Source: Myxococcaceae bacterium (GTDB lineage: Bacteria > Myxococcota > Myxococcia > Myxococcales > Myxococcaceae). Taken from it: 51,604 nucleotides of DNA. Location: positions 1 to 51,604 of the forward strand of contig JADGRA010000049.1 of NCBI GenBank assembly GCA_017881265.1. Reading direction: 5' to 3'. Positions 1 through 51,604 of this stretch are shown one piece after another. Within the stretch, counting starts at the first letter, position 1; the number at the start of each line of letters is the position of its first letter. The position numbers were made by a program, and so were the translations under genes. Below the pieces are notes generated by a model, which was given only the letters and a program-made list of their open reading frames with translations, was not told where the DNA came from and ran no database searches.

Positions 1-417
1 GCGGGCGCCTCGGCGCTGTGGGTGGCCAACCGCACGGCGGACCGCGCGGTGCGGCTGGCGGCGGCCTTCGGCGGCCGCGCCGTGCCGCTTCAGGCCGGGG
101 CGCTGCAGCCAGTCCTCGAAGACGTGGACGTCCTGGTGCAGGCGAGTGCCGCCGGGCTCGGTCGCCCAGCGGAGACGGCGCTCCCGGCAGGCTGCGTGCT
201 ACACGGGAGCCTCACGGTGCTGGACATGGTGTACCAACCCCTCGAGACGGCGCTGTTGCGGCAGGCCCGGGCCGCCGGGGCGCAGGGCGTGGACGGGCTG
301 TGGATGCTCATCCACCAGGCCCTGGAGCAGCTGCGGCTGTGGACCCACGTGGAGGCGCCGGCCGGGCTGGCCGCGACGCTGCACCAGGACTTGCTGGGGG
401 AGGTCCCCTTCCTGTGA
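1..417 (+). CDS. aroE: Shikimate dehydrogenase, C-terminal part (5' end outside window)
   Basis: Reads in frame from base 1 to the TGA at 415-417; the N-terminal substrate domain lies upstream of the window. The NADP-binding segment shows VANRTADRA, the usual NRT-x-RA motif that reads the NADP 2'-phosphate. It is followed by DVLVQASAAGL (family: D-x-(L/I)-x-N-A-(T/S)-x-G) and a C-terminal GVDGLWMLIHQALEQLRLWT helix typical of AroE. The enzyme reduces 3-dehydroshikimate to shikimate in the cytoplasm. Its TGA overlaps the GTG of the next gene (GTGA), so it is the upstream member of the aroE-aroCK-aroB-aroQ operon. The usual Asn of the NATSAG motif is Gln here, a small oddity. Confidence 0.9.
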   Translation, partial: AGASALWVANRTADRAVRLAAAFGGRAVPLQAGALQPVLEDVDVLVQASAAGLGRPAETALPAGCVLHGSLTVLDMVYQPLETALLRQARAAGAQGVDGLWMLIHQALEQLRLWTHVEAPAGLAATLHQDLLGEVPFL

Positions 418-2141
418 ATCGCCGGCTGCGCTTCCTGACCGCCGGGGAGAGTCATGGCCCGGCCCTCCTCGGCATCCTCGAGGGGCTTCCGGCGGGACTG
501 CCGCTGCAGGCCTCGGACCTGGACCGGGACCTCGCCCGCCGGCAGAAGGGCTATGGCCGCGGCGGGCGGATGCAGATTGAAACCGACACGGCAGAAATCC
601 TCTCCGGCGTCCGCTTCGGCACGACGCTGGGCTCGCCCTTGGGCCTTCTGGTGCGCAACCGCGACTGGGAGAACTGGACGGAACGGATGCGGGTGGAACC
701 GGGGCCGAAGGACGCGCGGCCCGTCCGCGTGCCGCGCCCCGGACACACGGACCTCGCCGGCGCCCTCAAATACGGGCAGACGGGGGACTTGCGGGACGTG
801 CTGGAACGCGCCTCGGCGCGCGAGACCGCCATGCGGGTGGCGCTGGGCGCCGCGGCGCGCGCGCTGCTGCGGGACTTGGGCATCCAGGTGGGCAGCTATG
901 TGCGCAGCATCGGCCCGGTCGACGCCGACGACGCGGCCAGCGTCCTGCCGCAGCTGTTTCGCGAGGACGCGGAGGGCCTGGCGCTGCTGGCCGACGCCAC
1001 CGAGACGCGGGCCCTCACCGAGGAAGGTTCCGCCCGGCTGGTGCAGGCCATCCAGGAGGCGCAGCGCCGGCGCGACACCGTGGGCGGCGTCGTCGAGGTG
1101 GTGGCCACCGGGGTGCCGCCGGGCCTGGGGAGTCACGTCCAGGCCGACCGCAAGCTGGACGGGCGCCTCGGCGCGGCCCTCCTCTCCATCCAGGCCATCA
1201 AGGCGGTGGAGGTGGGGGACGGCATCCAGGGCGGGCGGGCCTACGGCAGCCAGACGCATGACCCGCTTCTGCTGCAGGGTGGACGGCTGGTGCGGACGCG
1301 TAACCACGCCGGCGGCCTGGAAGGCGGCATCACCAATGGCGAGCCGCTGGTGCTGCGCGCCGTCATGAAGCCCATCGCCACCGTGCCGGCAGCGTTGCCC
1401 TCCGTGCACCTAGGCACGCTGCAGGCTGTCCCGGCGCACGTGGAGAGAAGCGACACCTGTGCCGTCCCTGCCGCCGGCGTGGTGTGCGAGGCCATGGTGT
1501 GCCTGGCCCTGGCCGACGCGGTGCTGGAGGCCCTGGGTGGCGACACCATGGACGGCTTGCGCCACGGCTTTGCGCGGCTGCGCCTGTCGGCACGCACGGC
1601 GCCCGGGCAGGTGTTTCTCATCGGCCCCATGGGGGCAGGAAAGACGACGGTGGGCGAGCACCTGGCCCGGCTGCTGGGGCTGGCCTTCGTGGACTTGGAC
1701 GCGCAGCTGGAGGCGCGTGCGGGCAAGACGGTGGTCGAGCTGTTTGCGGCCGAGGGCGAGGAGGCTTTTCGCCGGCGGGAAGCCGAGGCCCTGGCCGAGC
1801 TGGAGCGCGGCGCGCCCGCGGTGGTGTCCCTCGGTGGCGGCACGCCGTGCAGCGAGGAGGCGTGGCGGCGGATGCGGCGCGCGGGCGTGGTGGTGGGGCT
1901 GCAGGCGGCGCCGGAGGAACTCCTCCGCCGGCTGGAGGCCGCCCCCGGCGGCATTGCCGCCCGGCCCTTGCTGCACGCTGGCGAGCCCGCCGCGCAGCTG
2001 ACGGCCCTTCTGCAGCAGCGCCAGCCCTGGTACGCGCGTGCGGATGCGCACCTGCGGACGGACGGCCTCTCCCCGGACGCCGCCGCCGGGGCGGTGCTGG
2101 GCCTGTTGCGCGCGCTTGCCGGACCGCTGGTGTCGCCGTGA
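414..2141 (+). CDS. aroC-aroK: Fused chorismate synthase - shikimate kinase
   Basis: A single open frame of 575 codons from GTG 414, chosen because it overlaps the aroE stop as GTGA and is followed directly by NRRLRFLTAGESHG. Residues 1 to about 385 are chorismate synthase: GESHG near residue 11, ASARETAMRVALGA, RNHAGGLEGGITNGEPL and ERSDTCAVPA are all present (FMN and EPSP binding). After a linker of about 12 residues, residues 400-575 are shikimate kinase: Walker A GPMGAGKTT with Lys410, DLDAQLEARAGKTV, an FRRREAEAL substrate arginine region, the GGGTP loop and AARPLL lid arginine. No stop separates the two, so both should be made as one polypeptide. The two activities are two steps apart in the pathway. 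An internal GTG at 1611 could also give free kinase. The next gene overlaps by GTGA. Confidence 0.93.
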   Translation: MNRRLRFLTAGESHGPALLGILEGLPAGLPLQASDLDRDLARRQKGYGRGGRMQIETDTAEILSGVRFGTTLGSPLGLLVRNRDWENWTERMRVEPGPKDARPVRVPRPGHTDLAGALKYGQTGDLRDVLERASARETAMRVALGAAARALLRDLGIQVGSYVRSIGPVDADDAASVLPQLFREDAEGLALLADATETRALTEEGSARLVQAIQEAQRRRDTVGGVVEVVATGVPPGLGSHVQADRKLDGRLGAALLSIQAIKAVEVGDGIQGGRAYGSQTHDPLLLQGGRLVRTRNHAGGLEGGITNGEPLVLRAVMKPIATVPAALPSVHLGTLQAVPAHVERSDTCAVPAAGVVCEAMVCLALADAVLEALGGDTMDGLRHGFARLRLSARTAPGQVFLIGPMGAGKTTVGEHLARLLGLAFVDLDAQLEARAGKTVVELFAAEGEEAFRRREAEALAELERGAPAVVSLGGGTPCSEEAWRRMRRAGVVVGLQAAPEELLRRLEAAPGGIAARPLLHAGEPAAQLTALLQQRQPWYARADAHLRTDGLSPDAAAGAVLGLLRALAGPLVSP

Positions 2142-3232
2142 CGGTGACGGCCTGGGTGACTTCGGCGTCGGGGCGCTACCCGGTGCGGGTGGGCCGTGGC
2201 TTGTTGTCGGGGCTGGGCCCGGGGCTGCGGAGGTCCGGCTTCCAGGGCCAGGTGGCTGTCGTCTCGGACGCGACGGTGCTGGAGGCCTGGGGGCCGGTGC
2301 TGCTGCTGAATCTCGAGTCGGCCGGCTATTCGCCCACCGTGCTCAGCGTCGTGCCGGGCGAGGCGAGCAAGACGGTGGCCACGGCCGAGATTTTCTGGGG
2401 CCGGCTGATTGAAGCCGGCTTCGGGCGCAGCGACGTGTTGCTGGCCTGCGGCGGGGGCGTGGTGGGGGACCTTGGCGGCTTCGTCGCCGCCACCTTTCAC
2501 CGGGGCATGCGGTTTCTCCAAGTCCCCACCACGCTGCTTGCCCAGGTGGACGCCAGCATCGGCGGCAAGGTGGCCGTCGACCACCGGCTGGGCAAAAACT
2601 TGGTGGGCGCCTTCTACCCGCCGGAGCAGGTGGTGGCCGACGTGGAGACGCTGGCGACGCTGCCGCCGCGCGAGCGCTGGAATGGGCTTGCCGAGGTGGT
2701 GAAGGTGGCGCTGGTGCGGGACGCGGACTTCGTCGCGGAGTTGGAGCGGGACCTGGAAGGCCTGGCCGAGGGGCCCGTCACGGAAAGGCTGGAAGCGGTG
2801 GTGGCGCGCGCCGCCGCCCTCAAGGCGGACGTCGTCTCGGCGGACGAGCGCGAGGCGGGCCTCCGCATGCTGCTCAACTTCGGCCACACCCTGGGCCACG
2901 CGCTGGAGGTGGCCACCGGCTACGCGCCCCTGTCCCACGGGGAGGCGGTGGTGACCGGCATGAAAGTGGCCTGCCGTCTGTCGCACCGCCTGGGCCGGCT
3001 GGACGCGGCGGAGGAACAGCGCGCCCTGGCCCTGCTCGACCGCTTCCCGCGTCCCTTGGGGGTGGTGCCGCCCGAGCGTGAGGCGCTCCGCGCCGCGGCC
3101 CTTCGGGACAAGAAGGCGGTGGCCGGGACGCTGCGCTACGTGGTGCTGCTGTCCATCGGCCAGGGGGCCGTCGAGGCCTTGCCCAGCGAGCGGCTGGACG
3201 AGGCCGTGGAACTGGCCCTGGAGGGGCTGTGA
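2138..3232 (+). CDS. aroB: 3-dehydroquinate synthase
   Basis: 364 codons from GTG 2138, which overlaps the TGA of the aroC-aroK fusion as GTGA. It converts DAHP to 3-dehydroquinate using NAD and a divalent metal. Visible signatures are GEASKTV (residues 74-80), the NAD glycine-rich segment [11 protein letters not shown] near 105-115, [15 protein letters not shown] near 130-144 with the catalytic lysine, [10 protein letters not shown], the metal Glu in GLAEVVK and the metal histidines in [11 protein letters not shown] plus SHGEAV. Length is normal for the family (about 360). Translation is probably coupled both to the fusion upstream and to aroQ downstream, which starts inside its stop codon. 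Confidence 0.96.
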
Positions 3233-3657
3233 ATGTCCTCGTCCTGCATGGGCCCAACCTCAACCTCCTCGGCGAGCGAGAGCCCCACCTGTACGGCCGC
3301 ACCACCCTGGCCGAGCTGGACGCCCAGCTGGCCGCCCGGGCGGCCGAGCTGGGCATGGCCATCCGCTGCTACCAGAGCAACCACGAGGGTTCCCTCATCG
3401 ACTTCCTCCAGGCGGAACGGAGGTGGGCGCGAGGCCTGCTTTTGAATGCCGGGGCCCTCACCCACACTTCCTGGGCGCTGCACGACGCGGTGAGGGCGGT
3501 GGGGCTGCCGTGCGTCGAGGTCCACTTGACGGACGTACAGACGCGGGAAGCCTGGCGGCACTTCAGTGTCTTGGAAGGCATCCGCCAGGCCGTCTTCTCA
3601 GGCAAGGGCGTCGAGTCGTACCTGGAGGGCTTGGCCTTCCTCGCCTCGCACGGCTGA
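3229..3657 (+). CDS. aroQ: Type II 3-dehydroquinate dehydratase
   Basis: 142 codons from GTG 3229, overlapping the aroB stop as GTGA. The N-terminal [15 protein letters not shown] with LYG supplies the catalytic arginine and tyrosine of the flexible lid. [12 protein letters not shown] carries the conserved Asn and His of the active site (family form NPGAYTHTS), and VEVHLTDV is the EVH(L/I)SN-type motif. This is the small dodecameric type II enzyme, unrelated to type I AroD, and it makes 3-dehydroshikimate, the substrate of AroE at the head of this operon. It is the last visible gene of the shikimate operon; about 115 bases with inverted repeats separate it from the molybdenum hydroxylase genes. 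Confidence 0.95.
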
Positions 3658-3687
3658 GAGGCGGGCAAGCCGCGCGCCTCGAGGGTG

Positions 3688-3703
3688 GGCGCCAGCAGGC
3701 GCC
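3688..3703 (+). terminator. Inverted repeat after aroQ, weak terminator candidate
   Basis: GGCGCC-AGCA-GGCGCC is a perfect 6-bp stem with a 4-base loop, about 30 bases after the aroQ stop. No T-tract follows, so a rho-independent role is not secure; it may mark the end of the aro transcript or lie in the leader of the next operon. Confidence 0.3.
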
Positions 3704-3773
3704 GGCTGTTAGCGTCCGCCGCGGGTGGCCCGCGCCAGGGCGCGCCCCGTCGCAGCGGAGGAGAGAGACGGCT

Positions 3774-4238
3774 ATGGCAAACCTCAGCTTCACCCTCAAC
3801 GGACGGCCACAGACTCTCGACGTCGACGCAGCCATGCCCCTGTTGTGGGTGCTGCGCGACGTGCTGGGGTTGACGGGCACCAAGTTCAGCTGCGGCATCG
3901 CCCAGTGCGGGGCCTGCACCGTCCTCCTCGACGGCAAGCCCATGCGCAGCTGCGTGGTGGCCGTCTCCTCCGCCGCCGGCAAGCACGTCACCACCATTGA
4001 AGGGCTGTCGACGGATGGGAGTCACCCGGTGCAGCGGGCCTGGGTGGCGGAGCAGGTGCCGCAGTGTGGCTACTGCCAGTCCGGGCAAATTCTCAGCGCG
4101 GTGGCGCTGCTGGCCGAGAAGAAGGCGCCCACCGAGGCCGACATCGACGCGGCCATGTCCGGCAACTTCTGCCGGTGCGGGACGTACTCCCGCATCCGCA
4201 AGGCCATCCACCGCGCGGCCAAGGAGACGGCGCCATGA
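3774..4238 (+). CDS. [2Fe-2S] subunit of molybdenum hydroxylase (IorA-like)
   Basis: 154 codons from ATG 3774, preceded by a strong ribosome site (GGAGGAGAG at about 3757-3765). Eight cysteines bind two [2Fe-2S] clusters: C40, C45, C48 and C60 in the plant-ferredoxin-like N-terminal half ([11 protein letters not shown]...C), and C98, C101, C133, C135 in the helical C-terminal half (QCGYCQSGQ...NFCRCGTY). This is the small electron-transfer subunit of xanthine-oxidase-family enzymes, closest in form to the two-subunit isoquinoline 1-oxidoreductase type that lacks an FAD subunit. Its stop overlaps the ATG of the catalytic subunit (ATGA). It has no signal peptide, so it is probably carried across the membrane with the Tat-signal-bearing partner. 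Confidence 0.92.
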
Positions 4239-6340
4239 ACGGCCTCCTCAACGTCAGCCGACGGAAGTTTCTCCAGGCCACCGTGGTGGGCGGCACCGGG
4301 CTGGTGCTGGGCGTCTCCTTCCGGAGCGCCGAGGCCGCCGCCCCTCAGCGCTTCGAGCCGAACGCCTTCCTCGCCATCGACGGCTCCGGCCGCGTCACCA
4401 TCTGGGTGGCCAAGTCCGAGATGGGGCAGGGCGTCCGCACCGCCTTGCCCATGGTGGTCGCCGACGAATTGGAAGCGGACTGGGCCATGGTGCACGTCGA
4501 GCAGGCGCTCGCCGAGCCGAAGTACGGGCGGATGGGGACGGGCGGCAGCTCCAGTGTCCGCAACTCCTACCTGCCGCTGCGCAAAGCCGGTGCCGCTGCC
4601 CGGGAGATGATGGTGTCCGCGGCCGCGGCACGCTGGGGCGTGGAGGCCAGTGGCTGCCGCGCCGAGTCCGGCGTGGTGCTTCATGCCCCGACTGGCCGGC
4701 GCCTGGCCTACGGAGAGCTGGTGGCCGAGGCGGCCAAGCTTCCGGTGCCGGCCGACCCAAAGCTGAAGGACCCGGGCCAGTTTCGCTACATCGGCACGCC
4801 CATGCCGCGGGTGGACATTCCCGCCAAGGTGAATGGCAGCGCGGTGTACGGCATCGACGTCCGCGTCCCCAACATGCTGGTGGCCACCGTCGTGCGCTGT
4901 CCGGTGGTGGGCGGCAAGTTGTCCAAGCTGGACGACAGTGCCGCCCGGGCCGTGCCGGGGGTGCGCCGGGTGGTGCCGATGGAGTCGGGCGTGGCTGTCG
5001 TCGCCGAGTCCACCTGGCCCGCGCTGCGCGGGCGCCAGGCGCTGGTGGTGTCCTGGGATGAGGGTCCGCATGCCGGGCTGGGGCAGGACAGCATCTGGCA
5101 GCAGCTGGAGACGGCCGTCCAGAAGCCCGCCGCCGTCGCCCGGGCCACGGGAAACGTCACCCGGGCGCTTGCCGCAGGCCGCACGCTGGAAGCCACCTAC
5201 CAGGCCCCGCTGTTGGCCCACCTCACCATGGAGCCGCAGAACTGCGTGGCGGACGTGCAACCGGACGGCTGCGAGGTGTGGGCGCCGACGCAGGTGCCGG
5301 ACCGCGCGCGAGCCGTGGTGGCGAAGCTTTTGGGCATCAACCCCGAGCGCGTCGTCGTTCACACCACCTTCCTCGGCGGCGGCTTTGGCCGCCGGCTGGA
5401 GACGGACGCGGTGGTGGAAGCGGTCCAGCTGTCCCGGGCCGTCGCCGCACCGGTGAAGGTCCTCTGGACATTGGACGACGACTTCGCCCACGACTTCTAC
5501 CGTCCCCCCAGCGTGCACCGCCTGTTTGGCGCCCTCGACGCGGCTGGGCAGCCCCTGGCGTGGCTGCACCGCCTCTCGGTGCCCTCGCGCTCCCCGGAGC
5601 GGCTGAAGAATGGCATCGACGAGGGTGCCCTCACCGGGGCCCTGCAGGTGCCGTACGGCTTCCCCAACCTGGCCGTGGAATTCGCCGCCAGCGCCACGCC
5701 CGTCCAGCTGGGCGCCTGGCGTAGCGTCGCCCACTCCTACAACGCCTTCGCGGTGGAGAGCTTCATCGACGAGCTGGCGCACTTCGCCGGTAAGGACCCA
5801 CTGGCCTTTCGCCGTTCGCTGCTGGCAGCGTCGCCGCGGCACCTGCGCGTCCTGGACTTGGTGGCGGACAAGGCCGGGTGGGGCAGGCCCGTCCCCAAGG
5901 GGCGCGGCCGGGGCTTGGCCGTCCACGAGTCCTTCGCCAGCGTGGTGGCCGAGGTGGTGGACGTTGTGGCGGAGGGCACGGGCTTCCGCGTGGAGAGGGT
6001 GGTGTGCGCCGTGGACTGCGGCACCGTCGTCAACCCCAACACGGTGGAGGCCCAGGTCGAGGGGGGCGTCACCTTCGGGCTGAGTGCGGCACTGCGGGAG
6101 GCCATCACCATCGACCAGGGCCGGACAGTGCAGACGTCCCTGTCCGAGTATGCGCCCTTGCGCATGCGAGAGGCACCCGTCGTCGAGGTGCACGTGGTGA
6201 AGACGAATGAGCCGCCGGGCGGCATCGGTGAGCCGGGCGTCCCGCCGCTCGCCCCGGCTGTCGCCAACGCCGTCTTCGCCGCCACCGGCAAGCGTCTGCG
6301 CAAGCTGCCGCTTCAGCCGCCCAGCCGGGGCACTGGGTAG
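4235..6340 (+). CDS. Molybdopterin-binding catalytic subunit, Tat-exported (IorB-like)
   Basis: 701 codons from ATG 4235, overlapping the [2Fe-2S] subunit gene by ATGA. The N-terminus has a twin-arginine motif (SRRKFLQ, Arg9-Arg10), a hydrophobic stretch and an Ala-x-Ala-like cut near residue 35, so the complex should be periplasmic. Family landmarks are [20 protein letters not shown] (Moco contact), [33 protein letters not shown] and [18 protein letters not shown] near the C-terminus with the catalytic-Glu region. Such enzymes hydroxylate N-heteroaromatics or oxidise aldehydes and pass electrons to a membrane acceptor. The substrate cannot be read from sequence. No cytochrome c or XdhC-type maturation gene is adjacent. 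Confidence 0.9.
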
Positions 6341-6361
6341 CGAGCCCCCGGAGAGGGCCGG

Positions 6362-7159
6362 TCAGCGCGCGGCGTGGACCGCCGCGGCGAGGCTGCGCAC
6401 AAGGGAAAGGCCCTCACTTGCGTCCCTTCCGCCCCGGTGCAGGGCCTCCACCAGTGCGCTTCCCACCACCACCGCGTCGGCGTGCGCTGCCAGCGCGCGC
6501 GCCTGCTCCGGCGTCGAGACCCCGAAGCCCACCGCCACCGGGGCCGAGGACGCGGCACGCGCCTCTCTCAGCTTGGCCGGGAGGTCCGCCGGGAGCTCGG
6601 CCCGGGTGCCGGTGACGCCCGTCACGCTGACGAAGTAGAGGAAGCCGCGGGTGGCCTGGCCGATGGCCCGAAGCCGCCCCGGCGGCGTGGTGGGCGCCGC
6701 CAAGAGGACGAGGGAGAGGCCCGAGGCTTGGGCCAGCTCGCCCAGGGTGTGGGATTCCTCCAGCGGCAAGTCCGCCACCAGGACGCCGTCCGCGCCCGCC
6801 TCGGCGGCCTGGGTGACGAAAGGTGCAAGTCCCATCCGGACAATGGGATTCATGTAGCCGAAGAGGACGAGGGGGACGCTGCAGCCGCCCTGGCGCAGCT
6901 GGCGCACCATGGCCAGCACCGCCGACAGGGTGGTGCCGGACTGCAGCGCGCGCTGCGCAGCGGCCTGGATGGTGGGGCCGTCGGCCAGCGGGTCTGAGAA
7001 GGGGACGCCCAGTTCCACCACGTCCGCCCCGGCCTCCGCCAGCTGCGGCACAAGGCGTTCCGTGGCAGCGAGGTCAGGGTCCCCGGCGCACACGTACACC
7101 ACCAGTGCCTTGCGCCCCGTGCCGCGGCTGTCCGCGAAGAGGCGCTCCAGCCGGTTCAC
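6362..7159 (-). CDS. trpA: Tryptophan synthase alpha chain
   Basis: 265 codons, GTG at 7159 overlapping the trpB stop as [14 protein letters not shown] near the N-terminus, [19 protein letters not shown] with the catalytic Glu and Asp, FGYMNPI and the C-terminal [13 protein letters not shown] and VVVGSAL phosphate loop identify TrpA. It cleaves indole-3-glycerol phosphate and channels indole to TrpB. It is the last gene of the trp operon and ends 21 bases from the convergently read molybdenum hydroxylase gene; no clear terminator lies in that gap. Confidence 0.96.
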
Positions 7160-8364
7160 GTCGTCGCCCCGGGCCTCCGGCGCGCAATTTCCGCCAGCGC
7201 ATGCCCCAGGTCCTTGTCGCCGCGGCCGGACAAATTCACCAGCACCCGCTTGCCGGTGCCCAGTTCCCGGGCGACGTCCCGGGCGCGCGCCAGGGCGTGG
7301 GACGTCTCGAGCGCCGGGAGGATGCCTTCCAGGGCGCAGCATTCCTGGAAGGCCTCCAGCGCTTCGTCGTCCGTCGCCGTGCGCACATCCAGCCGGCCGA
7401 CGTCCCGCAGGTAGGCGAGTTCCGGCCCGACGCCCGGGTAGTCCAGCCCGGCGCTGACGGAGTGGGCCTCGGCCACCTGGCCGTCGTCCGTCTGCAGCAC
7501 GCTGCTGGCCGAGCCGTGCAGCACGCCGAAGCGTCCGGCGGACAGCGAGGCGCCGTGCTTGCCGGTGGCCAGCCCCTCGCCGCCAGCCTCCACCGCCACC
7601 AGGCGCACGGCCGTGTCCGGGAGGAAGGCGGTGAAGACGCCCAGCGCGTTGCTTCCGCCGCCCACGCACGCCACCACCGCGTCGGGCAGGGCGTCGAAGC
7701 GCTGCAGGCACTGGGCGCGCGCCTCCTCGCCGATGACTCTCTGCAGCTCGCGCACCAGGGTGGGGTAGGGGTGCGGGCCGGCCACGCTGCCGATGACGTA
7801 GAAGGTGTCCCGGACGTGCGTCACCCAGGCCCGGATGGCCTCGTTCATCGCGTCCTTCAGCGTGCGGCTGCCGGTTTCCACCGCCCGGATGGTGGCGCCA
7901 AACAGACGCATGCGCTGGACGTTGGGGGACTGGCGGCGCACGTCCTCGGCCCCCATGAAGACTTCGCACGGCAGCCCGAAGCGCGCGCAGGTGGCCGCGG
8001 TGGCCACCCCGTGCTGGCCGGCGCCTGTCTCCGCAATAATTCGGGACTTCCCCATGCGGAGCGCCAGGCGCACCTGCCCCACCGTGTTGTTCAGCTTGTG
8101 CGCCCCGGTGTGCAGCAAGTCCTCGCGCTTCAGCCACACCTCGGCGCCGCCGAATTTCGCCGTGAGGCGCTCGGCCAGCATGAGGGGCGTCGGCCGGCCG
8201 CCGAAGTCCCGGAGGTCCGTGACCACCGCGTCCAAGAAGCCCCGGTCCACGCGCGCCTCCGCCCAGGCTTTCTCCAACTCCTCCAGCGCCGGGATGAGGG
8301 TTTCCGGCACGTAGCGGCCGCCGTACGGGCCGAAGCGGCCGTGCACTGTCTCGGCAGGCGTCAC
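7156..8364 (-). CDS. trpB: Tryptophan synthase beta chain
   Basis: 402 codons from GTG 8364, which overlaps the trpF stop as GTGA. It starts with a normal N-terminus ([16 protein letters not shown]) and has [14 protein letters not shown] with the PLP lysine at residue 90, [12 protein letters not shown], the PLP phosphate loop [10 protein letters not shown] and the C-terminal [12 protein letters not shown]. It condenses indole with serine to tryptophan. It is a type 1 TrpB that pairs with the alpha chain encoded immediately downstream, and overlaps that gene as GTGA, giving coupled synthesis of the two subunits. Confidence 0.96.
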
Positions 8365-8987
8365 CGCTTTGCCTCCGCGGCCCGCACGGCCGCGACGAAA
8401 GCCAGCACCCGGGAAGCATCCTTGATGCCGGGCGCACTCTCCACGCCGGAAGCGACGTCGACGCCGTCCGGTGCGGCCCGCACAATGGCCTCGCCGACGT
8501 TGTCCGGCGTCAGGCCACCGGCCAGCCAGACGGGTAGGCGCCAGGCGCGCACCCACGGCACCAGGGCCCAGTCGAAGCGACGTCCGCCCCCACCCAGGCC
8601 CTCCACGTGCGCGTCCAGCAACACCGCGGCGGCCGCCCGCGACGGCATGCCAGGCAGGGACTCGGGTCCGGAGATGCGCACCACCTGCCACAGCGGGGCG
8701 CCCACGCCGACATAGTCCTGCGGGTCCTCGTCACCGTGCAACTGCACGGCGCCGAGACGTGCGCGCTCCACCGCGATGCGGACCTCCGCCGGTGGGGCCC
8801 GGACAAAGACGCCCACCCGCAGGACATGCGCCGGGACACTGCTGGCCAGCCGCTCGGCGGCGTCCAGCGTCAGGTAGCGCTTGCTTTGCGGCCAGAAGTT
8901 GAAGCCGACCGCATCCACGCCCGCCTCCACGCACGTGCGGACGTCCTCGGCGCGCGTGAGTCCACACACCTTCACTTGGGTGGGCAT
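8361..8987 (-). CDS. trpF: Phosphoribosylanthranilate isomerase
   Basis: 208 codons from ATG 8987. [12 protein letters not shown] near the N-terminus holds the catalytic Cys; [26 protein letters not shown] (catalytic Asp) and [10 protein letters not shown] complete the TIM barrel, and [16 protein letters not shown] forms the phosphate-binding end. The enzyme performs the Amadori rearrangement between TrpD and TrpC. It is a stand-alone gene rather than the trpC-trpF fusion seen in enterobacteria. It overlaps trpC by 16 bases upstream and trpB by 4 bases downstream. Confidence 0.95.
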
Positions 8988-9784
8988 GGTGCCTCCGACA
9001 AAGCGCGGACGGCAGCTTCCGGGTCCTCTGCGCGCATGAGGGACTCGCCCACCAGTGCCGCGGTGGCCCCCGCCCGGGCCAGGGCGGTGAGGTCCGCGGC
9101 GGTGCGGATGCCACTCTCGGCCACCAATGTCCGGCCGGGGGCGCGCAGCGCCGGCGCCAGCCGGGCGAAGCGCCCCGGGTCCACCTGCAGTGTCTGCAGG
9201 TCGCGGGCGTTGACGCCCACCAGGGGGACGTCCAGTGCCGCCACTTGCGCTGCCTCGTCCTCGGAAACCACTTCGAGGAGCACGTCCAGCCCGAGGGCAC
9301 GTGCGCTGGCGGCGAGTTCCAAAAGGCGCGGCGGCTCCACCGCGCCGGCAATCAAAAGCACAGCGTCCGCGCCGGCGAGCGCCGCTTCCTCCACCATGTA
9401 GGGGTCGACCACGAAGTCCTTTCGAAGCAAGGGCACGTCTACCGCGGCGCGGACCCGCGCCAAGTCCTCCAGGCTACCCCCGAAGCGGGGTCCCTCGGTG
9501 AGGACACTCACGCACCGCGCGCCGCCCCGGACGTAGGCGCGGGCCAGGGCCGCAGCGTCCACCCCGTCTGCAATCCGCCCCGCCGAGGGCGAGGCGCGCT
9601 TCACCTCGCAGATGAGGGGGAAGCTGGTGCCCCCGAGCAGCGCCTGGCGAAAGCGGGGGAACCGCGGCGGCAGCCGGGCCGCCTCCGCCGGCACGCCCGG
9701 GCGGGCCCTCCGGCGACGGGCGCATTCCTGTTGGGCGGAGGCGACCAACTCGGCCAGCACGCCGCGGGGCGCATGCCACGTCAT
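8972..9784 (-). CDS. trpC: Indole-3-glycerol phosphate synthase
   Basis: 270 codons from ATG 9784, overlapping the trpD stop as ATGA. LICEVKRASPSAG (catalytic Lys), SVLTEGPRFGGSLEDL, PLLRKDFVVDPYMVEEA, DAVLLIAGAV, VGVNARDLQTLQVD and LVAESGIRTAADL follow the normal order of the (beta/alpha)8 barrel. It closes the pyrrole ring of indole-3-glycerol phosphate. It sits between trpD and trpF with overlaps on both sides, so it is certainly part of the single trp transcript. Confidence 0.96.
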   Translation of the reverse strand: MTWHAPRGVLAELVASAQQECARRRRARPGVPAEAARLPPRFPRFRQALLGGTSFPLICEVKRASPSAGRIADGVDAAALARAYVRGGARCVSVLTEGPRFGGSLEDLARVRAAVDVPLLRKDFVVDPYMVEEAALAGADAVLLIAGAVEPPRLLELAASARALGLDVLLEVVSEDEAAQVAALDVPLVGVNARDLQTLQVDPGRFARLAPALRAPGRTLVAESGIRTAADLTALARAGATAALVGESLMRAEDPEAAVRALSEAPCPPK

Positions 9785-10809
9785 GTCGTCCCCCTGGCGC
9801 GGGTTAGCGCCACCAGGCCGGCCAGTCGCGCGCGGGCCTCTCCGGAGTCGATGGAGCGCGCCGCCTGCTGGACGCCCTCGGCCAGCGAGTCCGCGGCGCC
9901 CCCCACCCACAGGGCCGCTCCGGCGTTGAGGAGGACGGCCTGGCGCAGCGGGCCCGGGCTTCCGGCCAGCACCTGCGCCAACAGCCGCGCATTGTCCTCC
10001 GGCTCCCCGCCGCGCAGGGACTCGGGCGGGATGCGCGCCAGGCCGGCCTGCTCCGGGGTGAGCGTGAATTCCCGCACCGTCCCGCCTTCCACCCAGGCGG
10101 CGCGCGTCGGGCCGCAGGGGGACACCTCGTCCAGGCCGTCCTCGCCATGCACCACCAGCGCCCGCTCGGCGCCGAGGTGCGCCAGCGTCCGCGCCACCAC
10201 CGGGACCAGCGCCGGGGCGTAGACGCCCAGCAGCTGCCGGGGCGCCTGGGCCGGGTTGGCCAGCGGCCCCAGCAGGTTGAAGACGCTGCGGATGCCCACT
10301 TCCCGGCGCACCGCCGCCACGTGCCGCATGGCCTGGTGGAGGAGGGGGGCGAAGAGAAAGCCGATGTGCAGTTCCGCCAGGCAGCGCTCCACCACCTCCA
10401 CCGGCGCCTCCACGTCCACGCCCGAGGCGGCCAGCACGTCGGCGCTGCCGCTGCGGGAGGAGACGCTGCGGTTGCCGTGCTTGGCCACGGTGAGCTGGCC
10501 AGTGCCGGCCACCACCAGGGCCGCGGCGGTGGACAGGTTAAAGGTGGAGGCCCCGTCGCCCCCGGTGCCACAGGTGTCCAGGACGGTGCGGCCGGGCGGC
10601 ACCCGCACCGGTGTCGCGCGGCGGCGCAGCACGGCCGCCGCGGCAGCAATCTCCTCGGGCGTCTCCCCCTTCATACGGAAGGCCACCAGGAAGGCGCCCA
10701 GCAGCGCCGGGGTGGCCTCGCCGGCCAGAATGGACTCGAAGGCGGCCTCCACCTCCGCCGCTGACAGGTGTCGCCCTTCGACCAGCCGCTGGACGGCGCC
10801 CTTCAGCAC
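9781..10809 (-). CDS. trpD: Anthranilate phosphoribosyltransferase
   Basis: 342 codons from GTG 10809; the start lies 7 bases inside trpG. DTCGTGGDGASTFNLSTAAA is the PRPP-binding glycine loop, and KHGNRSVSSRSGSADVL, GFLFAPLLHQAMRHV and FNLLGPLANPA are the other anthranilate and magnesium-pyrophosphate signatures. It transfers phosphoribose to anthranilate made by TrpE/TrpG. It is separate from trpG, unlike the enterobacterial trpGD fusion. Confidence 0.96.
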   Translation of the reverse strand: MLKGAVQRLVEGRHLSAAEVEAAFESILAGEATPALLGAFLVAFRMKGETPEEIAAAAAVLRRRATPVRVPPGRTVLDTCGTGGDGASTFNLSTAAALVVAGTGQLTVAKHGNRSVSSRSGSADVLAASGVDVEAPVEVVERCLAELHIGFLFAPLLHQAMRHVAAVRREVGIRSVFNLLGPLANPAQAPRQLLGVYAPALVPVVARTLAHLGAERALVVHGEDGLDEVSPCGPTRAAWVEGGTVREFTLTPEQAGLARIPPESLRGGEPEDNARLLAQVLAGSPGPLRQAVLLNAGAALWVGGAADSLAEGVQQAARSIDSGEARARLAGLVALTRARGTT

Positions 10810-11378
10810 AGCCGTCCCTCCAGGAAGTTCTTCAACAGGCGCGGCCCGTCGGGCGTCAGGATGGATTCGGGGTGGAATTGAACGCCCACCGTCGGGTGGC
10901 GCCGGTGCCGGAGTGCCATCACCTCGCCGTCGTCGAGGGCGAAGGCCGTGGCTTCCAGTTCCTCCGGGAGGCTAGGCGCGTCCACCACCAGGGAGTGGTA
11001 CCTGCCCACCACCAGACCCTCCGCGAGGCCGTCAAACAGCCCCGTTCCTGGATGGCGCAGCACGGACGTCTTGCCGTGCATGACGCTGCGGGCCCGGCGC
11101 ACCGTGCCCCCGAAGGCGTGGGCGATGGACTGGTGCCCGAGGCAGACGCCGAGGATGGGCAACGTCCCGGAGAGGCTTTCCACCAGGAGCACCGAGATGC
11201 CCGCCTCGGCTGGCGTGCGGGGTCCCGGGCTGAGCACCAGCGCCTGTGGGCTACGGGCCCGGACGCCGTCGACGTCGATGGCGTCGTTGCGGTGCACTTC
11301 CACCTCCGCCCCCAAGGCGGCGAGGGCCTGCACCAGGTTGAAGGTGAAGGAGTCGTAGTTGTCGATGACCAGAATCAC
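10803..11378 (-). CDS. trpG: Anthranilate synthase glutamine amidotransferase subunit
   Basis: 191 codons from GTG 11378, overlapping the trpE stop as GTGA. A class I glutamine amidotransferase: ILVIDNYDSFTFNLVQ at the N-terminus, LSPGPRTPAEAG, the nucleophile in GVCLGHQSIAHAFGG (Cys79) and the His-Glu pair in VQFHPESI. It supplies ammonia to TrpE. There is no separate pabA in view, so it might also serve aminodeoxychorismate synthase, but that is inference. Confidence 0.96.
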   Translation of the reverse strand: MILVIDNYDSFTFNLVQALAALGAEVEVHRNDAIDVDGVRARSPQALVLSPGPRTPAEAGISVLLVESLSGTLPILGVCLGHQSIAHAFGGTVRRARSVMHGKTSVLRHPGTGLFDGLAEGLVVGRYHSLVVDAPSLPEELEATAFALDDGEVMALRHRRHPTVGVQFHPESILTPDGPRLLKNFLEGRLC

Positions 11379-12859
11379 CCCTCGCCTCCATCGGCGGCGA
11401 GTGCCACCAGGGCGGCGCGAAGCTTGTGAGCCGTCTCCTGGTACTCGGCCGCGGGCTGGCTGTCGTGGACGATGCCGGCCCCCGCCTGCAGTCGCAGCGT
11501 CGAGCCACTCAGCGCCACGCTGCGGATGGAGATGGCCAGGTCCATGTCCCCGTCGAAGCCGACGTAGCCGGCGGCACCGGCGTAAGGCCCGCGGGAGCAG
11601 GGCTCCAGCTCATCAATGATTTGAAGCGCTCGGACTTTGGGCGCCCCGCTCACCGTGCCGGCGGGAAAGCTGGCGGCAAGCACGTCGAAGGCGTCCCGGT
11701 GGGGGAGGAGCTGGCCGGACACCTGGGACACCAGGTGCATGACGTGGCTGTACCGCTCGATGACTTCCCGTTCCTCGACGCGGACGCTGCCGGGGCGGCT
11801 GACGCGCCCGACGTCATTGCGGCCGAGGTCGACCAGCATGACGTGCTCGGCCCGTTCCTTCGGGTCAGCGCGCAGCTCCGCTTCCAGCTGCGCGTCGGCT
11901 TCGGGCGTCGCTCCCCGCGGCCGTGTCCCGGCAATGGGGCGCACCGTCACCGTCTCGCCCTGCAGCCGGACGAGGAGTTCCGGTGAGGCCCCCGCCAGGG
12001 CCCGCTCGCCGAAGCGGAGGAAAAACAGGTAGGGGGTGGGGGACACGGTGCGCAGCGCCCGGTACAGGTGGAAGGGCGGGCCCTGGTACTCGGCGGTGAG
12101 GCGGCGCGACAGCACCACCTGCATGCAGTCGCCCGCGGCGATGTACTCGCGCGCCCGGGCCACCGCCGCCTCGAAGTCGGCGCGCTCCCAGCCGTCCTCC
12201 AGCTTCCCCAGCGGGGCGAAGGTGGTCTGCGGCGGAAGCGGCCGCTGTAGGGCCTCGGCCAGCACGTCGGCCTCTTCCAGCGCGGCGCGGTAGGCGGCCT
12301 CGACGCTGGCGAAGGCCGGCACCCGGACGGAGGCCCACACGCGGAGCCGGTGGGCGAAATTGTCGAAGACTGCCACCCGCTGCGCCAGCATCCACTCGCC
12401 GTCGGGGAAGAGGGGGTCCGGGCCATGCTGCTGGGGGACGCGCGGTTCAAACCAGCGCACCGCGCCCGCGCCCAGGTAACCCACCAGCCCCCCGACGAAG
12501 GGCGGCGCGCCCTCCGGCCGCGCGAAGCGCGTCCGGCCGAGCAGCCGGCGCAGGGCCCCCAATGGGTCGCGCTCCTCGGTGGTGGTGTGCTGGCCCCCTT
12601 CCTCCACCGTCACCTGTGGGCCCCTCTGGCGGACGAGCGCCACCGGGGAGTCGCCGAGGAAGGAAAAACGGCCCCAGCGCTCGCCCCCCTGCACCGACTC
12701 CAAAAGGAAGGCGTGGCTGGGCTTCGGCAGCTTGAGGAAGGCCGAGACGGGCGTCTCGGTGTCGCCTGGCAACTCACGCCAGACGGGAACCAAGTCTCCC
12801 TGGCCCGCCAGGCGCTCGAAGGTGGCCAGACTCATCCGGTGGTCGCTCAGCGAGGGCAC
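11375..12859 (-). CDS. trpE: Anthranilate synthase component I
   Basis: 494 codons from GTG 12859; an in-frame ATG at 12835 is an alternative. GTG is preferred because AAAGG lies about ten bases upstream. The LLESVQGGERWGRFSFLG segment contains the serine of the tryptophan feedback site, so feedback inhibition is likely. Catalytic chorismate-binding motifs follow: GDCMQVVLSRR, PIAGTRPRGATPEAD, ERAEHVMLVDLGRNDVGRV, FPAGTVSGAPKVRA and GIVHDSQPAAEYQET. First gene of trpEGDCFBA. No Trp-rich leader peptide or attenuator-like alternative hairpins are seen in the 130 bases upstream. Confidence 0.96.
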   Translation of the reverse strand: MPSLSDHRMSLATFERLAGQGDLVPVWRELPGDTETPVSAFLKLPKPSHAFLLESVQGGERWGRFSFLGDSPVALVRQRGPQVTVEEGGQHTTTEERDPLGALRRLLGRTRFARPEGAPPFVGGLVGYLGAGAVRWFEPRVPQQHGPDPLFPDGEWMLAQRVAVFDNFAHRLRVWASVRVPAFASVEAAYRAALEEADVLAEALQRPLPPQTTFAPLGKLEDGWERADFEAAVARAREYIAAGDCMQVVLSRRLTAEYQGPPFHLYRALRTVSPTPYLFFLRFGERALAGASPELLVRLQGETVTVRPIAGTRPRGATPEADAQLEAELRADPKERAEHVMLVDLGRNDVGRVSRPGSVRVEEREVIERYSHVMHLVSQVSGQLLPHRDAFDVLAASFPAGTVSGAPKVRALQIIDELEPCSRGPYAGAAGYVGFDGDMDLAISIRSVALSGSTLRLQAGAGIVHDSQPAAEYQETAHKLRAALVALAADGGEG

Positions 12860-12990
12860 GCCCGAGGACCTTTAACAGTCACGCCGCGATTTTCCGAGGG
12901 CAAGGCCCGTGCCGTCCTGGGCCCCTTCGACGCGCCCGGAAGGGCCGCGCGGGGCCGGCGTGAGTGGCCGGAACGGACGCCCGGGGGAGG

Positions 12991-13338
12991 CTACGGGGTG
13001 TAGTTGTATTGCACTCCGCCGCGGGACGCCGCAAAGCAGGTGCTGCTGCCGTCCTGGCACATGACGACGTACGTCTCGCGCTTGTTACGCCCCTCGATGC
13101 CGATGGTGTACTCGGCGCGCGTCACCCCGGACGTCGCCCACCGCCCTTCCACCGCGGGCTGGATGTCGTCCTCCGACAGCACGGAAGGGACGGCTGTCGG
13201 GCAGTTGAGGTCGAACTGCCCGCGCGCCAGCCGTCTGCACGGCGACGGGCTCCTTGCTCTTGAGGAAGCTGCTCTGGCTGGCGCAAGCGGCCGCCCCGAG
13301 TGCGCCAGGCACAGCAACGTCATCCTTGGCTTCAACAT
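12991..13338 (-). CDS. Small secreted or lipoprotein-like protein with apparent compensating frameshifts
   Basis: 115 codons from ATG 13338, a start supported by GGAGG about eight bases upstream. The C-terminal 65 residues look like a real small secreted domain (ARGQFDLNCP, RAEYTIGIEG, YVVMCQDGSSTCFAA) and resemble a family of small myxobacterial lipoproteins. The stretch between codons about 12 and 38 reads as an odd Arg/Ser/Pro-rich segment. Read one frame over, the same bases give GALGAAACASQSSFLKSKEP, a textbook lipobox with a mature Ser/Lys-rich start. One base missing near 13304 and one extra near 13225 would restore a normal lipoprotein. The frame stays open, so it is called as a CDS with that warning. 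Divergent from the arylsulfatase gene. Confidence 0.55.
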   Translation of the reverse strand: MLKPRMTLLCLAHSGRPLAPARAASSRARSPSPCRRLARGQFDLNCPTAVPSVLSEDDIQPAVEGRWATSGVTRAEYTIGIEGRNKRETYVVMCQDGSSTCFAASRGGVQYNYTP

Positions 13339-13548
13339 GCGTGTGCCCTCCGCAGACGGGCAAATACCGGATTCGTCGGCGGCAAACCACCGGCGCCTGC
13401 GGCCGCTGCCCAGGACGCGGCATGCCAGCATTCGAGGATGAACATTTCTCCATTTCCTTGCTTGACACCCCGGGGCCGCGCTGCCCTTGTGCACTGACGA
13501 CACGGCGAGACCTCCTCGTCGGCGGTCGCTCAGGAAGGGGCACAGCGC

Positions 13549-16017
13549 ATGCAACGGCGCGTGGGACAGGCCGCGGGAGCAGTAATTCTCTTCGCCGCCG
13601 TGCTGGCTCTGGGGCCCGCCTCGGCCCAGCAGGTGACGGCAGTGCCGGGGTCGCCCAGCGCCACCATCACTTTGGACGGCAAGCAGCTGCCTCCGCCGCC
13701 GTCGAAGTTCGGGGGGGTCATCAAGGAGAGCTACAAGGACTCCAAGCCTTGGTGGCCGCCGCGCGTGGTTCCGCCCAAGGGTGCTCCCAACGTGCTGCTC
13801 ATCATGACCGACGACCAGGGCTACGGCGTCAGTGGAACGTTTGGTGGCGTCATCCCGACGCCCGCATTGGACCGGGTGGCGAAGGCTGGGCTGCGCTACA
13901 CCGAGTTTAACTCCACCGCGCTGTGCTCGCCCACGCGGGCGGCACTCATCACCGGCCGCAACCACCATTCGGTGGGCTTCGGCGTCATCACCGAATTGTC
14001 GACAGGGTACCCAGGTTACGACTCCATCATCGGGCCCGACAACGCGACCGTCGGCCGCATCCTGAGCGACAACGGCTATGCCACGTCGTGGTTCGGGAAG
14101 AACCACAACACGCCTGGCTTCCAATACGGCGTGTCGGGGCCCTTCGACCAATGGCCCTCAGGGATGGGCTTTCAGTACTTCTACGGCTTCATGGGCGGGG
14201 AGAGCGACCAGTGGACGCCCTACCTGTTCCGCGACCACACACAGATTTATCCGTGGGTCGGAAAGCCCGGGTACAACCTCATCACCGACATGGCGGACGA
14301 GGCCATCCGGTACATGAACGACCTCAACGCCTCGGCGCCCGACAAGCCCTTCTTCGTCTACTACGTGCCGGGGGGAAGCCACGCGCCGCACCAGCCGACG
14401 AAGGAATGGATTGAGAAGTTCAAGGGCAAGTTCGACATGGGCTGGAACGCCATGCGGGAGCAGATTTTCGCCAACCAGAAGCGGCTCGGAGTTGTGCCTG
14501 CGAACGCTCAGCTGACCGAGTGGCCGGAGCAACTGGCGAAGTGGGACACGCTGTCGGCCAACGAGAAGAAGCTCTTCGCTCGCCAGGCAGAGGTGTTCGC
14601 CGCCTATACCGCCTACACCGACCACGAGATTGGCCGCGTCATCCAGGCGGTCCAGGACATGGGCAAGCTCGACGACACGCTCATCATCTACATCGTCGGT
14701 GACAACGGCACGAGTCCCGAGGGCTCCACGCTTGGCACGCCCAACGTCTTCACTGCCTACAACGGCGTGCTGGATGTTCCGGTCGAAGCGCAGCTCAAGT
14801 ACTACGACAGTTGGGGCTCGCCGGTGACGTACCCACACATGGCGGTCGCCTGGTCGTGGGCGTTCGACACGCCGTTCAAATGGACAAAGCAGGTGGCCTC
14901 GCACTTCGGAGGGACGCGCCAGGGGCTGGCCATCTCGTGGCCGGCCCGCATCAAGGACGCGGGCGGCATCCGCCGACAGTTTCACCACATGATTGACATC
15001 GTGCCGACCATTCTCGAGGTCACTGGCATCAAGGCCCCGCAACTGGTGGACGGCATCAAGCAGAAGCCCATCGAAGGCGTGAGTATGGCCTACACGTTTG
15101 ACACGGCGAAGGCCGATGCGCCCTCACCGCACAAGGTCCAATATTTCGAGATGGCCGCCAATCGCGGCATCTACAGCGATGGCTGGTACGCCAACACCAC
15201 GCCACCGGTTCCACCTTGGATGCTAGGCGCCGCGATGCCCGACCTCAGTACCTACAAGTGGGAGCTCTACAACCTGACCGAGGACTACTCTCAGGCGAAT
15301 GACCTCGCGGAGAAAATGCCGGCGAAGCTCAAGGAACTTCAAGCGCTCTTCATCAAGGAAGCAGCCAAATACAACGTCCTTCCCCTCGACAACCAAGGGT
15401 TTGCTCGTGCCATCACACCCCGTCCGAGCTCGACCGCTGGCAAGACGGTGTTCACTTACACCGGAGAGACCGTCGGCATCCCGGATGGAAACGCGCCCAG
15501 CATCTTGAACAAGTCGTTCAAGATTACGGCCGAGGTCGAGGTGCCCGAGGGAGGTGGTGATGGGATGATTGTCACCGAGGGTGGACGCTTCGGCGGCTAC
15601 GGGCTGTACATCCTCAAGGGCAGACCGGTCTTCACCTACAACTTGGTGATGCTCATCACCGCCCGATGGGCACCGCCGGAGGACCAGCCGGCGCTCACCG
15701 CTGGGAAGCACACCATTGTCTTCGATTTCAAGTACGACGGCCCCGGTATTGCGAAGAGCGGAACCGGTGTGCTGAGGGTGGACGGCAAAGACGTGCGAAC
15801 GCTGACCATCCCCAAGACGGTGCCCTTCATCCTCCCGCCCTGCGAGACGTTCGACGTCGGGGTGGACACGCGCTCGGGCGTCAACGACCTCGACTACCAG
15901 GTGCCCTTCCGCTTCAACGGCAAAATCCAGAAAGTCACCTTCAACCTGGGGCCTTCGCAGCTGACGCCTCCGGACGAAAAGAAGGTGGAAGAAGCGAAGG
16001 CGAAGGCAAAGGACTAG
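13549..16017 (+). CDS. Secreted type I arylsulfatase
   Basis: 822 codons from ATG 13549 with a clear Sec signal peptide (cut after ASA near residue 26). VLLIMTDDQG gives the calcium-binding Asp88-Asp89, and CSPTRAALITGR has Cys126 in the C-x-P-x-R signature that must be converted to formylglycine. GKNHNTPGF, HAPHQPTKEW and VGDNGTS supply the remaining metal and sulfate ligands. The large insertion and the C-terminal 200 residues, a beta-rich jelly-roll-like domain (FKITAEVEVPEGGGDG onward), match the long arylsulfatases of about 750-800 residues. It releases sulfate from sulfate esters in the periplasm or outside. No formylglycine-generating enzyme gene is in this window. Codon use matches its neighbours. 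Confidence 0.93.
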   Translation: MQRRVGQAAGAVILFAAVLALGPASAQQVTAVPGSPSATITLDGKQLPPPPSKFGGVIKESYKDSKPWWPPRVVPPKGAPNVLLIMTDDQGYGVSGTFGGVIPTPALDRVAKAGLRYTEFNSTALCSPTRAALITGRNHHSVGFGVITELSTGYPGYDSIIGPDNATVGRILSDNGYATSWFGKNHNTPGFQYGVSGPFDQWPSGMGFQYFYGFMGGESDQWTPYLFRDHTQIYPWVGKPGYNLITDMADEAIRYMNDLNASAPDKPFFVYYVPGGSHAPHQPTKEWIEKFKGKFDMGWNAMREQIFANQKRLGVVPANAQLTEWPEQLAKWDTLSANEKKLFARQAEVFAAYTAYTDHEIGRVIQAVQDMGKLDDTLIIYIVGDNGTSPEGSTLGTPNVFTAYNGVLDVPVEAQLKYYDSWGSPVTYPHMAVAWSWAFDTPFKWTKQVASHFGGTRQGLAISWPARIKDAGGIRRQFHHMIDIVPTILEVTGIKAPQLVDGIKQKPIEGVSMAYTFDTAKADAPSPHKVQYFEMAANRGIYSDGWYANTTPPVPPWMLGAAMPDLSTYKWELYNLTEDYSQANDLAEKMPAKLKELQALFIKEAAKYNVLPLDNQGFARAITPRPSSTAGKTVFTYTGETVGIPDGNAPSILNKSFKITAEVEVPEGGGDGMIVTEGGRFGGYGLYILKGRPVFTYNLVMLITARWAPPEDQPALTAGKHTIVFDFKYDGPGIAKSGTGVLRVDGKDVRTLTIPKTVPFILPPCETFDVGVDTRSGVNDLDYQVPFRFNGKIQKVTFNLGPSQLTPPDEKKVEEAKAKAKD

Positions 16018-16039
16018 CGGGCAGGGTGGGGCCGCATCC

Positions 16040-16053
16040 CGGACGGGCGTCCG
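16040..16053 (+). terminator. Short hairpin after arylsulfatase gene
   Basis: CGGAC-GGGC-GTCCG forms a 5-bp stem about 23 bases after the arylsulfatase stop, followed by TCTTCG rather than a T-run. It is a weak terminator candidate between the sulfatase and the small lipoprotein gene. Confidence 0.25.
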
Positions 16054-16107
16054 TCTTCGCTTGGTCCGGTGGGGCGGAGAGCCATTGGACACGACAAGGA
16101 GTGCAAG

Positions 16108-16428
16108 GTGAGAAAATCCATCACGGTGACAGTCTCCGTTTCAGCCCTGAAGACCATCGGTGCCGTCGTGTCGGTGTCGGCCTTGGTGGTGGCGGCAGCC
16201 TGCAGTGGCCAGGGCATGCTGCAGGACTATGCCGCTGACCAGGTCATCAAGAAATTCCAAGGCGCCACCTGCGAGCAACTCAAGGCGCAGAAGCTCCAGC
16301 CGCCCTCCGAGAAGGAAAAGGCAGCGGTTGCTTTCCTGAAGAACGATGACCAGGCCCGGAAACTCTTCATCGACAAGATTGCTGCGCCCGTCCTCAACAA
16401 GATGTTCGAATGCGGGATGATTCCGTAG
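16108..16428 (+). CDS. Small lipoprotein next to arylsulfatase, unknown function
   Basis: 106 codons from GTG 16108, chosen because AAGGAG sits seven bases upstream; a further-upstream ATG at 16069 has no such site. The N-terminus has positive charges, a hydrophobic run and the lipobox VAAAC, so it is a predicted lipoprotein. The mature part is Lys/Gln-rich (IKKFQGATCEQLKAQKLQPP) with two more Cys that could pair. Its position 90 bases after the arylsulfatase suggests it is co-expressed with the enzyme, perhaps as an accessory or anchoring factor. That link is inference. Confidence 0.75.
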   Translation: MRKSITVTVSVSALKTIGAVVSVSALVVAAACSGQGMLQDYAADQVIKKFQGATCEQLKAQKLQPPSEKEKAAVAFLKNDDQARKLFIDKIAAPVLNKMFECGMIP

Positions 16429-16465
16429 CGCCGGGCGGTGCGGGGCGACCCGCCCCGGCGGGTCG

Positions 16466-16906
16466 ATGGCCCGCCGACAGCCCCGGTTGGAGGTCCCCCT
16501 GAGCGCGAGCCATCCCATCCAGCGCCGGAACGTGGTCGCCTTCTCGGCACTCGCCGAGACGGGTGCCGCGCTCGCTCTGCTGGCGTTTCCGGTGCTGGCG
16601 GTTGAACTGCTGCTGGGAACGCGGCCATCCCCGGCCGGCGTCCCCGTGGTCCGGGTCGCTGGCATCCTGATGCTGGCCCTCGGCGTGGCGGGTTGGCCCG
16701 CCCGCCCGCCGGCGCCCAGCGCGTCCGCCTTCCGGGGCCTGTTGCTCTACAACGTGCTGTTTGCGGTCTACTTCGCCTTCCTCGGCGTCGTCCGGCATGT
16801 CGGAGGTCCGCTGCTGTGGCCGGCGGTGGTCTTCCATGTGGCCGTCGCGCTGCTGCTGGTGTGGACGGGGCGCAGCCAAGCCCGGGGCGGCGCGAACCCC
16901 TGGTAG
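16466..16906 (+). CDS. Small integral membrane protein, unknown
   Basis: 146 codons if started at ATG 16466, with four hydrophobic segments (around AFSALAETGAALALLAFPVL, VVRVAGILMLALGVAGW, LLLYNVLFAVYFAFLGVV and LWPAVVFHVAVALLLVW). The start is uncertain: the only good ribosome site, GGAGG at 16489-16493, sits five bases before an in-frame CTG at 16499, not before the ATG. No family is recognised with confidence; the size and four-helix pattern suit a small integral membrane protein of unknown role. Confidence 0.65.
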   Translation: MARRQPRLEVPLSASHPIQRRNVVAFSALAETGAALALLAFPVLAVELLLGTRPSPAGVPVVRVAGILMLALGVAGWPARPPAPSASAFRGLLLYNVLFAVYFAFLGVVRHVGGPLLWPAVVFHVAVALLLVWTGRSQARGGANPW

Positions 16907-17055
16907 CGCGGGTCCACGCCTCGCCCCGCCCGCGGCGAATTCCTTGCCGGCTCTGTGGGCTCGACTACCGTGGCCCCGAGAATGCGCCGCGCGGGCGAGT
17001 GGAGCACCAAAGGAGGCCTCGGCCGGACGCCCGGACGGCGCGAGGGGAGGCTGTG

Positions 17056-17820
17056 TTGAGCGCCTCCTCCATCGCCCTGATGGTCTTCGGGTGCGTCCTG
17101 GCCGGTGCGCTGTTCGGTGCCTTCCTTCGCTCGACGCTGCCAGCCCACCACCTCAGCGAGGAGTCCAAGGACGTCATCAAGGTCGCGACGGGGCTCATCG
17201 CGACGTTGGTGGCGCTCGTCCTCGGGTTGCTCATCGCCTCGGCGAAGGGTTCGTTCGACACCAAGTCGCAGGAAATCACCATCAGCGCGGCGAAGGCGGT
17301 GCTGCTGGACCGGGAGCTTCGGCGCCTGGGCCCGGCCGCGGACTCGGTCCGCGCCTTGCTCCGCCAAGGGATTGCCACTCGGCTCGGGCAACAGTGGGAC
17401 GAGGGGCGCCTTCGCTCGTTGGGAGACGCAGCTGGCGCCGTGCCCTCCATCCAGGACGTCGAGGTGAAATTGGCAGACTTCGTCCCCGCCAACGATGGCC
17501 AGCGCTGGCTTCAGGGTCGCGCGCTGGCGCTCGCTGCGGACCTCGCACAGACACGCTGGCTTTTGGCGGAACAAGCAGGAAGCGCCATCGCCGTGCCGTT
17601 TCTCGTCATCGTCGTCTTCTGGCTCTTTTTCATCTTCACCTCTCTCGGAATGTTCGCCCCGCGCAACCTGACGGCCTACCTGGCCATCATCCTGTGCGGC
17701 CTTTCGGTGTCCGCGGCCGTCCTGCTGGTCCTCGAGTTGGACCGCCCATTCCAGGGGTTCATCACCATCTCCAAGGAGCCTCTGCGCGAGGCGCTCAAGC
17801 ACCTGGAGGAGGGCGGCTGA
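17056..17820 (+). CDS. Membrane protein, DUF4239 / bestrophin-like
   Basis: 254 codons from TTG 17056 (GGAGG at 17046-17050 is five bases upstream; GTG 17053 is an alternative only two bases from it). Transmembrane segments lie near the N-terminus (ALMVFGCVLAGALFGAFL), after a short charged stretch (VATGLIATLVALVLGLLIAS), and as a pair near the C-terminus (FLVIVVFWLFFIFTSLGMF and YLAIILCGLSVSAAVLLVL). A central soluble region of about 100 residues follows the second helix. LELDRPFQGFITIS near the end is the recurring signature of the DUF4239 family. Possible ion channel by family analogy only; function not shown. Confidence 0.75.
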   Translation: MSASSIALMVFGCVLAGALFGAFLRSTLPAHHLSEESKDVIKVATGLIATLVALVLGLLIASAKGSFDTKSQEITISAAKAVLLDRELRRLGPAADSVRALLRQGIATRLGQQWDEGRLRSLGDAAGAVPSIQDVEVKLADFVPANDGQRWLQGRALALAADLAQTRWLLAEQAGSAIAVPFLVIVVFWLFFIFTSLGMFAPRNLTAYLAIILCGLSVSAAVLLVLELDRPFQGFITISKEPLREALKHLEEGG

Positions 17821-17968
17821 GATTCTGAAGGCCTCCCCCGGGGCCGGGGCCAAGGCCCGTGGGGACGGGTGCCACGCAGGGCCGCCCTCGGCGCGCCGGC
17901 TGCGCAGCGCGGCGGAATTCCGGTAGGGTGCGCGCGGTGGAAGGACGGAACTGCAGCTCCGACACGCG

Positions 17969-19093
17969 ATGATTATTCTTCTGGAACCCGACAGCGGCGA
18001 GGACGTACTCGCCGCGGTCGTCAAGCACGCCTCCAAGTACCCCGGGATTCAGACGCGCCGGCACGTCATTCGCGGGACCGAGCACACCGTCTCCGAGGTC
18101 TACTTGCTCGGTGACACCAAGAGCATCCCCACCGACGGCTTCGAGCAGATTCGCGGCGTGCGCCGGGTGGTCCGCGTTGCCGCGAAGTACCGCATCATTG
18201 GCCGCCACGGTGTGCCGGCGGAGACGGTGGGCTTCGAGTACAACGGCGTCCGCTTCGACGAGCGGCAGGTGCTGCTTTTTGCCGGGTTGTGCGCCGTCGA
18301 CACGCTGCAGAACGTCGAGGCCATGTGCCGGGCCCTGCAGGTGGCGGGCATTCGCACCACCCGCATGGGCGTCTACAAGCCCCGCACCAGCCCGTACGAC
18401 TTCCAGGGCCTGGGGGCGACTTGCCTCCCGTGGGTGTTCGAGTTGGCCGGGAAGTACGGCATCCGCGTCATCGCCATGGAAGTGACCGACCCGCGCCACC
18501 TCGACGAGATTGGCCGGGCCCTTGAGCAGGCCGGCAGACCCACCGGCGTCATGCTCCAGGTGGGCACGCGCAACGCGCAGAACTTCGAGTTGCTGAAGCG
18601 TCTCGGCCAGCAGCAGGAGTTTCCGGTGCTGTACAAGCGCGGCATGGGCATCAGCCTCGAGGAGTCGCTGAATGCCTGCGAGTACATCGCCAGCGAAGGG
18701 AACCCGCGCATCGTCTTCTGCCTGCGCGGGGTGAAGACGCACCTCGGTGACCCCCACCGCAACCTGGTGGACTTCGCCCACGTCCCGGTCGTCCGCCGGC
18801 TGACGCGTCTTCCCGTCTGCGTCGACCCCTCCCATGCCACCGGCCGGCTCGACCTGGACCCGGAAGGCATCCCGGAGATTTTTCACGCCATTGGTCAGGG
18901 TGTCGTCACCGGGGCGGCCATGGTCCTGGTCGACTTTCACCCCGACCCCAAGGCCGCCCTCTGCGACGGGCCGCAGGCCCTGACACTGGAGCAGCTGCCC
19001 ATCCTGGTCGAGTACACCCAGCGGGTGCGCGGGGCGTACGAAGACGCCCGCCAGCTCTTCGTGGGGCTGGCGCGGCAGGCGCGCACGGCCTGA
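17969..19093 (+). CDS. aroF: Divergent 3-deoxy-7-phosphoheptulonate synthase (DAHP synthase, type I)
   Basis: 374 codons from ATG 17969. Residues 1-75 form a ferredoxin-like regulatory domain (MIILLEPDSGEDVLAAVVKH) and 95-374 the TIM barrel. KPRTSPYDFQGLG (137-149), LYKRGMG (221-227), DPSHATG (286-292) and CDGPQALT are clear DAHP synthase motifs. Several positions normally invariant differ: the family AGPCSVE reads AGLCAVD (105-111), CERG reads CLRG (251-254), and the EVHP metal Glu is Asp (VDFHP, Asp322). The Cys, His and Asp metal ligands remain. Either this is a diverged but active first enzyme of the shikimate pathway or a paralogue with altered substrate. It stands alone between the membrane protein gene and a convergent GYD gene. 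Confidence 0.8.
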   Translation: MIILLEPDSGEDVLAAVVKHASKYPGIQTRRHVIRGTEHTVSEVYLLGDTKSIPTDGFEQIRGVRRVVRVAAKYRIIGRHGVPAETVGFEYNGVRFDERQVLLFAGLCAVDTLQNVEAMCRALQVAGIRTTRMGVYKPRTSPYDFQGLGATCLPWVFELAGKYGIRVIAMEVTDPRHLDEIGRALEQAGRPTGVMLQVGTRNAQNFELLKRLGQQQEFPVLYKRGMGISLEESLNACEYIASEGNPRIVFCLRGVKTHLGDPHRNLVDFAHVPVVRRLTRLPVCVDPSHATGRLDLDPEGIPEIFHAIGQGVVTGAAMVLVDFHPDPKAALCDGPQALTLEQLPILVEYTQRVRGAYEDARQLFVGLARQARTA

Positions 19094-19129
19094 CCGCGGA
19101 CAGCGGCCGCGCGCGAGCACCCGTCGCCG

Positions 19130-19254
19130 TCAATTCAGGACGACGCGGTCCCCGATGAAGACTCTTCCCGAGGTCGCGACCACGGCGTACACCCCAGCAC
19201 ATTCCGTCGCTTCGGATGCCTGGGCGGGGGCCCGCGCCAAAGGCCCCAGGGGCG
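19130..19254 (-). pseudogene. Remnant of a MOSC-domain protein (C-terminal about 30 residues)
   Basis: On the minus strand, just after the GYD gene stop, one frame reads ATECAGVYAVVATSGRVF then IGDRVVLN and a stop at 19130. This is the shape of a MOSC C-terminus (G-V-Y-A-x-V-x-x-x-G-x-(V/I)-x-(V/I)-G-D). No start codon or upstream MOSC core is present, so it is a truncated leftover, probably from replacement or deletion at this spot. Confidence 0.5.
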
Positions 19255-19545
19255 CTAGGCCATCTTGCCGATGAATTTCTTGAAGTCGTCCGGCGAGAAC
19301 GCCCGCAGGGTCTGGGTGCGCACGTTGCCCAGCGACCCGAGCTTGAGGCCAACGCTCATGTACGCCTCCTCGGAGCCCTCGGCGACGAGCACCATGTCGT
19401 GGTGTCCCAGCGTGTAGTGGACGCTCTTGATGGTGACCCCGGCCTTTTCGGTGAGGGCCCGGAAGGCGTTGAGGCGGTCGGGTGAGTCCTTCACGTTCTT
19501 GATGCCCTGGTCCGTGAAATTGACGAGCGCGATGAAGGTAGCCAT
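19255..19545 (-). CDS. GYD-domain small protein
   Basis: 96 codons from ATG 19545 with a strong GGAGGAG site eight bases upstream. MATFIALVNFTDQGIKNVKD at the N-terminus and HYTLGHHDMVLVAEGS in the middle (the usual G-x-(Y/H)-D segment) place it in the GYD family of small ferredoxin-fold proteins, whose biochemical role is not established. The ribosome site is directly preceded by a hairpin that may affect its translation. Confidence 0.88.
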   Translation of the reverse strand: MATFIALVNFTDQGIKNVKDSPDRLNAFRALTEKAGVTIKSVHYTLGHHDMVLVAEGSEEAYMSVGLKLGSLGNVRTQTLRAFSPDDFKKFIGKMA

Positions 19546-19557
19546 GACGTATCTCCT

Positions 19558-19571
19558 CCCCCAAGTGGGGG
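19558..19571 (-). promoter_or_regulatory. Hairpin abutting the GYD ribosome site
   Basis: On the minus strand CCCCCA-CT-TGGGGG forms a near-perfect stem that ends directly against the GGAGGAG ribosome site of the GYD gene. It could slow or tune translation start. No experimental basis; the geometry alone is seen. Confidence 0.3.
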
Positions 19572-19759
19572 TGCGGCAAACGGCGGTCGTTCGGGTCGCC
19601 ACGGGCCAGGGGGAAGGCCGCCACTCCTCAACAAGCCCGTGTGTGATGCCGTTCACGCTACTCCTGCCAGGGTGCGGGCACACCGCCTCTCCGCGTCTCA
19701 CGCCGTCCGCACGCGCTGTGTGGTCGGAGGCCGGAAAGCCGCTCGAGGCCTTCCCGGCG

Positions 19760-20080
19760 TCAGGAGTGGTGCTTGTCGAGGTCGGCCAGGGGAATCGCGG
19801 GGTTGAGGAAATGGGCAAACTTCTCCGTCAGGTACCTCTTCGCCTGCCCGCGAAAGAGCATGCCCGGGTCGGACGCCTCCCCGCCCACCTGGGTGTCGGT
19901 GACGCGCAGGGTTGCGACGAGGTGCATTCCCAGCACCTTCCCATTCAGCTGGGCTTCGTCGCCATTCCACGTCGACTGGATGCCGTGGCGGCTCCAGTAG
20001 CTCGTCAGCTTCTCGATGCGCGCCCGCGCCTCGGCGCGGGGCAGTGCGTGCGACACGTGGAACTCCATCGTCTTTGCCAA
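19760..20080 (-). CDS. Polyhydroxyalkanoic acid system family protein
   Basis: 106 codons from TTG 20080 (AAGGGGGAG just upstream); ATG 20068 is an alternative. MEFHVSHALPRAEARARIEK, the W-x-G-D segment (TWNGDEAQLNGKVLG) and EKFAHFLNP near the C-terminus match the PHA-system family, small proteins found beside PHA/phasin genes and also in organisms without PHA synthase. It starts 29 bases after the photolyase stop, so the two are probably co-transcribed. It may be functionally linked to the two phasin-like genes at 28.2-29.1 kb, though distance makes this inference. Confidence 0.8.
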   Translation of the reverse strand: MAKTMEFHVSHALPRAEARARIEKLTSYWSRHGIQSTWNGDEAQLNGKVLGMHLVATLRVTDTQVGGEASDPGMLFRGQAKRYLTEKFAHFLNPAIPLADLDKHHS

Positions 20081-20109
20081 GGGCTCCCCCTTCTTCGTTG
20101 GACGTCCGT

Positions 20110-21573
20110 TTACGCCCGGAGCCGCTTGCGTGGCATCCGAAAACCACTCGCATCGAGGCCGCCCCAGCGCTTCATGTACGGGGCGAGGTCCACCTTCTCC
20201 GCCGTGCGTTCGGAGCTCATCGGTCGGACCTTGCCGAGAACGGGACGGTCCTGGAAGGGCCGGTCGTGCAGCCCCAGCACCCACATGAAGTTCCCGACAC
20301 TCACCGCGTCCCGGCCATCCAAGGCGAAGCGGTCGTTGAGGAAGGCCATGCGGTCCAGCGCTTCCTGGGGGGTGGCGCTCCACTCGAGGATTTTCTTCCC
20401 CCACAGCATGCGCAGGTAGCCGTAGATGCGGCCCTCCGCGCGCAGCTGCCGCTGGGCCGCGTTCCACAGCGCATCGTGCGTCTCGCTCCGCTCGAGCTGC
20501 TCGCGGCTGTAGAGGTGTGCCCGTTTGTCCTGGGCGTGCGTGGCCAGCGTGCCTTGTGCCCACGGCGGAAGCGACGTCACCCGCAGCTGCTGGGCCGTCG
20601 GCGTGTAGAGGCAGTAGTTGAAGCCGAGCTCTCGCCGCACCAGCAATTCTTCGAGGAAGGTGGCTACGCCGGGGTGCTCGGGCCCGAGGGCCTCCAGCGC
20701 GGCGTGGGCGACTTCCCCCGCGTAAAGGAGGCCGAAGTGCAGGGCGGCCGACAACCCGGAGTTGTGGGCGCCCGAAGGTTCATTCCGCGCTCTGTCGAAC
20801 TGCGGCAAGCCGTCCGCGATGAAGCGGCGCAGCTGCGCGAGCGCCTGCGCCCGGCCGCCCGGCCGGGCTGTCACCGGGGGGACGGAATGGTCGATGGAGA
20901 ACCGCTCGAGTTCCAGCCGAAGCTTCTCCGGCGCCTCGGCCGGCGCAAAGCCTAGGTCGATTCGCGCGGCCGCAGCGGCGCGCTCCGGCGCCGGCCCCTC
21001 GGGAAGCTGCGGGAGGTAGTGCGGCCACAGCTTCTTCAGCTTGGGGCGCAGCGCGTAGGCCGCCACTTGCGCCGCCGGAATGAGGCGGGCCGGAACGACG
21101 CACGCCGCGTCGATGGCGAACAGTGGCACTTCCAGCACCCGCGCGGCCGCCGCCAGGTGCCTCGGGACGACGAAGGTGGGGTGCCAGTCCGAGACGACGG
21201 CCGCGGCGCGCGTGGCCAGTTGCTTGAGGCGCGGGTGGTGTTCCGCCGGGCTTCGCGGCAGCTCCAGCCAGTAGGGGACGCCCGCTGCGCGCAGGGCGTT
21301 CCCGAATTCTGCCAGCCCGTCCAGGACGAAGGCATGCAGCCGGTCGGAGGCGTGCGGGTAGTCCGGCCGCAGCGCCTGGTAGCACACCACCGGCTTGCCC
21401 AGGTGGTTGCCGAGGGCAATGGCGGCCTGCAGCGCGTGGTTGAACGCAACGCGGTGGCTGACTTGGCACCAGTACAGGACGTAGTGGCCGGACGACGAAG
21501 GCTCCCCGGGACGGATGAGGTGGACGCGCGCCGCGTCTACGCCCAGCTCGTTCCAGGAGAACCCCGCCGCCAC
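20110..21573 (-). CDS. Class II cyclobutane pyrimidine dimer photolyase
   Basis: 487 codons from GTG 21573, supported by GAAGG seven bases upstream. The N-terminal photolyase alpha/beta domain begins near HYVLYWCQVSHRVAFNHAL. The C-terminal FAD domain has the class II hallmarks: HNSGLSAALHFG, ELLVRRELGFNYCLY, THDALWNAAQRQL, GYLRMLWGKKILEW, LNDRFALDGRD and GLHDRPFQDRPVLGKVRPMS. The enzyme uses FADH- and light to repair UV-induced cyclobutane pyrimidine dimers. It is divergent from hemB across a 161-base gap. Class II enzymes are typical of plants, animals and a scatter of bacteria including myxobacteria. Confidence 0.93.
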   Translation of the reverse strand: MAAGFSWNELGVDAARVHLIRPGEPSSSGHYVLYWCQVSHRVAFNHALQAAIALGNHLGKPVVCYQALRPDYPHASDRLHAFVLDGLAEFGNALRAAGVPYWLELPRSPAEHHPRLKQLATRAAAVVSDWHPTFVVPRHLAAAARVLEVPLFAIDAACVVPARLIPAAQVAAYALRPKLKKLWPHYLPQLPEGPAPERAAAAARIDLGFAPAEAPEKLRLELERFSIDHSVPPVTARPGGRAQALAQLRRFIADGLPQFDRARNEPSGAHNSGLSAALHFGLLYAGEVAHAALEALGPEHPGVATFLEELLVRRELGFNYCLYTPTAQQLRVTSLPPWAQGTLATHAQDKRAHLYSREQLERSETHDALWNAAQRQLRAEGRIYGYLRMLWGKKILEWSATPQEALDRMAFLNDRFALDGRDAVSVGNFMWVLGLHDRPFQDRPVLGKVRPMSSERTAEKVDLAPYMKRWGGLDASGFRMPRKRLRA

Positions 21574-21696
21574 GCCGACCCTTCTAACCCCGGCGGCCGG
21601 CCGTCTGCCGCAGCTTCCCTGCGCCGGCGCTTGGGGGCCGGGGGGCGGGCGGTGCGCGTTGCCCGGAAGCGGGCCCCTCGGCCAGGCCGGGGAAGT

Positions 21697-21726
21697 TTGC
21701 CCCCCGGCCATCGCGGGGGGTAGAGG
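21697..21726 (+). promoter_or_regulatory. Promoter candidate for hemB
   Basis: TTGCCC at 21697-21702 and TAGAGG at 21721-21726 are 18 bases apart, the same layout as at glyQ, the 36.2-kb lipoprotein and the dioxygenase gene. Only eight bases separate the -10 from the ATG, so the transcript would be almost leaderless. Confidence 0.4.
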
Positions 21727-21734
21727 GAGGGTCC

Positions 21735-22706
21735 ATGGCCTTCCCCATCCACCGGCCCCGCCGGCTGCGCCGCACCGAGACGCTGCGGCGCATGGTGCGC
21801 GAAACCACCCTGCAGCCCTCCGACTTCATCTACCCGCTCTTCGTGAAGGAGGGCCGGGGCGAGCGCGTGCCCATCGCCTCCATGCCGGGCGTCTTCAACT
21901 TCAGCGTGGACACCGCGGTGGAGGAGGCGAAGACGGCGCGCGACCTGGGCATCCCGGCGCTCATCCTCTTTGGCATCCCCGCCCGGAAGGACGCGCAAGG
22001 CAGCGAGGCCTACGCCCAGGACGGCATTGTCCAGCGGGCGCTGCGGGCCCTGAAGGATGTCGTTCCGGACATGCAACTCATCGCGGACGTGTGCCTGTGC
22101 GAGTACACGGACCACGGCCATTGCGGCGTGGTGGCCCATGGCGAGGTCCAGAACGACGCCACGCTGCCGCTGCTCGCGCGCATGGCGGTGAGTTGCGCAC
22201 AGGCGGGAGCCGACATCATTGCCCCCTCGGACATGATGGATGGCCGGGTGGGCGCCATCCGCAGCGCCCTGCGGGACGCCCAGCTGGACACCCCCATACT
22301 GGCCTACGCCGCCAAGTACGCCTCTGGCTTCTACGGGCCGTTTCGCGAGGCGGCGCAGAGCACGCCCCAGTTCGGCGACCGGCGGGGCTACCAGATGGAC
22401 CCGGGCAACGTCCGCGAGGCGCTGAAGGAAGTGGCGCTCGACCTCGAGGAGGGCGCCGACATGGTGATGGTGAAGCCGGCCCTGGCCTACCTGGACGTCA
22501 TCGCCAAGGTGAAGGAACGGGTGAACGTCCCGGTGGCCGCCTACAACGTGTCCGGGGAGTACGCCATGGTGAAGGCGGCGGCCCGGAATGGCTGGGTGGA
22601 TGGAGACCGGCTGATTCTGGAAATCCTTACGTCCATCAAGCGGGCCGGGGCCGACCTCATCCTCAGCTACCACGCGCTGGAGGCGGCGAGGCTGTTGGAC
22701 ACCTGA
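21735..22706 (+). CDS. hemB: Delta-aminolevulinic acid dehydratase (porphobilinogen synthase)
   Basis: 323 codons from ATG 21735. The zinc-site sequence [14 protein letters not shown] carries the cysteines of the zinc-dependent class, and the two Schiff-base lysines lie in [15 protein letters not shown] and [34 protein letters not shown] and [12 protein letters not shown] are further family signatures. It joins two ALA molecules into porphobilinogen for haem and cobamide synthesis. Length is normal. No other heme genes lie beside it. Confidence 0.97.
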
Positions 22707-22801
22707 CGGGCGCTGTGGCCCCCAGGGCTCCGGGCCAGCCACGTTCGTCCGCCTTGCAGTTGCCCCCGGCTGTGGCGGACACTGCCGTTCCCCAGGTCCC
22801 G

Positions 22802-23185
22802 ATGAAGAAGCGGCCGCGCCGCAAGCCGTCCAAACCCCCATCCCCCAGGCGCCGCGCTGCTCCCCGAGAGCCGTCGGTGCTGCACTACAAGGTGGTGGAG
22901 CTCTCGACGGTGGACGAGGCGACGCTGGAGGAAACCGTCAACGGCTGGGTACGGCAGGGGTGGACGGTGGAGTCGGTGCACTTCGCGATGCGCGAGTCGA
23001 GCAAGCGGCCGGCGATGGCCTTCGTCTTCTTTACCGGCGCCCACCGTGCGGCGCCGGTGGACAGCGAGGCGGCCCACGCCCGACTGCACCGCCTGGCGCA
23101 TGGCCACTCCTCGCCCGCCCCTGGGGTGGAGGCGGCGTGGGAGCGGCTGGCGCAACTGGCCGGGTCCGGTGAGTCCGAGTCGTGA
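22802..23185 (+). CDS. DUF4177-like small protein
   Basis: 127 codons from ATG 22802. The first 30 residues are Lys/Arg/Pro-rich and probably disordered. Residues 34-85 (HYKVVELSTVDEATLEETVN, GWVRQGWTVESVHFAM, AMAFVFF) match the short DUF4177 pattern (Y-K-V-V ... L-N-x-x-G-x-x-G-W-x-V). Function unknown. Its stop overlaps the GTG of the RDD gene (GTGA), so the two are coupled. Confidence 0.75.
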   Translation: MKKRPRRKPSKPPSPRRRAAPREPSVLHYKVVELSTVDEATLEETVNGWVRQGWTVESVHFAMRESSKRPAMAFVFFTGAHRAAPVDSEAAHARLHRLAHGHSSPAPGVEAAWERLAQLAGSGESES

Positions 23186-23796
23186 GCACCTGGGGCCCAG
23201 GGCCGGAAGGGCCGCGGCTGCAGCTGGTGCCCAGCCAGGGCTCGCCCGAGTCCCCCTACCCACGGTGCTCGCGCACCTTGCGCGTCCTGGCCCGGGCGGC
23301 GGACGTCGGAGTGGCCTACGGGCTGACGCTGGCGGCCGGCAGAGCGGGGCTGGTGGTGGGGCTATTGTACCTGCTGCTCGCCGACGGCGTGTTTCGCGGG
23401 CAGAGCGCCGGCAAGCGCATCTTCGGCATTCGGGCGGTGTTTCTCCCGCGGCGCGCCGGTGCACGCTTCCGCGACAGCACGCTGCGCAATGCGCCGCTGG
23501 CCCTGGTGGTGCTCCTGCGGATGATGCCGGAGCCCCTCGGGCTCCGGGCGTTCCTCGGCGGCCTGGTGGTGATTGGCGGGGTGGAGGCGTGGAAGTCGCT
23601 GCGCGACCCGCTCGGGCGGCGCTTCGGCGACGTGTGGGCGCAGACGCAGGTGGTGGATGGCAAGGTGGCCTCGGGGACGGCCGACGAGGAGGCGCCGGCC
23701 AGCGTGGCGGTGGGGCCGGGGCGTTGGATGAGCCGGACGCGTGACGGGCGCGCCGCTCGCTTCCGGAGGAGGCATCCCGCGTGCGCATCGCGCTGA
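23182..23796 (+). CDS. RDD family membrane protein
   Basis: 204 codons from GTG 23182, overlapping the preceding stop as GTGA. VLARAADVGVAYGLTL is the arginine/aspartate-bearing first helix of RDD proteins; GQSAGKRIFGIRAVF is the characteristic linker and DPLGRRFGDVWAQTQVV closes the domain. Two to three membrane helices. Its tail is Arg-rich and runs 16 bases into the ATP-grasp gene, whose ribosome site is inside it. RDD proteins are proposed transport or ion-exchange proteins; no substrate can be inferred. Confidence 0.85.
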   Translation: MSTWGPGPEGPRLQLVPSQGSPESPYPRCSRTLRVLARAADVGVAYGLTLAAGRAGLVVGLLYLLLADGVFRGQSAGKRIFGIRAVFLPRRAGARFRDSTLRNAPLALVVLLRMMPEPLGLRAFLGGLVVIGGVEAWKSLRDPLGRRFGDVWAQTQVVDGKVASGTADEEAPASVAVGPGRWMSRTRDGRAARFRRRHPACASR

Positions 23797-25922
23797 CGTA
23801 CAACCTGCGGCTCTCGGACTCGGAGGAGGAAGCCGAGTTCGACAGCGTGGAGACGGTGAATACCCTGGCCGGCGCCATCGAGCGGCTCGGCCACCGCCTG
23901 GAACGGGTGGAGGTATCGGGCCCCGCCTCGCGGATTGTGGCGCGCCTGGAAGCCTACAGCCCGGACCTCATCTTCAACACCGCCGAGGGGCGGCGCGGCC
24001 GCTTTCGAGAGGCCTTCTACCCGGCTCTCTTCGATGAGCTGGGCATCCCCTACACCGGGTCCGACGCCTATGCCCTGGCCGTCACGCTGGACAAGCAGCT
24101 CACCAAGCTCATGCTGCGCGAGCACGGCGTGCGCACGCCGGGGTGGCAGTACGTCGAGCATCCCGAGGAGCTGAATCCGCGTGCGCTCCGCTTCCCCGTC
24201 ATCGTCAAGCCCAACTTCGAAGGTTCCTCCAAGGGCATCACCCAGGACTCGGTGGCCGAGACGGTGGAGGAGCTCCAACAGAAGTGCGCTTTTGCCCTGG
24301 AGCGCTACCCGGCCGGTGTCCTGGTCGAGGAGTACATCTCCGGCCGCGACATCACCGTGCCGTACCTGGCTGCCGTGCAGAACGAGTTCGGAGGCGTGCT
24401 GTCGCCGGTGGAGTACGTCATCGACCCGAAGCTGTCCGGCGCCCGCAAGTACGACATCTACGACTACGCGCTGAAGACGACGCACACCCGGGCGGTGACG
24501 GTGCGGGCACCGGCCAAGCTGAGCCCGGCCATGAGCGATGAGTTACGGGAGACGGCCCGGAAGATTTTTCGGGTCTGCGATTGTCACGACCTGGGCCGGC
24601 TGGATTTCCGGGTGAGCGATGCGGGTGTGCCGCACTTTTTGGAAATCAACGCGCTGCCCAGCCTCGAGCCGGGGGCCGGCATCTACGTGGCGGCCGAGCT
24701 CGAGGGGCTGCACCTGGACCGCGTCATCGACTCCATCATCGAGAGCGCCGCCAAGCGCAACGGCATCAAGGACAGCCCGCGGCGGCAGGGAAAGCCGACG
24801 CGGAAGTCGGGGCCCCTGCGGATGGGCTTTGCCTACAACGTGAAGCGCATCAAGCCCACCGCCGACGCCCAGCAGGACAGCGAGGCGGAGTACGACGCGC
24901 CCTCCACGCTGCAGGCCATCCGCGAGGCCATCGCCTCCTATGGCCACGAGGTGATTGACCTCGAGGCCAACCAGGAGCTGCCCACCGTGCTGGCCGTCAC
25001 GCCCATCGACGTCGTCTTCAACATCGCCGAGGGGTTCAAGGGGCGAAACCGCGAGAGCCAGGTTCCGGCGCTGCTGGAGCTGCTCGACATCCCCTACACC
25101 GGGTCCGACCCGGCCACGCTCTCCATCGCCCTGGACAAGGCGCTGGCCAAGCGCATCGTCCGCCAGCACAACATCAACACGCCCAACTTCCAGCTGATGG
25201 TGACGGGCAAGGAGCGGCTCAGCCGGGAATTCACGCGCTTCCCTCTGCTCGCCAAGCCAGTGGCGGAGGGCTCGAGCAAGGGGGTGGTGTCGAGCAGCGT
25301 CTGCCACAGCGAGGTCGAGCTGCGAGAGGTGGTGCGGGAATGCGCCGGCAAGTACCAGCAGCCGGTGCTGGTGGAGGAGTACATCTCGGGGCGGGAATTC
25401 ACCGTCGGGCTTCTTGGTGAACGCCGGCCCAAGGTGCTCCCGCCGATGGAGATTGTGTTTCTCGACGAGACGGAGAAGACGCCCGTCTACAGCTTCCAGC
25501 ACAAGCTCGAGTGGAACGACCGCATCCGCTACGACGTCCCGGCCCGGCTCGAGCCCAACCTCCTGGAGAAGCTGCGCACCGCGGCGCGGGCGGCCTTCAT
25601 GGCGCTGGGCTGCCGGGACGTCGCCCGAATCGACTTCCGCATGGATGAGCGGGGCAAGGTGTACTTCATCGAGTGCAACCCGCTCCCCGGCCTGACGCCC
25701 GGCTGGAGCGACCTGGTCCTCATCGCCCAGGGTGCGGGCATGGACTACCGGACGCTGATTGGAGAGATTCTCTCCGGCGCCATTCGCCGCTACAAGGAGC
25801 GCGAGCAGCGCAGGGCGGCGGACCGCGAGGCGCCGACGGTGAGCAACGGCAACGGCCATGGGAGCGCCCAAGCGGTGCTGGGCCTCGAGCCGAGCGCGGA
25901 GTCGCGCGAAGGGAAAGGGTAG
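23781..25922 (+). CDS. Tandem ATP-grasp protein, two D-Ala-D-Ala ligase-like modules
   Basis: 713 codons from GTG 23781 (GGAGGAGG nine bases upstream). Two related modules occupy residues 1 to about 345 and 346 to about 690. Each has F-N-(T/I)-A-E-G near residue 73 and its copy, IPYTGSD, a KP-x4-GSSKG nucleotide motif (KPNFEGSSKG and KPVAEGSSKG), VEEYISGR(D/E), R-(L/I)-DFR and a metal-binding E-x-N (FLEINALPSL and FIECNPLPGL). Both modules therefore keep ATP and magnesium ligands. Module 2 keeps the G-L-T-P-G of ligases; module 1 differs (LEPGAG). The substrates are unknown. The family forms peptide bonds between carboxylates and amines. The gene overlaps the RDD gene, so a membrane-linked role is possible. 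Confidence 0.87.
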   Translation: MRIALTYNLRLSDSEEEAEFDSVETVNTLAGAIERLGHRLERVEVSGPASRIVARLEAYSPDLIFNTAEGRRGRFREAFYPALFDELGIPYTGSDAYALAVTLDKQLTKLMLREHGVRTPGWQYVEHPEELNPRALRFPVIVKPNFEGSSKGITQDSVAETVEELQQKCAFALERYPAGVLVEEYISGRDITVPYLAAVQNEFGGVLSPVEYVIDPKLSGARKYDIYDYALKTTHTRAVTVRAPAKLSPAMSDELRETARKIFRVCDCHDLGRLDFRVSDAGVPHFLEINALPSLEPGAGIYVAAELEGLHLDRVIDSIIESAAKRNGIKDSPRRQGKPTRKSGPLRMGFAYNVKRIKPTADAQQDSEAEYDAPSTLQAIREAIASYGHEVIDLEANQELPTVLAVTPIDVVFNIAEGFKGRNRESQVPALLELLDIPYTGSDPATLSIALDKALAKRIVRQHNINTPNFQLMVTGKERLSREFTRFPLLAKPVAEGSSKGVVSSSVCHSEVELREVVRECAGKYQQPVLVEEYISGREFTVGLLGERRPKVLPPMEIVFLDETEKTPVYSFQHKLEWNDRIRYDVPARLEPNLLEKLRTAARAAFMALGCRDVARIDFRMDERGKVYFIECNPLPGLTPGWSDLVLIAQGAGMDYRTLIGEILSGAIRRYKEREQRRAADREAPTVSNGNGHGSAQAVLGLEPSAESREGKG

Positions 25923-25931
25923 CGGACGCTC

Positions 25932-26606
25932 ATGCCCGTCGTGTCCCGGCCCCGTCGCAGCCGCGCAGCGCGTCCTGGCGCCGGACGGGGAAAGCGCGGC
26001 CGCTACCACCACGGCGACTTGCGGCGCGCCCTCTTGGATGCGGCGCTGGCCGTCCTCACCGAAGCGGATGCCCGGGCCCTCACCCTGCGCGAGGTGGCCA
26101 GGCGCGCCGGGGTCACCCACGCTGCGCCCTACCGGCACTTCACCGACAAGGAGGCCCTCCTGGCGGCGGTGGCGGAGGAGGGGTTTCGCACCCTCACCGA
26201 GGTGATGCGCGAGGAGATGGGGCGGGCGGGCCCGGACGAGGTGGAGCGTCTGGAAGCCCTCGGCGTAGGCTACGTGCGCTTCGCCCTCGCCCACCCGGCG
26301 CACTTCGAGGTGATGTTCGGGCCGGAGCTGCCCTGGAGGGAGGAGCCGTGCGCGCTGCAGGACGCCGCTGACAACACTTTCGGCCTGCTGTTGGCCTCGG
26401 TGCAGGCGAGCCAGGCGGCGGGGAAGCTGCGGGGGGATCAGCCGCTGCCCTTCGCGCTCTTGTGCTGGTCCACCGTCCATGGCCTGGCCACACTGCTCGT
26501 GCACGGGAACTTCAAGCACGTCGAAGACCAGCTGCCTGCGTCCCCCGAGGCGCTGGCCCGGCAGATGACGCGCGATCTCACCCGCGGCATGCGCACGAGC
26601 GGCTAA
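25932..26606 (+). CDS. TetR-family transcriptional regulator
   Basis: 224 codons from ATG 25932. An Arg-rich leader of 25 residues precedes a TetR helix-turn-helix: YHHGDLRRALLDAALAVL, ALTLREVARRAGVTHAAPYR, HFTDKEALLAAVAEEGF. The C-terminal domain (residues 95-215; VGYVRFALAHPAHFEVMFGP, ALLCWSTVHGLATLLVHG) is the WHG-type ligand domain. It lies nine bases before the aminopeptidase gene and is probably co-transcribed with it. A perfect palindrome 1.5 kb downstream in front of a phasin gene could be an operator for this or another TetR protein. Confidence 0.92.
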   Translation: MPVVSRPRRSRAARPGAGRGKRGRYHHGDLRRALLDAALAVLTEADARALTLREVARRAGVTHAAPYRHFTDKEALLAAVAEEGFRTLTEVMREEMGRAGPDEVERLEALGVGYVRFALAHPAHFEVMFGPELPWREEPCALQDAADNTFGLLLASVQASQAAGKLRGDQPLPFALLCWSTVHGLATLLVHGNFKHVEDQLPASPEALARQMTRDLTRGMRTSG

Positions 26607-26615
26607 GCTTCCCCC

Positions 26616-27887
26616 TTGGCAATGCACGAAGCTCCTTCCGAGCCGCGCGTCCGGGCGCGGGCGCTGGACCTTCCCCTGGGCCGCTTTCGCCCGGGGCGGC
26701 ACAATGCCATCACCGACGTGGAAGGGGTGCTGGTGGGCCACGCCACCATCATCCGGGGGGAGGGGAGGCTGCGCCCCGGACAGGGCCCGGTGCGCACTGG
26801 CGTCACGGCGATCCTGCCGAGCCACGGCAACATCTTCATGGAGCGGCTGCACGGCGGGAGCTTCGTCCTCAACGGCGCCGGCGAGGTGTCCGGCCTGACG
26901 CAGGTGATGGAGTGGGGACTTCTGGAAACCCCCATCCTGCTCACCAACACCATGTCGGTGGGCGCTGTGTCCGACGCCGTGGCTCGCACCATGGTGGAGC
27001 GCTACCCCGGCATTGGAGACGAGCACGACGTCATCATCCCGGTGGTGGGGGAGTGCGACGACAGCTGGCTGAACGACATCGCTGGCGTCCACGTGCACGA
27101 GGACCACGTGCGCGCGGCCATCGCCGGTGCCACCTCGGGACCGGTGGCCGAGGGCAGCGTCGGCGGCGGCACCGGGATGATTACCTGCGACTTCAAGGGG
27201 GGCATTGGGACCAGCTCGCGCAAGCTGCCCGAGTCCCACGGCGGCTACACCTTGGGTGTGCTGGTGATGTCGAACTTCGGGAAGATGCACAACCTCCGGG
27301 TGGGAGGGCTGCCGTTGGGCGAGGTGCTCGAGGAGCGCTTCCACAGCCTGCCGCGGCGGCAGGACAGCTACGGCAGCATCATCGCCGTGGTGGCCACCGA
27401 CGCACCGCTGCTTCCCAACCAGATTTCTCGCCTCTGCAAGCGCGTGGGCCTGGGGATTGGCCGGGTGGGCAGCTACGCCGCGCACGGCTCGGGAGAGATT
27501 GTGGTGGGCTTCTCCACCGCCAACATCATCCCCCGCCGCACCAAGAAGATGGTCACCAAGGTGAAGCTGCTGCTCGACCAGCGGCTGGACCCCCTGTACG
27601 AGGCGGTGATGGAGGCCACCGAGGAGGCCATCCTGAATGCCATGTGCATGGCCGGACCGATGACCGGCATCAACGGCCACACCTGTCCGGCGTTGCCGCT
27701 GGATGAGGTGCGCCGCTTCGTAACGCTTTTCCAGGCGGTGCTCCCGCGCCGGCGCCGTCCGGGTGTGCCCAGCTCCCCCGCCGACGGCGAGCGCACCGGC
27801 ACGGTGACGGTCGCCGAGGCGCTGCCGACCGCCGTTCGCGGCGCCGAGGGCATCCCCTTTCCCACCAAGCCCGTGCCCCCGGACTGA
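26616..27887 (+). CDS. P1-family (DmpA-type) self-processing aminopeptidase
   Basis: 423 codons from TTG 26616; ATG 26622 is equally possible. HNAITDVEGVLVGHATI, TGVTAILPSHGN, VGECDDSWLND (family GE(C/T)-(N/D)-D-x-x-L-N-D) and GGGTGM mark the Ntn-fold DmpA/BapA group. The likely autocleavage point is Gly253-Ser254 in YGSIIAVVATDAPLLP, giving an N-terminal serine nucleophile on the beta chain. YTLGVLVMSNFG lies just before it. These enzymes remove N-terminal L- or D-residues or beta-amino acids from peptides. No signal peptide is seen, so it is cytoplasmic. Downstream of a TetR regulator. Confidence 0.92.
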   Translation: MAMHEAPSEPRVRARALDLPLGRFRPGRHNAITDVEGVLVGHATIIRGEGRLRPGQGPVRTGVTAILPSHGNIFMERLHGGSFVLNGAGEVSGLTQVMEWGLLETPILLTNTMSVGAVSDAVARTMVERYPGIGDEHDVIIPVVGECDDSWLNDIAGVHVHEDHVRAAIAGATSGPVAEGSVGGGTGMITCDFKGGIGTSSRKLPESHGGYTLGVLVMSNFGKMHNLRVGGLPLGEVLEERFHSLPRRQDSYGSIIAVVATDAPLLPNQISRLCKRVGLGIGRVGSYAAHGSGEIVVGFSTANIIPRRTKKMVTKVKLLLDQRLDPLYEAVMEATEEAILNAMCMAGPMTGINGHTCPALPLDEVRRFVTLFQAVLPRRRRPGVPSSPADGERTGTVTVAEALPTAVRGAEGIPFPTKPVPPD

Positions 27888-28014
27888 AGGGAAGTCCCCT
27901 TTCGTCGCCGGGAAGGGCTGGGAAGGGCTCGCCTTGTTGCACCGGCCTCTGCTACAGCACCCGCCCGCCCCCCCCTTTCCGGGACGGCCGAACGCGAAGC
28001 GAGGACTTACTCGA

Positions 28015-28152
28015 ATGGCACGCAGCCGCAGCAAGCACCAGCGCAAGCGGATGAAAATCCGCCAGGCATGGAAGAAGCGCAGCAACACCAAGAAGGCCGC
28101 CGCCAAAGCCGCCGCAGGCAAGCCCTCCTCCGGGAAGTCGCCGGCCGCCTAG
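28015..28152 (+). CDS. Small very basic protein
   Basis: 45 codons from ATG 28015, with AGCGAGGA nine bases upstream. MARSRSKHQRKRMKIRQAWK and the Lys/Ala tail make it highly basic (Arg+Lys about 40%). Short proteins of this kind occur in myxobacterial genomes; nucleic-acid or ribosome binding is a reasonable guess but unproven. An upstream ATG at 27934 in the same frame gives an unlike, proline-rich extension and was not used. Confidence 0.6.
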   Translation: MARSRSKHQRKRMKIRQAWKKRSNTKKAAAKAAAGKPSSGKSPAA

Positions 28153-28158
28153 TAAAGT

Positions 28159-28175
28159 ATAACGCGACGCGTTAT
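28159..28175. promoter_or_regulatory. Perfect 17-bp palindrome, operator candidate
   Basis: ATAACGCG-A-CGCGTTAT is a perfect palindrome centred on 28167, six bases upstream of the -35 box of the phasin promoter. Size and symmetry suit a dimeric helix-turn-helix repressor such as a TetR protein. The AT-rich ends stand out in a 70% GC background. Confidence 0.6.
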
Positions 28176-28181
28176 CTTCCC

Positions 28182-28210
28182 TTGACCATCTTGGCGCGGC
28201 GCGTTATGCT
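28182..28210 (+). promoter_or_regulatory. Sigma-70-type promoter of the first phasin-like gene
   Basis: TTGACC at 28182-28187 and TATGCT at 28205-28210 with an ideal 17-base spacer; the start codon lies about 50 bases further on, leaving a normal leader with AGGAG. The spacer and -10 are overlapped by the second operator-like site. Confidence 0.6.
28191..28207. promoter_or_regulatory. Second, half-conserved operator-like site over the -10 box
   Basis: The right half CGCGTTAT (28200-28207) is identical to the perfect palindrome; the left half TTGGCGCG keeps five of eight bases. The centre at 28199 is 32 bp from that of the first site, about three helical turns, so two dimers could sit on the same face of the DNA and cover the promoter. 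Confidence 0.45.
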
Positions 28211-28261
28211 CGTGCTGCGAGGGCGGCGCCGGTTCCAACCCGTCCAAACCAGGAGTCGACC

Positions 28262-28651
28262 ATGGCGAAGACAACGGACGTGCAGGGCTTTGTGAAGGGG
28301 CAGTTCACCGTGGCGCAGAAGCGCCTGGTGGCCTTCGAGGCCGAGGCGGAGAAAGTCCTCAAGAATCTCATCGCGCGTGGCCAGGACTCGCGCAAGGAGC
28401 TGGATGCCCTTCTCGAGCGGCTCAGCGCCGCAGAGCTGAAGGTCCTCAACGGCTCGCTACGAGAGCTCGGCAAGCGGGCGCAGGAGGCCTCCAGCGAGGC
28501 CAAGAAGAAGCTGGAGGAGTTCCAGGCGCGCGTCCTGGAAGTGGCCGGTGTCGCGAGCCAGCACCAGGTGCGCGCGCTGAAGGGTCAGCTCAACAAGCTG
28601 TCCCGGAGGCTGGACAGCCTCGCCGGCGAGAAGCCCGACGCCCGCGCCTAG
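28262..28651 (+). CDS. Phasin-like granule-associated protein
   Basis: 129 codons from ATG 28262 with AGGAG six bases upstream. An all-helical, Lys/Glu/Ala-rich sequence (VAFEAEAEKVLKNLIARGQD, LGKRAQEASSEAKKKLEEFQ) with a C-terminal helix VRALKGQLNKLSRRLDSLAG, the shape of PhaI/PhaF-type phasins that coat polyhydroxyalkanoate granules. No PHA synthase is in the window. Transcription likely starts at the TTGACC/TATGCT promoter and is controlled by the palindromic sites just upstream. A nested hairpin follows the stop. Confidence 0.75.
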   Translation: MAKTTDVQGFVKGQFTVAQKRLVAFEAEAEKVLKNLIARGQDSRKELDALLERLSAAELKVLNGSLRELGKRAQEASSEAKKKLEEFQARVLEVAGVASQHQVRALKGQLNKLSRRLDSLAGEKPDARA

Positions 28652-28697
28652 GTCGCCCCAGGTGGGTCATCACAGACCCGCTTGCCGGGGCGACTTT
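28652..28697 (+). terminator. Nested hairpin terminator after the first phasin-like gene
   Basis: GTCGCCCC (28652-28659) pairs perfectly with GGGGCGAC (28687-28694), enclosing a second stem GGGTC/GACCC; TTT follows. The outer stem starts at the base after the stop codon. Likely a rho-independent terminator with a short T-tract. Confidence 0.6.
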
Positions 28698-28789
28698 CGG
28701 GCGTTGACACGCTGGGCACCTTACATTGACGCCGACGGCCGGGGGGGCGGTGCCCCCCAGGCCGCCGCCCGCGTATGCCGGAGTGTCCG

Positions 28790-29137
28790 ATGAGTGAAGC
28801 GAAGGAAAAACGCCCGCTTAGTGACGCTGTCGAGCGCATGTGGGCGCAGGCCCTCGTCGCGGTGTCCTCCGTCGAGGAGGAGGCGGCACAACTGGTGCAG
28901 CGGCTTCAGGCCGTGGCCGGATGGAGCCAAGAGGAAGTGCGGCGGCAGGTTACGGAGATGTCCGAGCGCCTCGCCAGCCAGCGGCAGATGCTCGAAAAGG
29001 GCATTGAAGAAGGGGTGCGGCGGGCCGTGTCCCGCCTCCGCGTGCCCCGGCGCGACCAGATTCAAGCCCTCCAGGCCCGCCTCGAGCGGGTTGCGGCCAG
29101 GTTGGACCGACTGGACCAGCGTCGCCCTCCAAGCTGA
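28790..29137 (+). CDS. Second phasin-like protein
   Basis: 115 codons from ATG 28790, favoured over ATG 28775 because CGGAG lies six bases upstream of it. An amphipathic helical protein (VSSVEEEAAQLVQRLQAVAG, EEVRRQVTEMSERLASQRQM) ending in DQIQALQARLERVAARLDRL, the same leucine-heptad end seen in the first phasin-like protein. The two are probably paralogues or partners. A GGGGGGC/GCCCCCC hairpin lies in its leader around 28741-28758. Confidence 0.7.
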   Translation: MSEAKEKRPLSDAVERMWAQALVAVSSVEEEAAQLVQRLQAVAGWSQEEVRRQVTEMSERLASQRQMLEKGIEEGVRRAVSRLRVPRRDQIQALQARLERVAARLDRLDQRRPPS

Positions 29138-29163
29138 CAGGCTTCTCGGAGACTCTTTCCGCA

Positions 29164-29844
29164 ATGCGCCGGCTCCTCTTCCAACTCCACGCGCTGTCCT
29201 CGCACTGCGCCGTGCTGCCCCTGCTTGCCGGGGTGCTGGTGCTTGGGGCGGCCCGGGTCGAGGGGGTGGTGGCGCGCAGGCCGGCCGCCCTTCCGCACGT
29301 GGAGGTGGCCTCGGAGGCTGCGCCGGACCTGGCGCTCATCGACGCCGTCTTGGCCAAGCGTGCCCCGGAGTTGGGCCTCACCCTGCGCACCCAAGTCGGT
29401 CGTGCCATCGCCGAGGAAGCGCGCAGGGCGGGCTATGACCCGCTTCTGGTGCTCGCCCTCATCGACGTGGAGAGCGAGTTCGACGAGGGCGCCGTCAGCG
29501 CCCGCGGTGCCCGTGGGCTGATGCAGATTCGGCCGAGCACCCTGCAATTCATCGCCGAGCGCGAGGGCCTGCGCCTGTCCCCGGAAGAGGTCGCCGCTGA
29601 CCCCGCGCTTTGTGTCCGCCTGGGCATCCGCTACCTGCGCTCGCTGCAGGACCGCTTCGGCGGTGACTTGGAGCTGGCGCTCATGGCCTACAACGGCGGG
29701 CCAGACCGCATTCGCCAGGCCGTGCGCTCGCGCGACCTCGATGCCTTCCGCTTCTACCCCCGACGCGTCAAGCGACGCTTCGTCCGCTTCCGGACGGGCG
29801 AGGGCCTCCTCGGCGACTGGGCGCTGGCCCAGCGCGAGCACTAG
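29164..29844 (+). CDS. Lytic transglycosylase, SLT (Slt70/MltC-like) domain
   Basis: 226 codons from ATG 29164. A hydrophobic N-terminus (CAVLPLLAGVLVLGAA) acts as signal or anchor. Residues 80-195 are the goose-lysozyme-like SLT domain: ALIDVESEFDEGAVSARGAR with the catalytic Glu, GLMQIRPSTLQFIA, GIRYLRSLQDRFGGDLELAL and MAYNGGPDRI. It cuts the MurNAc-GlcNAc bond of peptidoglycan in the periplasm with 1,6-anhydro ring formation. Close to tgl, it could help open the wall for the pilus machine, but this is inference. Confidence 0.92.
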   Translation: MRRLLFQLHALSSHCAVLPLLAGVLVLGAARVEGVVARRPAALPHVEVASEAAPDLALIDAVLAKRAPELGLTLRTQVGRAIAEEARRAGYDPLLVLALIDVESEFDEGAVSARGARGLMQIRPSTLQFIAEREGLRLSPEEVAADPALCVRLGIRYLRSLQDRFGGDLELALMAYNGGPDRIRQAVRSRDLDAFRFYPRRVKRRFVRFRTGEGLLGDWALAQREH

Positions 29845-29880
29845 AAGCTTGGGCTGCCGCCTTGCAGCCGCTCGCGCGGC

Positions 29881-30369
29881 GTGGCAATGACAGGGCAGGG
29901 GCCTGCCTTGTTCAACCTTGACGAGACCGTTCGGGCACTGGACGCCACGCGCGAGCAAGTGGCGGCGCTCTTTCAGAGCATCAACGCGCCGCACGTTGCC
30001 ATCCCCGGCCGCCGGGCCGGTCCGGCCCAGGCCTTCATTGCCTGCTTGCGCAGCACCCAGGGTTTCACCGTCGGCATCTACCTGTGGCTGAGCGAGTCCC
30101 GCGACTGTGCGGTGTACCTCACCGGCCGCGTCGCCCAGACGCCCGAGGACTACCGCGCCCTGCAAACCGACGCCCTCGCCTTCGTCGAGTCGATGGGTTT
30201 CATGATGGACAACCTCAACTACCGGGCCCTGCCCTCGGAGCGTCAGACGGAGGTGCTCACGTCGGTGCCCATGTACCGCGGCCGCAGCGTCAGCCCACCC
30301 ATCTCGCCCGGGGAGCGGCCGCAGCTGTCCCCGGTGGCGCGACTGGCCCGCCTCTTCTCGTCCTTCTGA
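29881..30369 (+). CDS. Protein of unknown function upstream of tgl
   Basis: 162 codons from GTG 29881 (ATG 29887 alternative). No signal peptide. A compact alpha/beta-looking sequence: FNLDETVRALDATREQVAAL, FTVGIYLWLSESRDCAVYLT, DYRALQTDALAFVESMGFMM, with a proline-rich tail. No family recognised. The stop lies two bases before the tgl start, so it is co-transcribed with tgl and might act with it in pilus assembly or motility. Confidence 0.75.
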   Translation: MAMTGQGPALFNLDETVRALDATREQVAALFQSINAPHVAIPGRRAGPAQAFIACLRSTQGFTVGIYLWLSESRDCAVYLTGRVAQTPEDYRALQTDALAFVESMGFMMDNLNYRALPSERQTEVLTSVPMYRGRSVSPPISPGERPQLSPVARLARLFSSF

Positions 30370-30371
30370 AG

Positions 30372-31175
30372 ATGACCCCTCGCTCGGTGTCACCTCTGGC
30401 GCTGTTGGGCGCCGCGCTCCTGTGCATCGGGTGCCAGCACGGGCCGGACGAGAAGACCCAGCGCGCCGCGGAGATTCACAACGACCTGGGGGTGGGTTCG
30501 CTCAACCAGGGGGACTTTCAGTCCGCCTACCGGGAATTTGAACAGGCCGTGCAAATCGACGACACCCTGCCCGACGCGCACAACGGCCTCGGGCTGGTGC
30601 TCCACCTCAACTACCAGAAGCTGGCCGAGGCCGAGGTCCAGTACAAACGCGCCCTGGAGCTTCGACCGGCGTTTCCCGAGTGCCACGTCAACCTCGGCAA
30701 CCTCTACCTGGACGAGGCCCGGTACGACGAGGCCATTGCCCAGTACGAGATTGCGCTCAACGACATGCTGTACCGCACGCCTTACTTCGCCCAGTCGAAC
30801 CTCGGCTGGGCCCTCTACAAGAAGGGGGAGACCGACCGGGCCATCGAGTCCGTCCGGGCCGCCGTCACCAGCGTCCCCACCTTCTGCCAGGGCTGGCGAA
30901 CGCTGGGGCTCATCTACGACGGCACCGGTCGGGCGGAGAAAGCCTGCGACGCCTTCGCCGAGTTTGCGCAGTCCTGCCCGGCGGTGGCCGAGGCGCACCA
31001 GCGCCTGGGCGTCTGCCGGGCGAAGCTGGGACGCACCGAGCTCGCGCGGGTCAGCTTCGCCGCCTGTGTCGAGCACGCCACGCCGGGGCTCCTCAAGGAC
31101 GACTGCGTGACCTTCCTCACCCGGCTGGGCGGCCCGCCGCCCCACCCGGCGCCCCCACCGCCGCCCAAGCCGTAG
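30372..31175 (+). CDS. tgl: Type IV pilus pilotin lipoprotein with TPR repeats (Tgl/PilF-like)
   Basis: 267 codons from ATG 30372. Signal peptide with lipobox LLCIGC, then about six TPR units (DLGVGSLNQGDFQSAYREFE, AHNGLGLVLHLNYQKLAEAE, CHVNLGNLYLDEARYDEAIA, QSNLGWALYKKGETDRAIES, GWRTLGLIYDGTGRAEKACD, AHQRLGVCRAKLGRTELARV) and a Pro-rich tail. In Myxococcus xanthus Tgl is an outer-membrane TPR lipoprotein needed to assemble the PilQ secretin and for social motility; homologues elsewhere are PilF/PilW. The match is by architecture and TPR number. No other pil genes are adjacent. Confidence 0.78.
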   Translation: MTPRSVSPLALLGAALLCIGCQHGPDEKTQRAAEIHNDLGVGSLNQGDFQSAYREFEQAVQIDDTLPDAHNGLGLVLHLNYQKLAEAEVQYKRALELRPAFPECHVNLGNLYLDEARYDEAIAQYEIALNDMLYRTPYFAQSNLGWALYKKGETDRAIESVRAAVTSVPTFCQGWRTLGLIYDGTGRAEKACDAFAEFAQSCPAVAEAHQRLGVCRAKLGRTELARVSFAACVEHATPGLLKDDCVTFLTRLGGPPPHPAPPPPPKP

Positions 31176-31196
31176 GGCGCCACCCCCCAAGGGCCA

Positions 31197-31478
31197 ATGG
31201 AGGCCTTCATCCGCGAGGCGAACGCCCTTCTGGCGATGCTTGCCGAGGAATTCGGGACCTCCCCCCGCGTCTCCCAGGCCGAGCTGGGCTGCATCCTCGG
31301 CCTCGTCGAGCGGATGCGGGAGGCGGCCGCCTCGGACAGGCTGCCCGTGCGGTCGGCGCGCACCATCGGCCTCGGGCGCCCTGTCGCGAGCCACTGGACG
31401 TTGCGCACCTTGCCGCGCGAGCAGCTGGTCAGCCTCGCGCAGTGGTTTTTCCGGCTGGGCGTTCCCGGGGCCGCCTGA
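31197..31478 (+). CDS. Small unknown protein before recO
   Basis: 93 codons from ATG 31197. Helical, no signal peptide (EAFIREANALLAMLAEEFGT, LGCILGLVERMREAAASDRL, LRTLPREQLVSLAQWFFRLG). No family recognised. The last base of its TGA is the first base of the recO ATG (TGATG), so the two are translationally coupled. Confidence 0.65.
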   Translation: MEAFIREANALLAMLAEEFGTSPRVSQAELGCILGLVERMREAAASDRLPVRSARTIGLGRPVASHWTLRTLPREQLVSLAQWFFRLGVPGAA

Positions 31479-32212
31479 TGGAGCGCTTCGTCGAGGAGGC
31501 ACTCGTCCTCGGGACGGTGGACTACGGCGAGGCCGACCGCCTGGTGACCCTTTTCACCAAGGGGGCTGGGAAGCTGACGGCCTTCGCGGCCGGAGCCCGG
31601 AAGAGTCGCCGCCGCTTCGCCGGTGCGCTCGAGCCATGCACCTGGCTGAAGGCGCAGCTGGTGGAGCGCCGGGGCACCACGCTGCGGCTGGACGGCGTGG
31701 ACGTCGTGCGCAGCTTCTCCGGGCTGCGAGGGGACCTCTCCCGCATCGGCCGGGCCCTCTACGTCGTCGAACTCTGCCGGGAGCTGGTCCGGGACCGGGA
31801 GCCGCACCCGGAGCTCTTCGACGCCACCACCAGCTGGCTCGGGCGCCTGGAGGAGGGATTAGCCGGGCCCACCTCGCTGCTCGCCTTTGAGCTGGAGGCC
31901 CTCTCCCTGGCGGGCCTGCGGCCGCGCTTCGACGCCTGCTCTCTGTGTGGCGGGCCCCTCGGGGGCGAGCCGCGCTTTGATGCGGCCCACGGCGGCGGGG
32001 TGTGCGCCGGCTGTCAGGCCCGGGCCTCGGGCGCGGTGCGGGTGGCCCCGGAGCTCCTCGAGGCCCTGGCCGCCCTGCAGGCGGGGCAGCGCACGCCCCT
32101 GGGCGCGCCGGTCCGGGCCCGGGCCCGGGCGCTCCTCAACGCCTTCATCTCCCACCACCTCGGGCGCGAGCTGCGGAGCGTCGAGTTTCTCAAGCAGCTC
32201 GGGGTGGATTGA
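31478..32212 (+). CDS. recO: DNA repair protein RecO
   Basis: 244 codons from ATG 31478 (TGATG overlap with the preceding gene). The N-terminal OB-fold begins ERFVEEALVLGTVDYGEADR and runs through LVTLFTKGAGKLTAFAAGAR; the C-terminal helical domain holds a zinc site of two Cys pairs (CSLCGG and CAGCQA). RecO helps RecR load RecA on SSB-coated single-stranded DNA and anneals strands in recombinational repair. Length is normal for the family. Confidence 0.93.
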   Translation: MERFVEEALVLGTVDYGEADRLVTLFTKGAGKLTAFAAGARKSRRRFAGALEPCTWLKAQLVERRGTTLRLDGVDVVRSFSGLRGDLSRIGRALYVVELCRELVRDREPHPELFDATTSWLGRLEEGLAGPTSLLAFELEALSLAGLRPRFDACSLCGGPLGGEPRFDAAHGGGVCAGCQARASGAVRVAPELLEALAALQAGQRTPLGAPVRARARALLNAFISHHLGRELRSVEFLKQLGVD

Positions 32213-32541
32213 AGCGTCCGGCGGTTGCCGTGTCTGGCCGCGTGCCCGCGCACCCTCGGCCGGGGGGGGGCTGAGGCCGCTGCTCGGCGCCGCCAGTTTT
32301 CTTCGGCCAGCGGTCCCGCCTCAGGGGCGAGGGGGGCGCGACGCCTTGAGCCAGCGAGAGGACCAGGCCCCGGCGCACGGCGAGTGGCGCCAGCCTCGAG
32401 CGCGAGGGACGCACGGGACTTAGGGACTGCTCGCCGGTGAAGGTTCCCGCTCATCGCGACGGCCGAAGCCAGAGCAGAAGGACTCTGGCGCGCACGGGAG
32501 CGAGCGCGCTCACCTCCTCCTCCACCGGAAGGGCTAGTACC
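32213..32541 (+). other. 370-base intergenic stretch with strong hairpins, no gene
   Basis: Between recO and glyQ. It contains a perfect stem GCCAGAG/CTCTGGC with an 8-base loop (32468-32489), the palindrome GAGCGCGCTC nearby, and a stretch near 32440-32480 with partial likeness to structured riboswitch cores. No reading frame here looks like a protein. It may hold a small RNA or a long regulatory region, but nothing definite can be named. Confidence 0.35.
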
Positions 32542-32571
32542 TTGACCGGTGCCGCCGGCGCTCTCTAAGGT
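32542..32571 (+). promoter_or_regulatory. Promoter candidate for glyQ
   Basis: TTGACC at 32542-32547, 18-base spacer, TAAGGT at 32566-32571. The ATG at 32583 is only 11 bases beyond the -10, predicting a leader of about five bases and no ribosome site. Confidence 0.5.
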
Positions 32572-32582
32572 CCGCGCCCCCG

Positions 32583-33590
32583 ATGGCCGCTCTTCTTGGC
32601 GGTCCACCAACAGACGTGTACTTCCAGGACCTCATCCTCACGCTGCAAAAGCACTGGGCAGCGCAGGGCTGCGTCCTGATGCAGCCCTACGACATCGAGG
32701 TAGGGGCGGGAACTATGGCCCCGGCCACCTTTCTCCGGGCGCTTGGCCCCGAGCCCTGGAACGTGGCCTACGTGCAGCCGTCGCGCCGGCCGGCCGATGG
32801 GCGCTTTGGCGAGAACCCCAACCGCCTCTTCCAGCACCACCAGTTCCAGGTGGTGCTCAAGCCGTCGCCCAAGAACGTCCAGGCGCTCTACCTCGACTCG
32901 CTGCGCGCCATCGCCATCGACCCGCTGGCCCACGACATCCGCTTCGTTGAGGACGACTGGGAGTCTCCCACCCTCGGCGCCTGGGGCCTCGGCTGGGAGG
33001 TGTGGTGTGACGGCGAGGAGATTACGCAGTTCACCTACTTCCAGCAGTGTGGCGGCTTCGAGTGCCGGCCGGTGTCCGCCGAGCTGACCTACGGGCTCGA
33101 GCGCATCTGCAAGTATTTGCAAGGGGTCGACAGCGTCTACGACCTGGAGTGGGTGCGGGGGGTGCGCTACCGCGAGCTGTTCTACGCCAACGAAGTCGAG
33201 ATGAGCACGCACGCCTTTCGCGCCTCGGACGCGTCGCTCCTCTTCTCCCTCTTCGACGCCCACGAGAAGGAGTGCCAGCAGCTGCTGCGCCAGGACCTGC
33301 CGTTGCCGGCCTATGACCAGGCGCTCAAGTGCAGCCATGTTTTCAACCTGCTGGATGCCCGGGGCGCCATCTCGGTGACCGAACGCCAGGGCTTCATCAA
33401 GCGCGTGCGCGACAATGCCCGCAGCTGCGCCGAGGGCTTCCTCCGTGCGCGCGCCCGGCTTGGCTACCCGCTGCTCGCCACCAAGTGGACCGTCGGGGAA
33501 CAGCCGCCGGCGCTGGAGGGCGCGCCGGCGTCCGACTTCTGGAAGACGGTGTCCTTCGACAAGAAGGCGGAGCCCCCGCGTCGTGGCTGA
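32583..33590 (+). CDS. glyQ: Glycyl-tRNA synthetase alpha subunit
   Basis: 335 codons from ATG 32583. [60 protein letters not shown] and [20 protein letters not shown] are the class II catalytic-domain motifs of the alpha subunit; [20 protein letters not shown] and [19 protein letters not shown] follow. The C-terminal tail is about 30 residues longer than the usual 300-residue form. It works as alpha2beta2 with GlyS, whose gene overlaps by eight bases. It looks almost leaderless (see promoter). Confidence 0.97.
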
Positions 33591-35682
33591 CAGCCTTCTG
33601 CTCGAAATCGGCACCGAGGAGCTCCCCGCGTCCTTCGTGGTCCCGGCGCTGGAGGAACTCCAGCGCGCGCTCGAGGAGAAGCTCGCGGCATCGCACCTCA
33701 CCCACGGGGCGGTGCGGCCCCTCGGAACGCCGCGGCGGCTGGCCATCCTGGTGGAGGCCGTCGTCCGGAGAAGCCCGGACCTGCGCCGGCAAGTCCTGGG
33801 ACCGCCGGTGAAGGCAAGCTTCGCCCCGGATGGCTCCGCCACCCGGGCGGCGGAGAAGTTCGCCCAAGGGCACGGGCGCAAGGTGGCAGACGTGCTGCGC
33901 GTCCAGACGCCCAAGGGCGAATACCTGGCGGTGGACGTGGAGGAACAGGGGAAGTCAGCCGAGGAGCTGCTTCCCGGGCTCCTCAGCCAGGTGGTGCACG
34001 GACTGACGTTCCGCAAGTCCATGCGGTGGGGCGACGTGGAGCAGTCCTTCGCCCGTCCGGTGCAGTGGCTGGTGGCCATGTACGGCACCTCCGTGCTGCC
34101 CTTCGTCTTCGCTGACGTGCGAAGCGGCCGCGAGACGCGCGGCCACCGCTTCCTGGCGCCGGCCCCCATTGCGCTTCCGCACGCCTCGGACCACGCGGCC
34201 GCCCTGGAACGCTCGCACGTGGTGGCCGACGTCTCCGTCCGACGTGAACGGCTGCACCGGGCCGTCCGCGAGGCGGCCGCCCGGGCCGGAGGCGTCCTGC
34301 GCGAGGACGAGGCCTTGCTCGACGAGGTGACACAGCTGGTGGAGCTGCCCTGCCCAGTCGTGGGCAGCTTCGAGGAGCGGCACCTGGAGTTGCCAGCGGA
34401 AGTCCTGGTCCAGGAGATGCGCTCCCACCAGCGCTACTTCTCGGTGGTGGATGGCAGCGGCAAGCTGCTCCCGCGCTTCGTGGCCGTCTCCAACACGCCG
34501 GTGCGGGACGAGGCGCTGTCCCGCCGCGGCTATGAAAAGGTCCTCGGCGCCCGTCTCACGGACGGCCGCTTCTTCTTCGACCAGGACCGCAAGACCCCCC
34601 TGGCGGCGCGCGTGCCGGAGCTGGCGCGCGTGGTGTGGCAGGGACAGCTCGGCAGCTATGGCGAGAAGGTGGAGCGGCTGCGCGCTCTGGCCGGCTGGCT
34701 CGGCCGGGAGGCCGGGCTCGAGCGGCTTTTGCCCACCGTCGACCGTGCGGCGCTGCTGGCCAAGGCCGACCTCGTCACCGGCATGGTGGGGGAGTTCCCC
34801 GAGTTGCAGGGCGTCATGGGCCGAGAGTACGCGCTGGACAGCGGAGAGGCGCCGGAGGTGGCCCTGGCCATCGCGGAGCACTACTTGCCGCGCGGGCCCG
34901 CCGACGCGCTGCCAACCGGCGACGCGGGGGCGCTGGTCGGGCTGGCGGACCGGCTGGACACGCTGGCCGGCCTCTTCGCCCTGCGAAAGCAGCCGACCGC
35001 ATCCACCGACCCCTTCGGCCTGCGCCGCGCGTGCCTCGGCGTCATCCGCCTGGTGCTCGGCCGCGGGCTGCGCCTGCATCTCGGCCGCGCCCTGGACGAG
35101 GCGCTCCGGCTCTTGCTGCCGAAGCTGCCCAAGGCGGACTTGGCGGCCGCCCGGGCGGAGCTCCTCGAGTTCTTCCGCGGCCGGCTGAGGGCACTGTGGA
35201 CCGACAGCGCGCGGCCCGACGTCGTCGAGGCGGTGTTGTCGGCGGGCTTCGATGACCTCCGCGGGGCCGAAGCGCGCGTGCAGGCCCTGGGGGCGCTGGT
35301 GAAGACGCCCGGGTTTCTCCCCCTGGCCGAGGCGGTGAAGCGGGCGGTCAACATTGTCGAGAAGCAGGGGAGCGACATCCAGGGTGATGGGGTGAAGGAA
35401 GCGCTGCTCGAGCTGCCGGCCGAACGCGCCTTGCACGCGGAGGCCCTCGCGGCAGAAGGCCGCGTCTCGGCCGCCCTCGCCGCGGAGGATGTGCGGGGGG
35501 CGCTGGACGCCGCCGCTTCGCTGCGGGGCCCGGTGGCGGCTTTCTTCGAGACGGTGCGGGTGATGGCCGACGACAAGGCGGTGCGCGAGAACCGCGTGCG
35601 CCTGCTGCGCCGGGTGGCCCGGGTGTTTGCGTGCCTGGCCGACTTCGGACGCATCCAGGTGGATGCAGGCGGGGAACCATGA
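33583..35682 (+). CDS. glyS: Glycyl-tRNA synthetase beta subunit
   Basis: 699 codons from GTG 33583, eight bases inside gly[21 protein letters not shown] at the start, [92 protein letters not shown] and [17 protein letters not shown] are standard. It contains an HD-like domain and a C-terminal tRNA-binding domain. Its stop overlaps the next gene as ATGA. Confidence 0.97.
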
Positions 35683-36155
35683 GCGGGGCACTGCTTGCCC
35701 TGGCGCTGCTCGCCGCGGCGCCGCCAGCGCCCGTCCAGCTCGAGCCCGAAATCGAGAGCCAGAGCCGGGAGGACGACGAGCTGCCGCCGTCCTCCTACAT
35801 CCCGTACACGCCGCACTTCGGCGGGACGAAGCTGGCGGGGGCCACCTGCCTGCAGGCCGAGGCGGCTGCCTCGGTGCGGGCCAGCCTCGACCAGGCGCAG
35901 AAGCTCACCCAGGGCAAGGACGGTCGGCAGCTGCAGCAGGCGGTGGCCAAGCTGAAGCAGGTGCTGTCCGTGGAACCGCGGACTGGCTGGGCCTACCTCA
36001 CCCTCGGCAGCGCCTATGCGAAGCTGGGCAAGGGGCCGGAGGGGGCCCGGGCCTACGAGACGTTCCTCTTGTCCTGCCGGACGACACCGAATACCGACCG
36101 AGTGCAGCGCATTCTGGTGGACTACTGGCTCAAAACTGGGGGAAAGACGCAGTGA
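35679..36155 (+). CDS. Secreted TPR-like protein
   Basis: 158 codons from ATG 35679, overlapping the glyS stop as ATGA. A short signal peptide ([14 protein letters not shown]) is followed by an acidic, disordered stretch, then two TPR-like helices (AVAKLKQVLSVEPRTGWAYL, TLGSAYAKLGKGPEGARAYE). One Cys in GATCLQAE and one in LLSCRTTP may pair. Likely periplasmic scaffolding protein; partner unknown. It is the downstream end of the glyQS operon, a common type of hitch-hiking gene. Confidence 0.75.
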   Translation: MSGALLALALLAAAPPAPVQLEPEIESQSREDDELPPSSYIPYTPHFGGTKLAGATCLQAEAAASVRASLDQAQKLTQGKDGRQLQQAVAKLKQVLSVEPRTGWAYLTLGSAYAKLGKGPEGARAYETFLLSCRTTPNTDRVQRILVDYWLKTGGKTQ

Positions 36156-36196
36156 CGGGAACAGCGGCGGCCTGGTCGGCGTTCGCATGCTGCTGC

Positions 36197-36226
36197 TTGC
36201 CGAGGCTCGACCGCCTTTCCTAGGAT
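36197..36226 (+). promoter_or_regulatory. Promoter candidate for the lipoprotein pair
   Basis: TTGCCG at 36197-36202, 18-base spacer, TAGGAT at 36221-36226. The -10 box overlaps the ATG at 36225, so if this promoter is used translation must begin at the in-frame TTG 36237. Confidence 0.45.
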
Positions 36227-37643
36227 GCGCGCCCCCTTGAAACACCGAGCCCCGCTGCTCTGCTGTCTGCTTGCTCTGTCGTGTGCGCAGTACCCACCGC
36301 CAAACCCCTCGCCAGCGGACCGCTTCTATTTCCCGACCGGCCTCGCCTTCTTCCTGCCACCCGGCTCGACCAGCGGCATCCTCTACGTGGCGTCGTCCAA
36401 CTATGACCGGCGCTACGACCAGGGGAACCTCATCGCCGTCAACCTGGACCGCATGCAGGCTCCGGCCCTGCCCGGAGTCCCCCCCCTGGCCGGGCTTCCC
36501 CCGCCTGGTTTCACGGTGGCGGACACCGCGCCGGCGTTCCAGTTCACCGACCTGGCCACCGCCACGGGCGACGTGGTGCAAATCCAGAGCTTCGCCGCGG
36601 AGATGCTCCGAGACCCGGTGGGCTACGGCGGTCGGCCGCGCCTGTGGGTCGCCACCCGCGCCGAGGGGGACTTGCTGGAACCGGTGTCCACCGACCCGGG
36701 CGGGGAGGGCCTCGTCTGCGTCCCGGCCGGCAACAACTGCGTCTTCAGTGGCCTTTCGGTGGCGGTGGAGCAGGAACCCCAGGGCGGCACCGGGCAGCCG
36801 GCTGCTCCGCAGCCCTATGGCCTGGGGCTGTCGAAGGAGGACAGCATGGTCCCGGGGGAGCTGTGGGTGACGCACATCCGTCCTGCGGATTCACCGCCGA
36901 CCAGCGGGCTTGACCTCGAAAACTACGTCGTCCACCTGAATGCCCGCAGTCCCATCCCTTTCGTGAACGTCCCCAATGCCTTCGTCCCCATTGGACTCGG
37001 CCCGGGCAATTCCATTTCCGTCGGCCGCACCAACGTCTGGGTCTCCGGTCGTGCCTCGCTCACCCAGACCTCGCTGGACGTGCTTCTGCGCATCGTCGAC
37101 CGCGACAACCTGCAGACGTACTTCCCGCAGCTGGCGCTGCAGTACGCCACCTCCCAGGCACGGGGCCTGGCCGTCCGGGCCGACGAATCCCGCATCTACC
37201 TGGTGGGCCTCTTCCCCGACACGCTGCTGGTGGTGGACGTGAAGGACCCCTACAGCCAGTACCCGACGGTGACCGTTGTGCGGGCCGTCCCTTTGCCGGG
37301 CGGCCCCAACGCCGTTCGCCTCGTGGAACGCCCGGGCGCCGGCGACGTGCTGGCCATCACCTGCCAGAACGACGGCTCGCTCGCCATCTACGACGACGAC
37401 ATTGGGCAGCTGGCCACCATCATCACCGGGGTCGGCATCGCTCCCTACGACGTCGTGGTCGACCAGCGGGGGGATGCGGCACGCTTCTTCGTCTCCAACT
37501 TCGACGACGGACGGGTGACGGTCATCGACGCCCTGCTTGGCGGTCCGGGCCAGCCCCTGCTGGCGCGCATCGTCGCCTACCTGGGGCAGCAGCAGGGGTG
37601 CATCCTGGCGACCAACGACTCCACCTGCGTGGGGAGTCAGTGA
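36225..37643 (+). CDS. Lipoprotein with beta-propeller-like repeats, unknown function
   Basis: 472 codons from ATG 36225, or 468 from TTG 36237 if the overlapping promoter is real. Signal peptide ends in the lipobox LALSC. Repeating beta segments such as GILYVASSNYDRRYDQGNLI, GLAVRADESRIYLVGLFPDT, LLVVDVKDP, GDVLAITCQNDGSLAIYDDD and DAARFFVSNFDDGRVTVIDA resemble YVTN/NHL-type propeller blades. Few Cys. Its stop overlaps the start of the next lipoprotein gene as GTGA; the two are made together and are both predicted to be lipid-anchored, so a surface complex is plausible. No known family assigned. Confidence 0.78.
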   Translation: MRAPLKHRAPLLCCLLALSCAQYPPPNPSPADRFYFPTGLAFFLPPGSTSGILYVASSNYDRRYDQGNLIAVNLDRMQAPALPGVPPLAGLPPPGFTVADTAPAFQFTDLATATGDVVQIQSFAAEMLRDPVGYGGRPRLWVATRAEGDLLEPVSTDPGGEGLVCVPAGNNCVFSGLSVAVEQEPQGGTGQPAAPQPYGLGLSKEDSMVPGELWVTHIRPADSPPTSGLDLENYVVHLNARSPIPFVNVPNAFVPIGLGPGNSISVGRTNVWVSGRASLTQTSLDVLLRIVDRDNLQTYFPQLALQYATSQARGLAVRADESRIYLVGLFPDTLLVVDVKDPYSQYPTVTVVRAVPLPGGPNAVRLVERPGAGDVLAITCQNDGSLAIYDDDIGQLATIITGVGIAPYDVVVDQRGDAARFFVSNFDDGRVTVIDALLGGPGQPLLARIVAYLGQQQGCILATNDSTCVGSQ

Positions 37644-40222
37644 AGCTTTCCCGCAACGTCCTGCTGCTGGCCCTGCTGGCGGTGGCAGTGGGCTGTACCC
37701 AGGCCGCCCTGCCGGGCGCCGGGGGTCTCAACGGCGTCAACACCGTCGCGGTGGTGCGCGTGGCCGGCTGGGACGGTGGCCCCACGGACGGCGGCCGCCT
37801 CGTCGACGCCCTGTACGGACAGACTGCCTTCATCTCATCGACCAACACCAACGACTTGAAGGGGCTGGACCTCATCGTCACCGACACCAGTCAGGGCCGG
37901 GCCTACGTGCCCGCTCCCAACCCGCTCCAGCCGCTCAGCATCCCGACGGTGGACCATCCGGTCGAGATTGCGACCAGCCTGCGCTACGGGCGCATCACCA
38001 CCCAGCAGTCCTATTTCCCGCTGGGCTACATGGACGGGCAGGTGCTGACCGGGATGCTGCTCTTCGTGCGGGGCGCGGCCAGCCCCAACATCTCGGTGGT
38101 CGGTGCCGCCGACGTGCCGGAGAGCCTGCGGCAGTTGACCAACGGCCTTCTGGTGCAGAGCGCCGGGGTCGTGACGGCCATCTCCGCGCGACTCACCAGC
38201 GACGAGCGAAACGTCGTGCTGTACTACGCCACCTTCGATGGACAGGACGGCACGGTGTGGGAGCGCGTGCTGCAACACCCGCCGACCATCGACCCCAGCT
38301 TCACCCCGCCGTTTCCGACGTCGCTGACCAGCCTTCTGGACTGTAGCGGCACGCCCCCGACGCTGCCGTCGACGACGCTCTACCTCTGTCCTGCACGCGC
38401 GGTGCGGACCTACCAGAATGCCTCCGTCAGCGCCCTCCAGGTGCTCCCGACGCTGGCCACCGACCCACCGCTTCCCGTGCTGGGAGGGGTGGAGGGGGGG
38501 CGGCTGGGGGTGGCCCTGCGTGTCCCCTTCCCGCCGGCGAGCGATCCCACGTCGCTGTCTGCCTCCGGCGAGGTGCGCATCATCAACCCGGCGCTGCGCG
38601 CGGACCAGGACGCAGACGGCACCTCGTCGGACCCCTTCTTCCGCATCGCCCGCTTCTTTGCCCCCTTCGACCATCCCGAGCCGCCGCTCATCGCCGATGC
38701 GCCCCCGCAGCCGCCCATCCGCCATCTCATGACGCATCCGCGCGCCTACAGCGTCGTGCCCGATGGGGGCACGCCTCTGGGCCCCCCCGTTCTGGCCTAC
38801 GAGGGGGCACGCCTCTTCGGCGTGCTGGACGAATCCTCGTGCTACGGCTCGGTGAATTGCTCGGGAGTCCTGGCGGTCGATGCGCTGCCCTTTCTCGTCG
38901 ATGGTGGCGTCAACTCGAATTACGGGCTGCTCGCCTTCGACAACTCCGACTGTCAGGAGGTCTCGCCCCAGGGCCAGGTGTACTGCGCCAACATCGTCGG
39001 CTCCACCAACCGGATGCTGCCCCTGCGATTCGGCTCGGGCATCATCCAGGGACTGGCGATGGAGTCCTCGGCGTTCCTTCCGTCGCCGACTTCCTTCAAC
39101 TTCGGGCTGATTCCCCTGCTCGGGATGGCCACCGTCTCGGCCGAGTCCCTCGACCACACGCAGGCGCAGATTTACTTCTTCGACGCGGTGGGGCTTCGGC
39201 TCCTCAACGAGAACTTTGGCCCCGGCGTCACCAATGGCGTCACGCTGGTGCTGCCGGGCGGAACCCAGCTCATCCCGGACGGAGGCGCCTACGGCACCAT
39301 CCCGTTCATCACCGCCAACGTCGGGGTGGGCCTGTACCCGCGCTCGGAGTCCATCAGCATCATCAACGAGGGTGAGATTCCCGGTCTGATTGGGATTCGC
39401 GGCATCCCCTACGACGCCGGCATCAGCCCGGACGGCGGGCTGCAGGACGTGTTCGCCTGGCCGGTGCCCGACGCCGGCAGCGCCGTCGCAGCGAACGCGG
39501 TGCAGGTGAACGACTTGCTCTACCCCATCAACCTCTCCGGCAGCCTGTGCTCCATCACGGTGACCCTCCCCGGAGGAAGCGCGCTCATCAACCCCAACGT
39601 CGTCGTCGTCGGCGTGGACGACGGGGGGACGAGCATCTTCACCACGCCCCTCGACCTTTCGCTGTGCCCGGGGGCCTCCGGCTACCTCGTCCTCGCCGGC
39701 CCCTACAGCGCACAGCCCTATCTCGTGGTGGGGTCGGTTTCGGGCCTTCTGGGGCGAATGCAGTCCGCTCCCAGCGACGGCGGGCCGTCCCCGGTGTTCC
39801 AAGTGCCGAACTCCATCAGCGAAGGCCTCGGGGTGACGTACCCCCGCTTCTTCGACCCCAATGTCGACGCGGGCGTCGTCATCCCGCCCGATGGGGGACT
39901 CATCGCTGGCGTGGCGTCCTTGCCCTTGACGCTACAAATTCCTCTTCCCGACCCGAACTTCCTCTCCAATATTCAGGCGTACTACGCCTTCGTCATCAGC
40001 AACGGCTTCCTGGCCGCCGCGCTGCCCATCGACCCGGTGGGACTGGGGTCCGCCGGCCTCTACCTGCCGGGTGGGGCGTCGATGGCCCGCATCATTGACG
40101 TGAACGGGGAATTCATTCTGGCCATCGTGGCCTACCCCTCCTCGAATACCGTCATCGACTTCGCGCCGTCGAATATTGTCCTCAACTACCCGAACGCCGG
40201 TGCCATCACCGTGCACTTCTGA
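37640..40222 (+). CDS. Large Asp/Gly-rich lipoprotein, unknown function
   Basis: 860 codons from GTG 37640 (GTGA overlap). Lipobox VAVGC at about residue 18. The mature chain is beta-rich and low in Lys, with many D-G-G stretches (WDGGPTDGGRLVDAL, VVPDGGTPLGPP, VGVDDGGTSIFTT, VIPPDGGLIAGV) that may bind calcium. Repeated 'local' motifs such as ASLPLTLQIPLPDPNFLSNI are seen near the C-terminus, which ends in a strand-like ITVHF. Such proteins are common in myxobacteria and poorly known. It probably works with the lipoprotein encoded just upstream. Confidence 0.78.
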   Translation: MKLSRNVLLLALLAVAVGCTQAALPGAGGLNGVNTVAVVRVAGWDGGPTDGGRLVDALYGQTAFISSTNTNDLKGLDLIVTDTSQGRAYVPAPNPLQPLSIPTVDHPVEIATSLRYGRITTQQSYFPLGYMDGQVLTGMLLFVRGAASPNISVVGAADVPESLRQLTNGLLVQSAGVVTAISARLTSDERNVVLYYATFDGQDGTVWERVLQHPPTIDPSFTPPFPTSLTSLLDCSGTPPTLPSTTLYLCPARAVRTYQNASVSALQVLPTLATDPPLPVLGGVEGGRLGVALRVPFPPASDPTSLSASGEVRIINPALRADQDADGTSSDPFFRIARFFAPFDHPEPPLIADAPPQPPIRHLMTHPRAYSVVPDGGTPLGPPVLAYEGARLFGVLDESSCYGSVNCSGVLAVDALPFLVDGGVNSNYGLLAFDNSDCQEVSPQGQVYCANIVGSTNRMLPLRFGSGIIQGLAMESSAFLPSPTSFNFGLIPLLGMATVSAESLDHTQAQIYFFDAVGLRLLNENFGPGVTNGVTLVLPGGTQLIPDGGAYGTIPFITANVGVGLYPRSESISIINEGEIPGLIGIRGIPYDAGISPDGGLQDVFAWPVPDAGSAVAANAVQVNDLLYPINLSGSLCSITVTLPGGSALINPNVVVVGVDDGGTSIFTTPLDLSLCPGASGYLVLAGPYSAQPYLVVGSVSGLLGRMQSAPSDGGPSPVFQVPNSISEGLGVTYPRFFDPNVDAGVVIPPDGGLIAGVASLPLTLQIPLPDPNFLSNIQAYYAFVISNGFLAAALPIDPVGLGSAGLYLPGGASMARIIDVNGEFILAIVAYPSSNTVIDFAPSNIVLNYPNAGAITVHF

Positions 40223-40284
40223 CCCCACCGGCTGGACTTCTTGGTAGCCTCCCGGGTCGACGTGGCAGGGGTGCCAGAGCAACC

Positions 40285-40965
40285 ATGACCGACCGGAACG
40301 CCCATCCCCCCAGAAGGGTCGCCATTCCCGACCACCTCTGGGACCTCTTCGAGGGCATGGCTCAGAAGATGGGGGCCGAACGCGACGGCCTCGTCTGTCA
40401 GGCCATGTTCATCTTCGCCCGACTCAACGGCTTCATCGATGCGCCTGGAACCCGGCCGACACTGTCGGGGGCGACCCTGTCTGTCGGGGCCGCCACGCCA
40501 GCGGTCACCGGGCCGATGGCGGCCTTCGACGGGCGTGACCGGCCCGGTTCAGCGGACCCCACCGGGCCGATGGCGACCAGCGCCGCCCTGCAGGCCTCCG
40601 CGCCGGAGGAGACGGCCGCCCTGAGCGGCCGCACGCTGGACCGCGTGGAACGGCTCGCCGCCGAGGAAGGACTCGAGGCGGAGCGCGGGCAACTCTATGT
40701 CCTCACCGAGAGCGGCAGCCTGGACCGTGTCGTCAAGGACCGCTTCGTCATCGGGCGGGGGAAGCACTGTGACTTCGTCATCCACTCCGGAAAGGTGAGC
40801 CGGGAGCACGCGGTGGTGGTGCGGGAGGCCTCGGAGTGGTTCATCGAGGACCTCGGCTCGTCCAACGGCACCTGGTTCAACAAGCAGCGCGTGAAGCGCC
40901 GCCGGGTCGAGGACGGGGACGAGTACTACATCTGCAACGAGAAGATTAAGTTCGTCCTGCGCTGA
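40285..40965 (+). CDS. Ribbon-helix-helix-like / FHA domain protein
   Basis: 226 codons from ATG 40285. Residues 10-50 (RRVAIPDHLWDLFEGMAQKM, GAERDGLVCQAMFIFARLNG) look like a ribbon-helix-helix segment. A Pro/Thr/Ala-rich linker follows, then a C-terminal FHA domain: DRFVIGRGKHCDFVIHSGKV, SREHAVV, FIEDLGSSNGTWFNKQRV. FHA domains bind phosphothreonine, so this may be a kinase-controlled DNA-binding or docking protein. Myxobacteria have many Ser/Thr kinases; none is adjacent. It lies immediately before polA. Confidence 0.85.
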   Translation: MTDRNAHPPRRVAIPDHLWDLFEGMAQKMGAERDGLVCQAMFIFARLNGFIDAPGTRPTLSGATLSVGAATPAVTGPMAAFDGRDRPGSADPTGPMATSAALQASAPEETAALSGRTLDRVERLAAEEGLEAERGQLYVLTESGSLDRVVKDRFVIGRGKHCDFVIHSGKVSREHAVVVREASEWFIEDLGSSNGTWFNKQRVKRRRVEDGDEYYICNEKIKFVLR

Positions 40966-41000
40966 AGGTGGCCGGCGGCCCCCCGACGGTGCCAAACCCC

Positions 41001-43661
41001 ATGGCAGACCCAGCTCCCCTGCTGACGCTCATCGACGCGTCGGGCTTCATCTTTCGCGCCTACCACGCCATCCAGAGCCTCAGCACCAGCCGCGGGGTGC
41101 CCACCAACGCCGTGTACGGGTTCACCCGGATGCTGCTCAAGACGCTGCGGGAGCTGCAGCCGACGCACGTGGCGCTGTGCTTCGACAAGGAGAGCCGCAC
41201 CGGCCGGCAGCAAATCGACCCCACCTACAAGGCGAACCGCCCCGGGCCTCCGCCGGACTTGGTACCCCAGTTCGAATTGGTGCGTCGGGTGGTGGAGGTG
41301 CTGCAGGTGCCGGTGCTGGAGTATGCCGGCTGGGAAGCGGACGACGTCATCGCCACGCTGGTGCGCGCGGCACGGGAGCAGGGGTTCCGCGTCCAAGTCG
41401 TCACTGGGGACAAGGACCTGGTCCAACTCGTGGACGAACGGGTCGCGCTGTACGACCCCATGTATGACCGGCACACCGGGCCCAAGGAGGCGCGGGAGCG
41501 CTACGGCGTGGCCCCGGAGCAGATGCGGGACTACCTGGCTCTGGTGGGCGACCCCGTCGACAACGTGGCCAAGGTGCCCGGCATCGGCCCCAAGACGGCG
41601 GTCGAGCTCATCACGGAGTTCGGCGACGTGGAGACGCTGCTCGCCCAGCTGGACCGGGTGAAGAAGCCGAAAATCCGGGAAGCGCTGCGTGCGAATGCCG
41701 AGTCGCTCCGGCGCTCCAAGCAGCTGGTCTCCATCCGAGACGACCTACCCATCGACACCGACCTGTCCCGGCTGGAACGCCGGCCCCTCCTCGGCGAGCA
41801 GGCCCGGGCCCTCTTCACGGAGCTCGAATTCTACAAGCTACTCCAGGAGATGCCGGCCTCGCCCCAGCCGGCACTCGCCTTGCGCAACACCCGGGTGGTG
41901 CGCAGGCCGGAGGAGCTGACGCCGGTCCTCGAGGCGGTGCGGCGTTTGGGCGCCGCCTTCGTTCCGGCCTTCTCCGGCCACCCGGCCACGGGGAAGCTGG
42001 TGGGACTGGCCATCGCCCTGGACGAGGACGTGGTGTACCTGCCGCTCGGCCATGCCGGGGAGAACCTGTCGCTCTCGGCCTTCCAGCAGCTGTTGGGTCC
42101 CGTCTTGGCCGACCCGGCCATCGGGAAGGACGGGCACGACCTGAAGACGCTGGGAAACCTGCTGGGGACCCTCCAGGTGGAGCTGGACGGGGTGCGGGGC
42201 GATGTCGAGCTGCTCAGCTACCTGCTCAACCCCTCGCGGCGCGAGCATGCGCTGGAGGACCTGGCGCGCGAGCGGCTTCGCCTCGAGCTGCCCCCAGCCC
42301 TGCAGAATACGGCCGCCGGCCGCAAGGAGGCCGCCAGTCTGGGCGAGCGCTTCAGCGAGGAGGTGGCGGAGGGCTTCGGGGCGCGTGCGCAGGCCGTTCG
42401 ACGCCTCGCCCAACAGCTGTGGCAGGAAGTGGATGCGGCCCAGCTGGGGCAGCTGGCGCGGACGCTCGAGCTTCCCCTGGTGCCGGTGCTGAGCCGGATG
42501 GAGCGCTTCGGCGTCCGCATCGACCTGGCGGTCCTGCACGAGATTTCCCGGGACGTCGACGGGCAATGTGCCGCGCAGGAGGCGGAGCTCCAGCGGCTGG
42601 CGGGCCATGAATTCAACGTCAACAGCAACGCCCAGCTGGCCCAGGTGCTGTACGGCGAGCTCAAGCTCCCGGTGCTGAAGCGCGGGAAGACCGGCCCTTC
42701 CACCGACGCCGAGGTCCTGGAGAAGCTGGCGGAACAGCATCCACTGCCGAAGGTGCTGCTGGACTACCGGATGCTCTCCAAGCTGAAGAGCACCTACCTC
42801 GATGCGCTCGGCCCGCTGGTGGCGACCGACGGCCGGCTGCACACCACGTTTCACCAGGCAGCCACCGCCACCGGTCGACTCTCCTCGTCGGACCCCAACC
42901 TGCAAAACATCCCCATCCGCACCGACATCGGCCGCTCCATCCGGCGCGCCTTCGTGGCGGACCCGGGTTGGAGCCTGCTCTCGGCCGACTACAGTCAGAT
43001 TGAGCTGCGCATCCTCGCTCACATCGCCGAGGACCCCGCCCTGGTCGCGGCCTTCCGCGCCGATGAGGACGTGCACCAGCGCACCGCCGCGGAGGTCTTC
43101 GGCATCCCGCCCGCGCAGGTGTCCGCCGAGCAGCGGCGGGTGGCGAAGATGGTCAACTTCGGCATCGCCTATGGGCTGTCGCCCTACGGGCTGGCCACCC
43201 GGCTGGACATTCCCCAGGAGGAGGCGGCCGCCATCATCGAACGGTACTTCGCGCGCTACACCGGCATTCGCCGCTACCTCGAGGAGACGGTGGCCCGGGC
43301 CCGGCGCACCGGCGTGGTGGAAACGCTGTTCGGCCGCCGCCGGCTGATGGAGGACCTGCACTCCAGCAACCGTGCGACGGCCCAGGCCGCTGAGCGGGCC
43401 GCCATCAACATGCCCATCCAGGGGACCGCGGCCGACCTCATCAAGATGGCGATGCTGCGCATTGACACCGGCCTGGGGGAGCGCGGCCTCCGCAGCCGGA
43501 TGTTGCTGCAGGTGCACGACGAGTTGCTGCTGGAGGCTCCAGCGGAGGAGTTGGAGGAGACGTCGGCCCTGGTCCGGACGGCGATGGTGGGGGTGGCCAC
43601 CTTGCGGGTTCCTCTCCGGGTGGATTTGGGGGTCGGAAAGAGCTGGGCGGATGCCCATTAG
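41001..43661 (+). CDS. polA: DNA polymerase I
   Basis: 886 codons from ATG 41001; an in-frame GTG 40968 gives 11 more residues. N-terminal 5'-nuclease domain: LTLIDASGFIFRAYHAI, GWEADDVIATLV, VVTGDKDLVQLVDE, VGDPVDNVAKVPGIGPKTAV. Polymerase motifs: ATGRLSSSDPNLQNIPIR (A region), DYSQIELRILAHIAEDP, RRVAKMVNFGIAYGLSPYGL (O-helix) and LQVHDELLLEAP. The middle exonuclease domain lacks the catalytic D-x-E (reads FVPAF) and the last Asp motif, so 3'-5' proofreading is probably absent. It fills gaps in repair and removes RNA primers. Confidence 0.96.
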   Translation: MADPAPLLTLIDASGFIFRAYHAIQSLSTSRGVPTNAVYGFTRMLLKTLRELQPTHVALCFDKESRTGRQQIDPTYKANRPGPPPDLVPQFELVRRVVEVLQVPVLEYAGWEADDVIATLVRAAREQGFRVQVVTGDKDLVQLVDERVALYDPMYDRHTGPKEARERYGVAPEQMRDYLALVGDPVDNVAKVPGIGPKTAVELITEFGDVETLLAQLDRVKKPKIREALRANAESLRRSKQLVSIRDDLPIDTDLSRLERRPLLGEQARALFTELEFYKLLQEMPASPQPALALRNTRVVRRPEELTPVLEAVRRLGAAFVPAFSGHPATGKLVGLAIALDEDVVYLPLGHAGENLSLSAFQQLLGPVLADPAIGKDGHDLKTLGNLLGTLQVELDGVRGDVELLSYLLNPSRREHALEDLARERLRLELPPALQNTAAGRKEAASLGERFSEEVAEGFGARAQAVRRLAQQLWQEVDAAQLGQLARTLELPLVPVLSRMERFGVRIDLAVLHEISRDVDGQCAAQEAELQRLAGHEFNVNSNAQLAQVLYGELKLPVLKRGKTGPSTDAEVLEKLAEQHPLPKVLLDYRMLSKLKSTYLDALGPLVATDGRLHTTFHQAATATGRLSSSDPNLQNIPIRTDIGRSIRRAFVADPGWSLLSADYSQIELRILAHIAEDPALVAAFRADEDVHQRTAAEVFGIPPAQVSAEQRRVAKMVNFGIAYGLSPYGLATRLDIPQEEAAAIIERYFARYTGIRRYLEETVARARRTGVVETLFGRRRLMEDLHSSNRATAQAAERAAINMPIQGTAADLIKMAMLRIDTGLGERGLRSRMLLQVHDELLLEAPAEELEETSALVRTAMVGVATLRVPLRVDLGVGKSWADAH

Positions 43662-43741
43662 ACCCCCCCGGTGGGTCCGGCGAGCCACAGGTAAGAATGC
43701 GACGCTGTGGGGCTCCCCAGGTTAGACTCTGCCTCCCGACG

Positions 43742-45556
43742 ATGGCCGAGCGCCTCAAGTCCGCCGAACCGGGCTCTCCTGCCGGATTGCTGAGCGGGCT
43801 CACCGACAAGCTGCAAGAACTCGAATCCGCTGTCCTGCGGCAGGCGGAGCGTTTCAGCGCGGTGCTGGAGATTGGCACGACGCTGGCCTCGGCGCGCGAC
43901 GTCGACGCCATTCTCCGCACGGTGGTGGAGCGACTGAGCTCCCTGCTCGGCGCCGAAGCAGCGACGCTGTTCATGCTGGATGCGCAGAAGCAGGAGCTGT
44001 GGAGCCGCGTGCTGCGTGGCTCGGCCCTGGACGAGATTCGCCTGCCCCTCGGCACCGGCATCGCCGGGCACGTGGTGGCCACCGGGGAGAGCCTGTTGCT
44101 GGGTGATGCGTACTCCGACAGCCGCTTTCATCCCAACATCGACCGGCAGTCCGGCTTCAGCACCCGCAGCATGGTGGCTGTCCCGCTCAAGCACGTCAGC
44201 GGACGCATCCTCGGGGTGGTGGAGGTGCTGCACACGCGCGTCAACGCCTTCACCGCCGACGACTTGGCGCTGGTCGAGGCGGTCGCCACGCAGATTGCCG
44301 CGGTCCTGGACAACGTCCTCCTGTACGAGGAACTGCGCGCCCAGAACGAGGAGTTGCGCAAAGCCAAGTCCGAGCTGTCCGAGGCCTTGAAGGACCTGGA
44401 CCTCCTCTTCGAGGTGGAGAAGTCGGTCAGCTCGGCGGAGAAGCAGAGCGACCTCTTGGACGGCATCCTGGCCAAGGCCACCGCGACCCTGGGGGCGACG
44501 GCCGCCAGCATCCTGCTGGCCGAGCAGGATGCTGGCGCGCTGTACTTCAAGAGCGTCACCGGAGAGAAGGCCGAGTCGCTCAAAGCGATGAAGCTGCGGC
44601 CCGGGCAGGGAATTGCCGGGCACGTGGCCCAAACCGGGCAGGCGGTGCGGGTGACGCTGGCCCAGGCCTCTCCCCACTACGACGAGAGCCTGTCCCGGCG
44701 ACTGGGCGTCAAGACGGATGCCGTGCTGTGCGTGCCCATCCGCACCGAGGACCAGGTGGTGGGTGCCCTCGAACTCCTCAACAAGCCCGGTGGCTTCACC
44801 GAGACGGACGAGCGCCTGGCGACGTTGCTGGCCGGTCAGGCGGGCCGGGCCATCCAGCTGCGCCGGAACCGCGAGGAGGGCGAGCGCCGGGCCCGGCTAG
44901 CGGCCATCGGGCAGATGCTGTCCGGCGTGGTGCACGACTTCCGGACTCCACTCACCGTCATCAGCGGCTATACGGAGCTGATGTCCGCCGAGCCGGACGA
45001 GAAACAGCGCCAGGCCTACCTGGCGGTGGTGGACAAGCAGTTTGAACACCTCAACGGGATGATGCGCGAGACGCTGGCCTTCGCCCGCGGGGAGCGCGAG
45101 CTGTTTCTGCGCAAGGTGTACCTGCAGAAGTTCGCCTCGGAGATTGAGGAGTACCTGCGTCAGGAATTCCGCAAGTCGCCGGTGCGCCTGCAAGTCGTCC
45201 CGCGCTACACCGGGCCGGCTCGCTTCGACGAGAGCAAGCTGCGACGGGTGGTCTTCAACATCGCCCGCAACGCGGTGGAAGCCATGCCCGACGGCGGCAA
45301 CTTCCTCTTCAGCATCGATCGCGAGGACGATGACCTCGTCCTGCGCTTCGAGGACGACGGGCCGGGTATCCCCCCGGAGATTGCGCACCGTCTCTTCGAG
45401 TCCTTCAGCACCGCGGGGCGCGCGGAAGGGACGGGACTCGGCCTCTCCATCGTCAAGCGCATTGCCGATGAACATGGCGGCACGGTGCGCTGCGAGAGCA
45501 CGCCGGGGCAGGGGACGCGCTTCGAGTTCCGCGTGCCGGTCGGCCTGGCCGCCTGA
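43742..45556 (+). CDS. Soluble GAF-GAF sensor histidine kinase
   Basis: 604 codons from ATG 43742. Domains in order: a helical start, GAF (about 45-200; DVDAILRTVVERLSSLLGAE, LPLGTGIAGHVVATGE, SMVAVPLKHVSGRILGVVEV), a coiled coil (LYEELRAQNEELRKAKSELS), a second GAF (about 235-390; GQGIAGHVAQTGQAVR, VLCVPIRTEDQVVGALELLN), HisKA with phospho-acceptor His398 in GVVHDFRTPLTVISGY, and HATPase (NIARNAVEAM, EDDGPGIPPEI, GTGLGLSIVKRIADEHGGT). No transmembrane segment, so it senses a cytoplasmic signal. No response regulator gene is adjacent, so it is an orphan kinase. Confidence 0.95.
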   Translation: MAERLKSAEPGSPAGLLSGLTDKLQELESAVLRQAERFSAVLEIGTTLASARDVDAILRTVVERLSSLLGAEAATLFMLDAQKQELWSRVLRGSALDEIRLPLGTGIAGHVVATGESLLLGDAYSDSRFHPNIDRQSGFSTRSMVAVPLKHVSGRILGVVEVLHTRVNAFTADDLALVEAVATQIAAVLDNVLLYEELRAQNEELRKAKSELSEALKDLDLLFEVEKSVSSAEKQSDLLDGILAKATATLGATAASILLAEQDAGALYFKSVTGEKAESLKAMKLRPGQGIAGHVAQTGQAVRVTLAQASPHYDESLSRRLGVKTDAVLCVPIRTEDQVVGALELLNKPGGFTETDERLATLLAGQAGRAIQLRRNREEGERRARLAAIGQMLSGVVHDFRTPLTVISGYTELMSAEPDEKQRQAYLAVVDKQFEHLNGMMRETLAFARGERELFLRKVYLQKFASEIEEYLRQEFRKSPVRLQVVPRYTGPARFDESKLRRVVFNIARNAVEAMPDGGNFLFSIDREDDDLVLRFEDDGPGIPPEIAHRLFESFSTAGRAEGTGLGLSIVKRIADEHGGTVRCESTPGQGTRFEFRVPVGLAA

Positions 45557-45568
45557 CGGGGCTACGCT

Positions 45569-45838
45569 TCACCCCGCAGCCGGGGCGCCCAGCTTGGCCA
45601 GCACCTCGGCCGGAGTGAGTCCCGCAATCCGCACCCGCTTCATCCGGCCGGTGGCCCCGCTGGCCAGCGCCAGGTCCCGCCCGGGAACGCCCAACGCCCG
45701 GGAGAGGGTGGCGAGGAGCTCGGCGTTGGCCGCCCCGTCGACCGGCGGCGCGGCAAGCCGGACGTCGAGGACGTCGCCCGCCGGAGACGAACGCACGCCG
45801 ATGACTTGGGAGCGGGAGGCGCGCGGCTTGGCCCGCAC
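45569..45838 (-). CDS. DUF167 (YggU) family protein
   Basis: 89 codons from GTG 45838. VRAKPRASRSQVIGVRSSPA, LDVRLAAPPVDGAANAELLA and LASGATGRMKRVRIAGL match the small DUF167 fold of unknown function. The first beta strand of the family seems to begin a few residues before the GTG (GGSELLV), and the same frame is open up to a CTG at 45898 that overlaps the divIVA stop as CTGA. The true protein may therefore be 109 residues, begun at an unusual CTG. Probably co-transcribed with divIVA. Confidence 0.85.
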   Translation of the reverse strand: MRAKPRASRSQVIGVRSSPAGDVLDVRLAAPPVDGAANAELLATLSRALGVPGRDLALASGATGRMKRVRIAGLTPAEVLAKLGAPAAG

Positions 45839-45894
45839 CAGGAGTTCCGAGCCTCCCTCGACGGCACGGACGCAACCGGACGGGGGCGCCCGGC

Positions 45895-46422
45895 TCAGCT
45901 GTCGCTTCCGCCCGCCTTCTTCGGGGCGAGGAAGCTGACGTTGTCCTCGATGCGAGCCTCGTCCGCGGAGAAGGCCGGGGTCGCGAAGGCTTCCATCAGC
46001 TTCAGGTGCGCGTCGATGACCGCTCGCAGGTGGGACTCAAATTGCGTCCGCTGACGGCGCAACTCATTGATGTCCTCGATGACTTGCACCAGGCGCTGGT
46101 GGGCCGCGTGAACAATCTTCTCCGCTTGAAGCTCGGCCCCGGAGACGATGACGTCCGCCTCCTTCTTGGCGACGCCCTTGAGGTCGTCAGACACGCGCTG
46201 CGCCGTCACCATGGTCTGCTGCAGCGTGCGCTCCCGCTCGAGGTGGTGTTCCAGCTGCCCCTGCACGCGCTTCAACTCCTCCTTGAGGGCGATGTTCTCC
46301 TTCACGACTTCCTCGAATTCCGCAGCCAGTAATTCGAGGAAAGCCTGGACATCCCGGCGGGCTAGCCCCCGGAAGGCGGTCGCGAAGCGCTTCTGACGAA
46401 TGTCGAGGGGGGTGAATTTCAT
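45895..46422 (-). CDS. DivIVA-domain coiled-coil protein
   Basis: 175 codons from ATG 46422. KFTPLDIRQKRFATAFRGLA and RRDVQAFLELLAAEFEEVVK form the N-terminal DivIVA membrane-curvature motif; a long coiled coil follows (ENIALKEELKRVQGQLEHHL, QTMVTAQRVSDDLKGVAKKE). DivIVA-like proteins mark poles or septa. In Gram-negatives such as myxobacteria they are present but less studied. The start sits nine bases after a good -10 box, so its mRNA may be almost leaderless. Confidence 0.92.
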   Translation of the reverse strand: MKFTPLDIRQKRFATAFRGLARRDVQAFLELLAAEFEEVVKENIALKEELKRVQGQLEHHLERERTLQQTMVTAQRVSDDLKGVAKKEADVIVSGAELQAEKIVHAAHQRLVQVIEDINELRRQRTQFESHLRAVIDAHLKLMEAFATPAFSADEARIEDNVSFLAPKKAGGSDS

Positions 46423-46431
46423 GGCCCCCGC

Positions 46432-46459
46432 AGTTTACCGCCAGATGGCTCCGTCCCAA
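46432..46459 (-). promoter_or_regulatory. Promoter candidate for the DivIVA gene
   Basis: On the minus strand TTGGGA (46459-46454), a 16-base spacer and TAAACT (46437-46432). The ATG begins nine bases after the -10, giving a leader of about three bases and no room for a ribosome site. Confidence 0.5.
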
Positions 46460-46541
46460 GTTAGCGGCCTCCCGCCAGGCTGGCGGCCTGCCCCGGGAAG
46501 TCGCCACCCGCCCTCCGTTGCGAGAACGACTGACATCCCCG

Positions 46542-46787
46542 TCAACGGCGCGGCCGTCCTTTGGCGCCTCCACCGCGGCGCGTCCTCGGGGGAGAGGGCC
46601 TGCGCGGGCGCACTTTGGGCGCCGGAAGAGGGCGACCCGCCTGCGCACTGGAGTCAATCTCTCCCTGCCCGTCCGCTCCCGTCACCCCGGTCCAGCCCGG
46701 CGGATCGCTCGCCGGAAAGGATTCCTGGGAGGTCTCGTCGATGGGGTCTTGTGCAGGGGACGCAGGGGGAGGTGAGCGGCCGGCCAT
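46542..46787 (-). CDS. Small protein with SFPASDPP motif
   Basis: 81 codons from ATG 46787, which has no clear ribosome site. The core IDETSQESFPASDPPGWTG is a recurring motif of small bacterial proteins of unknown function (form D-(E/P)-x-S-x-E-S-F-P-A-S-D-P-P-x-W). An Arg/Pro-rich tail follows. The motif is the main reason to believe it is a gene; the frame is also open upstream to about 46976. Confidence 0.5.
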   Translation of the reverse strand: MAGRSPPPASPAQDPIDETSQESFPASDPPGWTGVTGADGQGEIDSSAQAGRPLPAPKVRPRRPSPPRTRRGGGAKGRPRR

Positions 46788-47048
46788 GGTCCCGGAAGGA
46801 TGGCGATGCGCGCGGCCCGTCGCAAGCCCAGGGGAGGCCGCGCCCGGCCCGCGAGGGCCTGGGGCCTTCTTGGGGCCGCCGGACGGCGAGACGCGGGCGG
46901 CGGCGCGACTACCCTCTGTAGCGAACCGGGCTCGCCCCAGGGCGCCTCCTCCCACGGGGTTGCGCACCTTTGGCAACCCCGCGGTGTTCGCTGCTTCGAC
47001 GCCTCCCCCAGCACCCGGCGCGCACCCCGGGCGTCCGGGCTTGCCTTG

Positions 47049-47483
47049 CTACTCCGGGACCGACAGGCCTGAACCGCCCATCTCGGTGGGGAAGTCCTTC
47101 TGCTTTGGAAGGCCGTCGCGAATCCGGAGCACCGCGCTCGCGTAATTCACATGCACCTGAGGCTCAAAGGGAAAGCTGGGGATGACTGCCGCGAAGACGT
47201 CCACCACGCCCAATGTTGGGTGCTCGGTCAGAAGGTGTCCGCCACATTTCTTGCACCACTTGCGGACACTGCGTTCGGTCTTGCTGTAGGAAGCCACCTG
47301 GTCCGCACCCCGGGTGATGGTCACTGCGGCTGGGGGCCAAAGGGTGAAGGCATTCACGGGGCCCGCTGACCATTCACGGCAGGACTGGCAGTGGCAGTAC
47401 CCCATTGCCGTCGGCTTTCCCGTGACTCGAATCTCGACGGTACCGCAGAAACAACCGCCTCGGGTTTCCTTGTCACTCGACAT
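47049..47483 (-). CDS. GFA-family (Mss4-like fold) zinc protein
   Basis: 144 codons from ATG 47483 with GAGGAG seven bases upstream. Cys11 and Cys13 (GGCFCGTVEI), Cys30, Cys32, Cys35 (YCHCQSCREWS) and Cys77, Cys80 (KWCKKCGGHL) are the zinc ligands of the glutathione-dependent formaldehyde-activating-enzyme family, many members of which have unknown substrates. Further landmarks are SYSKTERSVRKW and FPFEPQVHVNYA. Cytoplasmic. No adjacent formaldehyde pathway gene. Confidence 0.9.
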   Translation of the reverse strand: MSSDKETRGGCFCGTVEIRVTGKPTAMGYCHCQSCREWSAGPVNAFTLWPPAAVTITRGADQVASYSKTERSVRKWCKKCGGHLLTEHPTLGVVDVFAAVIPSFPFEPQVHVNYASAVLRIRDGLPKQKDFPTEMGGSGLSVPE

Positions 47484-47593
47484 CGACAGCTCCTCGCTCC
47501 AGTGGGTTGAGGGCAGGCCTCAGAAAGCACCACGCTTTGCTGCGCCCGCCACCAGTGACGGTATAGGAGCCAGGGCAGGAGGTCGCCTTCCCC

Positions 47594-47963
47594 ATGCGTC
47601 CGGAATCAATGGCCGAGCGTCCGACCGGTAGTGTCGAGAACGTCCTGCTCTCCGACGTGCTCCGCGCCGTCCGCCTCACCGGCGCGGTCTTCTTCTCAGT
47701 CGAGGCAACCGCTCCCTGGGCACTGGAGGGACCCGCCTCTGACACCATCGGTCCATTCATCCGTCCTGGCGTCGAGCACATCCTGCAGTTTCACGCCGTC
47801 GCCTCGGGGACGTGTTGGGGGCAGGCTCCTGGATGAGGCCCCGACGCAGCTCGACGCGGGAGACGTCATCCGCAGCTGCTTTCCTCGGCCCGTTGCCGCC
47901 CGAGGCCGGCCTTGGACGGCCGACGGGGGACGCCGTCGTCGACGGCGGAGCCGGGCCTGTTAG
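47594..47963 (+). pseudogene. AraC-family regulator N-terminal cupin, frameshifted and truncated
   Basis: From ATG 47609 the frame reads SVENVLLSDVLRAVRLTGAV, FFSVEATAPWALEG and PGVEHILQFHAVASGTCWG, the N-terminal cupin of AraC-type regulators, then meets TGA at 47834. One base over, RLLDEAPTQLDAGDVI continues the same domain. The switch falls in a run of five G (near 47816), so one extra G would explain it. After that the frame degenerates and no AraC helix-turn-helix domain follows before the next gene. A decayed gene, or in part a homopolymer sequencing error. Confidence 0.7.
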
Positions 47964-48207
47964 CGCCCAAGACCCGGGGCGAGATAGCGGTTGCCGAGGA
48001 GGCGCGCGTAGATGAAGGCGACCTCCGGTTGACTCAACCGCCGGGATTTCCCGCGGCCAGCGCTCTGGGCACACGCTCTGCGTACATCCTAACCCATCGA
48101 ATTAACTGGCCCCCCACAAGGTACGACCTCTCGTTCGACAGAGCGAGGCCCCGTAGCCTCGCGGGCTGGCCCTTCGTGACGGAACAGGCCTGAAGCGGAC
48201 AATTGAA
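47964..48207 (+). other. Non-coding stretch upstream of a lipoprotein gene
   Basis: No convincing gene. Several short inverted repeats are present (for instance GAGGC/GCCTC near 48150). On the minus strand one short frame gives YARLLGNRYLAPGL but has no start codon, so it is at best a relic. Confidence 0.4.
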
Positions 48208-48232
48208 CAGTAGGGGCCGTCTGCCCCTGCTG
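48208..48232 (+). promoter_or_regulatory. Strong leader hairpin next to ribosome site
   Basis: CAGTAGGGGC pairs with GCCCCTGCTG around a CGTCT loop: ten base pairs with one G-T. Its 3' arm touches the GGAGGGA ribosome site of the following lipoprotein gene. It could protect the mRNA end, act in translation control, or end upstream transcription. Confidence 0.45.
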
Positions 48233-48244
48233 GAGGGACCCCAC

Positions 48245-49093
48245 ATGCGCACGATTCACATGACGGCACTGCTGTCGCTGGTGTTGCTTTTCGGCCTGGC
48301 ACTCGGCACCGGCGGCTGCACGTCCGGGACTGGTGGCGTCTCCACCCAAGCCACCTTGGGCCCGGCCGGGGGGACGCTGGCGCTTGAAGGCCAGGGGGTG
48401 CAACTCACCGTCCCGGCGGGGGCGCTGACGGCCGAGGCCCAAGTCTTCCTGGGGGCCACGGCCTCTCGCACCGGTATGCGGGTGACCATCCAGCCCGACC
48501 AGCTGGTGCTCGCCCGGGCGGCCACGCTCAGTGTTCAATTCCAGGGCGCGGCCCACATCGTCCGCGTGGATGAAATCGGCTCGGGCAGCCAGTGGCCCCT
48601 GGGCGTCCTCAGCCGCGTCGAGAAGCCCACCGGGGCCCAGGTGCAGGTGCGGCTCGACCACTTCAGCCAGCTGGAGGTGGATGTGGACGACGGTGCCTCC
48701 GACGGCGGTAGCCCCACCGGTTGCTCCCGCCAAGGGGGCGAGGTCGACCGCGACGCGGACGGCGGCTGGCACTGGCACGGCGATGGCTGGGACGGGGGCA
48801 TGGTCGGCCACGGCGAAGGCGAGCATCACGACGCCGATGGTGGACGCGAGGACGGCGGCTTCGACGACGACTTCACCGGTGGGGATGCGGGGACGGAAAT
48901 CTTCCTCGCTTGCCCCGCGGGCTTTGAGTGCGACGATGGTGTGTGCGTCGCACCAGGCGGAAACGACGAGGAGAATTCCTGCGACGCTGACGCTGGCGTC
49001 CCGAACGTTTGCCCGACGGCTTCCCATTGCGAAGACCACCGGTGTCTGCCCGGCGTCGACGACGGCGGCGTTCACCCCGGCGGACACGACTGA
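48245..49093 (+). CDS. His/Asp/Gly-rich lipoprotein with Cys-rich tail
   Basis: 282 codons from ATG 48245 with GGAGGGA upstream. Lipobox LGTGGC, lipid Cys25. Residues 36-148 form a beta-rich ZU5-like domain (ATLGPAGGTLALEGQGVQLT, VPAGALTAEAQVFLG). Residues 160-210 are a low-complexity string rich in His, Asp, Gly (WHWHGDGWDGGMVGHGEGEH) that looks able to bind metal ions. The end (220-272) is Cys-rich (CPAGFECDDGVCVAPG, CPTASHCEDHRCLPG), as in many myxobacterial surface proteins. Metal binding is inference. Encoded just before a secreted iron dioxygenase. Confidence 0.82.
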   Translation: MRTIHMTALLSLVLLFGLALGTGGCTSGTGGVSTQATLGPAGGTLALEGQGVQLTVPAGALTAEAQVFLGATASRTGMRVTIQPDQLVLARAATLSVQFQGAAHIVRVDEIGSGSQWPLGVLSRVEKPTGAQVQVRLDHFSQLEVDVDDGASDGGSPTGCSRQGGEVDRDADGGWHWHGDGWDGGMVGHGEGEHHDADGGREDGGFDDDFTGGDAGTEIFLACPAGFECDDGVCVAPGGNDEENSCDADAGVPNVCPTASHCEDHRCLPGVDDGGVHPGGHD

Positions 49094-49160
49094 CGGCGCT
49101 CCAACCGGGCGCATTGACCGAAGTGGTGTTTCTCCCCAGGGCGCGTCCGCGGAACGCCGC

Positions 49161-49190
49161 TTGCCGCGCGTGTAGCCCGCGCGCTAGCGT
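49161..49190 (+). promoter_or_regulatory. Promoter candidate for the dioxygenase-WD40 operon
   Basis: TTGCCG at 49161-49166, 18-base spacer, TAGCGT at 49185-49190, then an unusual T-rich leader and a GGGGGAA ribosome site before ATG 49212. Same layout as three other promoters in the window. Confidence 0.5.
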
Positions 49191-49211
49191 TTTTTGTTTT
49201 CGGGGGAACAC

Positions 49212-49841
49212 ATGCGCCGGCCGCTGCACCGACGGGAGCTACTCGAAAACTGCCTGGCCCTCGGCACGCTGACTTTGGTTTCGCCGCTCAGCATGGGCGG
49301 ACTGTCCGAAGCCTGGGCCGCGAGCGAGCAGCGGCGCACAACGCCCTTCGGCGAGCTGGGCCCCTTCTACAAGCGGGGCGCGCCGGCCTCGAACGTCCTG
49401 CGCGCCGAAGGAGACCCGGGGATGCCGCTCGCCCTCTCTGGCGTCGTCTTCGGCACTGGCGGCGAAGTGCTTGTCGAGGCCAAGGTGGAGGTGTGGCAGA
49501 CCGACCACGCTGGTCACTACGACATTGACGGGTTCCGCTATCGCGCGGTCCTCGCCGCCGATGCCAATGGCAAGTATGCGGTCGACAGCGTTGTGCCTGG
49601 CCACTATCCCGGTCGGGTCGCCCAGCACGTCCACTACCTGGTGACCGCACCCGGCTACAAGCCGCTCACCACCCAGCTGTACTTCGCCACCGACCCGGTT
49701 TTCGACGGCGACCCGGCGCGGAACTTCCACCGCGACCCGCTCATCGCGTCGGCGGAGCTGGTGCGGCCGGTCATGATTGAAAGCGACCCCAAAACGGTGC
49801 ACGCCCGGGTGCAGTTCGATTTGGTGCTGGAGAAGGCCTGA
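49212..49841 (+). CDS. Exported intradiol dioxygenase-like protein
   Basis: 209 codons from ATG 49212 (GGGGGAA five bases upstream). The N-terminus (HRRELLENCLALGTLTLVSP, ending AWA near 36) is a signal peptide with a weak twin-arginine look. Residues 70-160 carry the intradiol dioxygenase core: KVEVWQTDHAGHYDIDGF with Tyr103, VPGHYPGRVAQHVHYLV with Tyr132, His139 and His141, the four non-haem ferric ligands. Related enzymes open catechol or protocatechuate rings between the hydroxyls. Exported members of this family are poorly characterised; substrate unknown. It is coupled (TGATG) to a WD40 gene. Confidence 0.87.
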   Translation: MRRPLHRRELLENCLALGTLTLVSPLSMGGLSEAWAASEQRRTTPFGELGPFYKRGAPASNVLRAEGDPGMPLALSGVVFGTGGEVLVEAKVEVWQTDHAGHYDIDGFRYRAVLAADANGKYAVDSVVPGHYPGRVAQHVHYLVTAPGYKPLTTQLYFATDPVFDGDPARNFHRDPLIASAELVRPVMIESDPKTVHARVQFDLVLEKA

Positions 49842-50776
49842 TGCGGGCGCTTGCGCTGGTGCTGCTCTGCAGCGCCGCTGCGGTCCGGGCCGAAACGCCC
49901 GTCGCGCAACTGCCCTTGCCGTGCGACTCCAAGGAGCAGGAGATTGCGCCGAACGGTGCCGCGGTGGCGGTGCGCTGCGCCGACGGGACGCTGCAGCTGC
50001 TGGCGGTTCCATCCGGAAGACAGCTGCAGCACTTCCCGGCAGAGCCGAAGCGCACGGGCATCGCCTTCTCGCCCGATGGACGCCAGCTCGCCATCGGGTA
50101 CTGGAGCGGGAAGGTCCGTGTCGTGGCCACCTCAGGCGAGGGGGCGGCCCGGGAGTGGCACGCCAGCGACCATCGCATCCAGGGGCTCCGCTTCCTCCCG
50201 GGAGGGGAGCTCCTGGTGGTCCCGCTTGGCCGCGACACCCAGGTCTGGCGGCTGGCGTCAGCACCCCGGCTGCTGGCCTCGCTACCTTCCGGCTTCGCCG
50301 AGGCGACAGCGGTGGCGCTGTCTGCCGACGGCAAGCTGCTGGTGGCGGCCACGGGTGACACCGAGCTTCGCTTCTACGACACGCAGAGCTGGAAGCAGGT
50401 GCGCAGCTACCGCGGGCTTGTCTTGGAGAGCTTCGACGTCGCCTTCACCCACGACCAAGCGCAGCTTTTGGTCGGCGGAGCCGACAAGCAAATCACCGTG
50501 CTCGACGCCGCGACCGGCGCCCTGGTGCGGACGCTGCCGCGGCGGGACGACGTGGTGGGTCAACTGTTTCCGCTGAACGACGGGGACTCGGTGGTGGCGA
50601 CGTACTTCGACGCCGACGGCAAACGGCCGCCTTACCTGGTGCTCTGGAGCCTGCGGACGGCGACCGCCCAGCCGCTCGCCGGCTCCCGAGAACCGACGTT
50701 TACTGGGCTGGTGGGCGGAGAGCTGTGGTTTGCGAGCAGCGCCCAGGGCGGCACCCTGGACATCTGGAAGCGATGA
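49841..50776 (+). CDS. Exported WD40-like beta-propeller protein
   Basis: 311 codons from ATG 49841, sharing one base with the dioxygenase stop. Signal peptide MRALALVLLCSAAAVRA. About six to seven propeller blades are visible, e.g. GIAFSPDGRQLAIGYWSGKV, GLRFLPGGELLVVPLGRDTQ, AVALSADGKLLVAATGDTEL, DVAFTHDQAQLLVGGADKQI. Probable periplasmic scaffold or binding partner of the dioxygenase encoded with it. No enzymatic motif seen. Confidence 0.88.
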   Translation: MRALALVLLCSAAAVRAETPVAQLPLPCDSKEQEIAPNGAAVAVRCADGTLQLLAVPSGRQLQHFPAEPKRTGIAFSPDGRQLAIGYWSGKVRVVATSGEGAAREWHASDHRIQGLRFLPGGELLVVPLGRDTQVWRLASAPRLLASLPSGFAEATAVALSADGKLLVAATGDTELRFYDTQSWKQVRSYRGLVLESFDVAFTHDQAQLLVGGADKQITVLDAATGALVRTLPRRDDVVGQLFPLNDGDSVVATYFDADGKRPPYLVLWSLRTATAQPLAGSREPTFTGLVGGELWFASSAQGGTLDIWKR

Positions 50777-50841
50777 GCCCGCCCGCCCCGACCTCGAGCG
50801 GGTAGGCCTCTCGGAGCTCGACAGCGCGCCGCTTCCGACCA

Positions 50842-51379
50842 GTGTCCCGGAAGAGTATGCGCGGTAGTCTCCCGTGTCCGATGAGTCCCGGGGCCTACGC
50901 CGGCAGCGCCGGGTGGAACCTGCACGAGACGGCACGGGTCGTGTCGTGGATTGTCGTCGTGGCCGGCGTTGTCCACCTGCCTTTGCGCTTGAATGCTCAC
51001 CGCGAGGACGTGAAGGCCTTCCACTGCGTCCAGGAGAAGATTCCCGCCGAGACGCTCGAGAGACTTTTTGGTCCAGACGCGATTGTCGGCGCAGACCGCG
51101 TCCTATGGGAGCCGTGGGCCACGCGAAGCGGTCTCATTCTCCTCTGGACCCCTACGGGCGTCGGCGCGGGTGTGGCGGTGGATGAAGTCTATGTCGTGAC
51201 CTGCCACGCGTTTCCTAAACCGCTCGAGCTATGCCTCCGAGCCCGACCTCCTCGACAACCGGAAGTTCAAGGACGGTGCGGCCATGCTGTTCTCCGGGCT
51301 GTTCGCGCTAGCCGTGCTGCGCTGGCTCGAGTGGTTGTTCACCCGGAAGCCAGCGCACGTGGGCCTCCCGAGGGCCTAG
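50842..51379 (+). pseudogene. Membrane protein gene broken by a frameshift
   Basis: From GTG 50842 the frame encodes SWIVVVAGVVHLPLRLNAHR, DAIVGADRVLWEPWATRSGL and AVDEVYVVTCHAF, then becomes Arg/Pro-rich. From about 51215 a different frame takes over with SSYASEPDLLDNRKFKDGAA and a membrane helix MLFSGLFALAVLRWLEWLF, ending at TAG 51377-51379. A single-base insertion (or two-base loss) between about 51200 and 51230 would join them into one protein of about 178 residues with two membrane helices. No family recognised. Confidence 0.55.
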
Positions 51380-51477
51380 CGTGACCGCGAGGGTCCGGCA
51401 GGGAGGGTGCCCGCAATCCCGTCGCCGCGACTCTCAGGCCCGGTCAGCTAACCCCTGGATGTCCTTGTCAGAGGGTG

Positions 51478-51550
51478 TGTCCCCGACGGGATTCGAACCC
51501 GTGTTACCGGCTTGAAAGGCCAGCGTCCTGGGCCTCTAGACGACGGGGAC
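51478..51550 (-). tRNA. tRNA-Glu (UUC anticodon)
   Basis: 73 bases on the minus strand from 51550 to 51478. The acceptor stem GTCCCCG pairs with CGGGGAC, the anticodon loop CTTTCAA shows UUC, and the T arm reads ACGGG-TTCGAATC-CCGT. The 3' CCA is not encoded. It follows the D-arm form CGTCTAGAGG usual for tRNA-Glu. Confidence 0.92.
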
Positions 51551-51565
51551 CCACATCTCCGACGA

Positions 51566-51604
51566 TGAGTCGCGGGGGGATCGAACCCCCGACCCTCGGC
51601 TTAA
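51566..51604 (-). tRNA. tRNA, probably Lys, 3' part (cut by window end)
   Basis: Minus strand; the visible 39 bases include the 3' side of the anticodon stem, the T arm GGGGG-TTCGATC-CCCCC, acceptor strand GCGACTC and discriminator A. The last anticodon bases are UU followed by AA, which fits a lysine (or less likely asparagine) tRNA. The CCA end is not encoded. It lies 15 bases upstream of tRNA-Glu, so the two form a cluster. Confidence 0.75.

Follow-up and report, generated by a model that had tools for sequence, protein, structure and literature searches.

Relation to described systems

The closest described relative of the ligase analysed here is MXAN_4097 of Myxococcus xanthus. According to Subedi and Wall (PMC9108774), MXAN_4097 has two tandem DDL domains and is encoded in a conserved five-gene cluster together with hemB and sglS. 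Insertion mutants in MXAN_4097 and MXAN_4098 are described there as normal in motility, growth and shape, and the organism's own Ddl as located in a cell-wall cluster. The name 'MXAN_4097-like amidoligase' is used in a Nostoc paper, which suggests that the Nostoc protein modifies peptidoglycan peptides (PMC5987646). Ddl enzymes such as DdlB (PDB 4c5a, 8evz) form dimers (PMC6899670). Two ATP-grasp modules in one chain also occur in the large subunit of carbamoyl-phosphate synthetase, but this protein is of a different family and its whole-chain Foldseek match to the ligase is poor (TM about 0.3). The S58 aminopeptidases DmpA and BapA (PDB 1b65, 3n2w), to whose family the product of a neighbouring gene belongs, act on beta-peptides, for example carnosine (PMC9570944, PMC9235088).

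The window (the whole stretch of DNA that was analysed, 51,604 nt) encodes a protein that is evidently the MXAN_4097 orthologue, as set against the published description and Myxococcus loci and not against the DK1622 sequence. It carries two tandem PF07478 domains and is encoded in the same hemB - sglS - MXAN_4098 - MXAN_4097 block as in the Cystobacterineae, with no difference of substance from MXAN_4097. Since the tandem form of MXAN_4097 has been published, the kind of protein is already known; the family is named and uncharacterised. We found no earlier report of a partnership with an S58 enzyme in the searchable literature, and neither this link nor the decay of module 1 described below is mentioned in the accessible parts of the MXAN_4097 literature (Iyer et al. 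2009, on amidoligases, lies outside this comparison). A preliminary description of the same DNA had missed both the conserved S58 partner and the published orthologue.

The ligase gene and its two modules

23781..25922, plus strand: two-module Ddl-fold ATP-grasp ligase, MXAN_4097-like (open reading frame, Pfam, structure model); 713 amino acids, GTG start, TAG stop
23781..24770, plus strand: module 1, residues 1-330, complete ATP-grasp fold; active-site residues K105, K143, E183, D190, K232, R273, D275, E288 and N290, altered in three lineages
24219..24236, plus strand: EGSSKG loop of module 1, residues 147-152
24648..24680, plus strand: acceptor-side loop of module 1, NALPSLEPGAG, residues 290-300, where E. 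coli DdlB has the Ddl loop NTSPGMTSHSL
24771..24812, plus strand: inter-module linker, residues 331-344, of low model confidence (pLDDT <50 at residues 332-342)
24813..25829, plus strand: module 2, residues 345-683; active-site residues K453, K492, E532, E539, K575, R616, D618, E631 and N633, with S643 and D644
25266..25283, plus strand: EGSSKG loop of module 2, residues 496-501
25677..25712, plus strand: acceptor-side loop of module 2, NPLPGLTPGWSD, residues 633-644

Pfam recognizes two Dala_Dala_lig_C stretches in the protein. An alignment of the two modules spans 335 columns, with 36% identity, 167 bits and E 1e-53. When module 2 was shuffled 100 times, the highest score against module 1 was 25.8 bits, so that the duplication is not a chance similarity. 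The preliminary description had recognized the tandem duplication of ATP-grasp modules from shared motifs, and these are all present: FNTAEG at residue 65 and FNIAEG at 413, IPYTGSD at 89 and 437, VEEYISGR at 182 and 531, and the diverged pair LEPGAG at 295 and LTPGWS at 638. Structure prediction, which it had recommended, gave an AlphaFold2 model with a mean pLDDT of 86.9 in which both modules take the Ddl fold (Z about 32-34 against solved Ddl structures from Pseudomonas, E. coli and Thermus); the placement of the two modules relative to each other is not predicted, because the pTM is only 0.52.

A conserved S58 aminopeptidase partner

25932..26606, plus strand: TetR-family regulator between the ligase and S58 genes, with 9-nt gaps
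26616..27887, plus strand: S58 (DmpA/BapA/P1-type) Ntn aminopeptidase, conserved partner of the ligase, with predicted autocleavage at Gly253-Ser254

The S58 gene is the only one of its family found in this genome. Its product has a PF03576 domain (E 6.9e-116) and belongs to Peptidase S58: the Gly-Ser autocleavage site with the catalytic Ser, the catalytic Asn and the Ser-Glu motifs align to 2drh, 5tzb and 3n2w, and 2drh is closest in sequence. No signal peptide was seen in the S58 protein and no hydrophobic segment above threshold in either this protein or the ligase; both look cytosolic. The TetR-family gene accompanies the S58 gene in Corallococcus and relatives.

The double protein is spread throughout the Myxococcota and is not a local oddity. 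Its identity is 65-81% in most of the Myxococcales genera sampled and 49-58% in Polyangia-type MAGs; several reduced genomes and certain genera lack the protein. Among 146 Myxococcota genomes, 90 have both ligase and S58 enzyme, 53 have neither, one has the ligase only and two have the S58 enzyme only, which makes presence and absence concordant in 143. Joint absence is seen in several separate genera. Because the genomes are related, the Fisher probability of 3e-36 for this co-occurrence overstates the case, and the genome counts overstate independence. In all 84 genomes with both genes on one contig the S58 gene lies downstream on the same strand, and in 52 of these within 500 bp of the ligase gene; outside the Myxococcales it is adjacent in seven of eight cases and on another contig in the eighth. 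In the two genomes with S58 and without the double protein (G010 and G106) no ligase remnant was found beside the S58 gene. The gene-neighbour survey proposed in the preliminary description has yielded the S58 gene as a conserved partner, whereas the RDD gene, which it had put forward, adjoins the ligase gene in one order only.

Further downstream in the window are two adjoining phasin-like genes (PF05597, 28262-29137) and a lytic transglycosylase gene (29164-29844). Loci of the Kofleriaceae/Nannocystis type have histidine kinase and sigma-54 regulator genes after the ligase gene, a local pattern only. PADLOC gave no match for a defence-system link.

Conservation of the two modules

We surveyed nine positions in module 1 and eleven in module 2 of 90 distinct double proteins. 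The eleven positions of module 2, including S643 and D644, are identical in 90/90 proteins, and the nine ATP/Mg positions of module 1 are intact in 85/90. The nucleotide and magnesium residues earlier ascribed to both modules are therefore constant in module 2, but altered in three lineages in module 1. Inactivity of one module in all homologues, which had been considered as well, is not what is seen at the level of sequence, given the 85 proteins with module 1 residues kept. The altered positions are of the Arg255, Asp257, Glu270 or Asn272 type: Arg, Glu, Asn and Lys are all replaced in module 1 of L079, L082 and L083, Asp is changed to Glu in L075, and Arg to Ser in G040. L079, L082 and L083, in which the Mg and Arg residues of module 1 are lost and module 2 is intact, represent natural half-dead tandem enzymes; in L082 and L083 a GTP cyclohydrolase II gene adjoins the ligase gene.

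None of the genomes that encode the five proteins with an altered module 1 has an orthologous S58; in the case of L079 there is just a 48% paralogue. Module 1 is intact in 68/68 proteins with S58 in the genome, as compared to four of nine without an orthologous S58, and three of these four have an altered acceptor loop. On the tree there are three independent module 1 changes, all on S58-less branches; about five such branches exist, together 25% of the tree length, and for changes placed at random along the tree the chance of all three falling there is about 0.016. Among genomes with the double protein, the search for S58 gave no match in seven Polyangia-type MAGs, a distant match only in an eighth MAG and none in the complete genome G040. 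MAG incompleteness can mimic gene absence, and in the incomplete MAGs G056 and G178 the S58 gene is missing and module 1 intact. The pattern is suggestive of a tie between module 1 decay and S58 loss, not proof of it, the S58-less genomes being mostly MAGs and the change of Asp to Glu mild. Since the double protein persists in S58-less genomes including the complete G040, module 2 does not need S58 for its function.

Module 1 also evolves faster, with a mean identity among homologues of 66% as compared to 72% for module 2, which is the closer module in 92% of pairs. Together with the invariance of module 2, the clade that lacks the module 1 Lys, Arg, Glu and Asn, the single changes in two further lineages and the known dimers of Ddl enzymes, this would fit a protein in which only module 2 is catalytic and module 1 serves as a pseudo-dimer partner or as an ATP-sensing regulatory half, mimicking the Ddl homodimer within one chain. 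We regard such an arrangement as rather unlikely: a merely structural module would hardly keep all nine ATP/Mg residues in 85 of the 90 proteins, and the EGSSKG loop of module 1, in which Ser149 aligns with E. coli DdlB Ser150, shows no variation across the homologue alignments.

Proposed function

We favour, with a probability of roughly 0.6, a cytosolic two-site amino-acid or peptide ligase whose product would be handled by the S58 enzyme. According to the established ATP-grasp mechanism, each active module would phosphorylate a carboxylate, and the acyl phosphate would be attacked by an amine. Module 2 would phosphorylate the carboxylate of an amino acid and couple it with an amine to form a small amide or dipeptide; module 1 may use ATP for a second addition or for tailoring. 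The compound made by module 1 would be the substrate of the S58 Ntn aminopeptidase, which could trim it, turn it over or transfer it; relatives of this enzyme cut amides and beta-peptides and, given activated donors, can also catalyse synthesis. Module 2 would then be the constant site, and module 1 would supply a step of importance where S58 occurs. A two-site ligase making or tailoring a small peptide had been suggested in the preliminary description; it is plausible with ATP/Mg residues in both modules, but the module 1 site is not conserved everywhere.

Several observations count against the two-site ligase with S58 as its partner. Genome G010 has S58 without the double protein, four of the nine S58-less genomes retain the module 1 residues, and mutation of the gene in M. 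xanthus causes no visible defect (PMC9108774). With ligase and peptidase in the same compartment, a futile cycle would also be a risk. The retention of ligase and S58 across the phylum and their joint loss in several lineages point to an as yet unknown metabolite that most myxobacteria produce; the S58 link would offer a direct route to it and make the function of the family testable.

Comparison with D-Ala-D-Ala ligases

When aligned to E. coli DdlB, both modules retain the equivalents of Lys97, Lys144, Glu180, Lys215, Arg255, Asp257, Glu270 and Asn272; the equivalent of Glu187 is Asp in module 1. The ligase is a member of the PF07478 Ddl-fold ATP-grasp proteins, as the fold and the K97, K144, E180, D257, E270 and N272 equivalents are found in both modules. 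The acceptor pocket is unlike that of Ddl. In the alignments the active-site Tyr216 is gone from both modules, its place being taken by T/N/S/H/Q in module 1 and by L/Q/F in module 2. In the window protein the D-Ala2 carboxylate site of DdlB, Ser281-Leu282, corresponds by alignment to Ala299-Gly300 of module 1 and Ser643-Asp644 of module 2. Across homologues, module 2 always has Asp at the Leu282 position, and module 1 has Gly or some other residue there. Single modules miss the cut-offs of the curated Ddl NCBIfam models: PRK01372 (cut-off 243 bits) scores 147.6 for module 1 and 184.3 for module 2, and TIGR01205 (cut-off 245.65 bits) scores 130 and 167. The whole ligase clears them (327 and 293 bits) only because two domain scores sum. 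Annotation pipelines are for this reason likely to name it D-Ala-D-Ala ligase, and the name is probably wrong. The same genome carries a separate true ddl (L004). On present evidence, with single modules below the cut-offs, Tyr216 lost and a true ddl elsewhere, the ligase would not be a Ddl; the two-module architecture, the altered acceptor loop and the location outside the cell-wall cluster are further differences from DdlB.

A second D-Ala-D-Ala or D-Ala-X ligase, acting on peptidoglycan or spore-coat peptides, is improbable for the same reasons, namely the lost Tyr216, the replaced Leu282, the true ddl and the subthreshold scores, to which the normal growth and shape of the M. xanthus insertion mutant (PMC9108774) are to be added. 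In its favour are the Ddl fold and the suggested action of the Nostoc MXAN_4097-like ligase on peptidoglycan peptides. Enzymes of the DmpA type, a group to which the S58 partner is related, are also D-Ala amidases and esterases, which would agree with such a substrate.

The upstream gene block

21735..22706, plus strand: hemB, porphobilinogen synthase, first gene of a block conserved in the Myxococcales
22802..23185, plus strand: small protein, encoded where M. xanthus has sglS (MXAN_4099)
23182..23796, plus strand: RDD-like membrane protein at the MXAN_4098 position, overlapping the ligase gene by 16 nt

The RDD assignment is borderline, with a Pfam score of 22.3 bits slightly under the gathering threshold of 24.1. 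Pfam gave no match for the small protein of 22802-23185, which occupies the position of sglS, a gene required for social motility of M. xanthus at high temperature. RDD and hemB genes lie upstream of the ligase gene through most of the Myxococcales, and in the window the sglS-position gene separates these two. The RDD gene adjoins the ligase gene in this one order, inside the hemB-sglS-RDD-ligase block; no RDD gene was found beside the Polyangia copies. The overlap, correctly noted in the preliminary description, is 16 nt long and recurs in many loci of Myxococcus, Corallococcus and relatives. That the RDD protein exports or anchors the ligase product, as was proposed alongside, is unsupported and most improbable in spite of the recurrent overlap and of adjacency throughout the order, because hemB and the sglS-position gene are fixed to a comparable degree, so that gene order alone may explain the adjacency, and the Polyangia copies have no RDD neighbour.

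Origin and single-module relatives

In a maximum likelihood tree all module 1 sequences are united in a single group (100/100). Module 2 clusters with 'A-type' ligases, which are encoded by single genes (94/79), and another clade of single-gene ligases, 'B-type', is separate (100/98). The simplest origin of the double protein that these groupings indicate is a duplication or fusion internal to the A-type stock, and not the fusion of an A with a B ligase; deeper relations are unsure because the branches of the B clade are long. The genome of the window encodes, besides the true Ddl, two more single-module B-type Ddl-like ligases, L002 (G000:C33) and L003 (G000:C3).

Single-module relatives were sampled outside the Myxococcota through plasmids only; a second Polyangia sample, of the class of G096, comprised 16 genomes. 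Four Polyangia loci (L097, L099, L101 and L102) have a lysine 2,3-aminomutase-like radical SAM gene followed by A-type and B-type Ddl-like ATP-grasp genes, apparently a separate peptide-making unit. As in the double protein, two Ddl-like ligases adjoin and the A ligase is single-gene kin of module 2; unlike there, the genes are separate, the B ligase falls in a clade other than that of module 1, and the lysine 2,3-aminomutase-like gene takes the place of S58.

L122:2195-6960, L120:2442-7981 and L118:2557-8038: A-type ligase gene groups on rhizobial symbiotic plasmids and a Thioflavicoccus plasmid

In these groups the A-type ligase has lysine 2,3-aminomutase, gamma-glutamyltransferase, PanD or diaminopropionate genes as companions. 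More generally, the plasmid A-type ligases belong to or adjoin groups of genes that include lysine 2,3-aminomutase, PanD, SbnA/SbnB or Dab transaminase; on plasmids of Thioflavicoccus, Mesorhizobium and Bradyrhizobium they lie near lysine 2,3-aminomutase, PanD, diaminopropionate and diaminobutyrate genes. The A-type ligases are 64-79% identical among rhizobial plasmids.

Because of these neighbours, and because relatives of the S58 enzyme cleave beta-peptides, a short peptide with beta- or diamino acids is suggested, and by analogy such amino acids would be the best lead to the substrates of the ligase. Against this counts that the hint comes from relatives at only 34-42% identity and that no lysine 2,3-aminomutase was found in this genome. 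A speculative and rather unlikely extension is a near-universal cycle in the Myxococcota, in which the ligase would build a beta- or diamino-acid peptide serving as carnosine-like solute, buffer or signal, and S58 would act on the module 1 product, so that module 1 would decay after S58 is lost. We rejected lysine 2,3-aminomutase as partner of the two-module ligase, since it occurs phylum-wide, was not seen next to the double protein, and gave no match in the genome of the window (G000). Two typical Myxococcota loci, L047 and L074, stand under the labels Comamonas sp. KCTC 72670 and 'Proteobacteria bacterium', which look wrong.
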